Shown here: piece after piece, positions 1-64,000 of the stretch
How the letters are laid out: every line of letters begins with the position of its first letter
Position numbering within the stretch: the stretch's first letter is position 1
NCBI RefSeq assembly: GCF_017815515.1
Contig: NZ_CP072611.1
Location: 558,001 to 622,000, forward strand
Source: Aureimonas populi
Lineage (GTDB): Bacteria > Pseudomonadota > Alphaproteobacteria > Rhizobiales > Rhizobiaceae
DNA: 64,000 bases
Direction: 5' to 3'
Program-made: the position numbers and the translations under genes
Notes under the pieces: generated by a model
Databases searched by the model: none
What the model saw: only the letters and a program-made list of their open reading frames with translations
Told to the model about the DNA's origin: nothing

Positions 1-1006
1 CGACGGCCAGATGCGATTCGGCCGACTGCGGCTGGAGGGACAGGAGGCGCTGCGCGCGCTGCAAGCGCTCGGCCGCCGGGAGGCCGGGCTTGGCGTGAAC
101 GTAGAGTTCGGCGACCTCCGGGTGCGGCGCCTCGCTCCATGCTTTTTCGAGGATGCGCGAGGCCCGGCGCGTGTCGCCGAGCCGGATCGACGCCTTGGCG
201 GCGACGAGGGCGGCGGGCGTCAGGTCCGGCGCCAGCTTCTGCGCCTCGCGCGCGGCGGTGCGGGCATTGGCGGGGTCGGTCTCGGCCTGCGTCTGCGCCT
301 TGGCGGTCAGGAGCACGGCGCGCAGCCGGTTGCTTTCCTGCCGGTCGACCAGATGCGAGGAGCGCTGCGCCTTCAGGATGTCGAGCGCGGCGTCGTAGTC
401 GCCCTCGGCGGCCTTCAGCTCCAGAACCGCGCCGCCGGCCCATGGCACATGCGGCGCGATGCGCACCGCCCGCTCGGCATAATGGCGCGCGGCGACCGGA
501 TCGTTGACGCGCTCGGCCTCCAGGAACAGGCCGCGCAGCGCCAGGAGGCGGGTGTCCTCATCCTTCTCCATTGCCTCGAACAGGCGGCGGGCCCGTCCGT
601 GGTCGCCCTCGATCATCGCGGTCTGCGCGTCGAGAAAGCGCAGGAGCGGCTCCTTGCGCCCGTCCAGCGCCCGCTCGCTCTTGCGCAGCATCCGGCGCGC
701 GGTGGCCGCATCCCCGGCCCCGGCGGCCAAAATCCCCCCCGAGAGGGCGCGATAGCCCTTGTCGCGCCGGCGGGCCGAGAAATAGCCGCCGATGCGCTCG
801 GGAGCGGAGAACAGCGAGGAGACGAGCCAGAACAAGAGGATCGCGGCGCCGACGACGAGGAGCGCGGCGATCAGGAAGGTCAGGAAGCTCGTTTCGACCT
901 CGCGGCCGAGCCAGGCGATGGTCACGTCGCCGGGATTGTCCGCCACCCAGGCGAAGCCGAGGCCGAGGATGAGGACGACGAGAAGGAAGGCGAGTATGCG
1001 GAACAT
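1..1006 (-). CDS. hemY: HemY-family TPR membrane protein (C-terminus outside window)
   Basis: The reading frame is open from its ATG to the window edge, so the C-terminal part is missing. The product starts with a hydrophobic helix (MFRILAFLLVVLILGLGFAW), then a second membrane segment near residues 40-62, followed by a soluble helical region with TPR-like repeats. This is the layout of the alphaproteobacterial HemY N-terminal family, an inner-membrane protein tied to late haem synthesis by gene context; its biochemical role is unsettled, and it is unrelated to protoporphyrinogen oxidase HemY of Gram-positives. It follows the mitofilin-like gene with only a 10-nt gap, in the same direction as hemC-hemD, so it is probably the last gene of that operon. 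Identification rests on the family pattern and synteny. Confidence 0.9.
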   Translation of the reverse strand, partial: MFRILAFLLVVLILGLGFAWVADNPGDVTIAWLGREVETSFLTFLIAALLVVGAAILLFWLVSSLFSAPERIGGYFSARRRDKGYRALSGGILAAGAGDAATARRMLRKSERALDGRKEPLLRFLDAQTAMIEGDHGRARRLFEAMEKDEDTRLLALRGLFLEAERVNDPVAARHYAERAVRIAPHVPWAGGAVLELKAAEGDYDAALDILKAQRSSHLVDRQESNRLRAVLLTAKAQTQAETDPANARTAAREAQKLAPDLTPAALVAAKASIRLGDTRRASRILEKAWSEAPHPEVAELYVHAKPGLPAAERLQRAQRLLSLQPQSAESHLAV

Positions 1007-1016
1007 CTGGGGTCCT

Positions 1017-2549
1017 TCAGCCTTGGGTGCCGGCGGCCGCCGTGGCGCGCGTCAGGGCCTCGTCGACGACGGTGCCGGCCTGCCGGCGCGCGTCCACGCG
1101 GTCGGCGAAATCGCTGGACGCGCTCCGCGCCGCCTCGTCGAGAGTGTCCCATTCCGCCCGCCATGCGGCGGCGTCGTCCGCCCGCAGCGCGGCGCTCATG
1201 CGCGAAAGGACGGCGTCCATGCCCGTCCCTTCCGCCGCCGCGTCGCCGCTGGAGCGCACCTGCACCAGGGAGGAGAGGCCCGAAAGAATCTGGTCGCCGA
1301 CGCTCGCCTCGCCGGCGGCCGGCGCGGCCGTCGCGCGGATGGCGCGCTCCACCTGCGGCCAGTCGGCCAGCAGTGCCTCGCGGCTCGGCACGCCCTCGGC
1401 CGCGTAGCTGCGCAGCCCTTCCACCGCCTCGCCGCCGCCCCCGGCGGAGGCGAAAGCCTCCAGCTCGCTCATGAAGGGCCCGCCCCGGTCGATCGCCGCC
1501 TTCAGCCCCGCGGCCGTCAGGGCGATGCCGGCCTGGCGGTTGGCCTCCTCCATCGCTTCGATGCGCGTGTCGAACTGGGAGACGCGCGTGTCGAGCGCAT
1601 CCACGCGCCCGCCGATCTCGTTGGCGCGGGTCGTCGCCTCGCCGGCGGCGGCCTGTGCGGCCTCGGCCGTCTGGCGGGCCTGGTCCGCGGCCTGCGTGGC
1701 GGCATCGGCGCTCTGCAGCGCGCCTGCCGCGTCCTCTGCGCTGCGCCCGTCCTGCAACGTGCGCTCGGCGGCGGCGAGGCGGTCGCTGAGGGCGGCGAGG
1801 TCGGAGGCGGAGGCGAAGCTGGTGCCCGCGCCGCCGGCCGCCTGCGCCGACTGGAGCTGCTCCACCGTCTCGCGCAGGTTGGAAAGATCGCCGGAAAGCT
1901 GCTCGACATCCCCGACCGCAGCGTAGCGCACTGCCTCATCGGCCGGACGGCTGCCGAACATGCCGGAATAGCCGAGCGCGGCCGAGCCGGCGAGCGCCAG
2001 CACCGCGCCCAGAAGCCCCGCGCCGACCAGCGGCCCGAAGCCCGGCGAGGAGGAGGACGGCGGCTCCTCCGAGACCGGCAGGCTCGCCTCGTCGCCGTGA
2101 TAGACATTGCTGGCGCCCGCCGGAACCCTCTCAGGCTCGGCGGCCGCCGCCACGATCTCGTCGTCCTCGAACTCGCCCAGATGGCGCCGGGAGGGCTCGC
2201 CGGAGAGCCCCTCCTCCCGCGCGAACTCGGCCGTGGTCTCCTCGGCCTCCGTCTCGCGCGGGCCGCCGGCCTGGCTGCCGGCCTGCTGCGCCACAAGCGC
2301 GTCGTCGCTCGCCGGCTGGGTCTCGGGCGGCGGCAGCACGGCGCCGCCCTCCTTCTGCGCCGGCAGAGCCTCTTGCGCACCGGGCTCCCGCACCTCGGCA
2401 GCGGGTTCGCCCAACGGCGCTTCCTCGCGTGCAGGCGTTTCCTCTTCCGGCGAGGGGGCGGCGGCCTGCGCCTCGACAGGCTCGGTCGGCTCGGCCACCG
2501 TCTCGCCGGGCTTTCCGCCGGATCTGGGACGACGAGGACGATTGGCCAT
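1017..2549 (-). CDS. Mitofilin/Mic60-like inner-membrane protein (COG4223 type)
   Basis: A 510-residue protein: an N-terminal tail of about 170 residues rich in Pro, Glu and Ala, one membrane helix near residues 172-195 (GPLVGAGLLGAVLALAGSAA), a long Ala/Gln/Glu-rich region with coiled-coil character, and a C-terminal helical domain. This is the layout of the alphaproteobacterial homologues of mitochondrial Mic60, which shape intracytoplasmic membranes in some species. It sits between hemD and hemY, the position conserved for this family. The ATG used here lies 20 codons inside the longest frame. It is preceded by GGAG at good spacing and gives the usual MANRPRRP start. Role here is inferred from the family; the sequence shows only architecture and synteny. 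Confidence 0.85.
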   Translation of the reverse strand: MANRPRRPRSGGKPGETVAEPTEPVEAQAAAPSPEEETPAREEAPLGEPAAEVREPGAQEALPAQKEGGAVLPPPETQPASDDALVAQQAGSQAGGPRETEAEETTAEFAREEGLSGEPSRRHLGEFEDDEIVAAAAEPERVPAGASNVYHGDEASLPVSEEPPSSSSPGFGPLVGAGLLGAVLALAGSAALGYSGMFGSRPADEAVRYAAVGDVEQLSGDLSNLRETVEQLQSAQAAGGAGTSFASASDLAALSDRLAAAERTLQDGRSAEDAAGALQSADAATQAADQARQTAEAAQAAAGEATTRANEIGGRVDALDTRVSQFDTRIEAMEEANRQAGIALTAAGLKAAIDRGGPFMSELEAFASAGGGGEAVEGLRSYAAEGVPSREALLADWPQVERAIRATAAPAAGEASVGDQILSGLSSLVQVRSSGDAAAEGTGMDAVLSRMSAALRADDAAAWRAEWDTLDEAARSASSDFADRVDARRQAGTVVDEALTRATAAAGTQG

Positions 2550-2658
2550 GCGACTACTCCATCTTACCTCGCGCGACCCATGGCATGGGGGCCGCAGCGC
2601 TTTTGGCAACTTAGTGTGCCGTCCCGATCCTGCAACGACAAAGCGCGGCGGTGAAGAC

Positions 2659-3372
2659 TTATAGACACGTGCCTGGCCCGTAACGAGCCAGAAGGGCGGA
2701 AAGCTCCGGGCGTTCCCCCACCATCACGCAGGCGGCCAGCGGCGGCGGAAGCGCGGCGGCGACCCGCGCCGACAGGCACAGGAGGCGCGGCGCGGGCTCG
2801 AAAAGGTCGGCGAACGCCTCGGCGAGGGCCGCATGGCCCCGCGCCTGCGAGGCGGAGAGGAGGAGCACGGCATCGGGCGCACGCCCCTGCAAGGCGGCCG
2901 CCACCTCCTCGCGGGCCGGTTGGCGCAGGCGGGCCTCATATGCCTCGGCGAGGGCGAAGGGCGTCCCGTCCGCCCGCAGCGCCCGTTCCAGCGAGGGTTC
3001 GCGCACGCGGCCGGCGGCATAAAGAAGCGGCAGGCCGGTGCGCCGCGCCAGGGCGCGCGCCGGCTCGCGGAGCGACAGCGCCTCGCCCGCCCCTTCCTGG
3101 ACGGGGCCAAGCCCCGCAGCGCGCGCCGCCTGCGCCGTGCGGGCGCCCACGGCCAGCACCGGCGGGCCGTCACCCGGGCGGCGGCGCGCCAGCCACGGCA
3201 CGGCGTTGGCGCTGGTGACGAGGAAGCCGGCGAACGGTCCCGGCGGAAGGGGGGGATCGAGCGGCGAAATCTCCTGCAAGGGCAGGAGCAGGGGCACATG
3301 CCCCGCCCGCCGCACGGCCTCGGCCGTGGCGTCGGCCGCCGCGCGGTCGCGCAGGATCAGGAGGCGCGCCAT
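2659..3372 (-). CDS. hemD: Uroporphyrinogen-III synthase
   Basis: The 237-residue product has the two-lobed HemD pattern: an N-terminal [10 protein letters not shown] strand, the [13 protein letters not shown] segment near residues 50-62 and [15 protein letters not shown] near residue 165. HemD cyclises hydroxymethylbilane with inversion of ring D to give uroporphyrinogen III, in the cytoplasm. The family diverges strongly, so the call leans on length, these segments and position directly after hemC. The gene starts inside the end of hemC (16-nt overlap), so the two are probably translationally coupled. The GTG/ATG-rich start region offers no better alternative. Confidence 0.9.
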
Positions 3373-4313
3373 CCCGTCCGCGCCTCGCCCCAGCTTTCGA
3401 AGAAGGCCGGGCCCGCCTCGGCCAGGAGCGCGCGCGCCGCCTCGCGGCCGAGGGCCTGCGCATCCTCCGCCGCGCCCTCGGCCGTTCGCTCATAGGCGCT
3501 CGCCCCGTCCGGTGTCAGGATCATGCCGCGAAAGCGCAGGCGGTTTCCCTCCAGGCGCGCCAGCGCGGCGATGGGCGTGCGGCAGGAACCGTCCAGTTCG
3601 CCGAGGAAGGCGCGCTCGCAGGAGAGCGCGACGCCGGTCTCGCGATGATCGATGGATGCGACGAGAGCGCGCACCCGCTCGTCGCCCACGCGGCTTTCGA
3701 TGCAGATGGCGCCCTGCCCGGGCGCGGGCAGGAAGTCCTCCACCGGCAGGATCTGGCTCGCCGTTTCCTCCATCGCCATGCGCTTCAGGCCCGCGAAGGC
3801 CAGGAGCGTGCCCTCCACCTCCCCGGCCCGGAGCTTGGCGAGGCGCGTCTGCACGTTGCCGCGCAGGATCACGAGGTCGAGGTCCGGCCGGATGCGGCGC
3901 AGGAGCGCCTGCCGGCGCAGCGAGGCCGAGCCGACCCGTGCGCCGCGCGGCAGGTCGGCGATGGAGGAGACGTCGCGCCCGATGAAGACGTCCCGCACGT
4001 CCTCGCGCGGCAGGAAGGCGGAAATCTCCAGCCCCTCCGGCAGGATCGTGGCCATGTCCTTGGAGGAATGGACCGCAAGGTCGATCCGGCCCTCGAACAG
4101 GGCTTCCTCGATCTCCTTGGTGAAGAGGCCCTTGCCGCCCACCTCCGAGAGGGGACGGTCGAGAATGCGGTCGCCCGAGGTGGAGATCACCTCGATGGCG
4201 AACGCCTCCTCGGACAGGCCGTGGGCGGCCATCAGGCGGGCGCGCACCTCGCTTGCCTGCGCGAGCGCAAGGCGCGAGCCGCGCGTGCCGATGCGGATGG
4301 GTGGGGTCATCAT
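3357..4313 (-). CDS. hemC: Hydroxymethylbilane synthase (porphobilinogen deaminase)
   Basis: The product of 318 residues opens with [20 protein letters not shown], the signature start of HemC, and carries [13 protein letters not shown] and the cofactor-attachment segment [15 protein letters not shown], whose Cys holds the dipyrromethane primer. It joins four porphobilinogen molecules into hydroxymethylbilane. I chose the ATG giving MMTPPIRIG; the longer frame would add 16 residues not usual for the family. The gene leads the hemC-hemD-mitofilin-hemY operon and is divergent from tsaD with 111 nt between starts, which must hold both promoters. Confidence 0.96.
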
Positions 4314-4424
4314 GCTCGCTTCGCCGGGTCGTTGCCGCCCTTCATAAAGCGGGCGGGCCACAGGTCAAATCGGCCATGCGCGGCTGGCGCTCGCGCACCG
4401 GCCCCGCTATCTCCTGATACCATC

Positions 4425-5525
4425 ATGGCGAACCCATCCTCACCCGACCTCCTTGTCCTCGGCATAGAGACGAGCTGCGACGAGACGGCGGCCAGCGTCG
4501 TCGCGCGCCGGCACGGCCGCGCCGACATCCTGTCCAACGTGGTGCTGAGCCAGGTGGAGGAGCACGCGGCCTTCGGCGGCGTGGTGCCGGAGATCGCCGC
4601 AAGGGCCCATGTCGAGGCGCTGGACGGCATCGTCGCTGCGGCGCTGGCCGAGGCGGGCATCGGCTGGGACGAATTGTCGGCCGTCGCGGCCACGACCGGC
4701 CCCGGCCTCGTCGGCGGCCTCATCGTGGGCGCGATGACGGGCAAGGCCATCGCGGCGGCGCGCGCCCTGCCCTTCCTGGCGGTCAACCACCTGGAGGGGC
4801 ACGCGCTGAGCCCGCGCCTCTCGCACGGGCTCGCCTTCCCCTATCTCCTCCTCCTCGTCTCCGGCGGCCACACGCAGATTCTCCTCGTGCGCGGCACGGG
4901 CGACTATGAGCGCTGGGGCACCACCATCGACGACGCGCTGGGCGAGGCCTTCGACAAGACCGCCAAGCTCCTCGGCCTGCCCGGCGCGGGCGGCCCCGCC
5001 GTGGAGCGCATGGCCGAGGGCGGGGACGCCGCACGCTTTCCCCTGCCCCGCCCGCTGAAGGGCGAGGCGCGTCTCGACTTCTCCTTCTCCGGCCTCAAGA
5101 CGGCCCTGCGCCACGCCGCCACGCAGGCCGCGCCCCTCGACGAACAGGACGTCGCCGACCTTTGCGCGAGCTTCCAGGCGGCGGCGGCGGGCAGCCTGGC
5201 GGACCGCGTCACCCGCGCGCTGGCGCGGCTGCGGGCGGACTTCCCCGACCTTTCCGAGCCGGTGCTGGCCGTGGCGGGCGGGGTCGCGGCCAACCGGGCC
5301 ATCCGCGCCCGGCTGGAGGAGGCCGCCGCGGCCCATGGCGTGCGCCTCGTCGCGCCGCCCGCCGCCCTGTGCACGGACAATGCGGCGATGATCGCCTTCG
5401 CGGGGCTGGAACGGCTGGAAGCGGGGCGCACGGACCCGCTGGCCGCGCCCGTGCGCCCGCGCTGGCCGCTCGACGAAGCCGCCACGCCCCTCGTCGGCTT
5501 TGGAAAGAGAGGCGCCAAGGCATGA
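4425..5525 (+). CDS. tsaD: tRNA N6-adenosine threonylcarbamoyltransferase
   Basis: A 366-residue ASKHA-fold enzyme. Visible marks are [17 protein letters not shown] at the start, the metal-binding HxxxH in [23 protein letters not shown], the [14 protein letters not shown] segment and the C-terminal [10 protein letters not shown] and CTDNAAMIA motifs. With TsaB, TsaC and TsaE it makes t6A at position 37 of ANN-decoding tRNAs. The start is the ATG giving [15 protein letters not shown]; upstream sequence in the same frame is antisense to hemC. Its stop overlaps the gpsA start by 4 nt (ATGA), so the two form an operon, a common arrangement in this group. Confidence 0.97.
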
Positions 5526-6499
5526 GACTGACGGTGATCGGCGGCGGGGCATGGGGCACGGCGCTTGCCAGCGTCTATGCGCGCAAGGGGTTCGCGACCA
5601 CGCTCTATGCCCGTGACGAGGCGACGGCGGAGAGCGTCAACGAGGCGCACGAGAACCCGCGCTACCTGCCCGGCATCGCCCTGCCCGACGCGCTGCGGGC
5701 CAGCACCGTCCTCTCGATCAGCGTGGAGAGCGCCGACCTCATCCTCCTCGTCGTGCCCGCGCAGACGCTGCGCGCGGTGGCCTGCGACATCCGCCCCTTC
5801 CTGGAGCCCGGCGTGCCGCTCGTGCTCTGCGCCAAGGGCATCGAAAGGGAAACGGGCCTCTTCGCCTCCCATGTCGTGGCGCAGGAGTTGCCGGAGGCGC
5901 CGCTCGCCGTGCTTTCGGGGCCGAGCTTCGCGCAGGACGTGGCCGCCGGCCTGCCGACCGCCGTGACGCTCGCGGCAGAGGAAGGCGATCTGGCCGAGGA
6001 ACTGTCCCGCACGCTCTCGGCCGACACGTTCCGCATCTACGCCTCCACCGACATGCTCGGCGTGGAAGCGGGCGGGGCGCTGAAGAACGTCCTGGCGCTG
6101 GCGGCGGGCGCGGTGTCCGGGCGCGGGCTCGGCGCCTCGGCGCTCGCGGCCCTCGTCACGCGCGGGCTCAGCGAGCTGCGCCGGCTCGGCGAGGCGCTGG
6201 GCGCGCGGCCCGAGACGCTCACGGGCCTTTCGGGCCTCGGCGACCTCGTTCTCACCTGCTCCTCCGCCCAATCGCGCAACTTCGCCTACGGCCAGGCGCT
6301 GGGGCGGGGCGAGGACGTCTCGGGCCTGAAACTGGCCGAGGGCGTGCATTCGGCCGCCATCGCCGCCCGGCTGGCGCGCGAGAAGGACATCGAAGCGCCC
6401 ATCGTCCAGACCGTGGCCGCCATCCTGGAGGGACGGCTTTCAGTGGACGAGGCCATCGGCCGCCTCATGGCGCGCCCCTTGAAGCGCGAGGAGGATTGA
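5522..6499 (+). CDS. gpsA: Glycerol-3-phosphate dehydrogenase [NAD(P)+]
   Basis: A 325-residue enzyme that reduces dihydroxyacetone phosphate to sn-glycerol-3-phosphate for phospholipid synthesis. It has the dinucleotide-binding start [26 protein letters not shown], the [16 protein letters not shown] segment, catalytic Lys in [15 protein letters not shown], and [14 protein letters not shown]. Length is normal for the family. The ATG overlaps the tsaD stop, so translation is probably coupled. Confidence 0.97.
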
Positions 6500-6553
6500 A
6501 CCGGCGGTTCCCCCTGTCGTAGAGGCCAGGGAACGACCAAGGAAGGACCGCCC

Positions 6554-6841
6554 ATGCTCTACGCTCTCCTGTGCGAGGACCGCCCCGACGCGGGCACGCT
6601 TCGCCCCGACACACGGCCCGCCCATCTGGACTATCTGGCCTCGCTCGGCGCCGCGCTGAGATTCGCCGGCCCCTTCCTGGACGAGGCGGGCAAGCCCACC
6701 GGCAGCCTGGTGGTGGTGGACGCGGCGGACGAGGCCGCCGCGCGCGCCATCGCGCAGGCCGACCCCTATGCCGGGGCGGGCCTGTTTTCCAGCGTCACGG
6801 TGCGCCGCTGGCACTGGGCCATCAACGAGCCGAAGGGCTGA
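6554..6841 (+). CDS. YciI-like family protein
   Basis: A 95-residue protein with the YciI fold pattern: MLYALLCEDRPDA, a central RPAHLDYLASLGAALRFAGPF (His-Leu plus a Gly-rich turn) and the DPYAGAGLFSSVTVRRWHW end that closes the ferredoxin-like fold. YciI proteins are small dimers of uncertain catalytic role. It is preceded by AAGGA and sits 54 nt after gpsA and 8 nt before the EVE gene, a neighbourhood often seen in Rhizobiales. The function is not known; only the family is supported. Confidence 0.88.
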   Translation: MLYALLCEDRPDAGTLRPDTRPAHLDYLASLGAALRFAGPFLDEAGKPTGSLVVVDAADEAAARAIAQADPYAGAGLFSSVTVRRWHWAINEPKG

Positions 6842-6849
6842 GGCGCGCC

Positions 6850-7290
6850 ATGGCGTTCTGGCTGTTCAAATCCGAGCCGCACAAATGGTCCTTCGAGGCG
6901 CAGAAGGCGGCGGGCGAGAAGGGCACGCAGTGGGACGGCGTGCGCAACTACCAGGCCCGCAACTTCATGCGGGCGATGAAGGTCGGAGAGCGCGGCTTCT
7001 TCTACCATTCCAACGAGGGCAAGGCGGTCGTGGGCGTGGTCGAGGTGATCGCCGAGGCGCATCACGACACCACCTCGGAGGACCCGCGCTGGGAATGCGT
7101 GGACCTCAAGGCCGTGGCGGACCTGCCCCGGCCCGTCACGCTGGAGGCGATCAAGGCCGATGAGGCGTTGAAGGACATGGTGCTGGTCACGAATTCGCGC
7201 CTCTCCGTGCAGCCCGTGGGCGAGGCCGAGTTCGCCCATATCTGCCGCATGGGCGGGCTGGACCCGAAACGAGCGATGGGAACCGCGTAA
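6850..7290 (+). CDS. EVE domain-containing protein
   Basis: The 146-residue product has the EVE (PUA-like) signature: AFWLFKSEPHKWSFE, WDGVRNYQARNFMRAMKVGE, GFFYHSNEGKAVVGVVEV and LVTNSRLSVQPVGEAEF. EVE domains bind modified bases; stand-alone housekeeping copies like this one are of unknown target. The ATG lies 8 nt after the YciI-like stop, so the two are probably cotranscribed with gpsA. I see no sign that this copy belongs to a restriction system. Confidence 0.92.
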   Translation: MAFWLFKSEPHKWSFEAQKAAGEKGTQWDGVRNYQARNFMRAMKVGERGFFYHSNEGKAVVGVVEVIAEAHHDTTSEDPRWECVDLKAVADLPRPVTLEAIKADEALKDMVLVTNSRLSVQPVGEAEFAHICRMGGLDPKRAMGTA

Positions 7291-7339
7291 GGAACGGAAC
7301 GTTTCGGGAACGATCAACATCCCCGAAAGAACCCGACCC

Positions 7340-7558
7340 ATGGCGAACGACCCCAAGACGGACACCGGCTCCAACACCGTGAAGGACCCGGACGACTGGA
7401 CGACCGGCGAGGAGCCGATGACGGGCGCTCAGGCCTCCTATCTGAAGACGCTGTGCGAGGAGACGGGCGAGGCCTTCGACGATTCGATGACCAAGGCCGA
7501 CGCATCGAAAAAGATCGACGAGCTGCAGGCGCAATCCAAGCGCTTGAAGGACGGCTGA
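7340..7558 (+). CDS. DUF3072 small protein
   Basis: A 72-residue acidic protein with KDPDDWTTGEEPMTGAQASYLKTLCEETGEAF and a C-terminal KKIDELQAQSKR helix, which matches the DUF3072 pattern common in Proteobacteria and Actinobacteria. No enzymatic motif is visible and the role is unknown. It is followed at once by a hairpin terminator that also faces the convergent small membrane gene. Confidence 0.85.
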   Translation: MANDPKTDTGSNTVKDPDDWTTGEEPMTGAQASYLKTLCEETGEAFDDSMTKADASKKIDELQAQSKRLKDG

Positions 7559-7565
7559 AACGACC

Positions 7566-7596
7566 AGCGCCGCCCCATGGGGCGGCGCTCTCTCTT
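7566..7596. terminator. Intrinsic terminator between convergent small genes
   Basis: A 9-bp GC-rich stem (AGCGCCGCC / GGCGGCGCT) closes on the loop CCATGG and is followed by CTCTCTT on the plus strand. It starts 8 nt after the DUF3072 stop and just downstream of the convergent 27-residue ORF, so it may serve both. The T-tract is imperfect. Confidence 0.65.
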
Positions 7597-7601
7597 GCGG
7601 G

Positions 7602-7685
7602 TCAGGACAGGAAGCCGAAGATCCACAAAATGAGGATGATGGGGATCGGAATGCCGATCAGCCAGAGCAGGCCGCCTTTGAACAT
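7602..7685 (-). CDS. 27-residue single-helix membrane peptide
   Basis: This small frame encodes MFKGGLLWLIGIPIPIILIL plus seven residues: almost wholly hydrophobic, with a Pro-x-Pro kink, and resembling short conserved membrane proteins seen in other Alphaproteobacteria (from memory; not checked). An AGAGGA ribosome-binding site lies 7 nt before the ATG. A second in-frame ATG two codons upstream would sit against that site and is unlikely. The gene converges with DUF3072 and runs divergently from the methyltransferase gene, whose proposed start region it nearly touches. Function is unknown. Confidence 0.65.
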   Translation of the reverse strand: MFKGGLLWLIGIPIPIILILWIFGFLS

Positions 7686-7689
7686 GGAC

Positions 7690-8442
7690 ATGTCCTCTTC
7701 TTCGTCCCCGGCAAAAGGCCCTGAGGAGGCCCCTGGTTCCCGGGTGCGGGACGCGCGCGCCTTCATCCTCGCGAACACGGCCGTCCAGCGCCCGCCCCAT
7801 GTGCCGCAGATCGCGCTGCATCTGGCCGACGAGGCGCACGATCTCTGGCTGAAGACGGAGGAGGAATTGGCCGAGGCAGGCGTGCCGCCGCCCTTCTGGG
7901 CCTTCGCCTGGGCCGGCGGGCAAGGCTTGGCGCGGTTCGTTCTGGACAACCCGGAAACGGTGCGCGGGCGCACCGTCCTCGACTTCGCCTCGGGCTCCGG
8001 CCTCCTCGCCATCGCCGCCGCGCTGTCGGGCGCGGCACGGGTGCGGGCGGTGGATGTCGATCCCTTCGCGCTGGCCGCCGTGCCGCTCAACGCCGAACTG
8101 AACCGCGTCGCGGTGGAGGCCGCGCTCGCGGACCTCATCGGCGAGCCGGTGCCGGAAGAGGTGATCCTGGCCGGCGACGTCTTCTACGACCGGCCCTTCG
8201 CGGACCGGCTCATCCCCTGGTTCGACGCGCTCGCGCGAGGCGGCAAGACCGTCCTCGTCGGCGATCCCGGCCGGGCCTACCTGCCGAAGGCGCGGCTGGA
8301 GGAGCGCGGCGTCTATACCGTGCCCGTCAGCCGCGCGCTGGAGGATGGCGAGGTGAAGCGCACCACGGTGTGGCGGTGGCGGCCTGAGCCGCCACACGCC
8401 GGACCGGGGCTCACAGTGCGTGCGCGGCGGCCGTCACCTTGA
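7690..8442 (+). CDS. Class I SAM-dependent methyltransferase (Nnt1/ETFB-lysine type)
   Basis: The product (about 250 residues) has LDFASGSGLLAIAAALSGAARVRAVDVDP (motif I plus acidic strand 2) and VILAGDVFYDRPFADRLIPW, the pattern of COG3897-type protein methyltransferases related to ETF-beta lysine methylase and PrmA. The target is not deducible. The start is uncertain: the ATG used gives MSSSSSPAKG; another ATG lies two codons upstream, and a GTG at 7744, preceded by GAGGAGG, would begin just before RDARAFIL. Its 3' end overlaps the convergent fdhF-like gene by 32 nt. Confidence 0.85.
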   Translation: MSSSSSPAKGPEEAPGSRVRDARAFILANTAVQRPPHVPQIALHLADEAHDLWLKTEEELAEAGVPPPFWAFAWAGGQGLARFVLDNPETVRGRTVLDFASGSGLLAIAAALSGAARVRAVDVDPFALAAVPLNAELNRVAVEAALADLIGEPVPEEVILAGDVFYDRPFADRLIPWFDALARGGKTVLVGDPGRAYLPKARLEERGVYTVPVSRALEDGEVKRTTVWRWRPEPPHAGPGLTVRARRPSP

Positions 8443-10729
8443 TGGGAACGCATTTGGCGGCCGGGCAATGGCTGCCGATGGCGTGGTGCCAGAGCGGCAC
8501 GAGCTTGTTCAGCTCCGGGTAATAGCCGCCGACATTGCCCCTGGGCAGCTTGTAGGAGTGGATGCGCAAACCCTCCACCCGCCGCTCCACGCCGTCCTCG
8601 GCATTCGTCTCCACATCCACCAGATCCTGATCCTTGAAGCCGAGCCGGGCCATGTCCTCCTCGTTCATGAGCAGGATCATGCGCGAGCCGCTGATGCCGC
8701 GCAGCCGGTCGTTGTAGCCGTAGATCGTCGTGTTGAACTGGTCGTTGGAGCGCATCGTCATCAGCTCGAAGACGTTCTCGCCCTCCTTGTTCACGTTCGG
8801 ATTGGTGTCGAAGCCGTCCGGCACGATGAAATTGGCCTTCTTGTTCTCCGTCTCCCAGACCCGGTACGACGCCTTGATGTCGCGCCGGAAGCCGCCGGGC
8901 TTCTGGAAGCGCTTGTTGAAGTCCTTGAAATGCTGGGGGTAGGCCCGCTCGATCTCGTCGCGCACGCGTGAATAGTCGGCCACCCATTCGTCCCAGGGAA
9001 TGGTGCTCTTGCCCGGCACCGTCGCCTTCGCAAGCTCGGCGACGATCTTCGGCTCAGAGAGAAGCTCGGGGGATGCCGGCGGCCGGTAGCCGAGCGAGCC
9101 GTGGATGGTGGCGGTCGAATCCTCCACCGCCACCCACTGGTCGCCGGTCGCCTGGCTGTCGCGCTCGATGCGCCCCAGGCACGGCAGGAGATAGGTCACT
9201 TCGCCGGGCAGGAGATGCGAGCGGTTGAGCTTGGTGGCGATCTCGACATGCAGCCGCAGCCCGCGCCATGCCTCCTCCACCTTCGCGGTCTCCGGCACGG
9301 CGCGCACGAAATTGCCGCCGAGCCCGATGAAGCCGCGCACCGAGCCGTCGATCACGCCCTCGCAGGTCTCCACCGTGTCGCGGCCCTTTTCCGTGGGCGG
9401 CTCGAAGCCGTAGAATTCCTTGAACTTCCCGGCGGGCACCAGCTCGGTCTTCTCGGTGATCCCCACCGTGCGCTGCCCCTGCACGTTGGAATGGCCACGG
9501 ATGGGGGAGATGCCGGCGCCCTTCTTGCCGATATTGCCGCGCATCATCAGGAGGTTCACCAGCATCTGCACGTTCTGCACGCCATGGCGATGCTGGGTCA
9601 GCCCCATGCCGTAATGGCCGATCACCGCCTTGGCGCGCGCATATTGGCGCCCGACATCCTCCAGATGCGCGCGCTTCAGGCCCGACCAGCGCTCGATCTC
9701 CTCCCATGAGGAGGCGCGCACGAAGGCCTCGAATTCGTCGAAGCCGTGGCAGTGCTCCTCGATGAAGGCGACGTCCAGAACGCGCTCGCGCCCCGCCTCC
9801 TTCGCCTCGTCGTCCAGCGCCAGCACGGTCTTGGCGATGCCGGTCATCACCGCCGTGTCGCCGCCGCAGCGAACCTGGAAATAGTCGCTCGACATCTTGG
9901 TGCCGGGGCCGGGCGAGAGCATCTCGGCCGGGTTCTGCGGGCTCTTGAAGCGCATCAGGCCGCGCTCCAGGATGGGGTTGAAGGTGACGACCGGCACGCC
10001 GCGCTTGCGGCACTCCTGGATGGGATGGAGCATGCGCGGCGCGTTGGTGCCGATATTGTGCCCGAAGAAGAACATCATGTCGGTGTGTTCGAAATCTTCG
10101 TAGACGATCGTGCCCACCGGCGAGCCGATGGATTTCGGCAGGCCGACGGAGGTCGATTCGTGGCACATGTTGGAGGAATCGGGCAGGTTCTGGTGCCCGT
10201 AGATGCGCGCGAAGAGCTGGTACATGTAGCTCGTTTCCAGCGAGGCGCGGCCCGAGGCGTAGAAGACGACGGATTTGGGATCGAGCGCGTTCAGCTCGCG
10301 CCCGATCTCCTTGAACGCGCTTTCCCATGAAACGGGCACATATTGGTCGAGCGAGGCGTCGTAGCGCATCGGGGTCGTCAGGCGGCCGTGCTTCTCCAGA
10401 TCGTGGTCGGGCCATTCCAGAAGCTCGGTGACGCGGTGGCGGGCGAAGAAGTCGCGGTCGGTGCGCCCCTTCGTCAGCTCCCACATGGTGGCCTTGGCGC
10501 CGTTCTCGCAGAACTCGAACGTGTGCTGGCTGGCGGGCTTGGCCCACGAGCACGAGACGCACATGAAGCCGCCCGGCTTGTTCTGCTTGGCGAGCGTGCT
10601 CCACAGGCTGGTGGTGACGAGATTCTCCGCCTTCGAATGGGCCAGCAGCGACTTCACCGAGCCCCACCCGCCGGTCGGCTCGTCATACGGCTTGATCGTG
10701 GGGTGGGTGGTGATCTCGCTGCGCCGCAT
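8411..10729 (-). CDS. FdhF/YdeP-family molybdopterin oxidoreductase
   Basis: A 772-residue molybdopterin enzyme. CVSC-x13-C (Cys57, Cys60, Cys74) is a possible incomplete iron-sulfur motif; SNMCHESTSVGLPKSIGS near residue 189 places Cys where formate dehydrogenase H has the Sec/Cys molybdenum ligand; GHNIGTNAPRMLHPIQECRKRG, GYGMGLTQH-like and the C-terminal MTMRSNDQFNTTIYGYNDRLRG are typical cofactor-binding segments. The YdeP branch is associated with acid resistance in E. coli, but its substrate is unproven, so formate dehydrogenase is only one possibility. The start is the ATG giving MRRSEITTHP, with AGGAGA upstream; 22 upstream residues of the longest frame are low-complexity. No small or iron-sulfur partner subunit adjoins it. 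Confidence 0.9.
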   Translation of the reverse strand: MRRSEITTHPTIKPYDEPTGGWGSVKSLLAHSKAENLVTTSLWSTLAKQNKPGGFMCVSCSWAKPASQHTFEFCENGAKATMWELTKGRTDRDFFARHRVTELLEWPDHDLEKHGRLTTPMRYDASLDQYVPVSWESAFKEIGRELNALDPKSVVFYASGRASLETSYMYQLFARIYGHQNLPDSSNMCHESTSVGLPKSIGSPVGTIVYEDFEHTDMMFFFGHNIGTNAPRMLHPIQECRKRGVPVVTFNPILERGLMRFKSPQNPAEMLSPGPGTKMSSDYFQVRCGGDTAVMTGIAKTVLALDDEAKEAGRERVLDVAFIEEHCHGFDEFEAFVRASSWEEIERWSGLKRAHLEDVGRQYARAKAVIGHYGMGLTQHRHGVQNVQMLVNLLMMRGNIGKKGAGISPIRGHSNVQGQRTVGITEKTELVPAGKFKEFYGFEPPTEKGRDTVETCEGVIDGSVRGFIGLGGNFVRAVPETAKVEEAWRGLRLHVEIATKLNRSHLLPGEVTYLLPCLGRIERDSQATGDQWVAVEDSTATIHGSLGYRPPASPELLSEPKIVAELAKATVPGKSTIPWDEWVADYSRVRDEIERAYPQHFKDFNKRFQKPGGFRRDIKASYRVWETENKKANFIVPDGFDTNPNVNKEGENVFELMTMRSNDQFNTTIYGYNDRLRGISGSRMILLMNEEDMARLGFKDQDLVDVETNAEDGVERRVEGLRIHSYKLPRGNVGGYYPELNKLVPLWHHAIGSHCPAAKCVPIKVTAAAHAL

Positions 10730-10869
10730 CTGCCCGTCTCCTGTTCGTCCGCGTCCGGCCTCGCCGGCTCCCGGAGAGGGAGCAACGCCGTCCATTCCGC
10801 TTAGGTTCAGAGGACATCTGGAACGATTCTGAATCGTTCAAGGGCCGTGCCGGCCGCACGAAGCCCTGC

Positions 10870-11430
10870 TCAGCGGTGCACACGCAGTCGTGTTCCCCGG
10901 CGCAGGAACGGCGCCAGGCGCGCCATGTCGGCGGGGGAGACCGCCACGCAGCCCTGCGTCGGGCGATAGCCCGGCTTGGCGACGTGCAGGAAGATGGCGC
11001 TGCCCGCCCCTCGGCGGCGCGCCCGCACGTTCCAGTCCAGGACGACGACGAGGTCGTAGAGCCGGTCCTGGCGGATCATGGTCTCGGCGCTGGCGGCGAA
11101 AGGCAGGCGCACCGCCCGGTTGTAGGCCGGGTGGGCGGGCGCGTCGCACCATCCGTCATCGGCCCGCGCCACGCGCATGGGCAGCGAGAGCGCCAGCGGC
11201 AGCCGGTATCCGGGGCGGCGCAAGGCCGAGAGGAGGGTCATGGCGGCCACCGGCGTCGCGCCGTCTCCCTCCCGCTTGAAGATGCTCGTCCCCGAGCGCC
11301 CCAGCGCGCAGGGCATGGTCAGCACGCCTGCCCGGAGCAGGCCCTTGCGGGGGTCCATCGCCGAGCGTCGAACGGTGAGTTCGACGGGTTTTTGGCCCGG
11401 AATGGCGGAAGAAGGTGGAAATCTGCGCAT
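10870..11430 (-). CDS. L,D-transpeptidase (YkuD) family protein
   Basis: The 186-residue product ends with the catalytic segment SAIFLHVAKPGYRPTQGCVAVS, which has the His and Cys of the YkuD active site (H-x(n)-T-x-GC). The domain covers most of the protein. Such enzymes form 3-3 crosslinks or attach lipoproteins to peptidoglycan, but this short COG3786-like subgroup has few characterised members. No clear signal peptide is seen, which is odd for a periplasmic enzyme; an upstream or internal start cannot be excluded. It is divergent from the response-regulator gene. Confidence 0.85.
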   Translation of the reverse strand: MRRFPPSSAIPGQKPVELTVRRSAMDPRKGLLRAGVLTMPCALGRSGTSIFKREGDGATPVAAMTLLSALRRPGYRLPLALSLPMRVARADDGWCDAPAHPAYNRAVRLPFAASAETMIRQDRLYDLVVVLDWNVRARRRGAGSAIFLHVAKPGYRPTQGCVAVSPADMARLAPFLRRGTRLRVHR

Positions 11431-11507
11431 CGCTATCACAGTTTGTTACAGGGAACCGGAACCTGTCTCGGCCTTGCCGGCCGGCCAAGAACGATCGAAT
11501 GGATATC

Positions 11508-12191
11508 ATGAGCGCTCGCAGCATTTTGATCGTCGATGACGACGACGACCTGAGAGGAACCCTGGCCGAGCAGCTTTCGCTGCACGAAGAGTTCAAGGTT
11601 CAGGACGAGCCGAACGCCGCCAAGGGCATCCAGGCCGCCCGCGCCGGGCTGGTGGATCTGGTGGTGATGGATGTCGGCCTGCCCGACATGGACGGGCGCG
11701 AGGCGGTGAAGCTCCTGCGCAAGTCCGGCTTCAAGGCGCCCATCATCATCCTCACCGGCCACGACACCGAGTCCGACACGATCCTCGGGCTGGAGGCGGG
11801 CGCCAACGACTATGTGACCAAGCCCTTCCGCTTCGCCGTGCTCCTGGCGCGCATCCGCGCCCAGCTTCGCCAGCACGAGCAGAGCGAGGACGCCACCTTC
11901 CAGGTCGGCCCCTACGTCTTCCGCCCCAGCCAGAAGGCGCTGACCGACGAGAAGGGCGGCAAGATCCGCCTGACCGAGAAGGAAACGGCGATCATCCGCT
12001 ATCTCTACCGGGCCGATCGGCGCGTGGTGACGCGCGACGTGCTGCTGGAGGAGGTGTGGGGCTACAATTCCGGCGTTACCACCCACACGCTGGAGACCCA
12101 TGTCTATCGCCTGCGCCAGAAGATCGAGCCCGACCCTTCCAACGCGCGGCTGATCGTGACCGAATCGGGCGGCTACAAGCTGATGCCCTGA
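11508..12191 (+). CDS. OmpR-family response regulator (CenR-like)
   Basis: A 227-residue two-domain regulator: a receiver with ILIVDDDDDLR, phospho-acceptor Asp in VVMDVGLPDMDG and Lys in NDYVTKPF, and a winged-helix DNA-binding domain ending THTLETHVYRLRQKIEPDP. The sequence resembles the essential envelope regulator CenR of Alphaproteobacteria, but I cannot separate it from other OmpR members by eye. No kinase gene is adjacent, which also fits an orphan. Two ATGs three codons apart are possible; I chose the second, giving MSARSILIV. Confidence 0.9.
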   Translation: MSARSILIVDDDDDLRGTLAEQLSLHEEFKVQDEPNAAKGIQAARAGLVDLVVMDVGLPDMDGREAVKLLRKSGFKAPIIILTGHDTESDTILGLEAGANDYVTKPFRFAVLLARIRAQLRQHEQSEDATFQVGPYVFRPSQKALTDEKGGKIRLTEKETAIIRYLYRADRRVVTRDVLLEEVWGYNSGVTTHTLETHVYRLRQKIEPDPSNARLIVTESGGYKLMP

Positions 12192-12297
12192 GGCGTTCCT
12201 CCTCCCCCGCTCAACTCGCCGAGGAGAGGAGTGTATCGCACCTCTTTCATGCTATGGGCGTTGCGTCCGGCATTGAAAGAGGTTCCGATCCGAAGAC

Positions 12298-12753
12298 ATG
12301 AGCCTTGAAAGCGATATGGAGGTTCTGGGCCAGGTGCCGCTGTTCGCCGCGCTCTCGCGGGATCAGTTGCGCCTTCTCGCCTTCGGGGCCGAGAAGCGGC
12401 ACCTGCGAGAGGGCGAGACCCTTTACCGCGCCGACGCGCGCGCCGATGCCGGCTTCGTGGTGGTGACGGGCGAGGTGCGGCTGATGCAGGGGCCGGCGGG
12501 CCGCGAGCGCGTGGCCGCCGTGGCGGGGCCCGGCGCGCTTCTCGGCGAGCTTGCGCTCATCACCGAGACACGGCGCGGCGCCACCGCCATCACCGCGCAG
12601 GACAGCCACATCATCCGCATTCCCCGCGCGCTGTTCCGCCGGATGCTGGAGGAGTTTCCCGAGATCGCGGCCGGCCTGCGCGAGGAGATCGCGGCGGGCT
12701 TCTCCGAGATGACCCGGCGCATCGGCGCGATGGAGAACCGCTTCCGCGACTGA
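12298..12753 (+). CDS. Cyclic nucleotide-binding domain protein
   Basis: A 151-residue protein made of a single Crp-type beta-barrel: VPLFAALSRDQLRLLAF, GETLYRADARADAGFVVVTGEV and PGALLGELALITETRRGATAIT (phosphate-binding cassette region). It ends with a helix and has no HTH, so it is not a typical Crp/Fnr regulator. It may sense a nucleotide and act through protein contacts. It is convergent with xth, whose stop is 12 nt away. Confidence 0.88.
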   Translation: MSLESDMEVLGQVPLFAALSRDQLRLLAFGAEKRHLREGETLYRADARADAGFVVVTGEVRLMQGPAGRERVAAVAGPGALLGELALITETRRGATAITAQDSHIIRIPRALFRRMLEEFPEIAAGLREEIAAGFSEMTRRIGAMENRFRD

Positions 12754-12765
12754 GGGCGAGGCGCC

Positions 12766-13578
12766 TCAGAGGTCGATCGCGGCCATGACGGGCACATGGT
12801 CGGACGGGCGCTCCCAGGAGCGCGCCTCGCGCAGCACGGAGGCGGAGACGAGCTTGCCGCCGAGGTCCGGCGAGGCCCAGATATGGTCGAGCCGCCGCCC
12901 CCGGTCCCCGGCCGTCCAGTCCTTCGAGCGATAGCTCCACCAGGTGTAGAGCTTTTGCGGGCGCGGGATGGCCCGGCGCACCAGATCGTCCCAGCCCCCC
13001 TCCTCGATGACGCGCAGGAGACCGTCCGTCTCCACCGGCGTATGGGACACGACCTTCAGAAGCTGCTTGTGCGACCAGACATCCTCCTCGAAGGGCGCGA
13101 TGTTGAGATCGCCCACGAGGATGGCCGAGACCCCCTCCTCGCCCCCGGCCCGCATGGCGCGCATCTCCTCCAGGAAATCGAGCTTGTGGCGGAACTTGAC
13201 GTTGATGTCGGGGTCCGGCTCGTCGCCGCCGGCCGGAACGTAGAGATTGTGGATGCGGATAGGCGTGTCGCCGGCCTTCAGGCGCACCGAGAGATGGCGC
13301 GCGTCGCCGATGGCGCAGAAGTCCTGGCGCACGATATCCTCGAAGGGCAGCTTCGAGATCGTCGCCACGCCGTGATAGCCCTTCTGCCCGTGGATCGCGA
13401 CATGGCCGTAGCCCAGCGCCTCGAAGGCCTCGCGCGGGAACAGCTCGTTCGGGCACTTGGTTTCCTGAAGGCACAGGACGTCCGGCGCATGGGTGCGCAG
13501 GAAGTGCTCCACGAGCCCGATGCGCAGCCGCACCGAATTGATGTTCCAGGTGGCGATGGTGAAGGGCAAGGCGGGCAC
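12766..13578 (-). CDS. xth: Exodeoxyribonuclease III
   Basis: A 270-residue AP endonuclease/3' exonuclease of the EEP fold. Visible catalytic segments: FTIATWNINSVRLR, LCLQETKCPNELFP (metal-binding Glu), ILVGDLNIAPFEEDVW (Asp and Asn), LDHIWASPDL and ERPSDHVPVMAAIDL (catalytic Asp-His). It acts in base-excision repair in the cytoplasm. Downstream of lolA in the same direction but separated by a terminator. Confidence 0.96.
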   Translation of the reverse strand: MPALPFTIATWNINSVRLRIGLVEHFLRTHAPDVLCLQETKCPNELFPREAFEALGYGHVAIHGQKGYHGVATISKLPFEDIVRQDFCAIGDARHLSVRLKAGDTPIRIHNLYVPAGGDEPDPDINVKFRHKLDFLEEMRAMRAGGEEGVSAILVGDLNIAPFEEDVWSHKQLLKVVSHTPVETDGLLRVIEEGGWDDLVRRAIPRPQKLYTWWSYRSKDWTAGDRGRRLDHIWASPDLGGKLVSASVLREARSWERPSDHVPVMAAIDL

Positions 13579-13587
13579 TCGCGGCAG

Positions 13588-13622
13588 AAAAACGGCCCGG
13601 CCTTCCTACGAAGAGCGGGCCG
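13588..13622 (-). terminator. Intrinsic terminator after lolA
   Basis: Read on the minus strand, CGGCCCG pairs with CGGGCCG over a 16-nt loop that itself contains CTTC/GAAG, and the stem is followed by TTTTT. It lies between lolA and xth and would stop lolA transcripts before xth. Confidence 0.65.
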
Positions 13623-13677
13623 CGCGGACAAGCCGTCACGCGCCTCGGCGCCTGAACCGGCGCCTTGCGCCTCTCCC

Positions 13678-14325
13678 TCAGTTGCCCGTCGCGCCGCCGC
13701 GGATCTGGGCGTAGGGGATCTGGAACATCGACGGATCGAGGTTCACGCCCTGCTGGACGCCGTGGATCATCACGGTGGTGTCCTTGCCCTGCGCGTCGCG
13801 CACCGTCCACTGGCGCAGCTCGTAGGTGGCGGGGTCGAACATCATCGTGATGCGCGCATTGCCGAAGACCGAACGGTCGCCCATCACGATGGTGATCAGC
13901 TCGGGCGTCTGCTGCACGTCCTGGATATTGGCCGAGGAGAGGTCGATGCGCTGGTTGAGCAGGAGGCGCATGGGCGTGCGCGCGAGGGGATAGAGGTCCC
14001 AGGTGTTCAGGCGGCGGTTGTTGATCGCGACCTGGCTGCCGTCCGCGATGACGCGCAGCGGCTGGCCGGAATAGTCGAAGCGGATCTTGCCCGGCCGCTC
14101 GATGTAGAAGGTGCCCTCCGACTGGTTGCCGGCCGCGTCGAACTGCACGAAGCTGCCCGTCATGGAGCGCACGGAGGAGAAGTGATCGGCGACCTGCTGC
14201 GCGGCGGCGGAGGCCTGCGCCAGGGCCGGCTGGGGGCCGAGCGTCGCCGCGCCGAGCGGGGCGGCCAGCGAGAGGGCCAGCATCGCGGCGCGAACGGAGC
14301 GCCAAGGGGCGAAGAATGCGGTCAT
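13678..14325 (-). CDS. lolA: LolA-type outer-membrane lipoprotein carrier
   Basis: The 215-residue product has a signal peptide (cleavage likely after AQA, about residue 37) and the LolA pattern: VADHFSSVRSMTGSFVQFDAAG, GTFYIERPGKIRFDYSGQPL and VFGNARITMMFDPATYELRQWTVRDAQGKDTTVMIHGV. LolA carries lipoproteins across the periplasm from LolCDE to the outer membrane. It is next to ftsK in the same direction, as in many bacteria (ftsK-lolA). Confidence 0.93.
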   Translation of the reverse strand: MTAFFAPWRSVRAAMLALSLAAPLGAATLGPQPALAQASAAAQQVADHFSSVRSMTGSFVQFDAAGNQSEGTFYIERPGKIRFDYSGQPLRVIADGSQVAINNRRLNTWDLYPLARTPMRLLLNQRIDLSSANIQDVQQTPELITIVMGDRSVFGNARITMMFDPATYELRQWTVRDAQGKDTTVMIHGVQQGVNLDPSMFQIPYAQIRGGATGN

Positions 14326-14400
14326 GAAGGTCTCTGAAGCCTCGTATTGCGTCGGCGGGCGTCCCCTCGGCGGTTCCTAGCGCCCGGCTGCGGCCCGATT

Positions 14401-14439
14401 GGGGCGGTTTCCCCTCACAAGATGGGGAGGAACCGCCCC
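14401..14439. repeat. GC-rich inverted repeat between ftsK and lolA
   Basis: GGGGCGGTT pairs with AACCGCCCC, and the inner TCCCC/GGGGA extends the stem with a small mismatch; the loop is about 9 nt. It follows the ftsK stop (read on the minus strand) but has no T-tract, so it is a transcript-stabilising or Rho-assisted hairpin rather than a clear intrinsic terminator. Confidence 0.5.
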
Positions 14440-14469
14440 GTTCCCAGAGCCGGAGGCCTTACCGTTTGG

Positions 14470-17478
<3,009 letters not shown>

Positions 17479-17699
17479 CTTCGCGCTCTGCCTGAAGCCT
17501 TCGGAAGCGGCTAGCGCTTCCCTTTCGGTCCTGTTCCGGAACCGCCCGGCGGCAACCGGAGCGGTTCCTTCCCGGCGAGACTAGGGCGGCGGGGTTAAAG
17601 CCGCTTTAACCCTAACGGACCGCGACCGGCGCGGGCAGAGGAGGGAACCGATCGCGCCCTTCCGCCTTGGTAGCGAAAGGTTCGAGAAGGAGAATTGCC

Positions 17700-18011
17700 A
17701 TGGATATCCGGCACGACGACCGCGGGCGCGACGGGCTCTTCATCGCCGGCGAGGGCGAGGATCGCGCGGAGCTGACCTACGCCCATGCGGGCATCCAGGA
17801 GGCGCTCGTCTTCGACCACACCTATGTGCCCGAGCGGCTGCGCGGACAGGGCATCGCGGAAAAGCTGGTGGACCACGCCGTGGCCTATGCCCGCTCGCAG
17901 AACCTGAAGGTGGTGCCGGCCTGCTCCTATGTGCGCACCCTGTTCAGGCGCCACCCGGAGAAATACGCCGATATCGCCACCGAGGAAGAGAAGCCGGTCG
18001 GCCGCATCTGA
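17700..18011 (+). CDS. GNAT-type N-acetyltransferase (YjdJ/COG2388 family)
   Basis: The 103-residue product has AELTYAHAGIQEALVFDHTYVPERLRGQGIAEKLVDHAVAYARSQ, the acetyl-CoA-binding loop (RLRGQGIA) of the minimal GNAT family, then VVPACSYVRTLFRRHPEKYADI. This short family is widespread and of unknown substrate. The ATG is preceded by AAGGAG at 7 nt; 11 upstream residues of the longer frame are discarded. It is convergent with amtB, with a shared hairpin between. Confidence 0.9.
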   Translation: MDIRHDDRGRDGLFIAGEGEDRAELTYAHAGIQEALVFDHTYVPERLRGQGIAEKLVDHAVAYARSQNLKVVPACSYVRTLFRRHPEKYADIATEEEKPVGRI

Positions 18012-18042
18012 GCCTCATGCCTCCGGCCGGAGGAAGGCGAAC

Positions 18043-18071
18043 GGGCCGGCGGATCGTTCCGCCGGCCCTTT
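18043..18071. terminator. Terminator between GNAT gene and amtB
   Basis: A perfect 11-bp stem GGGCCGGCGGA / TCCGCCGGCCC on a TCGT loop, followed by TTT on the plus strand and flanked by AAA on the other side, so it can act on both convergent transcripts. Confidence 0.75.
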
Positions 18072-18076
18072 CACGA

Positions 18077-19426
18077 TCAGCCGTTGTGATAGGCCGATTC
18101 GCCGTGGGAGGTGAGGTCGAGCCCCTGCAACTCCGCCTCGGCCGGCACGCGCAGGCCCACCACCGCGTCGGTCAGCTTGTAGAAGACCAGCGAGCCGATG
18201 CCGCACCAGGCGATGGTGACGAGGACGCCGAGGATCTGCGTCCAGACCTGCCCGCCCATGGTCACGCCCTCGGCATAGCCGATGCCGCCGAGCGAGGCCG
18301 AGGCGAAGACGCCCGTGCCGATGGCTCCCACGATGCCGCCGATGCCGTGGATGCCGAACACGTCGAGGCTGTCGTCATAGCCCGCCCTGGCCTTCACCAC
18401 CGCCACGAAGACGTAGCAGAGGACGGAGGCGATGGCGCCGAGCACGATGGCGCCGACCGGCCCGACGATGCCGGCCGCCGGCGTCACCGCCACGAGGCCG
18501 GCCACGATGCCCGACACGGCGCCGAGCATGGAGGCCTTGCCGCGCACGCTCGTCTCCACCAGCACCCAGGCCACCGCGGCCCCGGCCGTGGCGGTGAAGG
18601 TGTTGATCATCGCCAGCGCCGCGCCGCCATTGGCCTCCAGGTTGGAGCCGGCGTTGAAGCCGAACCAGCCCACCCACAGGATCGAGGCGCCCACCATGGT
18701 CAGCGTCATCGAATGCGGGGCCATGTTGTCGCGCCCCAGCCCGGCCCGCTTGCCGACGAGGATCGAGCCCACCAGCGCGGCGATGCCGGCATTGATGTGG
18801 ACGACGGTGCCGCCGGCGAAGTCCAGCGCGCCCCAGCCGAAGATGAGCCCGCTCGGGTCCCACACCATGTGCGCGATGGGGAAGTAGACGAACGTCACCC
18901 AAAGGACGGTGAACATCACCACCGCCGAGAACTTGATGCGCTCGGCGAAGGCCCCGACGATCAGCGCCGGCGTGATGCAGGCGAAGGTCATCTGGAAGGC
19001 GATGAAGACGTATTCGGGGATGACGACGCCGTCCGTGAAGGTCGCCGCCATCGTGTCCGGGCCGATGCCGGCCAGGAACATCTTGGCCATGCCGCCCCAA
19101 TAAGGGCTGGTGGAGCCGCCGAAGGCGAAGGAGTAGCCGTAGGCGACGTAGATGAGGATGACGACGGAGGTGATCGTCACGCACTGCATCAGCACGGAGA
19201 GCATGTTCTTGGCCCGCACGAGGCCGCCGTAGAACAGGGCGAGCCCCGGCAGGATCATGAACAGGACGAGCACGGTGGAGACGAGCATCCAGGCGACGTC
19301 GCCCTTGTTCATCTCCCCGGCGAGCGCGGGGGCCGCGTCGGGGGCGGCGCCCTCTTGCGCGAGGGCGGCCGTGGCCGCCAGGAGGGCCGCCGAGCCGGCG
19401 GCGGCGAAGATCGATCTCAAGCGCAT
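18077..19426 (-). CDS. amtB: Ammonium transporter, second copy
   Basis: A 449-residue Amt/MEP/Rh channel with a signal-like start (MRLRSIFAAAGSAALLAATAAL) and eleven predicted membrane helices. Family marks include WMLVSTVLVLFMILPGLALFYGGLVR, DFAGGTVVHINAGIAALVGS (with pore-region residues) and GIHGIGGIVGAIGTGVFAS, the twin-His region. It moves ammonium into the cell and is blocked by the PII protein GlnK. Its glnK partner starts 15 nt upstream, so the two form a glnK-amtB operon. It is diverged from the neighbouring copy at protein level rather than recently duplicated. Confidence 0.96.
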   Translation of the reverse strand: MRLRSIFAAAGSAALLAATAALAQEGAAPDAAPALAGEMNKGDVAWMLVSTVLVLFMILPGLALFYGGLVRAKNMLSVLMQCVTITSVVILIYVAYGYSFAFGGSTSPYWGGMAKMFLAGIGPDTMAATFTDGVVIPEYVFIAFQMTFACITPALIVGAFAERIKFSAVVMFTVLWVTFVYFPIAHMVWDPSGLIFGWGALDFAGGTVVHINAGIAALVGSILVGKRAGLGRDNMAPHSMTLTMVGASILWVGWFGFNAGSNLEANGGAALAMINTFTATAGAAVAWVLVETSVRGKASMLGAVSGIVAGLVAVTPAAGIVGPVGAIVLGAIASVLCYVFVAVVKARAGYDDSLDVFGIHGIGGIVGAIGTGVFASASLGGIGYAEGVTMGGQVWTQILGVLVTIAWCGIGSLVFYKLTDAVVGLRVPAEAELQGLDLTSHGESAYHNG

Positions 19427-19441
19427 GATGGTAGCTCCCTG

Positions 19442-19930
<489 letters not shown>

Positions 19931-19941
19931 TCACTCTCGTG

Positions 19942-19977
19942 ACCCGGCGGCGGATCGCGCCGCCGGGTGCCTTTTTT
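19942..19977 (+). terminator. Plus-strand intrinsic terminator inside a minus-strand locus
   Basis: ACCCGGCGGCG pairs perfectly with CGCCGCCGGGT over a GATCG loop, then GCC and six T. The T-run lies on the plus strand although both flanking operons are on the minus strand. It may end antisense or divergent transcription coming from the upstream region of the second glnK. Confidence 0.7.
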
Positions 19978-19993
19978 GCGTCTCGCCGCCGGA

Positions 19994-21331
19994 TCAGATC
20001 CGGGTGGAGGAGAACTCCGGATAGGCTTCCACGCCGACCTCGGAGCGGTCGAGGCCGAGCGCCTCTTCCTCCTCGGTCGGCCGCAGGCCGATCACCGCCT
20101 TGATGACGAACCAGGCGATGCCGGTCGCAACCACGGTGAAGGCGCCGACGGCGACGATACCGGTGATCTGCGAGCCGAAATTCGTGTCCGGGTTGGTGAA
20201 GGGAACGGCGAGCGTGCCCCAGATGCCGGCCACGAGATGGACGGGGATGGCGCCCACGACGTCGTCGATCTTCAGCTTGTCGAGCAGCGGCACGGTGAAG
20301 ACCACGAGCGCCGCGCCGATGCCGCCGATGACGGCCGCCGACAGGAAGGTCGGCGTCAGGGGCTCGGCGGTGATGGCGACGAGGCCGCCCAGCGCGCCGT
20401 TCAGCGCCATGGTGACGTCGACCTTCTTGTACAGGACCTGCATGAGGACCATGGACACGAGCACGCCGGCCGCGGCCGCCGTGTTGGTGTTGACGACCAC
20501 GCGCCCGACCGAGGCCGCGTCCTCCAGCGTGCCGAGGGCGAGCTGCGAGGCGCCGTTGAAGCCGAACCAGCCGAACCACAGGATGAAGGCGCCGAGCGTG
20601 GCCAGCGGGATGGAGGAACCCGGCATGGCGACGACGCGCCCGTCGGCCCCGTAGCGGCCCCGGCGCGCGCCGATGATGAGCGCGCCCGTGAGCGCCGCCC
20701 AGCCACCGACCGAATGGACGAGGGTGGAACCGGCGAAGTCGGAGAAGCCCGCTTCGGAGAGCCAGCCGCCGCCCCACTGCCAGGAGCCCGTGATGGGGTA
20801 GAAGACGCCGCACAGGATGGCGACGAAGAGCAGGAACGGCCAGATGCGCACGCGCTCGGCCACCGTGCCCGAGACGATCGAGGCGGCGGTGGCGCAGAAC
20901 ATCGACTGGTAGAAGAAGTCGGTGGCCAGCGAGTAGTCGCCCGTGTCGGAGGCCGGGTCGGGGAAGCTCATCAGCCCGAGCGAGCCGAACCAGCCGCCGT
21001 CCACCCCCGTGTACATGAGATTGTAGCCGATCACCCAGTACATCAGAACGCCCAGCGAATAGAGCGAGATGTTCTTCAGGCACTGCATGGAGACGTTCTT
21101 GGAGCGCACCAGCCCGGCCTCGAGCATGGTGAAGCCGGCCGCCATCCACATGACGAGGATGCCGCCGAGGAAGAAGAGCAGCGTGTTGAAGACGTAGAAG
21201 TTCACGTCGATCGCCGCCTCGGCCGCTTCCGGCGCGGCCTCGACCGCAGGTGCGGTTTCCTGGGCGAAGGCGGCCGTGGCGGCCAGCGCCGTCATCAGGC
21301 CGGTGGTGAGGAGAGTTCTTTTCAAACGCAT
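19994..21331 (-). CDS. amtB: Ammonium transporter, first copy
   Basis: A 445-residue Amt channel with a signal peptide (MRLKRTLLTTGLMTALAATAAFA). It has WMAAGFTMLEAGLVRSKNVSMQCLKN, DFAGSTLVHSVGGWAALTGALIIG, GAFILWFGWFGFNGASQL and GAIPVHLVAGIWGTLAVP. The VHLVAGIWG segment belongs to the same twin-His region as the neighbour's GIHGIGG. This and the sequence drift show two distinct Amt subtypes side by side. It follows its glnK by 14 nt and ends in a terminator. Confidence 0.96.
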   Translation of the reverse strand: MRLKRTLLTTGLMTALAATAAFAQETAPAVEAAPEAAEAAIDVNFYVFNTLLFFLGGILVMWMAAGFTMLEAGLVRSKNVSMQCLKNISLYSLGVLMYWVIGYNLMYTGVDGGWFGSLGLMSFPDPASDTGDYSLATDFFYQSMFCATAASIVSGTVAERVRIWPFLLFVAILCGVFYPITGSWQWGGGWLSEAGFSDFAGSTLVHSVGGWAALTGALIIGARRGRYGADGRVVAMPGSSIPLATLGAFILWFGWFGFNGASQLALGTLEDAASVGRVVVNTNTAAAAGVLVSMVLMQVLYKKVDVTMALNGALGGLVAITAEPLTPTFLSAAVIGGIGAALVVFTVPLLDKLKIDDVVGAIPVHLVAGIWGTLAVPFTNPDTNFGSQITGIVAVGAFTVVATGIAWFVIKAVIGLRPTEEEEALGLDRSEVGVEAYPEFSSTRI

Positions 21332-21345
21332 CGTGATGGGTCCCC

Positions 21346-21684
21346 CTACAGCGCGTTGACGTCGGTTTCGCCGGTGCGGATGCGCACGGCGCTATCGAGG
21401 CCGTAGACGAAGATCTTGCCGTCGCCGATCTGCCCCGTCTTGGCGGCGCTCGCAATGGCCTCCACGGCGCTGTCCACGATGTCGGCGGCCACGGCGACCT
21501 CGATCTTCAGCTTGGGCAGGAAGCTCACGGCATATTCGGTGCCGCGATAGATCTCGGTGTGCCCCTTCTGTCGCCCGTAACCCTTCACCTCCGTCACGGT
21601 CAGGCCCTGGATGCCGACGGCGGTGAGCGCTTCACGCACCTCGTCCAGCTTGAACGGCTTGATCACCGCCATCACGATTTTCAT
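21346..21684 (-). CDS. glnK: PII nitrogen-regulatory protein GlnK, first copy
   Basis: A 112-residue PII protein nearly identical to the other copy in its first 60 residues ([20 protein letters not shown] and the same T-loop with Tyr51) and differing near residue 70. The start is the ATG with GAGGTGG upstream; the GTG two codons earlier is not needed. A sigma-54-type promoter lies about 95 nt upstream, which fits NtrC-dependent expression under nitrogen limitation. Confidence 0.96.
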   Translation of the reverse strand: MKIVMAVIKPFKLDEVREALTAVGIQGLTVTEVKGYGRQKGHTEIYRGTEYAVSFLPKLKIEVAVAADIVDSAVEAIASAAKTGQIGDGKIFVYGLDSAVRIRTGETDVNAL

Positions 21685-21778
21685 GTCCACCTCGAATGTC
21701 GCAAAGGACCGGACGCCCCCTCTCGGCCGCCGGGTCGGTTGGAGCCGCCGGCGGGTCCGGCGACGTCGAAACTCAGGT

Positions 21779-21795
21779 AAACAAGAATTGTGCCA
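21779..21795 (-). promoter_or_regulatory. Sigma-54 (RpoN) promoter for glnK-amtB
   Basis: On the minus strand TGGCAC-AATTC-TTGTT matches the -24/-12 consensus TGGCACG-N4-TTGCW with correct GG-to-GT spacing and one change (C to T in the -12 element). It is placed 95 nt before the first glnK. I did not find a convincing NtrC-binding dyad further upstream. Confidence 0.65.
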
Positions 21796-21920
21796 ACCAC
21801 GGCCAGCGCCACGAAACGGCCCGAATTGCGCCGAGGAAGATGTTTCGTGCCTGCCAAGACCGCATCGAAGGGCCAGCGTCGCTAGGCAAATGACGAAATA
21901 TTATGCTTTCGGCCCATAAT

Positions 21921-22793
21921 TTAGGCGCTTGCCGCCCGGCGCGGTCGGATGAGCCCCTCCTGCGCCACCGAGGCCACCAGCGCGCCGTCGAGCGAAAAGA
22001 GCGCTCCGCGCGTCAGCCCGCGCCCGCCGGAGGAGGAGGGGCTGTCCTGCGTGTAGAGGTGCCACTCGCCCACGCGCACCGGGCGGTGGAACCACATGGC
22101 ATGGTCGAGGCTGGCGGCCTGGATGCGCGCGTCGAACACCGACAGGCCATGGGCGAAGAGCGAGGTGTCGAGCAGCGTCATGTCGGAGAGATAGGCCAGG
22201 ATCGCCGCGTTCAGGGCCGGATCGTCGCCCACCTCGCCCACGGCCCGCACCCACACGTCCTGGCGCGGCGCCAGCTTCTTCTGCGTCAGATAATGGTCGA
22301 ACGAGACCGGCCGGAACTCGATGGGGCGGGGCCGCTCCCAGTAGCGGCGCACCGGCTCGGGTGCCTCGGAAAGGATCCGCTCGTTCAGCGCCGCGCCGTG
22401 CGGCAGTTCGTCCGGGCGCGGCACGTCCGGCATGGAGACTTGGTGGTCCAGCCCTTCCTCGTGCTTCTGGAACGAGGCGGAGAGGGTGAAGATCGCCTCG
22501 CCGTGCTGGATGGCGATGACGATGCGGGTGGTGAAGGAGCCGCCGTCGCGGATGCGCTTGACCTCGTAGACCACCGGGACCTTGGGGTCGCCGGGGCGCA
22601 TGAAATAACCGTGCAGCGAGTGGACCGGGCGCTCGGCCGGCACGGTGCGCTGCGCGGCGACGAGCGCCTGGGCGATGACCTGGCCGCCGAAGATGCGCTG
22701 CCAGCCGCTGCGCGGGCTGGTGCCGCGATAGAGGTTCTCCTCCACCTTCTCCAGGTCGAGGGTGCGGATCAGCCCGTCCACCGTCCCGTTCAT
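21921..22793 (-). CDS. tesB: Acyl-CoA thioesterase II
   Basis: The 290-residue product is a double hot-dog TesB: LYRGTSPRSGWQRIFGGQVIAQAL, VHSLHGYFMRPGDPKVPVVYEV, SFDHYL, YLSDMTLLDTSLFAHGLSVF (catalytic Asp of the C-terminal half) and ASLDHAMWFHRPVRVGEWHLY. It hydrolyses medium to long acyl-CoA. Divergent from the ubiH-like gene with about 140 nt between starts. Confidence 0.95.
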   Translation of the reverse strand: MNGTVDGLIRTLDLEKVEENLYRGTSPRSGWQRIFGGQVIAQALVAAQRTVPAERPVHSLHGYFMRPGDPKVPVVYEVKRIRDGGSFTTRIVIAIQHGEAIFTLSASFQKHEEGLDHQVSMPDVPRPDELPHGAALNERILSEAPEPVRRYWERPRPIEFRPVSFDHYLTQKKLAPRQDVWVRAVGEVGDDPALNAAILAYLSDMTLLDTSLFAHGLSVFDARIQAASLDHAMWFHRPVRVGEWHLYTQDSPSSSGGRGLTRGALFSLDGALVASVAQEGLIRPRRAASA

Positions 22794-22933
22794 CGCCGTC
22801 TCCCGTCCCGTGCCGCCCGGCCGCCCTTATGGGGCATTCGCGCCCCCTCGCAAACAGCCCGCGATTGCCGCGGGGCCCTCGCGGCCTTAAGTCAGCGCCT
22901 TGAAGCAGGCTTCTGGGCGAAGGAAAGACGATC

Positions 22934-24175
22934 ATGGACAAGGCGGGCGAGCCGGGCGGCGAGCGCTTCGACATCGTGGTCGCGGGCGCGGGCTATGTGG
23001 GGCTGACCGTCGCGGTCGCCATCCGCCAGGCCGCGCCGAACCTTTCGGTCCTTCTGGTGGACGGCGCGCCGGCCGACGCGTGGCGGCGCGACACGCGCGC
23101 CTCGGCGCTGGCCGCGGCGGCGGTGCGCATGTTGCGCGAGTTGGGCGTCTGGGAGGCGATCCGGCACGAGGCGCAGGCGATCGGCGAGATGATCGTCACC
23201 GACTCGCGCACCGCCGATCCCGTGCGCCCGGTCTTCCTCACCTTCGGCGGGGAGGCGAGCGCCGGCGAGCCCTTCGCCCACATGATGCCGAATGTCGAGC
23301 TGAACGGCGCGCTGCGCCAGCGGGCCGAGGCGCTGGGCGTCTCGCTGCGCTCGGGCGCGCCCGTCACCGGCCTCTCGCACGAGCCCGCCGGCATCGCGGT
23401 GGAGCTCGGCGGGGCGGGGCGCGTCCGGGCGCGGCTTCTGATCGCCTGCGACGGCGTGAAGTCGAAGATCCGCGACATGGCCGGCATCCGCACCATCCAC
23501 ACCGACTACGGCCAGTCGGGCATCGTGGCCACGGTGCGGCACGAGCGCCCGCACGGGGGCCGCGCCGAGGAGCACTTCCTGCCCGCCGGCCCCTTCGCCA
23601 TCCTGCCGCTGAAGGGCAACCGCTCCTCGCTGGTCTGGACCGAGTCGACGCGCGAGGCGGAGCGGCTGATCGCCGCGGACGATATGATCTTCGAGATGGA
23701 GCTGGAGCAGCGCTTCGGCTTCAAGCTCGGCGCGCTGACCGTGGAGGGCGAGCGCCGCGCCTTCCCGCTCGGCCTGACGCTGGCGCGCGATTTCGTGCGG
23801 CCCCGCATCGCGCTGGCGGGCGATGCGGCCCACGGCATCCACCCCATCGCGGGCCAGGGCCTCAATCTCGGCTTCAAGGACGTGGCCGCCCTGGCCGAGA
23901 CGGTGGTGGAGGCCGCGCGCCTGGGCCTCGACATCGGCGCGCTCGACACGCTCCAGCGCTACGAGCGCTGGAGGCGCTTCGATACGGTGCAGATGGGCGT
24001 CACCACCGATCTGTTGAACCGCCTCTTCTCCAACGACAACGCGCTTCTGCGCCAGGTCCGCTCCTTCGGCCTGAGCCTCGTGGACCGCGCCCCCTTCGCC
24101 AAGCGCTGGTTCATCGAGGAGGCGGCGGGCCTGTCCGGCCCCTCCCCGCGCCTCCTGAAAGGCGAGCCCATCTGA
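22934..24175 (+). CDS. UbiH/UbiF-family FAD-dependent monooxygenase
   Basis: A 413-residue class A flavoprotein: FDIVVAGAGYVGLTVAVAI (GxGxxG), the LLIACDGVKSKIRD (DG) motif and IALAGDAAHGIHPIAGQGLNLGFKD (GD motif with the Ubi-type PxxGQGLN). It probably hydroxylates a ring position in ubiquinone synthesis (UbiH, UbiF, UbiL group). Which position cannot be told by eye, since alphaproteobacterial members vary in regioselectivity. Single gene, with no obvious operon partner. Confidence 0.9.
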   Translation: MDKAGEPGGERFDIVVAGAGYVGLTVAVAIRQAAPNLSVLLVDGAPADAWRRDTRASALAAAAVRMLRELGVWEAIRHEAQAIGEMIVTDSRTADPVRPVFLTFGGEASAGEPFAHMMPNVELNGALRQRAEALGVSLRSGAPVTGLSHEPAGIAVELGGAGRVRARLLIACDGVKSKIRDMAGIRTIHTDYGQSGIVATVRHERPHGGRAEEHFLPAGPFAILPLKGNRSSLVWTESTREAERLIAADDMIFEMELEQRFGFKLGALTVEGERRAFPLGLTLARDFVRPRIALAGDAAHGIHPIAGQGLNLGFKDVAALAETVVEAARLGLDIGALDTLQRYERWRRFDTVQMGVTTDLLNRLFSNDNALLRQVRSFGLSLVDRAPFAKRWFIEEAAGLSGPSPRLLKGEPI

Positions 24176-24351
24176 GGCATCTTTCTACTTAAACGATAGA
24201 TTTTAAAGAGAGAAATCCGTTTCCCCCCAAAGCTGCGGATTGGAAAGTTCATCGCCGCGCGGCGCCCGATCTTGCCCTATCTAGAACCTTACCAAACTTT
24301 TCCGCCGCCGTTACAAGGGACGGCGGGAACGGCTGTTGGAAAGGGTCAGGC

Positions 24352-24684
24352 ATGGCGGAATCGAAACTGGCCGCGCGCGGCAAGGGGCCGAAGCTGCCCG
24401 TCATCCTGTCGGCGAACGACCTCCTCGGCGGGCTTGTCGTCTTTCTAGGCGAAGGAGGCTGGACCGAGAACCCGGCCGAAGCGCTCGTGGCCGAGGACGA
24501 GGCCACGGCGGAGCGCTTCCTGGAACGCGGGCAGGCGGAGTTTCGCGCCAACCGCGTGGTCGATCCCTATCTCGTGGAGGTTTCGCTGGAGGGAGGGCGC
24601 CCGGTGGCGCGCCATTTCCGCGAGGCGATCCGCCTGAAGGGGCCCACCATCCACCCGGACATGGGCAAGCAGGCCGAGTTCTGA
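24352..24684 (+). CDS. DUF2849 protein preceding cysI
   Basis: A 110-residue basic protein: GPKLPVILSANDLLGGLVVFLGEGGWTENPAEALVA and VDPYLVEVSLEGGRPVARHFREAIRLKGPTIHPDM. DUF2849 genes stand before cysI in many Alphaproteobacteria. The domain may serve sulfite reductase assembly or electron supply, but no function is established. It is 47 nt from cysI and likely heads the sulfate operon. Upstream about 170 nt hold an AT-rich stretch suited to a promoter and a CCGCCGT/ACGGCGG hairpin. Confidence 0.9.
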   Translation: MAESKLAARGKGPKLPVILSANDLLGGLVVFLGEGGWTENPAEALVAEDEATAERFLERGQAEFRANRVVDPYLVEVSLEGGRPVARHFREAIRLKGPTIHPDMGKQAEF

Positions 24685-24731
24685 CACGTGCGGGGCGGGC
24701 GCTCGCCGCCGGCCGGAAAAGGATGCACCGA

Positions 24732-26405
24732 ATGTACCGTTACGACGAGTTCGACGAGCGCTTCGTGCGCGAGCGGGTCGCCCAGTTCGCCAGCCAGGTG
24801 GCACGGCGTCTCGACGGCTCCCTGTCGGACGACGAGTTCAAGCCGCTGCGGCTCAAGAACGGCCTCTATCTCCAGCTTCACGCCTACATGCTGCGCGTGG
24901 CCGTGCCCTACGGCACGCTCAATTCCCGTCAGCTCCGCCAGCTCGCCCATATCGCGGAGGTCTACGACAAGGGCTACGCGCATTTCACCACGCGCCAGAA
25001 CCTCCAGTTCAACTGGCCGAAGCTGAAGGACGTGCCGGAGATCCTCGGCCTTCTGGCCGATGTCGAGATGCACTGCATCCAGACGAGCGGAAACTGCATC
25101 CGCAATGTCACGGCCGACCAGTTCGCCGGCGTCGCCGCCGACGAGGTGGAGGACCCGCGCCCCACTGCCGAGCTGATCCGGCAATGGTCGAGCCTGCATC
25201 CCGAGTTCTCCTGGCTGCCGCGCAAGTTCAAGATCGCCGTGACCGGCGCCGAGCACGACCGCGCGGCCATCAAGGTGCACGATATCGGCCTGCGCGTGCT
25301 GCGCCATGGCGAGACGGGCGAGATCGGCTACGAGGTGATCGTGGGCGGCGGGCTGGGGCGCACCCCCTTCATCGGCAAGGTGATCCGCGACTTCCTGCCC
25401 AGGGACGAGCTGCTCGCCTATCTGGAAGCGGTGATGCGCGTCTACAATGCCGAGGGGCGGCGCGACAACAAGTACAAGGCGCGCGTCAAGATCCTGGTGC
25501 ACGAGATCGGCACGGAGGAGTTCAAGGCCCGCGTCGAGGCGGAATATGCCCGGCTCGACGGGCCGAGCGTGAACGCGCCGGCGCAGGAGGTGGAGCGGAT
25601 CGCGGCCTATTTCGCCCCGCCCGCCTACGAGACGCTGCCGGCCCGCTCCGCCGTGCTCGAGGCCGCGCGCGCGGCCGACCCGGAATTCGACCGCTTCGTG
25701 CGGCAGAACGGCTTTGCCCACCGCCAGCCCGGCTATATCGCCTTGACGGTGTCGCTCAAGCCCATCGGCGGCGTTCCGGGCGACATGTCGCATGACGAGA
25801 TGCGCGCCTTCGCCGACATCGCCGAGCGCTATTCCTTCGACGAGCTTCGCGTCACCCATTCGCAGAACCTCGTCCTGCCGCATCTGCGCCAGGACGACCT
25901 TCCGGCGGTGTACGAGGCGCTCAAGGCCGCCGGGCTGCATACGCCCAATGCCGGCCTCGTCACCGACATCATCGCCTGCCCCGGCCTCGATTACTGCGCG
26001 CTCGCCACGGCCCGCTCCATCCCCATCGCGCAGGAGATCGCCACGACCTTCGCCTCGCCGGAGCGCCAGCGCGAGGTGGGCCCGTTGCAGATCAAGATTT
26101 CGGGCTGCATCAACGCCTGCGGCCATCACCATGTCGGCCATATCGGCATTCTGGGCCTGGAAAAGTCCGGCAAGGAGAACTACCAGATCACGCTGGGAGG
26201 CGACGCCTCGCAGGACGCCGCGCTCGGCGAGCGGCTGGGGCCGGGCATCGACGGCGACCAGGTTCCGGGCGCCATCGAGGCGATCGTCGCGACCTATATG
26301 AAGGAGCGCCGCGAGGGCGAGGAATTCATCGCCACGGTGAAGCGCGCGGGCCTGGAGCCCTTCAAGCAGGACTTCCAGCGCTTCGTGGCGGGAGAGGCTG
26401 CATGA
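24732..26405 (+). CDS. cysI: Assimilatory sulfite reductase, hemoprotein subunit
   Basis: A 557-residue sulfite/nitrite reductase-type enzyme with the duplicated ferredoxin-like plus siroheme domains. GHFTTRQNLQFNWPKL-like and QTSGNCIRNVTADQFAG precede the 4Fe-4S/siroheme Cys set CPGLDYC...SGCINACGHHHVG (C-x5-C and C-x3-C) near residues 415-465. It reduces sulfite to sulfide by six electrons. No CysJ flavoprotein is near, so ferredoxin or an unlinked reductase probably donates electrons. Two ATGs three codons apart are possible; MYRYDEFDERF is the usual family start. Confidence 0.95.
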   Translation: MYRYDEFDERFVRERVAQFASQVARRLDGSLSDDEFKPLRLKNGLYLQLHAYMLRVAVPYGTLNSRQLRQLAHIAEVYDKGYAHFTTRQNLQFNWPKLKDVPEILGLLADVEMHCIQTSGNCIRNVTADQFAGVAADEVEDPRPTAELIRQWSSLHPEFSWLPRKFKIAVTGAEHDRAAIKVHDIGLRVLRHGETGEIGYEVIVGGGLGRTPFIGKVIRDFLPRDELLAYLEAVMRVYNAEGRRDNKYKARVKILVHEIGTEEFKARVEAEYARLDGPSVNAPAQEVERIAAYFAPPAYETLPARSAVLEAARAADPEFDRFVRQNGFAHRQPGYIALTVSLKPIGGVPGDMSHDEMRAFADIAERYSFDELRVTHSQNLVLPHLRQDDLPAVYEALKAAGLHTPNAGLVTDIIACPGLDYCALATARSIPIAQEIATTFASPERQREVGPLQIKISGCINACGHHHVGHIGILGLEKSGKENYQITLGGDASQDAALGERLGPGIDGDQVPGAIEAIVATYMKERREGEEFIATVKRAGLEPFKQDFQRFVAGEAA

Positions 26406-26911
26406 GCCTTCTCCTGAACGCGTCCGGCGCGGCCGAGAACGAATACACGCCGGTGGAGGCCGTGGAGGATCTGTCGCTGGCCAGCGGCCCGGTTCTGGTG
26501 CCCCTGACGGTGATCGACGCCGCGCTCGCCGACCGGCGCAACGAGCGGCTCGGCCTGTCCCTGCCCAACGACGTGCCGGTGAGCGCGGCCGAGCCCTATA
26601 TCGGCCAGGTCGATCTCATCGCCATCGCCTTTCCCGGCTTCTCGGACGGGCGCGGCCTGTCGCTGGCCAGGCGCCTTCGCCGCGCCGGTTTTTCCGGCAC
26701 GCTGCGCGCCCGGGGCCCCCTCATCGCGGACCAGTTCCCCGAGGCGCTGGCCTGCGGCTTCGACGAGGTGGAGCTGCCCGAGGAGTCGGCCGCCCGCCAG
26801 CCGGTGGAGCAATGGCTGGAGGCCAGGGATTCCATCACCGCCCATTATCAGTCCGGCTATGGCGAGGAGCGCTCCATCCTGCGCCAGCGCCTCGACGCCC
26901 GGAAGAGCTGA
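26402..26911 (+). CDS. DUF934 protein of the sulfate-assimilation operon
   Basis: A 169-residue protein with GPVLVPLTVIDAALADRRNERLGLSLPNDVPV, IDLIAIAFPGFSDGRGLSLARRLR-like and GTLRARGPLIADQFPEALACGFDEVELPEE, the DUF934 signature. It overlaps the cysI stop by 4 nt and precedes cysH by 12 nt. DUF934 is found almost only beside cysI and cysH; a role in sulfite reductase function is inferred, not known. Confidence 0.92.
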   Translation: MSLLLNASGAAENEYTPVEAVEDLSLASGPVLVPLTVIDAALADRRNERLGLSLPNDVPVSAAEPYIGQVDLIAIAFPGFSDGRGLSLARRLRRAGFSGTLRARGPLIADQFPEALACGFDEVELPEESAARQPVEQWLEARDSITAHYQSGYGEERSILRQRLDARKS

Positions 26912-26923
26912 GAGGCAACCCGC

Positions 26924-27721
26924 ATGTCCGACGCGCGAGAAGAGCTGGCCGCCGAGCTGAACGCCGCCTTCGCCCGCCTGACCCCGGCCGAGCGGCTGGC
27001 GGCCATGGTGGAGCGCGTCGCCGCGCCCGTGGTCTTCACCACGAGCCTGGGAATCGAGGACCAGATGCTCACGCATCTGATCTTCAAGGCGGGCCTGCCG
27101 ATCAAGGTGGTGACGCTCGACACGGGCCGTCTGTTTCCCGAGGCCTACGCGCTCTGGCGGCAGACCGAGGAGAGATACGGCCGGCGCATCAAGGCGAAAT
27201 ATCCGAACGCCGAGGCGCTGGAGGAGCTGGTGGACGACCAGGGCATCGACGGCTTCTACTTCGCCCCCGAATTCCGCAAGGCCTGCTGCGGCGTGCGCAA
27301 GGTGGAGCCGCTGGGCCGCGCCCTGAAGGGCGCCGGCGGCTGGATCACCGGGCTGCGCCGCGACCAGTCGGCCAATCGCGAGACGCTGGACTTCGTCTCC
27401 TTCGACGCGGCGCGCGGACTGCTGAAGGCCAACCCGCTCTTCGACTGGACGCGCGAGGACATCCGCCTCTTCACGCTCGACAACGCGGTGCCGGTCAACC
27501 CGCTCCACGAACGCGGCTTCCTCTCCATCGGCTGCGCCCCCTGCACCCGCGCCCTCAAGCCCGGCGAGCCCGAGCGCGCCGGGCGCTGGTGGTGGGAGGA
27601 GGAGACGCGAAAGGAATGCGGACTGCATGTCGACGACGCCGGCCGGCTGGCCCGCACGCACGACGGCCGCCCCGCGCATGGCGACGCCGCTTTCGAGGCC
27701 ATCCCGCCCCGCGCGCCCTGA
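26924..27721 (+). CDS. cysH: Adenylyl-sulfate (APS) reductase, thioredoxin-dependent
   Basis: A 265-residue PP-loop enzyme: VVFTTSLGIEDQMLTHLIF, VVTLDTGRLFPEAYALW, KACCGVRKVEPLGRAL and LSIGCAPCTRALKPGE. The CC...CxxC set ligates a 4Fe-4S cluster, which marks it as an APS rather than PAPS reductase. It reduces APS to sulfite with thioredoxin. The absence of a CysC kinase domain nearby fits this PAPS-independent route. Confidence 0.95.
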   Translation: MSDAREELAAELNAAFARLTPAERLAAMVERVAAPVVFTTSLGIEDQMLTHLIFKAGLPIKVVTLDTGRLFPEAYALWRQTEERYGRRIKAKYPNAEALEELVDDQGIDGFYFAPEFRKACCGVRKVEPLGRALKGAGGWITGLRRDQSANRETLDFVSFDAARGLLKANPLFDWTREDIRLFTLDNAVPVNPLHERGFLSIGCAPCTRALKPGEPERAGRWWWEEETRKECGLHVDDAGRLARTHDGRPAHGDAAFEAIPPRAP

Positions 27722-27732
27722 TGTTCTTCTTT

Positions 27733-27748
27733 TGTTTCACGTGAAACA
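27733..27748. promoter_or_regulatory. parS: parS centromere site (ParB-binding)
   Basis: The 16-bp sequence TGTTTCACGTGAAACA is a perfect palindrome and equals the widely conserved chromosomal parS consensus. It lies in the 61-nt gap between cysH and cysD, so it does not disturb a coding region. ParB loading here would mark the origin-proximal domain. I see no second parS or parAB in the window. Confidence 0.85.
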
Positions 27749-27782
27749 GGCGTGAGACGCCGCTTTCGGCAAGGCACCCCCC

Positions 27783-28685
27783 ATGAAACCGATGACCCAT
27801 CTGCAGCGGCTCGAGGCCGAGTCGATCTTCATCATCCGCGAGGTGGCGGCCACGGCCGAGAACCCGGTGATGCTCTATTCGATCGGCAAGGATTCGGCCG
27901 TCATGCTGCATCTGGCCATGAAGGCCTTCGCCCCCGGCAAGCCGCCCTTCCCGCTCCTGCATGTGGACACGACCTGGAAGTTCCGCGAGATGATCGAGTT
28001 CCGGGACCGGCGGGCGAAGGAGCTGGGGCTCGACCTCATCGTCCACATCAACGAGGACGGGGTTCGGGCCGGGGTCAATCCCTTCGCCTCCGGCTCGCGC
28101 CTGCATACCGACGTGATGAAGACCGAGGGACTGAAGCAGGCGCTCGAGAAATACAGGTTCGACGCCGCCTTCGGCGGAGCGCGCCGCGACGAGGAGAAGA
28201 GCCGCGCCAAGGAGCGCGTCTTCTCCCTGCGCTCGGCCGAGCACCGCTGGGAGCCCAAGAACCAGCGGCCGGAGCCCTGGCGCCTGTTCAACACCCGCAA
28301 GCGGCAGGGCGAGAGCTTCCGCGTCTTCCCGCTCTCCAACTGGACGGAAAGCGATGTCTGGGACTACGTGGCACTGGAGAACATCCCCGTCGTGCCGCTG
28401 TATTTCGCGCGGAAGCGGCCCGTGGTGAAGCGTGACGGAATGCTCATCATGCGCGACGACGAGCGCATGGAACTGCGGCCCGGCGAGAGCGTGGAGGAGA
28501 TGGAGGTCCGCTTCCGGACCCTCGGCTGCTACCCGCTGACGGGCGCGGTGCGCTCGCAGGCCCGCGACCTTCCCGGCATCATCTCCGAGATGCGCTCCTC
28601 CCGCTCCTCGGAGCGCGAGGGGCGGCTGATCGACAGGGACGGCGGTGCCTCCATGGAAGAAAAGAAGCAGGAAGGGTATTTCTAG
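27783..28685 (+). CDS. cysD: Sulfate adenylyltransferase subunit 2
   Basis: The 300-residue PP-loop subunit has [21 protein letters not shown] (SxGKDS loop), [37 protein letters not shown] and [21 protein letters not shown]. With CysN it makes APS from sulfate and ATP. The first ATG gives [15 protein letters not shown]; a second ATG three codons on is also plausible. The start is 34 nt past the parS site and the stop abuts cysN. Confidence 0.95.
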
Positions 28686-30368
28686 ATGTCGAGCGCCCTC
28701 AAGCCGCTGCCCGTCGACGCCATTCCCGCTGTGGATGCCAGCGCCGCGGCGATCGCGCAGGACGAGACCTTCGCGGGCCCCGCGCCGGACGGCGTCGCCG
28801 CCCCGGCCGCCTCGCTTCTGCGCTTCATCACCTGCGGCTCGGTGGACGACGGCAAGTCCACGCTGATCGGCCGGCTGCTGCACGACACCAACTCGGTCTT
28901 CGACGACCAGATGGAGGCGCTGGAGCGCGATTCGAGAAAGTTCGGCACAACGGGCGAGGATCTCGACTTCGCGCTGCTGGTGGACGGCCTCTCGGCCGAA
29001 CGCGAGCAGGGCATCACCATCGACGTCGCCTATCGCTACTTCTCCACGGCCCGGCGTGCCTTCATCATCGCCGATACGCCCGGCCACGAGCAGTACACGC
29101 GCAACATGGCCACGGGCGCCAGCCAGGCGGACCTGGCCATCATCCTCGTCGATGCGAGGAAGGGCATCCTGCCGCAGACGCGCCGCCACTCCTTCATCAC
29201 CTCCATGGTGGGCATCCGCTCGGTGATCGTGGCGATCAACAAGATGGACCTCGTCGGCTTCGACCGCGCCGTCTTCGAGCGGATCGAGGCGGACTACCGC
29301 GCCATCCTGCCCCAGCTCGGTTTCACGGACATCGCCTTCGTGCCGATCTCGGCCAAGGGGGGCGACAACATCGCCGCGCGCTCGGCCAGCACCCCCTGGT
29401 ACGAGGGGCAGACGCTGCTGGAGCGGCTGGAGAGCGTGCGGCCCGAGACGCTGGAGCCGGAGGGCGCGCCCTTCCGCCTGCCCGTGCAATGGGTCAACCG
29501 TCCCAATCTGGACTTTCGCGGCTTCTGCGGCACCGCCGCCAGCGGGCGCATCGCCAGAGGCGACGCGGTGGTCTCCCTGCCCAGCGGCCGGACGAGCCGG
29601 GTGAAGGCGGTCTTCGGCCCGGACGGCGAGGTGGAGGCCGGCTTTGCCGGCGAGGCCCTCACCCTGACGCTGGACGACGAGATCGACGCCTCGCGCGGCG
29701 ACGTGATCGTGGCGCGGGGCGACACGCTGCGCGCCACGAGGACGCTGAGCGTCGATCTTCTGTGGATGTCCGAACGCCCGCTGATCGCGGGGCGCCGGCT
29801 GATCGCCAGGATCGCCTCCGCCCAGACGCCCGCGCTCGTGCGCACGCTTGACGAGGCGGTGGACATCCACTCCTATCGCCCACGCCAGACGAGCGCGCTG
29901 GCGATGAACGAGATCGGCAAGGTGACGCTCGCGCTGGAGCGTCCCACCGTCGCCGCGCCCTATGCGGACACGCGCGAGCTCGGGGCGCTGATCCTCATCG
30001 ACCCGATGACCAACGAGACGGCGGCGCTGGGCGTGGTGCGCGCCATCGCGGCCGAGCCGGGCATCCAGGACGCCGGCGTCCCGGCCGCCGCCGCATCGGC
30101 CTCCCGCTTCGAGCGCGCCCGCGCCCAATGGCTCGGCACGGCGGCGGGCCGCCCGCGCCTCGCCGCCCCCCTGGTGCGGTTCCGCGCGGCGGCGGCGATT
30201 CTCCTCGGGCTGCTGGCGCTTCTCTTCGGCCTCGGGCTGCCGGGCGCGGTTCTCCTGGCGCTGATCGACTTCACCCTTCGCCCGTTCCTGTGGCGCCTCT
30301 TCACGCCCGAACCCAAACCGGGCGAGACGAACCGGCCGGACGAGGTGGGCGACGGGGCCGGCATCTGA
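28686..30368 (+). CDS. cysN: Sulfate adenylyltransferase subunit 1 with hydrophobic C-terminal tail
   Basis: A 560-residue EF-Tu-like GTPase that drives APS synthesis by CysD. G motifs are TCGSVDDGKSTLIGRLL, DTPGHEQYTRNMATGA and VAINKMDLVGFD. The ATG follows the cysD stop with no gap. Normal CysN ends near residue 475-495. Here about 80 more residues follow, with a strongly hydrophobic stretch near residues 500-531 (AAAAILLGLLALLFGLGLPG and onward) and a charged Pro/Glu-rich end. The tail is not an APS kinase (no P-loop), so this is not a CysNC fusion. It could anchor the enzyme to the membrane; that is inference. Confidence 0.92.
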   Translation: MSSALKPLPVDAIPAVDASAAAIAQDETFAGPAPDGVAAPAASLLRFITCGSVDDGKSTLIGRLLHDTNSVFDDQMEALERDSRKFGTTGEDLDFALLVDGLSAEREQGITIDVAYRYFSTARRAFIIADTPGHEQYTRNMATGASQADLAIILVDARKGILPQTRRHSFITSMVGIRSVIVAINKMDLVGFDRAVFERIEADYRAILPQLGFTDIAFVPISAKGGDNIAARSASTPWYEGQTLLERLESVRPETLEPEGAPFRLPVQWVNRPNLDFRGFCGTAASGRIARGDAVVSLPSGRTSRVKAVFGPDGEVEAGFAGEALTLTLDDEIDASRGDVIVARGDTLRATRTLSVDLLWMSERPLIAGRRLIARIASAQTPALVRTLDEAVDIHSYRPRQTSALAMNEIGKVTLALERPTVAAPYADTRELGALILIDPMTNETAALGVVRAIAAEPGIQDAGVPAAAASASRFERARAQWLGTAAGRPRLAAPLVRFRAAAAILLGLLALLFGLGLPGAVLLALIDFTLRPFLWRLFTPEPKPGETNRPDEVGDGAGI

Positions 30369-30407
30369 GACGCGGGGCCCCTTCCCCATCCGCGTTGATC
30401 GGACCTG

Positions 30408-30623
30408 CTATTCGAGCGAGCGGGCCTCCGAGGCCAGCATGATCGGGATTCCGTCCCGGATCGGATAGGCGAGCCTTGCGGCGGCCGAAACGAGCTCGTT
30501 GCGCTGCGCGTCGTAGGACAGGGGCGTCTTGGTGAGGGGGCAGACCAGAAGCTCCAGCAGCCTCGGGTCCGGCCTCAGCCGCGCGGTGTCGCCCGCCTGC
30601 GGATCTCTGTCGTTCCCGCTCAT
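30408..30623 (-). CDS. Trm112-family small protein
   Basis: A 71-residue protein: [43 protein letters not shown] is the YcaR/Trm112 signature. Bacterial members are small partners of unknown targets, related to eukaryotic activators of methyltransferases. It overlaps the end of the Lon-substrate-binding-domain gene by 4 nt, so the two are coupled. Confidence 0.92.
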
Positions 30624-31297
30624 TGCAATGTCCGCGTCCCGTCTTCCGAATTGCCGCGCGCCAGCGATATCTCGGTGATCGCGACGAGCGTCTCGGCCCT
30701 CGTCTTCAGGTCCGGCGCCTCCAGCAGCGCCTGCTTCTCCGCCGGCCCGTAGGGCGACATCATGGACAGGGCGTTGACGAGCGTTTCGTTCGACGCCTTC
30801 ACCACGCTGTCCCAGTCGGCCTCGAGCTGGTTGGCCTCCAGATAGAGGCGAAACGCGCCGAGCAGCGCCTCCCGATCCACATCCTCGGCCCCCGAATCGA
30901 GGTCCAGATCGGCCGCGAAGATCTTCGTGCGGCAGATTCGGTACGGCGTGCGCGAGGCGATTTCCTCTTCCACCCGGAAGCGGGCGATGCCGTGCAGGGT
31001 GATGAGATAGCGCCCGTCGCCCGTCTCGGTGATCGAGGTCAGCCGCCCCAGGCAGCCCACGGCGCACAACTCCGGCTCGCCGGAGGGCTGGCGGGCGCCA
31101 TCGAGGCGCGGCTGGATGATGCCGACGACCCGATCGCCCTTGAGCGCGTCGTCCACCATCTCCAGATAGCGCGGCTCGAAGATATTGAGCGGCATCTGGC
31201 CCCCGGGTAGGAGCAGCGCTCCTTCCAGCGGGAAGACGGGGATGGTGGCGGGAACCTCGTTCTCGCTCGCATAGGTCCTGTTGCCGGCCTGGCCCAA
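30620..31297 (-). CDS. LON peptidase substrate-binding domain protein
   Basis: The 225-residue protein has [67 protein letters not shown] and a helical C-terminal part, all typical of COG2802. It carries the Lon N-terminal domain without ATPase or protease. In Alphaproteobacteria it sits next to ybbN, as here, suggesting a proteostasis role. Confidence 0.93.
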
Positions 31298-31376
31298 ATC
31301 GATACCCTCTCCTCAGGAGGCTTGAACTGGCGCCTTCGGCGCCCTTCGCAAGGGGAGCGGCCTCCCGCCGGCCACC

Positions 31377-32333
31377 TTACGAGAAAAGCAGCGAGGAAAG
31401 CCGGCGTCGGGCGTCCCTGGTGGCCGGATCGGCCGGCCCCCAGGCCTCGAAGAATTCGAGCAGCTTGCGGCGCGCGCCGTCATCCTCGAAGCTCCGGTCG
31501 CGGCGCACGATCTCCAGAAGATGGCCGGCCGCCTCGGCCCGCTCGCCCTTCGCCTGGGCGATGAGCGCCAGGTCGTAGCGCGCGCGGTGATCGTCCGGAT
31601 CGCCCTCGAGCCGTGCCTGCAGGGCCACCGGATCGCCGAGCCCGGCGATCTCGTCCAGGAGCTTGAGCCGCGCGACGACGCCCGCGAAGGCCGGATCGGC
31701 CAGCATTTCGGGCGGTACCTTCTCGGTCACGGCCCGCGCGCTCTCGGGGTCTCCGCCCTCGAGAAAGCATTCGGCAAGCCCGGCGGCGGCCTTGGCGTTG
31801 TCGGGCGCGTGCTGCAGGACGGCGCCGAAGATCTGCGCGGCGTTCTGGTGATCGCCGGCATCGAGGCGCTCACGCGCCTGCGCCAGCGCCTCCTCCACCG
31901 GGTCCGCCCCCGCCCCGCCGGCGCTGGCCACCAGCCTGTCGACGAAAGCCTTCACCTCGCTTTCGGGCAGCGCGCCCATGAAGCCGTCCACCGGCTGTCC
32001 GTTCACGAAGGCGAAGACGGCCGGGATCGACTGGACGCCGAGCTGGCCGGCGATGGAGGGATGCTCGTCGATATTCATCTTGACGAGCTTCACGCGCCCG
32101 CCGGCGGCCGCCACGACACGCTCGATGATCGGCGTGAGCTGCTTGCAGGGCCCGCACCAGGGCGCCCAGAAATCCACGAGCACGGGCTGGTTGCGCGATT
32201 CGCGGATCACGTCCTGCGAGAAGGCGGCGGTGGTGGTGTCTTTGACGAGGCCCGCCGACGCGGCCGCCCCGACCGGAGCCTCGGACGGCCCGGTGCCGCC
32301 GGCCTGCATCGAAGCGAATGGATTGTTGCTCAT
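31377..32333 (-). CDS. ybbN: Thioredoxin-TPR co-chaperone (YbbN/CnoX-like)
   Basis: A 318-residue protein: thioredoxin domain with PVLVDFWAPWCGPCKQLTPII (active WCGPC) near residue 60, then SIPAVFAFVNGQPVDGFMG and a C-terminal TPR-like half (DHQNAAQIFGAVLQHAPDNAKAAAGLAECFL). CnoX-type proteins protect clients from over-oxidation and hand them to GroEL or DnaK. Unlike E. coli CnoX (SxxC) it keeps both Cys. The ATG giving MSNNPFASM has AAGGAA upstream; the longer frame runs into intergenic DNA. Confidence 0.93.
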   Translation of the reverse strand: MSNNPFASMQAGGTGPSEAPVGAAASAGLVKDTTTAAFSQDVIRESRNQPVLVDFWAPWCGPCKQLTPIIERVVAAAGGRVKLVKMNIDEHPSIAGQLGVQSIPAVFAFVNGQPVDGFMGALPESEVKAFVDRLVASAGGAGADPVEEALAQARERLDAGDHQNAAQIFGAVLQHAPDNAKAAAGLAECFLEGGDPESARAVTEKVPPEMLADPAFAGVVARLKLLDEIAGLGDPVALQARLEGDPDDHRARYDLALIAQAKGERAEAAGHLLEIVRRDRSFEDDGARRKLLEFFEAWGPADPATRDARRRLSSLLFS

Positions 32334-32596
32334 GATCGTTCCTTTTCGCCTCCAGACCGGCGATGGGGTCGATGTCCGCTCGCGCACATGAATGTCAAGC
32401 CGCAAAGCCCGATCCGGCTCCCCGGCGCAACCTTCGCCGCACAAGGACCGTGATATCGTGCGCAACGCGCCCCGCATCAAGCCGGAACCGCCGCCAGGCG
32501 CAAGGAAGCCGCCCGACGCGAATTTTCCCGTTGCATTCCCAAACGGCTTGCGCCATATAGCGGCCGTCCGCGGCGCCACGGCGCAGCGGGGAGCGG

Positions 32597-32671
32597 GCGG
32601 GTGTAGCTCAGGGGTAGAGCACAACCTTGCCAAGGTTGGGGTCGAGGGTTCGAATCCCTTCGCCCGCTCCA
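32597..32671 (+). tRNA. tRNA-Gly (GCC anticodon), CCA encoded
   Basis: A full cloverleaf: acceptor GCGGGTG pairs with CGCCCGC (one G-T), D arm with GCTCAGGGGTAGAGC, anticodon stem CAACC/GGTTG around TTGCCAA, T arm GAGGGTTCGAATCCCTT and discriminator T with CCA encoded. The 3' end of such genes is a common integrase target, and the DNA after it has accessory character. Confidence 0.97.
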
Positions 32672-32687
32672 GTTTTTTCAAAGAAAA

Positions 32688-32724
32688 CAAGGACGGCGAC
32701 CTTCGGGTCGCCGTCCTTGTTTTT
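32688..32724 (+). terminator. Strong intrinsic terminator after tRNA-Gly
   Basis: A perfect 14-bp stem (CAAGGACGGCGACC / GGTCGCCGTCCTTG) on a TTCG tetraloop, followed by five T; AAAACA precedes it, so it may work in both directions. It marks the boundary to the accessory region. Confidence 0.9.
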
Positions 32725-32918
32725 GCGCCAAGCTACCACCAAGCTACCACGCAATTGAGCGTGGGTAGGCCGGACCGCATTGTGCGTGACGGCTTGTCGG
32801 AAGTTGCCTCGCGAAGAGGTGGACGCCCCGCTACCGCTATGGATCGAGACGTCGTCTTCGCGAGAAGCTGGCGTTCCGCGCATATGCAATCTGGCCCGAC
32901 GCAAGCATGAGGCGTTAT

Positions 32919-33353
32919 ATGGCGCCCATGACTAAGCCGACCGATGAACAGATAACGGCCCTCAGTACCGCACTCGAGACTTTCACCCGCCGTTACAAGC
33001 TGGCTGATGTGGGCGGCAAGACGCTCAATCTGCTCGACACACAGACCCTGCTGTACGTGTCTGAGCATCCCGCGTGCGGACCGACGGATGTGGCGCGTTA
33101 TCTCGGCGTAGCGGCGACGACGATTTCGTCGGTGACCGATCGGCTCGTGAAGCATGGTTTCCTTGAGCGCCGGCGGATCGAAAGCAACCGCCGGTCGGTT
33201 GCGCTCACGCTTTCGCCGAAAGGCGAAGCGCATGTCGCCGCATATGCGCGGGCGCATGACGATCTCTACCGGATGATGCTCGATCGTCTTTCGCCGGCAG
33301 AACGCGGCACCTTGATCGAGCTGATCACAAAGATCGCCTACCACGACGATTGA
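32919..33353 (+). CDS. MarR-family transcriptional regulator
   Basis: A winged-helix regulator of about 144 residues: LLDTQTLLYVSEHPACGPTDVARYLGVAATTISSVTDRLVKHGFLERRRIESNRRSVALTLSPKG is the MarR DNA-binding core. I take the ATG with GAGG six nt upstream; two other in-frame ATGs within 21 nt are possible. It precedes the molybdenum hydroxylase genes and probably controls them through the palindrome just after its stop. Confidence 0.9.
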   Translation: MAPMTKPTDEQITALSTALETFTRRYKLADVGGKTLNLLDTQTLLYVSEHPACGPTDVARYLGVAATTISSVTDRLVKHGFLERRRIESNRRSVALTLSPKGEAHVAAYARAHDDLYRMMLDRLSPAERGTLIELITKIAYHDD

Positions 33354-33357
33354 ATTA

Positions 33358-33370
33358 TACGAATATCGTA
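33358..33370. promoter_or_regulatory. Candidate MarR operator palindrome
   Basis: TACGA-ATA-TCGTA is a perfect 5-bp inverted repeat in the 87-nt gap between the MarR gene and the iron-sulfur subunit gene. Size and placement fit a MarR operator; binding is inferred. Confidence 0.45.
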
Positions 33371-33440
33371 CCATTTCTTCAAGCAGGAGAGGTCGCCGAA
33401 CCCTCCTTTGGCCTTGCAAGGGGCCTTGCAAGGAGGGACG

Positions 33441-33947
33441 ATGCCGATACGGATCAACGGGGCCGATGTGCCCGTGCCGGACGACGCGCGCGTCTCGCTG
33501 CTGGATCTCCTGCGCGAACGTCTCCATCTGACCGGCACCAAGGTCGGCTGCAACCAGGGCGCCTGCGGCGCCTGCACCGTTCTGGTCGACGATGAACGCG
33601 TCCTCTCTTGCCTGACGCTGGCTGTCCAAGTGGACGAACGCTCTGTCACTACGGTCGAAGGTCTGGGCGGCCTCGACCACCTTCACCCACTCCAGGCCGC
33701 CTTCATCGAGCATGACGGCTTCCAGTGCGGATATTGTACGCCCGGCCAGATCTGTTCCGCGGCGGCGATGCTGCGCGAGATCGAGCGTGGGGCGCCGAGC
33801 TACGTCACGGCCGATCTCGGCGCGGACGTGATCACGCTCTCGCCCGAGGAGGTTCGCGAGCGGATGAGCGGTAATCTCTGTCGCTGCGGCACGCATAACG
33901 GGATCGTGGAAGCCATTCTCGATGCGGCAAGGGAAACCGCGCGATGA
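33441..33947 (+). CDS. Xanthine dehydrogenase-family 2Fe-2S subunit
   Basis: The 168-residue protein has the plant-type ferredoxin cluster [26 protein letters not shown] and the second helical cluster domain CGYCTPGQI...[11 protein letters not shown]. It is the small electron-transfer subunit of a three-subunit molybdenum hydroxylase (Xdh/CoxS/isoquinoline type). AGGAGGGA precedes the ATG. It overlaps the FAD-subunit gene by 4 nt. The substrate cannot be read because the molybdopterin subunit is missing. Confidence 0.93.
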
Positions 33948-34447
33948 TGCCGGTCACCTATAGCCGTGCGGCAACAGCAGACGAGGCGCTGCGCCTCGCA
34001 CGCGAAACCGGTCACCGGTTTCTTGGCGGCGGGACCAATCTCGTCGACCTGATGCGGCAGATGATCGAACGGCCCGCGGCCCTCGTGGACGTGACCAGCC
34101 TGTCGGACGCAATAGAGGTCGGCGACGACGGCGGCCTCATGATCGGCGCGGCCGCCCGCAACAGCGCCGTCGCCGCCCACCCACTCGTGCGTTCTCGCTA
34201 CCTTGTGCTCGCCCGTGCCATTCTGGCGGGCGCTTCGGGCCAGATCCGCAACATGGCAACCGTCGGCGGCAATCTCATGCAGCGCACACGCTGCGCCTAT
34301 TTTTATGACCGAGCCGGATCACGCTGCAACAAGCGCGAGCCTGGCGCCGGCTGCGACGCGATCGGCGGCTTCAACCGCTATCATGCGATCATCGGCGCAT
34401 CGCCGGACTGCATCGCGACGCACCCTTCCGACATGTGCGTGGCGTGA
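33944..34447 (+). pseudogene. Molybdenum hydroxylase FAD subunit, truncated by IS3-family element
   Basis: The first half of a CoxM/XdhB-type subunit: [19 protein letters not shown] and [24 protein letters not shown] bind FAD. The frame breaks at HPSDMCVA where the insertion element begins. The family is normally about 330 residues; 167 remain. The rest of the gene and the large molybdopterin subunit are not found on the far side of the element, so a deletion went with or followed the insertion. The operon is therefore dead. Confidence 0.9.
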
Positions 34448-34507
34448 TCCTCCCCCATTGAACGGGTCTATCCTGAAGTATGGTTTTTGCCATGAAGGAG
34501 GACCACG

Positions 34508-34786
34508 ATGGCCCGGAAGAGACACAAGCCCGACGAGATCGTCACGAAGCTTCGGCAGGTTGAGGTGCTACGAGGCCAGGGGGTGGCGATGGCTGATGCC
34601 GTTCGCCAGATCGGCGTGTCGGAGCTGACCTTCTAGAGGTGGCGGAAGGAGTATGGTGGCATGAGCCGCGACCAGCTCCGCCAGATGAAAGAGCTCCAGA
34701 AAGAGAATGAGCGGCTTCGCAAGGCGGTGGCTGATCTGACCCTGGACAAGCTGATCCTTTCGGAGGCGTCCCGGGGAAACTTCTGA
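34508..34786 (+). pseudogene. IS3-family orfA with internal amber codon
   Basis: The 93-codon frame encodes an IS3 HTH protein (KRHKPDEIVTKLRQVEVLRG ... SEASRGNF) with a leucine-zipper-like end. Codon 43 is TAG within LTF*RWRKEYGG, where homologues have Tyr (TAC or TAT). A single base change explains it. AAGGAGG lies upstream. Confidence 0.85.
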
Positions 34787-35673
34787 GCCCCGCGCGTCGC
34801 CGTGCCTGTATCGACCATGTCCGCTCGGTTCTGCCGAAGAAGGTCTGCGAACGCCGGATCTGCCGGGCTCTTGGTCAGCATCGCTCGACGCAGCGGCGCC
34901 GGCCTCGTGGCCGGGACGACGAAGCGCAACTGACCGAGGACATCGTCGAGCTCGCCCGTTGCTATGGTCGCTACGGCTACCGCCGGATCGCCGCGCTTCT
35001 GCGCAGCCAGGCGGGCTGGGTGGTCAACGACAAGCGGGTCGAGCGCATCTGGCGACGTGAGGGGCTGAAGGTTCCCGCCAGGCAACCGAAGAAGGGCCGG
35101 CTCTGGCTGAACGACGGATCGTGCATCCGTCTGCGGGCCGAACGACCCAACCATGTCTGGTCCTACGACTTCGTCGAGGACCGAACCCAAGAGGGACGAA
35201 AGTACCGCATGCTGAACGTGATCGATGAGTTCACGCACGAGGCGCTCGCCATCCGGATCGATCGCAAGCTCGATTCCACCGATGTCGTCGACGTCCTCTC
35301 CGACCTCTTCATCCTCCACGGGGTACCGGAGAACATCCGATCCGACAACGGCCCGGAGTTCATCGCCAAGGCCGTGAGGAAATGGATCGCCGCCGTCGGG
35401 GCGAAGACCGCCTATATCGCGTCCGGCAGCCCATGGGAGAACGGCTTCATCGAAAGCTTCAACGCCCGCATGCGCGACGAACTTCTCGATGGCGAGGTCT
35501 TCTACACCCTCGCCGAGGCCAGGATCGTTATCGAAAGCTGGCGGCGCCACTACAACACCGTGCGCCCGCACTCCTCGCTCGGATACAGACCACCGGCGCC
35601 GGAAGTCTTCCTGCCGGCATTCGCATCAGCACCCGCGCCCCGATCGCTGGCACAACGGCCGACGATCCACTAA
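34783..35673 (+). CDS. IS3-family transposase orfB
   Basis: Open from the end of orfA: LSPARRRACIDHVRSVLPKK, an HTH_21 segment (CYGRYGYRRIAALLR), then the rve integrase core with Asp in VWSYDFVEDRTQEGR, Asp in IRSDNGPEFIAKAVRKW and Glu in WENGFIESFNARMRDEL. There is no ATG near its start; expression would need programmed frameshifting from orfA, which is blocked by the amber codon. An internal ATG at 35020 would give only the catalytic half. Confidence 0.85.
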   Translation: MSPARRRACIDHVRSVLPKKVCERRICRALGQHRSTQRRRPRGRDDEAQLTEDIVELARCYGRYGYRRIAALLRSQAGWVVNDKRVERIWRREGLKVPARQPKKGRLWLNDGSCIRLRAERPNHVWSYDFVEDRTQEGRKYRMLNVIDEFTHEALAIRIDRKLDSTDVVDVLSDLFILHGVPENIRSDNGPEFIAKAVRKWIAAVGAKTAYIASGSPWENGFIESFNARMRDELLDGEVFYTLAEARIVIESWRRHYNTVRPHSSLGYRPPAPEVFLPAFASAPAPRSLAQRPTIH

Positions 35674-35707
35674 CACTCCAACCGGACCCGTCGATGGGGG
35701 CAGATCA

Positions 35708-36020
35708 CAACACCGCCGTCAGCATCGCTCGTAGCGGCGGTGACGTGATCTTGACTTATCTTAACGGCGCCGACGCCGCCCAGGCCGTGGTCGCGGAGAT
35801 CGAGGCTCTTGGCCGCAAGGCCATCGCTTTGCCCCTCGATGTCAGCAACATCTCCACTTTCCCGACCTTCGTGGAGAGCGTCCGTTCGGCGTTGCAGTCG
35901 ATTTGGGGACGGACCGATTTCGACCATCTCGTCAACAACGCCGGTCATGGCGAGATGGATGGCTGCCTGATGGCCAGGTGGTGCCGCCACGGCCGTCTTT
36001 GCCTGAACGACTGGAACTGA
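35708..36020 (+). pseudogene. Short-chain dehydrogenase fragment
   Basis: In one frame this reads IARSGGDVILTYLNGADAAQ, AEIEALGRKAIALPLDVSN and HLVNNAGHGEM, the Rossmann core of an SDR with the NNAG motif. The glycine-rich nucleotide-binding start is lost at the IS boundary and homology ends soon after NNAGHGEM. A dead remnant, left of a deletion. Confidence 0.75.
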
Positions 36021-36074
36021 TGGCGAACCGGCTTTCCCGCCACCTGTCATCGATCGCATTCTCAAGGAAATGAA

Positions 36075-36444
36075 ATGAAATCCGTCTTCCATCTCGCCTG
36101 CCACGTCACCGACCTCGACGAGGAACGCTCCTTCTACCGGCGACATGCTCGGCTGCAGGGAGGGTCGCAGCACCGACACATGGGTCGATTTCGACTTCTT
36201 CGGCACCGGCAAGGTCGGCAATCACATGGAGATGATGCCGCATATGGGCGTCGCGCTGATGCTGGACGACTGGAAGACGCTCGCGGCGCGTCTGGAGGCC
36301 AAGGGCGTGACGTTCGACATCCCGCCGGTCGTCCGCTTCGAGGGCGAACCAGGCGAGCAGCGCACGATGTTCTTCTTCGATCCATCCGGCAACCCGATCG
36401 AGATCAAGGGCTTCGCCTCCGAAGACGGCCTGTTCGCATCGTAA
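36075..36444 (+). pseudogene. VOC/glyoxalase-family protein, frameshifted
   Basis: The start MKSVFHLACHVTDLDEERSFY is typical of a VOC metalloenzyme, but near position 36140 the frame changes and continues as LGCREGRSTDTWVDFDFFG, MPHMGVALMLDDWKTLAARL and MFFFDPSGNPIEIKGF. Both parts are well conserved, so a one- or two-base indel broke an otherwise complete gene of about 120 codons. Confidence 0.75.
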
Positions 36445-36630
36445 ACGCCTATCGCTCTGCAGACTGGGTAGTCCCAGCAGCTGGCCTTGATGTTTGACGA
36501 TCTGGGAGAGATTGAATGCTCCACCCGCATTTAGGTTAGCCGGGGCCGAACGCGGACGGAGAGCTTCCGGGTACATCAGGCCGGAAAGCTGCCTATCCGT
36601 AGACGATCCTGATCGGCTTCCCTTGTCTAA

Positions 36631-37537
36631 GAGTCCGTCCGAGAATGGGTTGAGTGATCGGAGCGCGGCTGATTCCAGAGGGTATCTGACACCTGATCTG
36701 GAAACGCCATGTGGACCCCGACCACCCGGCGGCAGCATAGCCGCGACCACCTGCGATATGAAACCGACCTGACCGATGCCGAGTGGGGGATCATCGAGCC
36801 CATGCTGCCGAAGGGATGTTCGCGAGGGCGACCGTCGGCCTGGCCGACGCGCGAGATCCTGAATGCGATCTTCTACGTCCTGCGGGGTGGCATTCCCTGG
36901 CGGCTCATCCCCAAGGACATGCCGCCCAAGAGCACGGTGTTCGACCATTTCAGCCGCTGGCGCGACGCTGGCGTATTCGCGACCATCAACCACCGCCTCG
37001 TCATGAGGGATCGTGAGCGGGTGGCGCGCGATGCCTCGCCCAGCGCCGCCGTCATCGACAGCCAAAGCGTCAAGACAACCGAGGCCGGCGGGCCGAGAGG
37101 GTATGACGCCGGCAAGAAGGTGAAGGGTCGAAAGCGCCAGGCCATGGTCGATACGGATGGACGCGCCCTCGTTCTCGATCCTCAGCCCGCCAGTGTCCAG
37201 GACCGCGACGGTGCCGTCCCTGTCCTGCGCCTGTCGCGGCGTTCCTTCCCGTTCGTGACGAAGGCCTTCGCCGACGCAGGCTTTGCGGGAGAGCGGCCTC
37301 GCACCGCAACGCTGATCGACATTGAGATCGTCAGGAAACCGCCAGAGCAGATCGGATTCGCAATCCATCCGAGGCGCTGGGTCGTGGAACGCTTCTTCGC
37401 ATGGATCAGCCGCAACCGGCGCCTCTGGAAGAATACCGAGGCCACGCTCGCATCCGCCACAGCCTTCCTCTACGCCGCATCCGTCATGATCCTCCTACGT
37501 CGCATCGCTCGGGCATCATGAATTCCCGGACGGACTC
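36631..37537 (+). mobile_element. IS5-family insertion sequence, copy A
   Basis: A 907-bp element with ends GAGTCCGTCCGAGAAT and, inverted, GAGTCCGTCCGGGAAT. It is nearly identical to copy B 9808 bp downstream in the same orientation; I noticed two base differences. GTCTAA precedes the left end of both copies and TGA follows both right ends, so the true ends may lie a few bases further out. No clear target duplication is seen. Confidence 0.9.
36709..37521 (+). CDS. IS5-family transposase, copy A
   Basis: A 270-residue DDE transposase: DAEWGIIEPMLPKG (DUF4096-type start), GIPWRLIPKDMPPKSTVFDHF, VIDSQSVKTTEAGG (first Asp), ADAGFAGERP (second Asp region) and VVERFFAWISRNRRLWKNTE (Glu). A single open frame, whereas many IS427-group members need a frameshift. 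Differs from copy B at the Ser/Leu near residue 37 and Val/Ala near residue 225. Confidence 0.93.
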   Translation: MWTPTTRRQHSRDHLRYETDLTDAEWGIIEPMLPKGCSRGRPSAWPTREILNAIFYVLRGGIPWRLIPKDMPPKSTVFDHFSRWRDAGVFATINHRLVMRDRERVARDASPSAAVIDSQSVKTTEAGGPRGYDAGKKVKGRKRQAMVDTDGRALVLDPQPASVQDRDGAVPVLRLSRRSFPFVTKAFADAGFAGERPRTATLIDIEIVRKPPEQIGFAIHPRRWVVERFFAWISRNRRLWKNTEATLASATAFLYAASVMILLRRIARAS

Positions 37538-37926
37538 TGAGATCGCAAAACCCTAAGGGAAGATGATCGGATCGCGGTTACGATGGTGACAGATGCGACC
37601 ATTCGGCGCGCGGGCATGCTCTCTCGATTTCACTCTCCAGAGAGGAGTTTCGATTTAGAGCAAGTGGTAGACCTTCTAGGCCCATGACAACTCCCCTCCA
37701 AATTGCTGGGGCGAGAGCCTTATCGAAGGCGTCGTCGCCAAGATGCCCATAGGAGGCGTGCGGGAGACGCTTCGAATCGAAATTGGTGGCGGTCCTGAGA
37801 CGCCTGCCCGCCAGCGGGAGAATCTTGGCCGCTTGTCCGTCGGTTATGTCGTAGTGCTTCGTCAGCGGCCATCTCTTCGAGATATTCAAAGAAGTGAGAG
37901 AGGTCGGCACGAACAAGGGAGCGCAC
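37538..37926. other. Unassigned stretch between IS copy A and the LysR gene
   Basis: Frames of 60-130 codons exist on both strands but none resembles a known family, none has a good ribosome-binding site, and the minus frame would run through the LysR 3' end. I see no promoter or RNA gene here; it may be eroded DNA. Confidence 0.4.
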
Positions 37927-38913
37927 TCACCTCCCGTCGCACAAGGCTTGTGCGGCCCGCGCCGTTCCCATCTGTCGCGCAACTCGCACGATGGTTTCTT
38001 TCATGGCGTTCGACGCCTGCGAGATCGACCTGTCACGCTCCGTCACGACGCAGAAGACCGTTTCGAGGCTGAGGTGCGAGGAGCCGGGGACTTCGACGAA
38101 GGGCCTGCGCGTCCGGATTCCCTCAACATAGTGGTCCGGCAAGAATCCTACATAACGCCCCGTATTGACGAGTGTGGCCACAGCTTCCAGTCCACTCGCC
38201 TGCGCCGTCCACGCGGCGTCGATGTGCCTCGATGATCCTGCGGGACCGTCATGACTGAAAGCCCTGTGCACGATGCCGTAGCCCCGTGAGGCGAGTCTTT
38301 CCAATCGGGGTGGTGCCTCATCGGCTTGGGGGCAGCAATACAGGTGGAATCGCTCGGTGAAGATCGGAATCCCCTCGAACCCCGGACCCGCCAACTCGGA
38401 GGACACCACGCCGAGATGCAGCCGGCGCTCCGTCAGGGCGGCCGCCAACTGGTCGGGAGGATAGATGGAGACCGATAGGCGCACGGCCGGCGCGATCTTC
38501 ATGAATGCCTCGATCGCGTCGGAGATCTTTGCATCGGGGTTCGTGAGGCAATTGTCGGCGACGCCTAGCCTGACCTCCCCTTCGAAGAGTCCGTGAGCCG
38601 CGTTGATCGCAGTCCTCGTGCGGTCCAAAGCGTCGTCGAGCGAACTGGCCGCAGCATAGACCTTCGTCCCGTAGTCCGTCAGGGAGAAGCCCTTTGGTCC
38701 GCGAAAGCAAAGTGTTCCGTCGAGGCGGGCTTCCAGCGACTTGATCGATCGGCTAACCGACGACTTCTCCAGTCCGTTGCGCTCTACCGCAGCGGTGATG
38801 CCGCCTGCATCGCAAACTATCCTAAAAACGCGCAGGTTCCGGAGGTCGTTCTCATGGAGCGGCCCGACCGTCCGACGCTTTAGAAACGGGGTTTTGACGA
38901 GCGTTCCATCCAT
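37927..38913 (-). CDS. LysR-family transcriptional regulator
   Basis: The 328-residue product has the LysR HTH: LRNLRVFRIVCDAGGITAAVERNGLEKSSVSRSIKSLEARL, then RGPKGFSLTDYG and a periplasmic-binding-like effector domain (VRLGVADNCLTNPDAKISDAI onward). It is divergent from the ureohydrolase operon with 211 nt between starts, the usual layout for a LysR activator of its target. The start is uncertain: about 20 residues precede the HTH and no strong ribosome-binding site is seen. Confidence 0.9.
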   Translation of the reverse strand: MDGTLVKTPFLKRRTVGPLHENDLRNLRVFRIVCDAGGITAAVERNGLEKSSVSRSIKSLEARLDGTLCFRGPKGFSLTDYGTKVYAAASSLDDALDRTRTAINAAHGLFEGEVRLGVADNCLTNPDAKISDAIEAFMKIAPAVRLSVSIYPPDQLAAALTERRLHLGVVSSELAGPGFEGIPIFTERFHLYCCPQADEAPPRLERLASRGYGIVHRAFSHDGPAGSSRHIDAAWTAQASGLEAVATLVNTGRYVGFLPDHYVEGIRTRRPFVEVPGSSHLSLETVFCVVTERDRSISQASNAMKETIVRVARQMGTARAAQALCDGR

Positions 38914-39124
38914 GGGAAGGCCTCGAAGGTTGCGTCTGGAACAACCGCGTTGCTCCCTTTGCGGTTTTCTCGCATGTCCGCGATGGTCATGAATAGTCCC
39001 CGAAGTTCATAAATTAGTCTCTTCCGTTAGATGGCTATTTTTAGTGCAATGGGCGCGTGAATTGGGCGTGGTTCCGAGGGCTCACGCGGCCGGCATGATC
39101 TGAATGCATAGGAGTATTTCGCCC

Positions 39125-40090
39125 ATGTCTCTTACCGTTCCAGCGCCGGTCTCGCACGGAAGCTTCCTGTACGCGCCGGTCCATACCGATCTGGACTCTC
39201 TGGAAGCCGACATCGCTTTTCTCGGAATTCCCTATGGCAGCGCCTACACGCCGGACGCGCTTGCGAACGACCAGATCAATGCGCCTGACACGATCCGGCG
39301 CGTGACCTACCGTGTATCCAGGGCGCTTGAGCGCCACGACTTCGATGTCGGCGGTCCGATCTACGACGATCGCCCGATCCGTGCGGTGGACGTTGGCAAC
39401 GTTCCCTATGATCTCGAAGTCGCAGGCGGTGGCCACTTCGCGCGCGCCGAGGAGGCGGTGCGCAAGATCCTGAAGGCCGGGGCGATGCCGATCACCTTCG
39501 GTGGCGATCACGGCATTCCAATCCCGATTCTGCGGGCACTTTCCGAACTCGGCGGAGACGAACCCATCACCCTCGTTCAGATCGACGCCCATATCGATTG
39601 GAGGAACGAGGTGAACGGTGTCCACGACGGCTTGTCGAGCCCGATCCGCAGGGCATCCGAGATGGATCACATCGGGGAAATCTTTCAGATCGGAATCCGT
39701 GCCCAAGGCAGCGCACGCCCAGAGGAATACGAGGCCGCGGTGGCCTACGGCGCCAACATCGTGCCCGCCTTCGAGGTACACGACCATGGGATCGACTCCG
39801 TCCTGGACCGAATCCCCTCAGGCGGGCGTTACTACATCACAATCGATGCCGATGGCATCGACCCTTCGGAGGCACCGGGCGTCGAAGGTCCCGCGCCGGG
39901 AGGACTGACCTTCCATCAGTGCCGGCGCCTGATCCACGGGCTCGTGGCCAAGGGGCGCGTCCTCGGCATGGACGTCGTCGAGATCACCCCGTCTCGCGAT
40001 GTCAACGACATCACCTCGATCCTTGCCGGCCGGCTGGCCGTCAACCTGATCGGCGCCGCCGTCAGGGCGGACTACTTCGCGGGGCCCTGA
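39125..40090 (+). CDS. Ureohydrolase (agmatinase/arginase family), first
   Basis: A 321-residue ureohydrolase with all binuclear-metal ligands: His in GGDHGIPIP, Asp-x-His-x-Asp in QIDAHIDWRNEVNG and Asp-x-Asp in TIDADGIDPSEAPG. GGDHGI replaces the usual GGDHSI. It hydrolyses a guanidino group to release urea, but the substrate (agmatine, guanidinobutyrate, arginine or another) is not evident. AGGAG stands 10 nt before the ATG. It opens the operon 82 nt before the solute-binding protein. Confidence 0.93.
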   Translation: MSLTVPAPVSHGSFLYAPVHTDLDSLEADIAFLGIPYGSAYTPDALANDQINAPDTIRRVTYRVSRALERHDFDVGGPIYDDRPIRAVDVGNVPYDLEVAGGGHFARAEEAVRKILKAGAMPITFGGDHGIPIPILRALSELGGDEPITLVQIDAHIDWRNEVNGVHDGLSSPIRRASEMDHIGEIFQIGIRAQGSARPEEYEAAVAYGANIVPAFEVHDHGIDSVLDRIPSGGRYYITIDADGIDPSEAPGVEGPAPGGLTFHQCRRLIHGLVAKGRVLGMDVVEITPSRDVNDITSILAGRLAVNLIGAAVRADYFAGP

Positions 40091-40172
40091 AACGCCCGGA
40101 TCCGACGGAGGGAGGCCCGAGGACGAACGTCTAAGCAGTCACGGTTTCAACTCCAAAGGCGAGAAAAGCGAC

Positions 40173-41033
40173 ATGGCAAAACTCACGCGCAGGCAATTCG
40201 GCATCGTCACCGGGCTCACGGGTGTCTTGGCCGCGTTCCCGATCCCCCTCCTCGCCCAGACGGGAGGAACGCTGGGCCGCATCCGAGAAACGGGAACGGT
40301 CACCGTCGGCACGGAAGCCGCTTTTCCTCCGTTCGAATTCGTGGACGAGAGCGGCCAGATCGTCGGATACGGCAAGGACATCCTCGATGTCATCGTCTCC
40401 GAACTCGGCGTTGAGCTTCGGCAGCTCGATCTGCCTTGGCAGGGTATCCTGCCAGGCCTCCTCGCAGGCAACTTCGATTTCGTCGCCACCACCGTCGGCG
40501 TCAATGAAGAGCGGGCCTCCCGCTACGCCTACACGGCCCCGATCGCCAACGGGCAACCCTATGCGCTCACCCGCGCCGGGGAGGCGTTCGAGGATGAGGA
40601 CGCGATGGCCGGGCTTCGAGTCGGCACGCAGCTGGCTTCGTCGACGGAACCGATCGCCCGCGCCCTGAACGACCGGCTCACGGCTGAAGGCGAGGGCTTT
40701 GCGGATCTCTTGCTCTACACCGCGTTCACCGACTGCTACGTGGCACTCGCCACCGGGGAGATCGACGTGGTGATCCAGTCGCTGCCATCGCTGGCGACCC
40801 TCGTCAGGGATCGCCCGGACGCATTCGAGATCGGGGCGCCGATCGAGACCGGAGTGCAGTGGACCTACCTATGCTGGGTGACGAGGCCCGAGGACACCGA
40901 TCTTCGCGACTTCATCTCGGTCGTGATCTTCAAGATGAGGGACGACGGCCGTCTCTACGAACTCCAGGAGAAGTGGTTCGGATTCCGGATGGAGATTCCC
41001 CACGACGGCTACCTGCCCGAAGGCGCTCTCTGA
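40173..41033 (+). CDS. Polar amino acid-type ABC transporter, solute-binding protein
   Basis: A 286-residue SBP_bac_3 protein. The start KLTRRQFGIVTGLTGVLAAF is a twin-arginine signal, cleaved near LAQ. The mature part has TVGTEAAFPPFEFVDESGQIVGYGKDI and LRQLDLPWQGILPGLLAGNFDFVATTV, followed by the second lobe. This family binds lysine, arginine, glutamate, octopine and related compounds. Placed between two ureohydrolases and with two permeases and an ATPase, it probably captures a guanidino compound in the periplasm. Confidence 0.93.
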   Translation: MAKLTRRQFGIVTGLTGVLAAFPIPLLAQTGGTLGRIRETGTVTVGTEAAFPPFEFVDESGQIVGYGKDILDVIVSELGVELRQLDLPWQGILPGLLAGNFDFVATTVGVNEERASRYAYTAPIANGQPYALTRAGEAFEDEDAMAGLRVGTQLASSTEPIARALNDRLTAEGEGFADLLLYTAFTDCYVALATGEIDVVIQSLPSLATLVRDRPDAFEIGAPIETGVQWTYLCWVTRPEDTDLRDFISVVIFKMRDDGRLYELQEKWFGFRMEIPHDGYLPEGAL

Positions 41034-41090
41034 GCCTCGGTCAGCCCCGATGAGGGGGCGACCGTCCGAACCGTTCGGGCCGGAGCCATC

Positions 41091-41753
41091 ATGAACGTCG
41101 ATCTCGCCTACATCCTTTCGGCCATGCCGAGGGTCAGCGATGCCGCGCTCTTCAATCTGCGGATCGCATCGGCGGCCGCCTTGCTCGCCCTGGTCGGCGG
41201 CACGCTGCTGACGATCCTGCGGTCGCTGAAGATCCGCCCCGTCAACGGCGTGATCGCCGTCCTGTTGAGCTTCATCCGCGGCACGCCGATACTCATCCAG
41301 ATTTTCCTGGTCTATTACGGTCTGCCAGCCGCCGTCGGCCTGCGACTGCCGCCAGAGATGGCCGGCATCCTCGCGATCGGGATCAACTCTTCCTTCTTCA
41401 TCTCTGAGATCATGCGCGGGTCCCTGCGCGAGATCGAGGCGGGCCAGATCGAGGCGTCTACCGCACTCGGCCTCTCCCCGTTCGCCATCTGGAGCCGGGT
41501 TATCCTGCCTCAGCTTTTCCGGCGGATATCACCCATGCTCGTGAACGAAGGGACGATCATCGTGAAGGGCACGGCCCTTCTCGCCGTTATCACCGTGGTG
41601 GAGATGCTGCGTGTGGCCCAGCAGATCGGAGCCTCGACCTTCAGGCCCTTCGAACCCCTGATCGCGGCCGCGCTCATGTTCCTGGCGATCAATCTTGCGC
41701 TGGCCGCCGTGGGCCTGTTGCTGGAGCGGCGCGTTGCGAAGGAGACCCGCTGA
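41091..41753 (+). CDS. Amino acid ABC transporter permease 1
   Basis: The 220-residue HisM/GlnP-type permease has five membrane helices and the EAA loop EIEAGQIEASTALGLSPFAIW (E-x3-TALGLSP). LSFIRGTPILIQIFLVYYGLP is the family's second signature. It overlaps the next permease gene by 1 nt, so translation is coupled. Confidence 0.94.
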   Translation: MNVDLAYILSAMPRVSDAALFNLRIASAAALLALVGGTLLTILRSLKIRPVNGVIAVLLSFIRGTPILIQIFLVYYGLPAAVGLRLPPEMAGILAIGINSSFFISEIMRGSLREIEAGQIEASTALGLSPFAIWSRVILPQLFRRISPMLVNEGTIIVKGTALLAVITVVEMLRVAQQIGASTFRPFEPLIAAALMFLAINLALAAVGLLLERRVAKETR

Positions 41754-42472
41754 TGTCGCTGGACCCATTCGTCGTTCTCGACCACTGGGACCTCTTCGCG
41801 CGCGGCGCCTTGATGTCCCTGCGCATCTGTGCAACCGCCTTCGTCTTCGGCCTGCTGATCGGCGCGGTCGCGGCCGCATTCTCCTTTACCTCCTTTGCTC
41901 CCTTGCGCTGGCTGGTCTTCGTCTACATCATGCTGATGCGGGGCATTCCCTTCATTGTGATCCTCTTTCTCGTGCATTACGGCATGCCGGCCGCCGGCAT
42001 CCGCAATTCCGCGCTCTTCAACGGAACGGTCGCCCTGTCGCTGTTCGCGGGCGCGTACTACACCGAGATCATCCGCGCCTGCGTGAAGGCGCTGCCCGCC
42101 GGTCAATGGGAATCGGCCCGAGCGATCGGGATGTCGCCCTTCGCGGCCGCGCGCCACGTCATACTGCCCCAAGTCCGGTCGCCGATGATCCCGCCAGTGG
42201 TGAACACGACGATGACGATGATCAAGGAGAGTTCGGTCATATCCTCGATCACCGTCGCGGAACTGACGTTCCAGGGCCTCGTCGTCCAAGGCAACACCTT
42301 CGCGCCGTTCGAGGTCTTCATTGCGGTGGCGCTCATCTACTGGTTCATCACCGCTGTCTTCGCAGCCGTGGCCGACGCCTTCGAACGGCGTCTTGGATCG
42401 GCACAACGGGCCGGCAGGATGAATCCGCTCGCCGCTCGCTACCTCATCCTCGACGGGAGGGATGCGCGATGA
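41753..42472 (+). CDS. Amino acid ABC transporter permease 2
   Basis: A 239-residue HisQ-type permease with IMLMRGIPFIVILFLVHYGMP and the EAA loop KALPAGQWESARAIGMSPFAAARHVILPQ. It pairs with the preceding permease to make the heterodimeric channel. Its stop overlaps the ATPase start (ATGA). Confidence 0.94.
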   Translation: MSLDPFVVLDHWDLFARGALMSLRICATAFVFGLLIGAVAAAFSFTSFAPLRWLVFVYIMLMRGIPFIVILFLVHYGMPAAGIRNSALFNGTVALSLFAGAYYTEIIRACVKALPAGQWESARAIGMSPFAAARHVILPQVRSPMIPPVVNTTMTMIKESSVISSITVAELTFQGLVVQGNTFAPFEVFIAVALIYWFITAVFAAVADAFERRLGSAQRAGRMNPLAARYLILDGRDAR

Positions 42473-43281
42473 CCCTTGCTCTGCGGGCGACTAACCTCAA
42501 CCGTCGCTTCGGAGAGACGAAGGCTCTCGACGAGGTGTATTTCGAGATTCCGAAGGGACAGGTCGTCAGCCTGGTCGGGCCTTCCGGCTGCGGGAAGTCC
42601 ACGCTTCTGCGCACCCTTCTGTGGCTCGACCCCCCGGACGAGGGTTTCGTCGAGGTCGGCGGACACTATCTTGGACGCGAGTTGAGAGGCGAGACCGTTC
42701 GGCGCCAGTCCCGCCGCGAGATCGACGCGATCCGGCCTATGATCGGGATGGTCTACCAGCAGCTCAACCTGTGGCCCCACATGACAGTCGCCGAGAACGT
42801 GAACCGGCCCCAGATCGTCGCGGGCGGCCGATCGCCGGCCGCGGCGCGCGAACGCACCTGCCGGCTTCTCGACCGTCTGCGGATCGCCGAACTCGGCGAT
42901 CGCTATCCGGGCCAGATTTCCGGCGGCCAGAAGCAGCGCGTCGCCATCGCCCGTGCTCTCGCCATGGAGCCCGAGATCATGCTGTTCGACGAGCCGACCG
43001 CAGCCCTCGACCCCGAGCTGATCGGCGAGGTGCTCCAACTGCTGCGAGACTTCGCTGACACTGGCATGACCATGCTGGTCGTCACGCACGAACTCACGTT
43101 CGCCCGCGACGTCGCCGCGCGGATGATGTTCATGGACAAGGGACGGATCATCGCCGACGGGCCGCCTTCCAGGGTCGTCTCCTCGCGCGAGAACCCCCGC
43201 GTCGCGGACTTCTTCGATCGCGTCTCGCCCTTTCATCCGTCCTTCGCAGCGCGTCCCCCTATCTCAGGAGAAAGCACTTGA
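42469..43281 (+). CDS. Amino acid ABC transporter ATP-binding protein
   Basis: The 270-residue ATPase has Walker [18 protein letters not shown]-loop [17 protein letters not shown], signature [15 protein letters not shown], Walker [15 protein letters not shown] and switch His in [13 protein letters not shown]. It powers uptake. The start is the ATG overlapping the permease stop; the frame is open far upstream but that part is antisense-like shadow of the permease. Confidence 0.95.
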
Positions 43282-44249
43282 AGCCCATCGACAGACCGTA
43301 TTGCGGCATACCGAGCTATCTGCGGAGCAGGATCTCGTCATCGCCTTCCGATTATGCCGGAGCCAGGATCGGCGTCCTTGGCGTTCCCTTCGACGAGGGA
43401 TCTCCCTTCCTGCCGGGGTCGAGGATGGGACCACGGGCGATCCGCGAGCATTCCTTGCGCTTTCCGCTCGACGCGCCGCTTCACGACCCGGACACCGGGA
43501 CGGATTACCTCGCGGAGGAGATTTCGCGCGGCCTGATCGTCGACGCGGGCGACGTGGACGTGCGGCCCGCCAACCCGGCCCGCACCTTCGAGATCGTAAC
43601 CCAGCGCGTGCGCGAGATGCTCGAAGCAGGGTTGATGCCCGTCGTCCTCGGCGGCGATCACTCGATCACCTATCCTGTCTTCGAAGCGTTCGACCGCCCG
43701 ATGCACGTCATCCAGTTCGATGCGCATCAGGACTACGCGGAGATCGACGAGGATCTCGACCGGACGAACAGCCACGCGTTCCGGCACATCGTCTCGATGC
43801 CGACCTGCCTGTCTCTGACACAGATCGGCATTCGCGGGCTGCGCACGAGCCGGCGCCACGTCGAGGAACTTCGCGGGAGCGGCCACCGAGTCGTGTGCAT
43901 GAGCGAGACGCGGCGTTTGGGAGCCGACGGGATCGCTGCGCTCTTACCCGAAGGCTCGGACGTTTACGTTACGATCGACGTCGATGCCCTCGACATGTCG
44001 CTGGTTCCCGGCTGCGTTTCGGGCGAGCCGGACGGAATGACGTTCCCGCAACTGATGGGCGCTCTGCGGGCGATCGCCGAGCGTCACCGGGTAAGAGGCT
44101 TCGACTTCGTGGAAGTAAATCCGCCGCTGGACGTCGGAACAGGAGCCACCGCCTATCTCGGGGCACTGGTCGTCACCGGGTTTCTCGGCTTCATCTGCAA
44201 CCAGCCCTACTGGGCCGAGGCACGCGACGCGCAAGGAGTGCCAGCATGA
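43278..44249 (+). CDS. Ureohydrolase (agmatinase/guanidinobutyrase family), second
   Basis: A 323-residue ureohydrolase with TTG start (AGGAG 8 nt upstream), overlapping the ATPase stop as TTGA. Metal ligands: GGDHSITYP, QFDAHQDYAEIDEDLDRTNS (D-x-H-x-D), TIDVDALDMSLVPGC (D-x-D). It is only distantly similar to the first ureohydrolase of the operon, so the pair is not a fresh duplication; they may act in sequence, form a heteromer, or split substrate ranges. The NSHAFRHI segment resembles the substrate loop of agmatinase/guanidinobutyrase types. Confidence 0.92.
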   Translation: MKPIDRPYCGIPSYLRSRISSSPSDYAGARIGVLGVPFDEGSPFLPGSRMGPRAIREHSLRFPLDAPLHDPDTGTDYLAEEISRGLIVDAGDVDVRPANPARTFEIVTQRVREMLEAGLMPVVLGGDHSITYPVFEAFDRPMHVIQFDAHQDYAEIDEDLDRTNSHAFRHIVSMPTCLSLTQIGIRGLRTSRRHVEELRGSGHRVVCMSETRRLGADGIAALLPEGSDVYVTIDVDALDMSLVPGCVSGEPDGMTFPQLMGALRAIAERHRVRGFDFVEVNPPLDVGTGATAYLGALVVTGFLGFICNQPYWAEARDAQGVPA

Positions 44250-44863
44250 GCGAGCAGAAAACCCTCATCGTCCCGGCCGGACGTGGCCTCGCCATGCGTC
44301 TGGCTGAAGGGGAGACGGTCTCGGTTGTGAACGTCTCGGGCACTCAGGTCGTGGACACTTGGGCCTTCTGCGCCGAGAACCTCGATCACGTCATGTCCAT
44401 GGAACACAGTCGTGTCGAGAACGGACGGCTTTCCGCCGGGGTCGGGGGGCATTACCTTACGGATCGGCGCGAACCCATCATCGAGGTCGTGGAGGATACC
44501 TCACCGGGCATCCACGACACGATCATGGCGGCCTGCGACGCACGCCGCTACGAACTCCTCGGATGCCGGGGCCATCACAGAAGCTGCGCCGACAACCTGC
44601 GCGAAGCCATGGAGGCGATCGGCCTTCCGCTCTCAGGAAAGGTTCCGCAGCCCCTCAACCTGTTCATGAACATCCCTGTCGGCGCGGACGGATCGCTCAC
44701 GCAAGGAGCCCCTTTAGGCGAGCCGGGTGATCGCGTGACGCTCAAAGCGCTGCGAAACTGCGTGGTCGCATTCTCCGCTTGTCCACAAGACATAACGCCG
44801 ATCAACGGCCATTCCCCGACAGACGTCGAGGTCGTGCTCGGCCGAATGCGCACTGCGTTGTAG
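44246..44863 (+). CDS. DUF1989 protein (urea carboxylase-associated / CgdAB-like)
   Basis: A 205-residue protein with LIVPAGRGLAMRLAEGETVSVVNVSGTQVVDTWAF, MSMEHSRVENGRLSAGVGG, YELLGCRGHHRSCADNLREAM and VPQPLNLFMNIPVGADGSL, the DUF1989 signature with its Cys/His metal-like residues. Members include the carboxyguanidine deiminase subunits that work with guanidine carboxylase. No carboxylase is present here, so a role in that exact route is not shown; a metal-dependent deiminase or amidohydrolase acting on the operon's guanidino product is my inference. ATG overlaps the ureohydrolase stop by 4 nt. Confidence 0.9.
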   Translation: MSEQKTLIVPAGRGLAMRLAEGETVSVVNVSGTQVVDTWAFCAENLDHVMSMEHSRVENGRLSAGVGGHYLTDRREPIIEVVEDTSPGIHDTIMAACDARRYELLGCRGHHRSCADNLREAMEAIGLPLSGKVPQPLNLFMNIPVGADGSLTQGAPLGEPGDRVTLKALRNCVVAFSACPQDITPINGHSPTDVEVVLGRMRTAL

Positions 44864-45223
44864 CCGCATCTCTCCGGGCCCAGGCCCCCAGGCGCCCACC
44901 ACCGATCAATGGCCTACACGTCGCCTATGAACGGATTGCACTCCTGCCGCCCAGTAGCGCCGATAGCAGAACTACAGCTCTAGCAGGAGACGGTGATTAA
45001 ACGATCGTTCGTGCGACTATCTGCACCACAGTCGACCATCAAGAATCTTACAAATGATTGGAGCGAATGGAAGGAGAAAACATTAGTTAACTATTTGAAT
45101 TAAAAGAAGGATAAACTGAATTTAAAGGGTGAAAATACCATGTTTTATCCTGAAAATTGCATTTTTATACGCCGTCCCTATGTCGAAAAAATGCATTATT
45201 CCCTTAACTGGAAAAACTAATTA
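44864..45223. other. AT-rich intergenic stretch
   Basis: From about 45000 to 45222 the sequence is strikingly AT-rich against its surroundings. It contains a 26-codon frame (45140-45220) with GGGTGAAA upstream, which I cannot support as a gene. No clear terminator for the upstream operon is visible. The stretch may hold a promoter or be imported DNA. Confidence 0.4.
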
Positions 45224-46438
45224 TCATCGTCGGACGTGGAATTTCGCCACCCCGTCGTTGGCGAGTTGGGCGACGAGTTGCAGTTCCCAGTCGATGTAGC
45301 CCTGCATGTTGGCCTTCGCATTGTCCGTGCCCTCGTACGGGCGCTTGTAGACATCGATTCGGTCCGACAGCCAGCGCGCCTCTGTTTCCAGCGGGAGTCC
45401 GGCCTGTGTCCAGGCGTCTGTCCCACCGTCAAGCAGCAGCGCCCCGCGCCCCCCGGTGATGGCGAGCGCGTCGGCGAGATTAGCCGTTGCCAGCCTGCCA
45501 TCCGGTGAGGTGAGGACCACCGGCCCCTCGCCCGGCAGAGACCTCAGATCCCGTGAAAGTTCCGGGCCCGAGGCGAACCAGGCACCCGGCACATGGCCCC
45601 GGCGGTAGGCGGGGCTGCGCGCGAGGTCGACGATGGCCGCACCCTTCAGCGCCTCAAGCTCGCGCGGTGTGATCACCGCGTGCGGCGGCGCCGAAAGGTC
45701 GATCCGCTCCGCCGATGGTTCCCGAACATTGTCAGGTAGAACGGCGTCCTCGGCAAGGACGTGGGCACTCCACCCCATCTGCACGAGCCACGAGGCGGTC
45801 ATGCGGGCGCGCACGCCGTCGTCGTCGTAGAGAACGACCCGCGCTCCCCGTACGCCGAGCCACTCGTCGCTCGCCTGCACGAGCTGACCTCCGGGAGCGG
45901 AAGCGAAGCCAGCCGGATGGCCGGCGGCGTGCTCGGACGGATCGCGCACGTCGAGCGTATAGAGCGTGCGCTCCTCGGCCTCGGCGCGGAACCGGGCGAG
46001 GTCCTGCGCGCCGATCACCGGCACACCGACGTGAGCCGCCCATCTAGCAGCGTTGGCGCGCGCTTTGGCACGGGCCTCCGCCGAAGGCTCGGGCACCCGC
46101 TCGGTGCGGCGCGTTTCCAGCTCGAGCCCTTCCAGCGTCCAGCCGATGGTGCCGTTGCGAAGAGCCACCACCCGGTTGGGAATACCGGCGTTCACGAGAC
46201 TCTGGGTGCCGATGATCGAGCGCGTGCGGCCCGCGCAGTTCACGATCACCAGCGTGTCGGGCGAGGGCGCGAGATCATGGATCCGGTAGACGAGCTCACC
46301 CCCCGGCAGGCTGCGCCCGCGCGGGATGCTCATCGTGTTGAACTCCTCGAAGCGGCGCGCATCCACCACCACGACGTCGTCCTCGGTGTCCAGAATGCGC
46401 TTGGGCTCATGGGTTCTGATCAATGAGAATTGGTCTAA
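45224..46438 (-). pseudogene. Multi-domain rhodanese sulfurtransferase, 5' end removed by IS5-family insertion
   Basis: About 404 codons remain. The first domain has DDVVVVDARRFEEFNTMSIP and the active loop VNCAGRTRS with catalytic Cys. Two more rhodanese repeats follow (LYTLDVRDPSEHAAGHPAG and AIVDLARSPAYRRGHVPGA) whose loops lack Cys (VVLYDDDGVRAR; VVLTSPDGRLAT). Intact homologues are around 530 residues with one more domain upstream, by memory. The start of the gene is not found beyond the IS copy, so DNA was lost there. Confidence 0.85.
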
Positions 46439-47345
46439 GAGTCCGTCCGAGAATGGGTTGAGTGATCGGAGCGCGGCTGATTCCAGAGGGTATCTGACAC
46501 CTGATCTGGAAACGCCATGTGGACCCCGACCACCCGGCGGCAGCATAGCCGCGACCACCTGCGATATGAAACCGACCTGACCGATGCCGAGTGGGGGATC
46601 ATCGAGCCCATGCTGCCGAAGGGATGTTTGCGAGGGCGACCGTCGGCCTGGCCGACGCGCGAGATCCTGAATGCGATCTTCTACGTCCTGCGGGGTGGCA
46701 TTCCCTGGCGGCTCATCCCCAAGGACATGCCGCCCAAGAGCACGGTGTTCGACCATTTCAGCCGCTGGCGCGACGCTGGCGTATTCGCGACCATCAACCA
46801 CCGCCTCGTCATGAGGGATCGTGAGCGGGTGGCGCGCGATGCCTCGCCCAGCGCCGCCGTCATCGACAGCCAAAGCGTCAAGACAACCGAGGCCGGCGGG
46901 CCGAGAGGGTATGACGCCGGCAAGAAGGTGAAGGGTCGAAAGCGCCAGGCCATGGTCGATACGGATGGACGCGCCCTCGTTCTCGATCCTCAGCCCGCCA
47001 GTGTCCAGGACCGCGACGGTGCCGTCCCTGTCCTGCGCCTGTCGCGGCGTTCCTTCCCGTTCGTGACGAAGGCCTTCGCCGACGCAGGCTTTGCGGGAGA
47101 GCGGCCTCGCACCGCAACGCTGATCGACATTGAGATCGTCAGGAAACCGCCAGAGCAGATCGGATTCGCAATCCATCCGAGGCGCTGGGCCGTGGAACGC
47201 TTCTTCGCATGGATCAGCCGCAACCGGCGCCTCTGGAAGAATACCGAGGCCACGCTCGCATCCGCCACAGCCTTCCTCTACGCCGCATCCGTCATGATCC
47301 TCCTACGTCGCATCGCTCGGGCATCATGAATTCCCGGACGGACTC
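46439..47345 (+). mobile_element. IS5-family insertion sequence, copy B
   Basis: The same 907-bp element as copy A, same orientation, inserted in the rhodanese gene. Together the two copies bracket about 8.9 kb with the LysR gene and the ureohydrolase-transport operon, the shape of a composite transposon, though outer flanking duplications are not seen. Confidence 0.9.
46517..47329 (+). CDS. IS5-family transposase, copy B
   Basis: A 270-residue intact DDE transposase with the same catalytic segments as copy A (IDSQSVK, ADAGFAGE, ERFFAWISRNRRLWKNTE). It differs at two residues I could spot (Leu near 37, Ala near 225). Both copies look functional. Confidence 0.93.
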   Translation: MWTPTTRRQHSRDHLRYETDLTDAEWGIIEPMLPKGCLRGRPSAWPTREILNAIFYVLRGGIPWRLIPKDMPPKSTVFDHFSRWRDAGVFATINHRLVMRDRERVARDASPSAAVIDSQSVKTTEAGGPRGYDAGKKVKGRKRQAMVDTDGRALVLDPQPASVQDRDGAVPVLRLSRRSFPFVTKAFADAGFAGERPRTATLIDIEIVRKPPEQIGFAIHPRRWAVERFFAWISRNRRLWKNTEATLASATAFLYAASVMILLRRIARAS

Positions 47346-47465
47346 TGACATACTGTCGAACCCTGCTGTATTCCGCTAAAAGGCAGGCGCATTCTGCGGC
47401 CGCAAGTGACAGTGCCTCTACTGGTTATCCTGCTCGTACGAGACAGCTCCACCAGTAGTCAGGCA

Positions 47466-48725
47466 CTAGTCACACGCTTTCTGAATCCGATCTTCATTCT
47501 CAATCTGATGTTCAATGACGTTCGGAGAGACGCCAAACTCGTTTGCGATCGAATATTCGTCATACTCGTCTTCCAGCATCGACCGCACTTCGTCTATCGG
47601 AGCCAGGAATTCTGCCGCAAACGCTCGCCCGGCTGCTTGCCGGTAGGCATTTCGAAGCCTATTGATTGGGGACGCCTCTGGGTCGGGAAAACAGGCGGCA
47701 TCACCTATCGCCCGCGCCAGCGTAAATAGATGGGATGTTTTCGCACCCTCATAGTTGCCATGGTTGCGAACATGAATATGGATGCCGTTTGGGCCCTCGC
47801 GGCGCAGAGCGTTTATCCCATTCACCTTGGGCGCGAGATTATAGCTCGTTGGTGCGCCGAGACGTGACGCCAGATCTCGGAATGAAGCAAGCCGGCTATG
47901 CTGCTTTAAGTCTAAAGCTTTCCGCATAGCCCGAGCGCGTCTATACCCGGCGGCCCATGCCTGCTCCCCAGGACGAGCCGGAACTTCTTTTGCGATCTTC
48001 TCCACGATCGGACGGAGGTTGGCTAGGCGGTGATTAGATCCTTTGGGCCCTATCATTCGACTCGCCCACTCGATCAGTCGGTGTTGATCGACCTCTTTGG
48101 CCCCGGAAACGAACTCCGTCAGCGGTTCCGCTGTGAACAGATCCTCTGCCTTTTCAATGAAATCTGCCATATCGTCAGCAATCTGATAGGGGTCCAACCC
48201 TAAGCTGCCAGCGGCTTCGCAAAAGGCGCTTTCTTGTGAATGACGAGAAGCCTTGACTCGCTTCCAACGCAGAGCGGCGCCTGTTTCACGGACTCCTTGG
48301 CTATCCAGACGTGTCAGAACCTCTTCAACGAAAGTGGAAAGCCAAACCTCCCCGTCTTTGCGGGAAAGAACCTCGCTGGCCCCTCCCCAAAATCGCAAAT
48401 CGGGATTGGTGTATACGCATTGATGGGAAGAAACTTCAAAAACTGCACCATCGAATTGAATTCGTACATCTGGCAAAAGATAGCCCATACGATAGTTCTT
48501 GAGAAAGAATTCTCGATCCCGCGCCCCAAAGATTGACCACCATCGATGTACTAAACCTTCGACGAGGCCATAAAGCGCGATCGTAACGTGATCGCCCAAC
48601 TTGTCGTCGAGTAGATACTTCGTGACATTCTGATTGTTGAGAAACAGGCGCAAGTCAGCGACCGTCGCCCGCTCCTCTGGCGACGCGTTGATCGCACCTT
48701 CTTGCCATTCAATCGAATGCTGCAC
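47466..48725 (-). CDS. Uncharacterised protein with ImmA/IrrE-like C-terminal fold lacking HExxH
   Basis: A 419-residue protein. The last 130 residues resemble the ImmA/IrrE peptidase layout: GIHIHVRNHG, HLFTLARAIGDAACFPD, then RQAAGRAFAAEFLAPIDEVRSML and an HTH-like EYSIANEFGVSPNVIEHQIEN. In true family members the FTLAHELGH position carries the zinc-binding HExxH; here it reads RAIGD, so zinc proteolysis is unlikely. The N-terminal 280 residues match nothing I recognise. It overlaps the upstream 134-residue gene by 17 nt, so the two are one unit. I cannot state the function; a sensor or a toxin-antitoxin/defence role are guesses. Confidence 0.75.
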   Translation of the reverse strand: MQHSIEWQEGAINASPEERATVADLRLFLNNQNVTKYLLDDKLGDHVTIALYGLVEGLVHRWWSIFGARDREFFLKNYRMGYLLPDVRIQFDGAVFEVSSHQCVYTNPDLRFWGGASEVLSRKDGEVWLSTFVEEVLTRLDSQGVRETGAALRWKRVKASRHSQESAFCEAAGSLGLDPYQIADDMADFIEKAEDLFTAEPLTEFVSGAKEVDQHRLIEWASRMIGPKGSNHRLANLRPIVEKIAKEVPARPGEQAWAAGYRRARAMRKALDLKQHSRLASFRDLASRLGAPTSYNLAPKVNGINALRREGPNGIHIHVRNHGNYEGAKTSHLFTLARAIGDAACFPDPEASPINRLRNAYRQAAGRAFAAEFLAPIDEVRSMLEDEYDEYSIANEFGVSPNVIEHQIENEDRIQKACD

Positions 48726-49113
48726 GCTTTTCCGCCTCGCTGATAGGCCAGCCCTTGTATGTACCTGCTATCTGGTTGATCGCAAATCCAAACCAGAATT
48801 GTCCATTATCATCCCTATACCAGATATGTTTGGGATAAGTTTTGTCACCTTCCAAAAAACGCAACTGACCCAACGCGAGCGCAACTCGCACCCATCTGCT
48901 GGCTTCCTCGCGTTCCTGTTCGGTGACCTTCGGGCAAATTGTTGTATGCTCCTTCTTCGGTCTCCGAGCCTTGCCGTCCACGCCTACCCAAGCCTCTGGG
49001 AGACCGCCCCACCAGCGCACGGTCTTATGCTCTGCACTGCCTACGTAAGTCGCGCTCTCTACCTCGGCCGGGGTCAAAGGTGCCCGTGTCTCGATTTGCT
49101 TTGGTCGAGGCAT
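48709..49113 (-). CDS. Conserved hypothetical protein paired with IrrE-like gene
   Basis: The 134-residue product begins MPRPKQIETRAPLTPAEVES, has RWWGGLPEAWVGVDGKARRPKKEHTTICPKVTEQEREEASRW and ends HIWYRDDNGQFWFGFAINQIAGTYKGWPI. Aromatic-rich and without membrane segments or known motifs. I have a recollection of similar proteins beside IrrE-like genes in mobile regions, but cannot check. It is the first gene of the pair. Confidence 0.7.
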   Translation of the reverse strand: MPRPKQIETRAPLTPAEVESATYVGSAEHKTVRWWGGLPEAWVGVDGKARRPKKEHTTICPKVTEQEREEASRWVRVALALGQLRFLEGDKTYPKHIWYRDDNGQFWFGFAINQIAGTYKGWPISEAEKRAAFD

Positions 49114-49659
49114 GTTACATAAACGATATGACCCTGTCGAACCGACAGGAGCGTCTGAGGGTTGACCTATAGCGGTTCATTTAGAATGCCGCCATGCATG
49201 CATGGCAAGCGCCAAAAAGCTCAGCTTGTCAAAGGACATCGGCACGCCAAACGCGCCTGCCGGCATTCCAACAGATGCCGATAAAACGTATACGGGTGGA
49301 TGATCGTTCGTGCGATACCGTCCGCCGATACCGTCGCAGGACTGAGTCCTGACGTCGAATCCTCATATCCGCTGCTTCTCCCGCCGCTGAAACCAGACAA
49401 GACGTCCTCACTTGTTTGCATGTGGCGACGAATTGTCTGGCATCGACGATGCGTCGCGCCGGCCTTGCGTCACAACGCCGCAATACTCAACTGCCATAGT
49501 CTATATACAGCAATATTAGATGACACCTCTTTGTATTAAGATAATTTTCGCCGTTTATGACAGAGGAAAATGTATTTGACTTAACGCCTTCAAGCAACAA
49601 GCCTCGTGTCCGATCGGCCCCTTGCGCGGGCCGGATTGTGTGGCTGTTGCGGGGCGTGA
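49114..49659. other. Non-coding stretch before the traG remnant
   Basis: Short frames on both strands lack ribosome-binding sites and family resemblance. CATGCATGCATG near 49194 is a small palindrome. The first part should contain the promoter of the minus-strand two-gene unit. Nothing else is supported. Confidence 0.4.
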
Positions 49660-51000
49660 ATGACGCCGACGAAGGTGCTTATCGGACAAATGCTGGTCGT
49701 GTTCGGCATCGCGCTTGCCGGCACATGGGCCGCGACGCAATGGGTCGCCTTCCAACTCGGCTTTCAGACCCGCCTAGGAGAGCCCTGGTTTCTCGTTGAC
49801 GGCCTTCCCTTCTACTATCCCTGGCGGCTGTTCGAGTGGTGGTATGTCTATGAGGCTTACGCGCCCGACGTTTTCCGCACAGGCGGCGCGATCGCCGGCG
49901 GCAGCGGCGTCGCCGCCGCATTGTCGGCGATCGTCGGGTCGGTCTGGCGCGCACGGCAGGCGAAGCATGTCACCACCTACGGTTCCCGCCCGCTGGGCCG
50001 ACCGTAAGGACATCACTGAGGCCGGCCTGAGCAAGCCGTCAGGCGTCTTCCTCGGCCTTATGGCCGGCGCCTATCTGCGCCATGACGGTCCCGAGCACAT
50101 CATGGCTTTCGCCCCGACGCGCTCCGGCAAGGGCGTGGGCCTGGTCGTGCCCACACTCCTGTCGTGGCCGCACTCGGCCGCGATCCATGACATCAAGGGC
50201 GAAAACTGGACGCTGACCGCCGGATGGCGCGCGCAGTTCTCCCATTGCCTCCTGTTCAACCCGACCGATCCCAAGAGCGCGGCCTACAATCCGCTGCTGG
50301 AGGTCCTCCGCGGCGTCCATGAGGTGCGCGACGTCCAGAACATCGCGGACATCCTCGTCGATCCCGAAGGCGCGCTGGAGCGCAGGTCTCACTGGGAAAA
50401 GACCAGCCATTCGCTGCTGGTCGGCGCGATCCTGCATGTCCTCTACGCCGAACAGGACAAGACGCTGCGCGGCATCGCCAACTTCCTTTCCGATCCAGCT
50501 CACCCTTTCGAGAAGGCGCTTTGGTCGATGATGACCACGGCGCATCTCGGCGAGGCCGGTCCGCATCCCGTCGTCGCCGGCGCCGCGCGCGAGGTGCTGA
50601 ACAAGTCCGAGAACGAGCGCAGCGGCGTGCTCTCCACCGCCATGTCGTTCCTCGGCCTCTATCGCGATCCGACCGTGGCCGAGGTCACGTCGCGCTGCGA
50701 CTGGCGCATCGCCGACCTGATCGCCGCCGGGCATCCGTCTCGCTCTATCTGGTCGTGCCGCCGTCCGACATCTCGCGCACCAAGCCGCTGATCCGCCTGA
50801 TCCTCAACCAGATCGGCCGCCGCCTCACCGAAAGCCTCGACGGGTCAGACGGCATCGAGCGCAAGCACAAGCTGCTCCTCATGCGCGACGAGTTCCCGGC
50901 GTTGGGAAGGCTCGATTTCTTCGAGAGCGCCCTGGCGTTCATGGCCGGCTATGGCCTCCGCTCCTTCCTGATCGCGCAGTCGCTCAATCAGATCGAGAAG
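49660..51000 (+). pseudogene. traG: Conjugal coupling protein TraG/VirD4, multiply frameshifted and truncated
   Basis: Three frames must be joined: MTPTKVLIGQMLVVFGIALA with membrane helices (to about 49985), then ADRKDITEAGLSKPSGVFLG, Walker A APTRSGKGVGLVVPTLLSW and IHDIKGENWTLTAGWR (to about 50735), then SLYLVVPPSDISRTKPLIRL and LLMRDEFPALGRLDFFESAL (Walker B region). The frame stops being TraG at about residue 435 of a normal 650. Coupling proteins link relaxosome and type IV channel. This copy cannot work. Confidence 0.9.
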
Positions 51001-51104
51001 GCTTCCGCAAGCTGATCCAGATCGTGTTCGGCCTGTCCATCGCCTTCGCGGCCAGCTCCTTCTTCCTCAGCTTCTTCTCGTTCGGCGGCGGGGTGCTGGT
51101 CTGA
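51001..51104 (+). pseudogene. trbC: trbC/virB2-like pilin, 3' fragment
   Basis: After the traG break the frame reads GFRKLIQIVFGLSIAFAASS plus FFLSFFSFGGGVLV, the C-terminal hydrophobic end of TrbC-type conjugative pilin. It directly follows the TraG remnant, so an internal deletion joined the two genes. Its stop overlaps the trbD start (TGATG). Confidence 0.75.
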
Positions 51105-51325
51105 TGGCCGCTGTTGTCGATGGCTTCGAGGTGCCTTTGCACCGCTCGCTGACCGAGCCCGTGCTGATGGGTGGTGCGCCGCGATCGGTCGCGATCCTCA
51201 ACGGCACGCTCGCGGCCGCCATCGGCATCGGCCTGCAATTGTGGATCGGCGGCGCCCTGCTCTGGATGGCGGGCCATCCGGGCGGACGCAAGCGGGTGTT
51301 CAAGGCAAGGCGAAAAGCGTTCTAA
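51104..51325 (+). pseudogene. trbD: trbD/virB3-like gene, altered C-terminus
   Basis: The start VDGFEVPLHRSLTEPVLMGG, then RSVAILNGTLAAAIGIGLQL, is a typical TrbD opening with its membrane helix. It then runs WMAGHPGGRKRVFKARRKAF and stops, where TrbD homologues continue with a different 25-residue end. It is probably truncated at the junction to the next fragment. Confidence 0.75.
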
Positions 51326-51394
51326 AGACCTTTCACCTATGGCGTTGTTGCATCACAGTGCGGGCCTCTCGCTGATAACAACAGGAGGTGCGCG

Positions 51395-51920
51395 CTGACC
51401 ATCGGCGACATCGTGCTGTTCAATATTTTGCTGCTCCAGCTCAACATGCCTTTCGAGATGATCGCCCGGTCCATCGATGATGTTGCCCGCTCACGTCCCG
51501 CGCTTGTCACCCTGGCGACTATGTGGGCCGCGTCGGAGGAGCGGCAGGTGTCGCAGGCGGCGTTCATCGTGCCTGGCAGCGGCCGGATCGCCTTCGAGGA
51601 CGTCGGCTACACCTATGGCAACGGCCGGGGCGTCGAGGGCATCTCGTTTCAAGCCGAGCGCGGCCGCATCACCTTCCTGACCGGCGAGACCGGGGCGGAC
51701 AAGTCGACGGTGTTCAGGCTTGCGCTCAAATCCATCGAGCCCGACAGCGGCCGCATCCTGATCGACGGCGTCGATCTCGCCGGCATCGACCGGACCGACT
51801 GGTATGCGATTGCTGCGGTCGTTCCGCAGGACGTCGTACTGATCAACGAGAGCCTGGCCGACACATCCTGCTCGGCCGTGAGCGCGACGACACCCGCCTG
51901 CGCCGCGCGGCGCAGATGCA
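51395..51920 (+). pseudogene. ABC exporter fragment (membrane end plus partial ATPase)
   Basis: TIGDIVLFNILLLQLNMPFE is the last part of an exporter membrane domain. The ATPase follows with IAFEDVGYTYGNGRGVEGIS and a mutated Walker A, GETGADKST (Asp for Gly). After [15 protein letters not shown] the frame shifts ([18 protein letters not shown] continues in another frame) and ends at a junction. N- and C-terminal parts are missing. It is not a duplicate of the intact exporter at 56437-58572 as far as I can see. Confidence 0.8.
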
Positions 51921-51924
51921 CAGC

Positions 51925-52045
51925 GGCCGGATCTCGACACCATGTCCCAGCGCATCGCGCACGATCTGGGCCGGGGCATAGAAGCCCATCGGCTGGCTGT
52001 TGAGCAGGGACGCGCAGAACACATCCGGATGCCAGCATTTGGCCG
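51925..52045 (-). pseudogene. dnaE2: Error-prone DNA polymerase DnaE2 fragment
   Basis: On the minus strand the frame reads [20 protein letters not shown] then [15 protein letters not shown], a segment diagnostic for DnaE2/ImuC ([10 protein letters not shown] ... DARRHGVEVRPVD). Only about 40 residues are preserved, joined end to end with the ABC exporter remnant. Confidence 0.75.
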
Positions 52046-52314
52046 AAAGGAACATGCGTTCGCCGCTGCTCAGTACCCCGAGAGCATCGGAGAGCGACAA
52101 CATGTCGGGCCTCAGGCTCCCAGGGCGAGACGAAGGAAGCACGCTATCCCCTGCAAACGTAACGAGCCCACCGGCCGGCGGGCTCGATGGGCTCTGTCGG
52201 CTCCGTCGGCAGGATGTCGGAAAGGTTCAGTCTCCTGCATGGGGCCCCAGATCTCCGATCTGCCTGACACCATGCGATGCCAACGCAAGACTGCGGGCGC
52301 CTGCCGGAATTGAT

Positions 52315-52491
52315 TTAGAGCTGACGCAGATAGCCGGTGGCGGAATTCCCAAACCAGGTCCCCCACTCGTTCCGCGTCAGGAACCAGTTTCCGATGCTGA
52401 TATCAAAGGCGCCGGAAACGGCGTCGATTTGCTCGGCCTTCAGCTCCTGCATATCGAAGGAAGCAGAATCCTTTTCGCCCAGAGCGGTCAT
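52315..52491 (-). CDS. Small double-glycine-type leader peptide (58 aa), next to ATP-grasp gene
   Basis: A 58-residue frame with AGGAGA 7 nt before its ATG. The leader ELKAEQIDAVSGA (residues 16-28) has the ExxxV-S-G-A layout of peptides cut by C39 exporters. The predicted core of 30 residues (FDISIGNWFLTRNEWGTWFG and ten more) is aromatic, with three Trp. It lies 84 nt after the ATP-grasp stop in the same direction. It could be a second precursor, either unmodified or modified differently; it has no TTxxxxEE motif. Confidence 0.65.
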   Translation of the reverse strand: MTALGEKDSASFDMQELKAEQIDAVSGAFDISIGNWFLTRNEWGTWFGNSATGYLRQL

Positions 52492-52575
52492 CAATCTTCT
52501 CCTGTCTCAACAGCCCGACATCGGGCTTCAGGGAAATGACTGCCACCCCGAAGATGGTCAATTAAGACACATGTG

Positions 52576-53550
52576 CTACAAAGGCGATGCGGGCCGCCGA
52601 CCATGCGACGGACGGCTCTTCGACGGTCCTTCGATGCGGGACCCCTTCCCCGAAGCGTCGTCCATAAGGCAATCGAGGATGGCGTCGCAAAGCCGTCCCC
52701 CGGCCGCCCTGTCGAAGGCTGCGAACATCGGCTGCGAGTTCACCTCCAGGAATGTCGGCTCGTTCTGGTCGTCGAGCATGAAATCGGCAGCAGCGAAGTC
52801 GAGGTCCAGTCGGTCGCACAGGGCCGTCAGGCCCTCGGCGATCCCGGCGGGAACGGGGACGGCTGCGATCGTCACGTCGCGCGTCTGCCGGTAATCCAGC
52901 TCGGGCGACTGAAGCGAGAAAGCCATGAGCTGCGGACCGATGCGATAGACGCGGAATTCGGGACGGCCGAGGCGCGGCTGGATGAAGCGGGGGCCGAGGG
53001 CTGAGGCTCGTTCCGTTTTCAGAAAGTCCTCAAGCAGACCTGTATATTCGCCTCCGGCAACCGGTTTCTGGATCAGGCGGGCCGTATCCGCCCCGAACGG
53101 CGCGAAATCGTTCGTCGCGATCGTTCGGGGAATGCGCAGGCCTGCTTCGTGCGCCGCGATCAGATTGTGGATCTTGTTATTCTCTCGCAGGGTGGTGCGG
53201 CGATTGAACATTCTTGCGTCGAGCCGGCTCTCGGCCCAGCCGCGAATGGCATGATACCAGTTGAACGCCTGCGCATGCGCTGCCGCCGTGTCTTCCGTCG
53301 GATACAGGAACACGTCTTGTCGGATGAAGAAGGCCGACGGGAACAGGAACTTGCCGTCCAGTTCGAAAGTGTGTTCCTGGATGTCAATCCTGAGCCGTGG
53401 CGGCTTTTCGGGTCCGACAAGCAGTCCATGGAACGGAATGCCACGCACCTTCAGGCGATCCACGAGTGCGGTGAGGTTCGTGTCGTACTGGCCGCCGGCG
53501 ATCAGGATCATGATATCAACGTTCTTTGTGTCGGCCCTCGCAGGCTGCAT
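52576..53550 (-). CDS. ATP-grasp ligase, putative graspetide macrocyclase
   Basis: The 324-residue protein has the ATP-grasp arrangement: an N-terminal pre-ATP domain (DIMILIAGGQYDTNLTALVD), the central LIQKPVAGGEYTGLL lysine segment, RFIQPRLGRPEFRVYRIG, and the metal-binding end DFAAADFMLDDQNEPTFLEVNSQPMF (Asp...Glu-x-Asn). The E-x-N-S/P-QP-FxAFD ending is typical of MvdC/MvdD-like enzymes that form ester or amide rings between Thr/Ser/Lys and Glu/Asp side chains. Its neighbour encodes a peptide with TTxxxxEE repeats, the expected substrate. An alternative start 13 codons in (MILIAGG) fits the family start better; neither has a strong ribosome-binding site. Confidence 0.85.
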   Translation of the reverse strand: MQPARADTKNVDIMILIAGGQYDTNLTALVDRLKVRGIPFHGLLVGPEKPPRLRIDIQEHTFELDGKFLFPSAFFIRQDVFLYPTEDTAAAHAQAFNWYHAIRGWAESRLDARMFNRRTTLRENNKIHNLIAAHEAGLRIPRTIATNDFAPFGADTARLIQKPVAGGEYTGLLEDFLKTERASALGPRFIQPRLGRPEFRVYRIGPQLMAFSLQSPELDYRQTRDVTIAAVPVPAGIAEGLTALCDRLDLDFAAADFMLDDQNEPTFLEVNSQPMFAAFDRAAGGRLCDAILDCLMDDASGKGSRIEGPSKSRPSHGRRPASPL

Positions 53551-53630
53551 GGCGACAGAAACGGATCGCGGTCAGCCCGGCACTCGCCGAACTGGCCGCG
53601 ATCCAGACGCCCGGATTGAGAGCAAGCCTG

Positions 53631-53831
53631 TCAGTTATGGATCTTGAGATCGAGCACCGGAGAGGGGATGAACCGGCCATCCTCCTCTCCCACCGCCAAG
53701 GTCGTTGCCCGCCAGCCGCCGTCTTCCTCGCCGACCGCCAGGGTCGTGATCGGAGCGATACGGCCCCCGCCGACCGCCTCACACTCCGCATCGGTCAGTG
53801 CGCGGGTCTCGTGATTGGCTTTCATCGTCAT
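53631..53831 (-). CDS. Graspetide-like precursor with double-glycine leader and two TTxxxxEE repeats
   Basis: A 66-residue peptide. GGAGG lies 5 nt before the ATG giving MTMKANHETR; a TTG four codons earlier is less likely. Residues 11-23 (ALTDAECEAVGGG) form a double-glycine leader; residues 29-38 and 43-52 are the exact repeat TTLAVGEEDG. TTxxxxEE is the core motif of plesiocin-type graspetides, in which the two Thr esterify the two Glu. Two such units would give two bicyclic hairpins. The ATP-grasp gene follows at 80 nt. Leader removal by the C39 exporter upstream in the cluster is inferred. Confidence 0.88.
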   Translation of the reverse strand: MTMKANHETRALTDAECEAVGGGRIAPITTLAVGEEDGGWRATTLAVGEEDGRFIPSPVLDLKIHN

Positions 53832-54000
53832 CTTGTCCTCCAAGAATTCGTGTCCCGCGGGGCACGTTCAGGCCACTGTGAGAAAAGGCCTCTTGGCCTC
53901 CGCGCCAGTAAATGGCGGCCGCGCCGGCGAACATCAATTCGCGCAGATGTACTATACGCGACAGGTAAGGATGGGCCGAACGCAGTCCCGAGCGTGGCTT

Positions 54001-55716
54001 TCAACCTTGGGAGTCCTCGCGTGCGCCCTTCGTGCGCTGGCGGCGCAGCCCGGTCAGCGCTGCCCGCAGCTCGATCGGGTGCAATGGCTTCTGAAGAAGG
54101 GGAATGTCGCGCCCCCCGAGCGCCTCCCGCACGCGTCCCTCGTCGTGCCCGGTCATTAGAAGCGCGGGGACAGCTCGTCCTGTCTGCGAACGCACGCGGT
54201 CGATGACGTCGATGCCAGAAATTGGCCCGTCGAGATCGAAGTCGCTGACGATGACATCGGGCCGCTCGGTGGCGAAGTCCGGCGAGGGCTCGGCCTGCAC
54301 GATGCAGCCCCAGCCCTGGAGGAGCAGCGAGGTCGCGCGCAGCACCTGAACGTTGTCTTCCACAAGGAGAACCTTGAGGCCGGCGAGGGGCTCGTAGTCC
54401 AGCGGCCGCTCCAGCCGCGCATCTCGTCCGGGCCGAGGGCTGCGCACGCGCGACAGGCCCTCGATCGCGAAGACCGTACCCTTCCCGGGTCGCGATGAAA
54501 CCCGTACGGTGCAGTCCAGAAGGTGGGCGAGGCGCCGGACGATCGAAAGCCCGAGGCCGATGCCTTCCAAGTCCCGGCCGGGCTGCGGTATGCGATAGAA
54601 CTCGGTGAAGATGTTCTCGATCTCCGCATCGGGAATGCCAGGGCCCCGGTCAACGACCCAGATGGAGAGCGTCCCGCGCTGGCGGCGGCAGCCGACCAGC
54701 ACGTCGCGGCCCGGCGCGTACTTCAGAGCGTTGGAGACAAGGTTCTGGACAATGGTCTCCAGAAGCGCGCGGTCGCTGCGTACGGACGCACGGGTGCCCA
54801 CCAGGCGCACGCGCCGCTGGATGGAACGGTTGCGGTCAACGACCTCGGTAAGAAGCCTTCCGACCGCCACGGGCTCTGGCTGTATGGCGATCCTCCCGCT
54901 GTCCAGCATTGAGATGTCCAGCAGGCTGCGGAACAGGCGCGACACGCTGGCGAGTGAGCGGTCGATACTGTCCACCATCTGCTTCTGGTTGTCACTCAGG
55001 CTTTCTTCACGAAGGCACGCCGTGAACAGGCTGATAGCATGAATGGGCTGACGCAGGTCGTGACTGGCCTGCGCCAGGAAGCGAGACTTGGCGAGATCGG
55101 CCGCCAGGGCCGCATCCCTTGAACGCCGGGTCTCGCGCAGGAGAATATTGGCATAGACCGGTACGATCAGCGCCGTCAGCGACAACATGCCGACGAGGAA
55201 CGGGTGCTGTTGCCAGAACGGCGACAGAAGTCCGATCAGCAGGACGCTGGCCTGCGAGGCGGCGGTGCTGGCAAGCAGATATCTCGGCCCGAAACGCATG
55301 CCGTAGCCGACAGTCACCCAGATGAGCACCGCATAAATCGGAGAAGAGAATTCGTCCCCTAATCCGATAGTCGCTGAAATGAGGCCATAGTCAGCAAGCA
55401 TGCAGAAAAGGCGGCGCCCGGTCGACGCGTTCGGCAGAAGCAGAAAGGAAGCCCGGATGGCGAAAGAAAGGCCGAATGCGCCGGAGAACATCCAAGCATA
55501 AACTGTACTGATTTCAGCCGATACGAAGCCAAGTCTCTCGCCCAGCATCAGATATAGATTCGCCAACGCGACAATAACGATGCGGATGTTGGCCTGCTCG
55601 AGTTCGTGGCGGGCTGCCGGCAGGTCGGACGCCGCCGTCCGGAAGCTGCCGACGAAACCCAGCTTGCTCCCGCCGCTGGCCTCCGCATCTACCGCCGTCT
55701 GCGCCTCCGGCCTCAA
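54001..55716 (-). CDS. Hybrid sensor histidine kinase with C-terminal receiver
   Basis: A 571-residue protein with TTG start overlapping the regulator stop (TTGA). Residues 30-185 hold about six membrane helices. The kinase has [20 protein letters not shown] (phosphorylated His in an RQP-type H-box), [11 protein letters not shown] (N box), [22 protein letters not shown] and [13 protein letters not shown]. The receiver has LLVEDN, Asp in [11 protein letters not shown] and Lys in LLQKPL. The membrane-sensor plus receiver layout recalls RpfC-type quorum sensors. With the LuxR-type regulator it should control the peptide cluster; a secreted peptide as signal is a guess. Confidence 0.92.
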
Positions 55717-56366
55717 AGCCCCAACTCGGCTGCGCGGAATGCGGCCGCGCTCCGGGACGAGACGTTCAGGGCCCGCAGAAGCGCCGAGACATGAATGCGC
55801 ACCGTGAAGGGGGAGAGTTGCAGGTCGTATGCGATCTCCTTATTGGTCTTGCCTTGAGCGAGACGGGCGAGAACTTCACGCTGGCGCGGGGTGAGAGCGC
55901 CAAGATGCGACGGGCAGTCCTCGTCGAGTTCGCCGTCCTCAGGGGGCTCGGTGAGCACGACCAGGTCGCCATCGAGCACCGCCTCCACCGCTTCCGCGAT
56001 CGCCTTGGGCGGCACGCTCTTGCAGACGAAACCGTTGGCACCGCTCTCCAACAGCCGCCGGATCTCCTGTCGGTCCTCGATCATGGAGACGATCACGATC
56101 GCCGTGGTTGGGAACTCGCGACGCAGGCACGGAAGGCTCTTCTCGATGCAGAAGCCCGGAAAGCGGACGTCGAGAAGCATTGCCGTCGGCGGTATGCCTT
56201 CTCTTGCAAGCGCCAGGACCTCTTCGAAGCAGCCGGCCTCGGCGATCTCGGCCGTGGGATGGTTGCGCAGCATGAGCCGTTTCAGCCCATCGCGGAACAG
56301 CGGATGGTCGTCCGCCACGATCATGCGTCGAGGCTGCCGATCCATTTCCTTGGTACTCCATGGCAT
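55713..56366 (-). CDS. LuxR/NarL-family response regulator
   Basis: The 217-residue protein has a receiver ([20 protein letters not shown], Asp in [11 protein letters not shown], Lys in GFVCKSVPP) and a LuxR HTH ([43 protein letters not shown]). The first ATG is used; an ATG seven codons later (MDRQPRRM) has GGAG at better spacing. It overlaps the kinase start by 4 nt, which makes a clear two-component pair. It is 70 nt after the exporter gene. Confidence 0.93.
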
Positions 56367-56436
56367 GCGTATTCACCGCCTCCCGTCGGTCCTCGTCTCC
56401 AAGATAGCAATCGTGTCCCGTGCGCTGAAGAGAAGA

Positions 56437-58572
56437 TCAACCTCCCACCGGCGTCAGACCGGTCGGCGAGGACGACACGGGGACGACCCGACCCTCCTGC
56501 ACGCGGAAGACGCGCGAGGCGTTGCGGATCAAAGCCGGACGATGCGCGATGACGATCCGCGTGATCGGCAGTGAAGCGATCAGGCGGGCGATCTCCTCTT
56601 CCGTCTGCTCGTCCAGATTGGCCGTTCCCTCGTCCAACAGGAGCAGTCGCGGCTGGCGATAGAGCGCACGCGCAAGGAGAAGGCGCTGGCGCTGACCGCC
56701 CGACAGGGCGGCCCCCATGTCCCCGATCAGGGACAGGTACTGCATGGGCATGCGCACGATGTCGTCGTGAATGCGAGCAGCGCTCGCAGCGACCGCAACC
56801 CTTTCCATGTCAAGGTCGGGGTCGAAGAAGGCGATGTTGTCGGCGATCGAGCCCGAAAGGAGTCGGTCGTCCTGGGCAACGACGCCGACCTGGGTGCGCC
56901 AAGCCTGCCAGAGCTCCGGCGTCGCCCTCCGTCCGTCGAGCAGCACCTCGCCCGTCTCCGGCTCGTGAAGCCCGAGCATCAGCTTGAAAAGCGTGCTCTT
57001 GCCGCCGCCGGACGTTCCCGTGATCGCGACATAGTCTCCCGGCTCGATGGCAAGGCTCACCTGATCGAGTACGAGGGGATCGGAAGCGCCATAGCGGAAC
57101 GCAACGTCGCGAAGCTCGATACTGCCGCCGGCTTCGTGTGCCGCCCCGGAAGAAGCCGCAGGAAGGGCGCCCGCCGCCATAGCGATGTCGGCGATGCGAT
57201 TGAGGTGTACTTTCAAAAGCCGGAACTGGATCACCTCCGTCACCAGCGAAAGGGTGCGGTCGCTGAAAGTCTGCCGGAAGGAGAGGAACGCCATCAGCAT
57301 TCCGATCGACAGCCCGTCAGCGCCGATGATGGAACGTGCGCCGAGATAGATGACGATCACCGTCTGCAAACCAATGATGACGTTCTGAAGAAATCGTAGC
57401 GTGATCTCGTACTTGCCGAGCGAGACCGAGGCGTTGATCACCGAGGCGTATCGATTGCGCCAGCTTGCCTCCCGTTCGGATTCTCCGCCCATGATCTTGA
57501 TCGTTGTCGCGGCGCGCACCGTCTCCATAAGCTGCGTCTGCTCGCGCGCCGAGGCAATGAGTTGCTCCTGCGTACGAGCGCGCATCACCGGGTAGAACGC
57601 CAGGGAAATGCCGAGCACCAGTGCCAGCGACAGGCAGACAACGAACGCCAGAAGGGGCGAGTAGAGAAAAAGGATGAAAGCGGCGAGGATGGCCATCAGG
57701 CCGTCGATCAGGGCCACTGCCATGCCGCGCGTCACCGCGTCCTGAATGGCGTTGGTAGATTCGATCCGTGAGATGATATCGCCGACATGGCGCTTCTCGA
57801 AGAAGGACGACGGCAGGCGCATGAGATGGCGTACGAGGTTGCCGACGATCTGGAACAGCATCATCGAGCCAAGAATCCGCACGACCCAGGCCCGGACGGC
57901 TTCGAGCCCGGCATGAATGAAGGTCAAAGCGCCGAAGCCGAGCGCGAGAACCGTCAGCAGATCGGCATCGGCCCGAGCGATCGCCTCGTCGACCACGAGC
58001 TGGATTTGGAACGGTAGCGCGAAGGCGGCGACCTGAAAGGCCAGCGATAGGCCGAGAATCTGGAAAATCGCGGGCCAGATGCCTGTCAGGCGGGACCAGA
58101 GATCGCTGAGCCGCAGCGTCTCCTTCGCCTCGATCTTTTCGAAACCAGCGGCTGGTGCGAGTTCGAGCGCGACGCCGGTGAAATGCCGCGACAACTCGTC
58201 GATCGGCATCCGGCGCTCACCAAGCGCGGGGTCGTGAATGACAGCAGCGCGGGCGGATACGGACTTCAACACGACGAAGTGGTTGAAGTCCCAGTGAAGG
58301 ATCGCCGGAAGGGCGAGCTTGGACAGGGCTTCGAGGCCGACGCGCAGAGCGCGTGGAGCGAGGGAAAGTTGCGTCGCCATCTGCATGAGGCTGCGAAGGC
58401 TCGCCCCACTCATGGAAACCGGGAAACGCTGCCGCAGTCCGTTCAGGTCGACCTCATGACCGTGAAAGCTGCCGACCATGGCCAGGCATGCCAGGCCGCA
58501 CTCGGCGCCCTCACTGGCGAGGACGACGGGGAGCCGTCTCGTCCGGGAAAAGTTCAGTTCCCGTATGCTCAT
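56437..58572 (-). CDS. C39-peptidase-containing ABC exporter (bacteriocin/double-glycine type)
   Basis: A 711-residue protein in three parts. Residues 1-140 form the C39 domain: PVVLASEGAECGLACLAMVG has the catalytic Cys, WDFNHFVVLKSV the His and VIHDPALGERRM the Asp. The usual oxyanion Gln (LQSEAAECG) is Ala here. Then come six membrane helices (about 155-430) and an ATPase with Walker A GTSGGGKSTLFKLML, signature ALSGGQRQRLLLARAL and Walker B RLLLLDEGTANLDE. It should cut double-glycine leaders and export the peptides. Start chosen as the ATG overlapping the HlyD stop, 13 codons inside the longest frame. Confidence 0.95.
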   Translation of the reverse strand: MSIRELNFSRTRRLPVVLASEGAECGLACLAMVGSFHGHEVDLNGLRQRFPVSMSGASLRSLMQMATQLSLAPRALRVGLEALSKLALPAILHWDFNHFVVLKSVSARAAVIHDPALGERRMPIDELSRHFTGVALELAPAAGFEKIEAKETLRLSDLWSRLTGIWPAIFQILGLSLAFQVAAFALPFQIQLVVDEAIARADADLLTVLALGFGALTFIHAGLEAVRAWVVRILGSMMLFQIVGNLVRHLMRLPSSFFEKRHVGDIISRIESTNAIQDAVTRGMAVALIDGLMAILAAFILFLYSPLLAFVVCLSLALVLGISLAFYPVMRARTQEQLIASAREQTQLMETVRAATTIKIMGGESEREASWRNRYASVINASVSLGKYEITLRFLQNVIIGLQTVIVIYLGARSIIGADGLSIGMLMAFLSFRQTFSDRTLSLVTEVIQFRLLKVHLNRIADIAMAAGALPAASSGAAHEAGGSIELRDVAFRYGASDPLVLDQVSLAIEPGDYVAITGTSGGGKSTLFKLMLGLHEPETGEVLLDGRRATPELWQAWRTQVGVVAQDDRLLSGSIADNIAFFDPDLDMERVAVAASAARIHDDIVRMPMQYLSLIGDMGAALSGGQRQRLLLARALYRQPRLLLLDEGTANLDEQTEEEIARLIASLPITRIVIAHRPALIRNASRVFRVQEGRVVPVSSSPTGLTPVGG

Positions 58573-59876
58573 CCCATCCGTCCGACGGCGTAGAGCGGGT
58601 CGAGCAGCCATTCCAGGAGCGTGCGGCGGTCGATGACGACGTCGGCCGAGAGCAGCATGCCTGGTTGGATCGGAATTTCCTGTCCATAGGCGTTCACGCT
58701 GTCACGCTCCAGGCGGACCTTCACCCGGAACACAGGCTCACGCAGTTCGAGGCCGGGAACAGAGATGTCTCCAGGGCCAAGCACGGTGCGGGACACCTGC
58801 TGAACTGTACCTCGCCCCGTTCCGAACTTCTGGTAGGGGAAGGCCTGATACATCAGGCGAACCTCTTGTCCGGACTGAATGAACCCCGCGGCTCTGGAAG
58901 GAATGAAGAGTTCGGCCTCCAGGCTGCTACCGGCCGGAGTGATCGCGGCGATCATCGCGCCCGCGGCCACGTCCTGCCCGAGCGAGACCGGTACGGCGAC
59001 GACGCGGCCCGCAACAGTCGCCCCGACGACATGGCTGTGGCGCACGGCCGCCTCCGTCTGCCGCTGTGCGAGCGCGGCTTGCGAGATCCGCGCCTGGGCT
59101 GTCGCCGCTTCGATTTCCAGCGGCAGCGAGCGGGCCCTCGCGTCAAGTTCACCGATCTGTCGTTCGTAGCTCAGGATGGCGGCACGCGCCTGGGACACCT
59201 CCTGCCGCGCGACGAGCTCGGCCATGCGTGCCTCTTCGAGATTCCTCTGCGTGAAGACGCCGCGCTCGGCGAGTTGCTCGGCACGCCCCACGTTGCCGCT
59301 GAGAAGCTCGGCGCGCTCAACCAGGGTCGAAAGGCCCGAGCGGCTCTCCGCGAGTTCCAAGGAAAGGGCCTCCCGCTGTGCCGTCACCTGCTCCTGCTCG
59401 GCGAGGAGCTGCTCGCGCGCGGCCGTCGCCTGCGCCTCGGCAGCTTCCGCCTCGGCGCGCAGCTGATCGGCGATTAGAACACCGGCATTGCCTCCACTGA
59501 AATCGGACGAGACCCTGACAAGTGCTAGCGGCTGCCCGGCCTGAACCTCGTCGCCCTCCGCGACGTCGATTCGTTCGACGATCCCAGCTTGCCGTGCGCC
59601 GACCCGTATCAACCCTCCTTCTGGCACCACCCATCCGGTCACGCTCTCCATCCGGGCATAGGTGGCGGTGGAGACGAAGGCGAGACCGGCGACCACGACG
59701 ATCATGCCGGCGATGCCAAGAACCCGGGACTGCACAGGCTGGGCGAGAACGACCTCTCCCTCCAGACGCCGGGTCTGGCTGACGACGGCTTCGTTGCGGA
59801 ACAAGGGAGAGGGCGCGGATTCGGGCGGTTTGGACTTCGTCCGCTTATCCGTGGGTGCCCGTGCTACTTCCACCAT
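58569..59876 (-). CDS. HlyD-family secretion adaptor
   Basis: The 435-residue periplasmic adaptor has a cytoplasmic N-terminus, a membrane helix near residues 47-70 (VLGIAGMIVVVAGLAFVSTA), a biotinyl-lipoyl-like half (EGGLIRVGARQAGIVERIDV) and a long coiled coil (residues 130-270, rich in Glu, Ala and Gln). It then has VGATVAGRVVAVPVSLGQDV and a beta-barrel end. It links the exporter to an outer-membrane channel; no TolC-type gene is in the window. It overlaps the ABC gene by 4 nt. It is the first gene of the minus-strand cluster. Confidence 0.94.
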   Translation of the reverse strand: MVEVARAPTDKRTKSKPPESAPSPLFRNEAVVSQTRRLEGEVVLAQPVQSRVLGIAGMIVVVAGLAFVSTATYARMESVTGWVVPEGGLIRVGARQAGIVERIDVAEGDEVQAGQPLALVRVSSDFSGGNAGVLIADQLRAEAEAAEAQATAAREQLLAEQEQVTAQREALSLELAESRSGLSTLVERAELLSGNVGRAEQLAERGVFTQRNLEEARMAELVARQEVSQARAAILSYERQIGELDARARSLPLEIEAATAQARISQAALAQRQTEAAVRHSHVVGATVAGRVVAVPVSLGQDVAAGAMIAAITPAGSSLEAELFIPSRAAGFIQSGQEVRLMYQAFPYQKFGTGRGTVQQVSRTVLGPGDISVPGLELREPVFRVKVRLERDSVNAYGQEIPIQPGMLLSADVVIDRRTLLEWLLDPLYAVGRMG

Positions 59877-60334
59877 TAACGCCGATCGACATTTTCTTCA
59901 TCCACTGGCCGGATCGAAGGATGCGAAACTGCCTCCGGCCAACATTCTGAAAACATAAGGGCGCAATCCATGTCGCGGATATCGGCGTCCGTCAAATAGT
60001 ACAGATGACCTATACTGAATCGAACTGGCCATCATGTCCCGCCCGATCTTGACCGGATCGCGCGTCCTTTTGTTTTCCGTCCGTTCTCGCCTCCAATTGG
60101 TGCGGGGCATTATGAGAGAGCTTTCTGACGGCATGCAGCGGTCGCAGACCTGCGAAGATAAACATCAGGGGTTAGTGCATTTGGGCTAGTTGACCCCGTC
60201 GGTCTATGAACAATAATCCGCCTTCGTGTTGATGAAATAACAGACGATGGATTATCTAAGTCACAATCCGGATGGATGTGTGTTTTATCATCTATGTAAA
60301 ATAAAATATATTTATGAAACTATAGGAGTAATAC
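59877..60334. other. Divergent control region between HlyD gene and small peptide genes
   Basis: About 460 nt without a supported gene. From 60200 to 60330 it is very AT-rich, which suits promoters for the plus-strand peptide genes; the minus-strand operon should start in the other half. I cannot single out a regulator site. Confidence 0.45.
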
Positions 60335-60472
60335 ATGAAATGCCAGGGTGAATGTCTGGAGATTACTCGGGAGCTCGCTTCGAATGAGATCGATCAAGTT
60401 GCGGGCGGCGTTCACTTGGGCGGTGTGCTGGACAGGGTTGCACAATATCTCTGGAGCCTGAGCCTGAGATAA
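60335..60472 (+). CDS. Double-glycine leader peptide 1 (45 aa)
   Basis: A 45-residue frame with AGGAG 7 nt before its ATG. The leader ELASNEIDQVAGG (residues 13-25) shares the pattern of the other cluster peptides. The predicted core of 20 residues (from VHLGGVLDRV) ends in a hydrophobic, Trp-containing helix with C-terminal Arg. Too short for usual gene callers. Presumed substrate of the C39 exporter. Confidence 0.75.
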   Translation: MKCQGECLEITRELASNEIDQVAGGVHLGGVLDRVAQYLWSLSLR

Positions 60473-60680
60473 GGACTTAATTCGCCTGGCGACGACGCCG
60501 TACACCAAATCGCTGGGAGGCGGATCAGGCGTATACGAAATCCCTTCGTCAATCGGCGTTTCGAAGGGGAAGCGGAGTGCTGGCCGGCATCCTATTATTT
60601 CCGATGCTCGGGCATTTCGCGATTAGTGGTGCCGCGCCAATTTGATGACGCGGTCGATCGGACTCTTAATGGAGGTCAAA

Positions 60681-60839
60681 ATGCGTGAACTGACAAATCA
60701 AGAGTTGGAAACGGTGAACGGCGCGGCCGCCCCGCTTCTGTTCGTTGCGGCGGTGGCTCTGTCGAGGGTAAGCGCGGGTAGGGTCGCGACCTATGTTGGT
60801 GCCCAACTCGGCGCCGCCGGCTATTTCATGACACAGTGA
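60681..60839 (+). CDS. Double-glycine-type leader peptide 2 (52 aa)
   Basis: Starts at the ATG after GGAGG (5-nt spacing). The leader MRELTNQELETVNGA is short, ends in Gly-Ala, and matches the shared pattern. The core of 37 residues is Ala/Val/Gly-rich with GxxxG spacing (GAQLGAAG), as in class II bacteriocins that insert in membranes. The frame is open upstream but the codons before the ATG are not leader-like. Confidence 0.8.
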   Translation: MRELTNQELETVNGAAAPLLFVAAVALSRVSAGRVATYVGAQLGAAGYFMTQ

Positions 60840-60884
60840 ATCAGTTCGGCGTTTGAAATCACATATAACTAAAGGAATGCTAAG

Positions 60885-61070
60885 ATGTCTTTTTCTCCAA
60901 CGCATGAACACTTCGCCAATCATCTGACAGACGAGGAGATCGACCTCGTTTCCGGCGGAATCGCACCGCTTGCCCTCGCCGTAGCCTTCGGCAAGGGTTT
61001 CGCGGGTGGCGTAGGTGCCGCCGCGGCTGTCCACACCGCAGGACGCTTCGTTCGCCTGTTGGCCAGCTAA
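60885..61070 (+). CDS. Double-glycine leader peptide 3 (61 aa)
   Basis: A 61-residue peptide with AAGGAA upstream of the ATG. The leader ends HLTDEEIDLVSGG (residues 13-25), a textbook double-glycine site. The 36-residue core is hydrophobic and Gly/Ala-rich (FGKGFAGGVGAAAAVH), with several GxxxG-like spacings, and ends RFVRLLAS. Together with peptide 2 it could form a two-peptide bacteriocin; that is inference. Confidence 0.85.
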   Translation: MSFSPTHEHFANHLTDEEIDLVSGGIAPLALAVAFGKGFAGGVGAAAAVHTAGRFVRLLAS

Positions 61071-61127
61071 GCCCACCTTGAGATATCGCCGTGTCGGGCG
61101 GGCTCGTCCTTACTGCTCGATACAGTC

Positions 61128-61157
61128 CGTCGAACGCTCCCAGTGGAGCGTTCGACG
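61128..61157. repeat. Perfect 13-bp hairpin between peptide genes 3 and 4
   Basis: CGTCGAACGCTCC pairs fully with GGAGCGTTCGACG over a CAGT loop. There is no T-tract on either strand, so it may protect the upstream peptide mRNA, mark an RNA-processing site, or be a protein-binding dyad. Confidence 0.7.
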
Positions 61158-61286
61158 AGGATAAAGAAAGGTGTGTTGCCCCGCTCCTCGATGACCAAAT
61201 GGTTAATCGGGCTGGATCGGGAAACCCACTCGAACAACGACGGCCGGCTCCGCGCTATTGCCGCCATCTGCAAATTGGAATGAGAT

Positions 61287-61436
61287 GTGAGAGATCAATA
61301 TGCCTCCGCATCCGACGCGAGAATTATGGTTTTGACGCCGGATGAGATCGCCTCCATCGGAGGTGGCATCAGGGCGTCCGGGCTTTCCGTGCGGATCACG
61401 GTTGCGGCGATACGCTATCTCATTGGCAAGCTTTAA
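61287..61436 (+). CDS. Double-glycine leader peptide 4 (49 aa, GTG start)
   Basis: The frame begins with GTG, preceded by GGAATGAG; an internal ATG at 61326 would cut the leader to 14 residues. VLTPDEIASIGGG (residues 15-27) is the leader end, matching the others. The core of about 22 residues (IRASGLSVRITVAAIRYLIG and two more) is amphipathic and basic. The IS256-like element starts 150 nt later. Too short for routine annotation. Confidence 0.7.
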   Translation: MRDQYASASDARIMVLTPDEIASIGGGIRASGLSVRITVAAIRYLIGKL

Positions 61437-61583
61437 GGGATAGTCATCAGGCGAGACTGTCACACCGTCGATATCGTGTGATGGATGCCGCCTGTTTGCC
61501 GAGCTTGATTTCCGTTCTTTTGACGGGGTCTTCGGTTGGACGTATGCCAAGCCTCTCGGTGTGGCTTTCCCGCGAGATCCCGT

Positions 61584-62871
61584 GGGACTGTCAGGAATTC
61601 TGTGCGGGAGGCCGTTTCTTCGTCAGGGGACGAAGCGTTCTCCAAAGACGACAGCGAACTGCGTCTTGGCCTCGATCCACTCGCGGGAGGGGGGCGTTTC
61701 CATTCCTCGGCGGCGTGGTTGAGGACGAGGTATAGCAGCTTCATGGCCGCATCGTCATTGGGGAAGTGGCCCCGCGTTCGAACAGCGCGGCGCAGCTTGG
61801 AGTTCAGCGCCTCGATGGCGTTCGTGGTGTAGATGATCCGGCGCACGCCCTCGGGGTAGGCGAAGAAGGGCACGACCTGGGCCCAGTTCCGCCGCCAGCT
61901 CAGCGCGATCGCCGGGTAGCGCCGGCCCCATTCGCCGGCCTCGAAGGCTTCCAGGGCTTTCATCCCGGCCTCCGCGTCCCGAGCCCGGTAGATCGCCCGC
62001 AGCGCCGGCACCACGGCCTTGCGGTCCTTCCAGGAGACGAACTCGAGCGAATGGCGGATCAGATGGACGATGCAGGTCTGCACGACGGTCTCGGGGAACG
62101 CGGCGTTGATCGCCTCCGGGAAGCCCTTCAGCCCGTCGACCACCGCGATCAGGACATCGGCAACGCCGCGGCTCTTCAGCTCGTTCATGACGCGCAGCCA
62201 GAACTTGGCGCCTTCCGTCTGCTCGATCCAGATCCCCAGAATCTCCTTGGTCCCGTCCGGAAGGATGCCGAGCGCGACGTAGACCGCCTTATTGCGCACG
62301 AACCCCTCGTCGCGAATCTTCACGCGGATCGCGTCGAAGAACACCAGGGGGCAGCAGGCATCGAGCGGGCGGTTCTGCAACTCGGTGACCTCATCGAGCA
62401 CCGCGTCGGTCACTGTCGAGATCAGCTCGGGCGAGACGTCGATCCCGTAAAGATCCGCCCGATGGCCGCGGATCTCGCGCACCGTCATGCCACGGGCGTA
62501 CATCGAGACGATCTTGGCGTCGAAGTCCGGGAAACGGAGCTGATACCGGGCGATGAGCTGCGGATCGAAGGTGCCGGCCCGATCGCGGGGGGTCGCCAGA
62601 TCGATCTTCGAGGTGCCCGTCAGCATCGTCTTCTTCGACGAGCCGTTGCGCCGGTTCGGCATGCTCCCCTTCGACATGCGCGTCGAGCTCGGCGTTCAGA
62701 ATGCGCTCCGACAGCGCCTTCTTCAGATCGTCCGGAAGCCCGTCACGGGCGAAAACCTCCTGCGGGTCGCGTCCCGCAAGAAACTGGTCCAGAAGCTCTT
62801 TGTCGATGCCCATGCGATGGTCCTTTCCTTTCCATCATCATGGCCTCCCGCACAGAATTCCTGACAGTCCC
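61584..62871 (-). mobile_element. IS256-family insertion sequence (defective)
   Basis: About 1.29 kb bounded by perfect inverted repeats: GGGACTGTCAGGAATTCTGT reads at the left end, and its complement at the right end, with at least 28 matching bases. I see no target duplication. The transposase inside is frameshifted. It lies between the peptide cluster and the metal transport operon. Confidence 0.9.
61623..62813 (-). pseudogene. IS256-family (mutator-type) transposase with frameshifts
   Basis: The start MGIDKELLDQFLAGRDPQEV and onward to ILNAELDAHVEGE is in one frame. Near 62675 the frame changes and RFPDFDAKIVSMYARGMTVREI, FFDAIRVKIRDEG (first Asp), VVDGLKGFPEAI (second Asp) and YTTNAIEALNSKLRRAVRTRG (Glu) follow. 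After EEWKRPP another shift at a C-run near 61694 separates the proper end (REWIEAKTQFAVVFGERFVP). Two shifts make it inactive unless recoded. Confidence 0.88.
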
Positions 62872-63001
62872 GGCGACGGACTTCGAAGTTCAAGGCAGGG
62901 ACGTTCAGACCCGGGGCTCAAGCGAACGCAGCTCTCTGAACCGATGTGAACCCAGCCTTCCGAACCAGCATACCGGCCCGTGATCCTCATGCACAGAACA
63001 A

Positions 63002-63838
63002 TCAAGCCATGGCCGCGGAGGCCTTGCGGTTTAACCTTGTCTTGTATGCAAAAGCCACGATGAACACGGCCGTCAGGATCAGGATGACGGTGGGCGCCGG
63101 GGCGCTGTCGAGGAAGAAGCTCGCATAGACGCCGGCAAACATCGAGGCGAGGCAGACCACGACCGAGATTGCAAGCATCTTGCCGAAGCTGCGCGTCACG
63201 AGAAACGCTATGGCACCCGGCGCGATGAGGAGTCCTACGGCCAGGATCAGACCCGTCGCGGACATGGTGGCGACGATGGCCAGCGACAGGATCGTCAGCA
63301 ATCCATAGTGCAGAAGCCCCACCGGCAGCCCCGAGGCACGCGCCTGTGCCGCATCGAAGGCATGCAGCATCAGGTCCTTCCATTTCAGCAGAAGCGCAAC
63401 GGTGACGAACAGGGCAATCAGCCCAGCGGTCCACAGATCCTCAGCCTGGACCCCCAGCATGTTGCCGAACAGGATATGGTCCAGATGCGCGTCCGAAGTG
63501 ATCGAGGTGTAGAGCACGATCCCCAGGCCGAACATGCCGGAGAAGACGACGCCCATGACGGTGTCGTGCTTCACACGGCTATTCTCGGCCAGGTATCCGG
63601 TGGCGACGGCGGTAAACATGCCAGCGGCGAACGCGCCGAGGATCAGCGGGAAGCCGAAGATGTAGGCCAGCACGATCCCCGGCAGCACGGCGTGCGTGAC
63701 CGCATCGCCCATCAGGGCCCATCCCTTGAGCACAAGGAAGCACGACAGCAGCGCCGTCGGCACGGCGACGATGGCCGCGATCAGAAACGCGTTCCGCATG
63801 AAGCCGAATTGGAACGGCAGAAGCAGCATGTCGATCAT
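63002..63838 (-). CDS. Metal ABC transporter permease (SitD/MntB/ZnuB type)
   Basis: A 278-residue ABC-3 permease with about eight membrane helices: FMRNAFLIAAIVAVPTALLSCFLVLKGWALMGDAVTHAVLPGIVLAY is the family signature, followed by GVVFSGMFGLGIVLYTSI and ILAVGLLIAPGAIAFLVTRSF. It serves Mn, Fe or Zn import; the metal is not readable. It overlaps the upstream permease gene by 4 nt. Confidence 0.93.
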   Translation of the reverse strand: MIDMLLLPFQFGFMRNAFLIAAIVAVPTALLSCFLVLKGWALMGDAVTHAVLPGIVLAYIFGFPLILGAFAAGMFTAVATGYLAENSRVKHDTVMGVVFSGMFGLGIVLYTSITSDAHLDHILFGNMLGVQAEDLWTAGLIALFVTVALLLKWKDLMLHAFDAAQARASGLPVGLLHYGLLTILSLAIVATMSATGLILAVGLLIAPGAIAFLVTRSFGKMLAISVVVCLASMFAGVYASFFLDSAPAPTVILILTAVFIVAFAYKTRLNRKASAAMA

Positions 63839-64000
63839 TGGACCATTCCTTCTTCGCGCAAGGCAGCGCGCGCCTTGGCGCGGGCGGCCAGAAGTCCATG
63901 TTTCGGCGCCCAGACGAAAGCCGCGAGGAAGATCAAGGTTTGCAGGCAGACGATGATGCCTCCGGTCGCGCCGTCGAGGAAATAGCTGGCATAGCCGCCC
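63835..64000 (-). CDS. Metal ABC transporter permease (SitC-like), C-terminal part
   Basis: The frame enters from the right edge: YASYFLDGATGGIIVCLQTL, then FLAAFVWAPKHGLLAARAKA and a short end. The same YASxFLD segment occurs in the neighbouring permease, so this is the paralogous partner. Only about 54 residues are in the window. Confidence 0.88.
   Translation of the reverse strand, partial: GGYASYFLDGATGGIIVCLQTLIFLAAFVWAPKHGLLAARAKARAALREEGMVQ

Follow-up and report, generated by a model that had tools for sequence, protein, structure and literature searches.

Linear double-glycine peptides beside a plesiocin-like graspetide at a C39 exporter locus of Aureimonas populi

Introduction

Group 2 (plesiocin-like) graspetides carry two side-chain esters per repeat. 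To our knowledge, little is understood of what graspetides do in nature, as opposed to the test tube. Group 2 graspetides are reported to co-occur with NHLM-type transporters, and plesiocin to inhibit serine proteases (PMC13097080, available text). All graspetides characterised at the time of PMC8939145 were protease inhibitors, according to the available part of that paper. The preliminary description of the locus considered here knew of no described system with its set of genes. Group 2 loci with a C39 exporter are already known from the available text of both papers (PMC13097080; PMC8939145), and the element that is new, as far as that text goes, is the set of linear peptides added to such a locus. 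A recurrent cassette of a graspetide and linear peptides offers a concrete test of the inhibitor's purpose.

Composition of the locus

The locus occupies positions 52315-61436 of the window, i.e. the whole stretch of 64,000 nucleotides that was analysed (Table 1). The preliminary description had reported six small peptides with a common double-glycine (GG) leader, near a C39-ABC exporter, an HlyD adaptor, a histidine kinase/LuxR pair and an ATP-grasp ligase. All six frames are present with their leaders, five of them secure and pepF weak, and each of the larger genes is an open frame.

Table 1. Features of the locus, in window coordinates
Feature	Position	Strand	Description
pepA	52315..52491	-	GG-leader peptide, core FDISIGNWFLTRNEWGTWFGNSATGYLRQL; leader profile 26.0 bits; SD 5 nt
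ATP-grasp graspetide ligase	52576..53511	-	PsnB-like by sequence and fold
Graspetide precursor	53631..53831	-	Leader RALTDAECEAVGGG, two TTLAVGEEDG core repeats, tail PVLDLKIH
Hybrid histidine kinase	54001..55716	-	Pfam HisKA, HATPase, receiver; N-terminal region hydrophobic
LuxR-type response regulator	55713..56366	-	Pfam Response_reg and GerE
C39 peptidase-containing ABC exporter (PCAT)	56437..58611	-	PF03412 115.8 bits
HlyD-type periplasmic adaptor	58569..59876	-	TIGR01843 144.2 bits, under cut-off 208.65
12-bp word ATATCGGCGTCC	59979..59990	+	Upstream of HlyD and pepC (lead only)
pepC	60335..60472	+	Conserved GG peptide, core VHLGGVLDRVAQYLWSLSLR; SD 5 nt
pepD	60681..60839	+	GG peptide, core AAPLLFVAAVALSRVSAGRVATYVGAQLGAAGYFMTQ; 20.5 bits; SD 5 nt
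pepE	60885..61070	+	GG peptide, core IAPLALAVAFGKGFAGGVGAAAAVHTAGRFVRLLAS; 26.7 bits; SD 5 nt
pepF	61287..61436	+	Probable GG peptide, core IRASGLSVRITVAAIRYLIGKL, net +4; 13.6 bits, no SD

Judged by its sequence, the precursor frame encodes a plesiocin-like graspetide and adjoins the gene for a PsnB-like ATP-grasp ligase. Its start (ATG 53831) coincides with that of database entry P0001. The precursor itself, aligned with 12 relatives (13 precursors), has a GG leader followed by two TTxxxGEE repeats in the core. A search of the protein database returned 51 other proteins at E<=0.01, and PsnA2(14-38) of PDB 7drm_E has VTGG..TTLAIGEE in common with the precursor, a weak match (E 0.69). The ligase frame is open from ATG 53550, but its start was corrected to the internal ATG 53511, the start in most homologues. 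It matches PsnB 7drm at E 5e-14 (phmmer) and TIGR04187 at 60.4 bits (under the curated cut-off of 350), and its AlphaFold model (pLDDT 87.6) has PsnB as its top Foldseek matches (E 2e-19).

The exporter has the make-up of a PCAT, a C39 domain with Cys, His and Asp fused to an ABC exporter, and it matches PCAT1 (4ry2) at E 3e-94 with the three catalytic residues aligned. Its score against the NHLM_micro_ABC1 equivalog (TIGR03796), 490.8 bits, lies under the curated cut-off of 853.3. This single exporter would serve all six peptides, a view strengthened because PF03412 matches nothing in the genome but its C39 domain. Some C39 exporters have a narrow substrate choice.

No immunity gene was recognised at the cluster when its open frames were read by eye. 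Positions 51000-62000 contain no structured RNA at E<=0.1, and the upstream stretches tried hold no promoter palindrome common to the cluster, only the 12-bp word near the exporter and pepC; this word, a lead only, also precedes pepC in L009 and L010 and, with one mismatch, in L011. Carriage on a plasmid was considered and rejected, as the plasmid collection held no near DNA match, no ligase match (E 1e-10) and no pepC match (E 0.1).

The double-glycine peptides

A strict leader pattern, L-x3-[EQ]-hydrophobic-...-[VI]-x-G-[GAS], is found in six small frames within 52200-61500 and in none in the remaining window, while 300 shuffles of the 9.3 kb region gave a mean of 0.003 and a maximum of 1. 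Scored with a 13-residue leader profile built with the window left out, the six frames reach 13.6-27.6 bits, pepF being lowest. Shuffled window sequence, 1.28 Mb in total, scored 12.7 bits at best, and 400 kb sampled from this genome yielded one match above 13 (13.3 bits, in an acidic low-complexity frame); matches at window 19994, L012:17661 and L019:5302 (9.8-10.2 bits) fell below the threshold and were left uncounted. Every one of the six frames except pepF has a Shine-Dalgarno (SD) match of 4 nt or more, as do 44 of 46 GG-leader frames across the window and L009-L021; among mechanical frames 40-90 aa long the figure is 361 of 1507. Of the six frames, pepF is the least secure. The start of pepA was corrected to ATG 52491, and that of pepD is most likely ATG 60681.

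The cores of the five peptides other than the graspetide are unrelated. The core of pepC has the form VHLGG...QYLWS, with relatives in L009-L011 and a further 13 in the database; for five of these 13, the longest contig is as long as that of a graspetide-precursor cluster and is probably the same contig. The core pN/pS is 0.17-0.19 between the window and L009-L011, and 0.04-0.05 between L009 or L011 and L010, and pepC represents a conserved family on which purifying selection acts. Among bacteriocin models, pepE scores 28.1 bits against TIGR03949 (cut-off 21.5); a protein database search with pepE at E<=1 returned pepE alone. pepD reaches 18.1 bits against Bacteriocin_IIc (PF10439; cut-off 27.1) and also misses TIGR03949, and pepA, pepC and pepF match neither model. 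An amphipathic-helix signature was also considered for the cores and dropped, their amphipathicity being no higher than that of random protein segments used as controls.

Recurrence in other loci

The compared graspetide loci are few, related to each other and gathered with one ligase query. All 10 examined that lie near a C39/HlyD exporter or an adaptor fragment have one to six further GG peptides, against none of the eight without a C39/HlyD exporter, two housekeeping-like matches being set aside. The adaptor of L015 and of L019 is cut down to a fragment at the contig edge, with 24 and 32 aligned residues, and the L017 contig is 7 kb long and includes masked bases. The profile matches in L023 (18.1 bits) and L024 (14.8 bits) sit inside long frames, which we take to be serine hydroxymethyltransferase from the way they read, and are left out of the GG peptide counts. 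The arrangement proposed in the preliminary description is present: one C39 exporter has a graspetide module and several unmodified-looking GG peptides about it. The arrangement recurs in other genera, and the leader search over neighbours that it suggested did find GG peptides near other graspetide/exporter loci. It had also named related loci lacking these frames as a sign against it, which holds in part: across 17 related loci (L009-L025; tblastn, E 0.01), pepA, pepD and pepF have no match, pepE has only short matches in L018 and L021, and pepC is present in three (L009-L011), while different GG peptides lie near others of these loci.

The ligase was found at E<=1e-20 in at least two of 397 genomes of the order and at least two of 385 of the class (the window and one other each), lower bounds with at most six candidates scored in the listed genomes, and at E<=0.001 in 7 of 61 relatives. 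A frame scan of the distant ligase loci L056 and L058 gave neither a GG peptide nor a TTxxxGEE core; the same scan of L057 gave no GG peptide, but core-like tblastn matches occur there.

Proposed mechanism and alternatives

We read the locus as a regulated multi-payload secretion cassette with one ligase-selected precursor, one peptidase-exporter for all peptides, an antimicrobial mix of linear peptides and an inhibitory graspetide, and put the probability of this at roughly 0.55. Its parts can be read from the DNA: a plesiocin-type precursor, a PsnB-like ligase, at least four GG peptides without graspetide motifs, an exporter with HlyD adaptor, and the kinase/LuxR pair. For shared export, antimicrobial action and the role of the graspetide we infer the following course. 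The ligase would choose the one precursor with a fitting core and leader (polar or Cys at position -7), and close Thr-to-Glu side-chain esters in both of its TTLAVGEEDG repeats, while the other GG peptides would go through unmodified. The C39 domain would cleave every leader after Gly-Gly or Gly-Ala, the cores would leave via HlyD and an unlinked TolC, and the two-component system would set expression of the cluster. Outside the cell, the linear peptides would most likely act as an antimicrobial mix whose members turn over fast, and the graspetide most likely as a serine-protease inhibitor; that the cross-linked peptide blocks proteases is probable. Short candidate antimicrobials emerge in pepC and, from Paracoccus, in the Pro/Trp-rich and cationic cores.

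A possible but less favoured account is that graspetide and linear peptides have no functional connection, and gather at a C39 exporter that accepts any GG leader. Payload sets do differ strongly from locus to locus, and the window is a mosaic, its exporter sharing 85% identity with the one in L010 (Rhizobium wenxiniae) and its kinase and regulator being closer to those of A. altamirensis L016. C39 exporter loci without a graspetide also have such peptides: of eight control loci, taken from a plasmid collection without a ligase match, seven have one GG peptide at 12.7 bits (range 0-1), and L065 reaches three matches at 10 and 8 bits. However, extra peptides are more numerous at the graspetide loci than at these controls (Mann-Whitney p 0.0009-0.0025 over three thresholds, with rows that are not independent), and the probable contig shared by five of the 13 pepC relatives and a graspetide-precursor cluster also argues against mere gathering. 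Rather unlikely, in our estimate, is the more specific idea that the graspetide shields co-exported, protease-sensitive linear antimicrobials from serine proteases outside the producer or in the target periplasm, with selection keeping both chemistries together and sorting by position -7.

We consider it improbable that one or more of the GG peptides are pheromones sensed by the adjoining histidine kinase rather than weapons. ComC/BlpC-like autoinduction is the model for such a reading, the kinase and LuxR genes stand between the exporter and precursor genes, and regulator matches recur in L009-L011, L015-L017, L019 and L021. Against this, pepC is nearly constant between the window and L009-L011 while the kinase is only 44-45% identical, which disfavours pepC as its ligand; pepC tracks the exporter (84-85% identical) instead, and the C-terminal region of the kinase resembles NahK/ErcS types (291 bits, under the cut-off of 400).

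Very improbable is the suggestion that the extra peptides, too, serve as graspetide substrates and form rings in an unusual pattern, even though loci with several graspetide precursors are described in the available text of PMC8939145. The cores of pepD, pepE and pepF (three of the five) lack Asp and Glu, and graspetide esters are therefore impossible in them; pepC has a single Asp, pepA retains one each of Asp and Glu without a TTxxxGEE motif, and TTxxxxEE is absent from all five. The earlier term 'unmodified-looking' is hence well founded for pepD, pepE and pepF and likely to hold for pepC. Among 35 extra cores, which were set apart by the absence of TTxxxxEE-type motifs, 14 lack Asp and Glu, ruling them out as substrates, 28 have at most one and 25 are net positive. 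Their leaders differ too: position -7 is Ile, Leu, Val or Met in 34 of the 35 plain leaders versus 1 of 13 graspetide precursors, where those of L012 and L013 scored below threshold and were added from the precursor alignment. The exceptions are Leu in the L012 precursor, Val in database precursor P0027 and Leu in plesiocin-type LFIEDL leaders. Position -7 is a candidate discriminating residue in a natural sorting problem, with one exporter, one leader type and an enzyme choosing one leader. Finally, chance frames in a decaying mobile region, to which broken mobile genes on both flanks and the weak pepF might point, are rejected for five of the six frames by leader statistics, SD sites and selection, and we regard this explanation as negligible.

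Comparison with known systems

As in class II microcins and GG-leader bacteriocins, the peptides have a GG leader, including the L-x3-E-[IL]-x2-[VI]-x-G-[GA] pattern of the latter, and a C39 exporter, with an HlyD adaptor as in microcins. Multi-bacteriocin loci of the blp type likewise have several cores per exporter and a two-component system. Unlike class II bacteriocins, the window cores fall under the Pfam bacteriocin cut-off, pepE alone passing TIGR03949, and unlike class II and blp loci the window has no recognised immunity gene and a graspetide in addition. The exporter has the domain order and C39 catalytic residues of PCAT1 (4ry2), but unlike PCAT1 it would work with an HlyD adaptor and several substrates. 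With plesiocin and PsnA-PsnB the locus shares the marks of group 2, a single PsnB-like ligase and TTxxxGEE core repeats after a GG leader. Its precursor subfamily is distinct from plesiocin, the leader being of the form R-x-L-x3-E-[C/T/Q/Y] and the tail, L(D/E)xxxH, being conserved, and unlike plesiocin and PsnA-PsnB the cluster adds unrelated linear GG peptides. Several GG precursors per locus are also found in multi-precursor graspetide loci (chryseoviridin and the branch 5 loci of PMC8939145), but there, in the available text, the precursors are treated as graspetide substrates, whereas in the window the donor/acceptor pattern is missing from all peptides but one.

Layout of the cassette and its small frames

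The window (558001-622000 of the 3.82 Mb single-contig genome) holds a multi-payload cassette that is both real and recurrent. On the minus strand lie, in order, the genes for the HlyD adaptor, the C39 exporter, the LuxR regulator, the hybrid kinase, the graspetide precursor, the ligase and pepA, with overlapping frames for HlyD/exporter and regulator/kinase; pepC, pepD, pepE and pepF run divergently on the plus strand. The preliminary description had claimed six small frames sharing a double-glycine (GG) leader, and all are present as given. The strict leader pattern occurs six times in the region and nowhere in the remaining window (mean in shuffles 0.003). Scored by a leader profile whose training excluded their own locus, the six frames reach 13.6 to 27.6 bits, while the best shuffled score is 12.7 bits (1.28 Mb of shuffles) and 400 kb of the same genome gives a single match reaching 13.3 bits, spurious in look. 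Shine-Dalgarno (SD) matches accompany 44/46 GG frames (window and L009-L021) versus 361/1507 control frames, the exceptions being pepF and one L015 frame. We infer shared export, an antimicrobial action and a protective role for the graspetide.

Coordinates of features in the window and in related (L009-L025) and control (L060, L065) loci
Feature	Location	Description
Cassette	window 52315-61436	
Graspetide precursor	window 53631-53831	minus strand
Left flank	window 49796-52003	conjugative coupling-protein gene (T4SS-DNA_transf), split; ABC fragment
Right flank	window 61460-62813	Mutator-family transposase, split over two frames
Transposase-like pair	window 36709-37521, 46517-47329	nearly identical 270-aa frames
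ATATCGGCGTCC	window 59979-59990; L009:5679; L010:5761; L011:5680	L011 copy with one mismatch
Multi-repeat precursors	L022:9712-9990; L024:9574-9972; L025:9393-9719	7, 4 and 8 TTxxxGEE-type repeats, respectively
Pro/Trp-rich GG peptides	L015:1266-1394; L018:15340-15495; L018:15179-15394	Paracoccus graspetide loci
GG peptide	L065:4570-4743	by graspetide-free exporter, Rhodobacter plasmid; core very Arg/Lys-rich
GG peptide	L060:9157-9363	by graspetide-free exporter, Asticcacaulis plasmid; six-Cys core

Related loci and the number of extra peptides

A single search of genome contigs with the ligase as query gave 17 loci: L009-L011 (Rhizobiales, one named Rhizobium wenxiniae), L012-L014 (Halomonas), L015 and L017-L020 (Paracoccus), L016 (Aureimonas altamirensis DSM 21988) and L021-L025 (four MAGs and one Bradyrhizobium). 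Where a C39/HlyD exporter or adaptor fragment lies nearby, extra GG peptides above 13 bits number 5 in the window and 4, 5, 2 and 1 in L009-L012, then 6 (L015), 1 (L016), 4 (L018; 5 at 12.5 bits), 4 (L019) and 2 (L021). None was counted above 13 bits in the exporterless loci L013, L014, L017, L020 and L022-L025, two matches inside long housekeeping-like frames being set aside. Extra peptides thus accompany 10/10 exporter-bearing and 0/8 exporterless loci (Fisher p 2e-5, rows not independent). Because C39 exporters usually adjoin their own substrates, peptide number is the fairer control. Eight plasmid loci (exporters 43.9-48.9% identical), hand-picked among 30 matches listed of 737 records, carry 0-1 GG peptides each at 12.7 bits; the plasmid collection yielded no ligase match. 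With an SD filter and distance limit, graspetide and control loci average 3.2 versus 0.75 peptides at 13 bits (Mann-Whitney p 0.0009), 3.3 versus 1.0 at 10 bits (p 0.0025) and 3.8 versus 1.1 at 8 bits (p 0.0014). Having been built from graspetide loci, the profile may undercount controls. One control, L065, has three at 10 and 8 bits.

Exporter, ligase and leader position -7

PF03412 matches nothing in the whole genome except this exporter's C39 domain, whose Cys, His and Asp line up with the catalytic residues of PCAT1. The ligase is PsnB-like by sequence (E 5e-14) and by fold (E 2e-19; predicted model, pLDDT 87.6). The PsnB crystal contains a fragment of PsnA2 reading KVTGG..TTLAIGEE, which resembles the window core, though the match is short and weak (E 0.69). 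Thirteen precursors, including the window's, align over R-x-L-x3-E, V-x-G-G/A, TTLAxGEEDGG, TTMAxGEE and an L(D/E)xxxH tail with invariant Leu and His.

Canonical GG leaders carry a hydrophobic residue at position -7. So do most of the 35 plain leaders (Ile 17, Leu 8, Val 8, Met 1, Thr 1), versus Cys 6, Thr 3, Tyr 2, Gln 1 and Leu 1 (L012) in the 13 graspetide precursors (Fisher 2e-9, rows not independent); in same-type database precursors Cys predominates, with His, Gln or Thr in others and Val in one (P0027). This residue may be a local means for the window-type ligase to tell its substrate from its neighbours. Since LFIEDLGKVTGG-type precursor leaders have Leu there, it cannot be the rule for all group 2 graspetides. 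Among the multi-repeat precursors of related ligases, those of L022 and L025 have no N-terminal leader, their repeats beginning by residue six or seven, and the database proteins P0034 and P0052 likewise start with a repeat; the L024 N-terminus is 18 residues, basic, and ends in GG. Ligases of this kind may recognise the repeats themselves.

Plain peptide cores and their conservation

By reading, the plain cores fall into a Gly/Ala-rich type with GxxxG, often with an A/I-P start and GYxxG..R end (pepD and pepE loosely resemble it); Pro/Trp-rich cationic cores of Paracoccus (e.g. LFLPWPRPWPLPWQPFPRWPIL in L015), reminiscent in appearance of the Pro/Trp-rich antimicrobial peptides of mammals; short cationic cores (pepF, L015, L019); longer Gly-rich cores (L009-L012, L016); and pepC, a type of its own. 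Asp/Glu are absent from 14/35 cores and occur at most once in 28/35; 25/35 are net positive. Hydrophobic moments show no excess over random protein segments, so helix amphipathicity is no evidence here.

Besides the window's own, pepC has 13 database relatives, sharing [VA]-H-L-G-[GN]-x-x-[SND]-[RQEK] and a later Q-[YH]-L-W; five probably share contigs with graspetide-precursor clusters, judging from longest contigs of equal length (7771, 13925, 11935, 42499 and 6527 bases). Its core is almost constant between the window and L009-L011 (pN/pS 0.17-0.19), with 0.68-0.76 uncorrected differences per synonymous site. Whole-pepC pN/pS is 0.12 for L009 or L011 versus L010, and 0.45 for L009 versus L011, on five differences only. 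For pepE, no relative besides itself was found at E<=1 among 4 candidates.

In four loci the 12-bp word ATATCGGCGTCC precedes the exporter/pepC genes; upstream of the precursor gene it was not found, allowing up to two mismatches. It is possibly a regulator site.

Mosaic origin

Identity to L010 is 85% for the exporter, 73% for the adaptor, 61% for the ligase, 47% for the regulator and 44% for the kinase, and to L016 is 63% (kinase), 66% (regulator), 54% (ligase), 44% (exporter) and 29% (adaptor). The ligase occurs in 2/21 species genomes of the genus, and DNA of the pepC-pepF stretch was found in none of the 20 other genus genomes searched. These uneven identities and the patchy distribution point to a modular assembly of the cassette, with horizontal transfer as the probable route; on either side of it lie broken mobile genes. 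Elsewhere in the window, the transposase-like pair encloses a block reading as amino-acid ABC transporter and ureohydrolase genes (names by reading), an arrangement as in a composite transposon.

Comparison with known systems

According to PMC8939145, GG motifs occur in roughly half the graspetide precursors, and ATP-grasp loci do not typically encode C39 peptidases, yet a cluster of C39/ABC transporters (433 occurrences) and HlyD proteins (191) are among the common neighbours given there; the paper also describes loci in which several graspetide precursors occur together. Group 2 graspetides are reported to show high co-occurrence with NHLM-type transporters (PMC13097080). The literature searched, as far as its available text goes, yielded no account of graspetide loci accompanied by a series of linear GG peptides. 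Within that scope, the linear GG peptide set alongside a graspetide appears to be new, and multi-precursor graspetide loci and C39/HlyD neighbours are already known.
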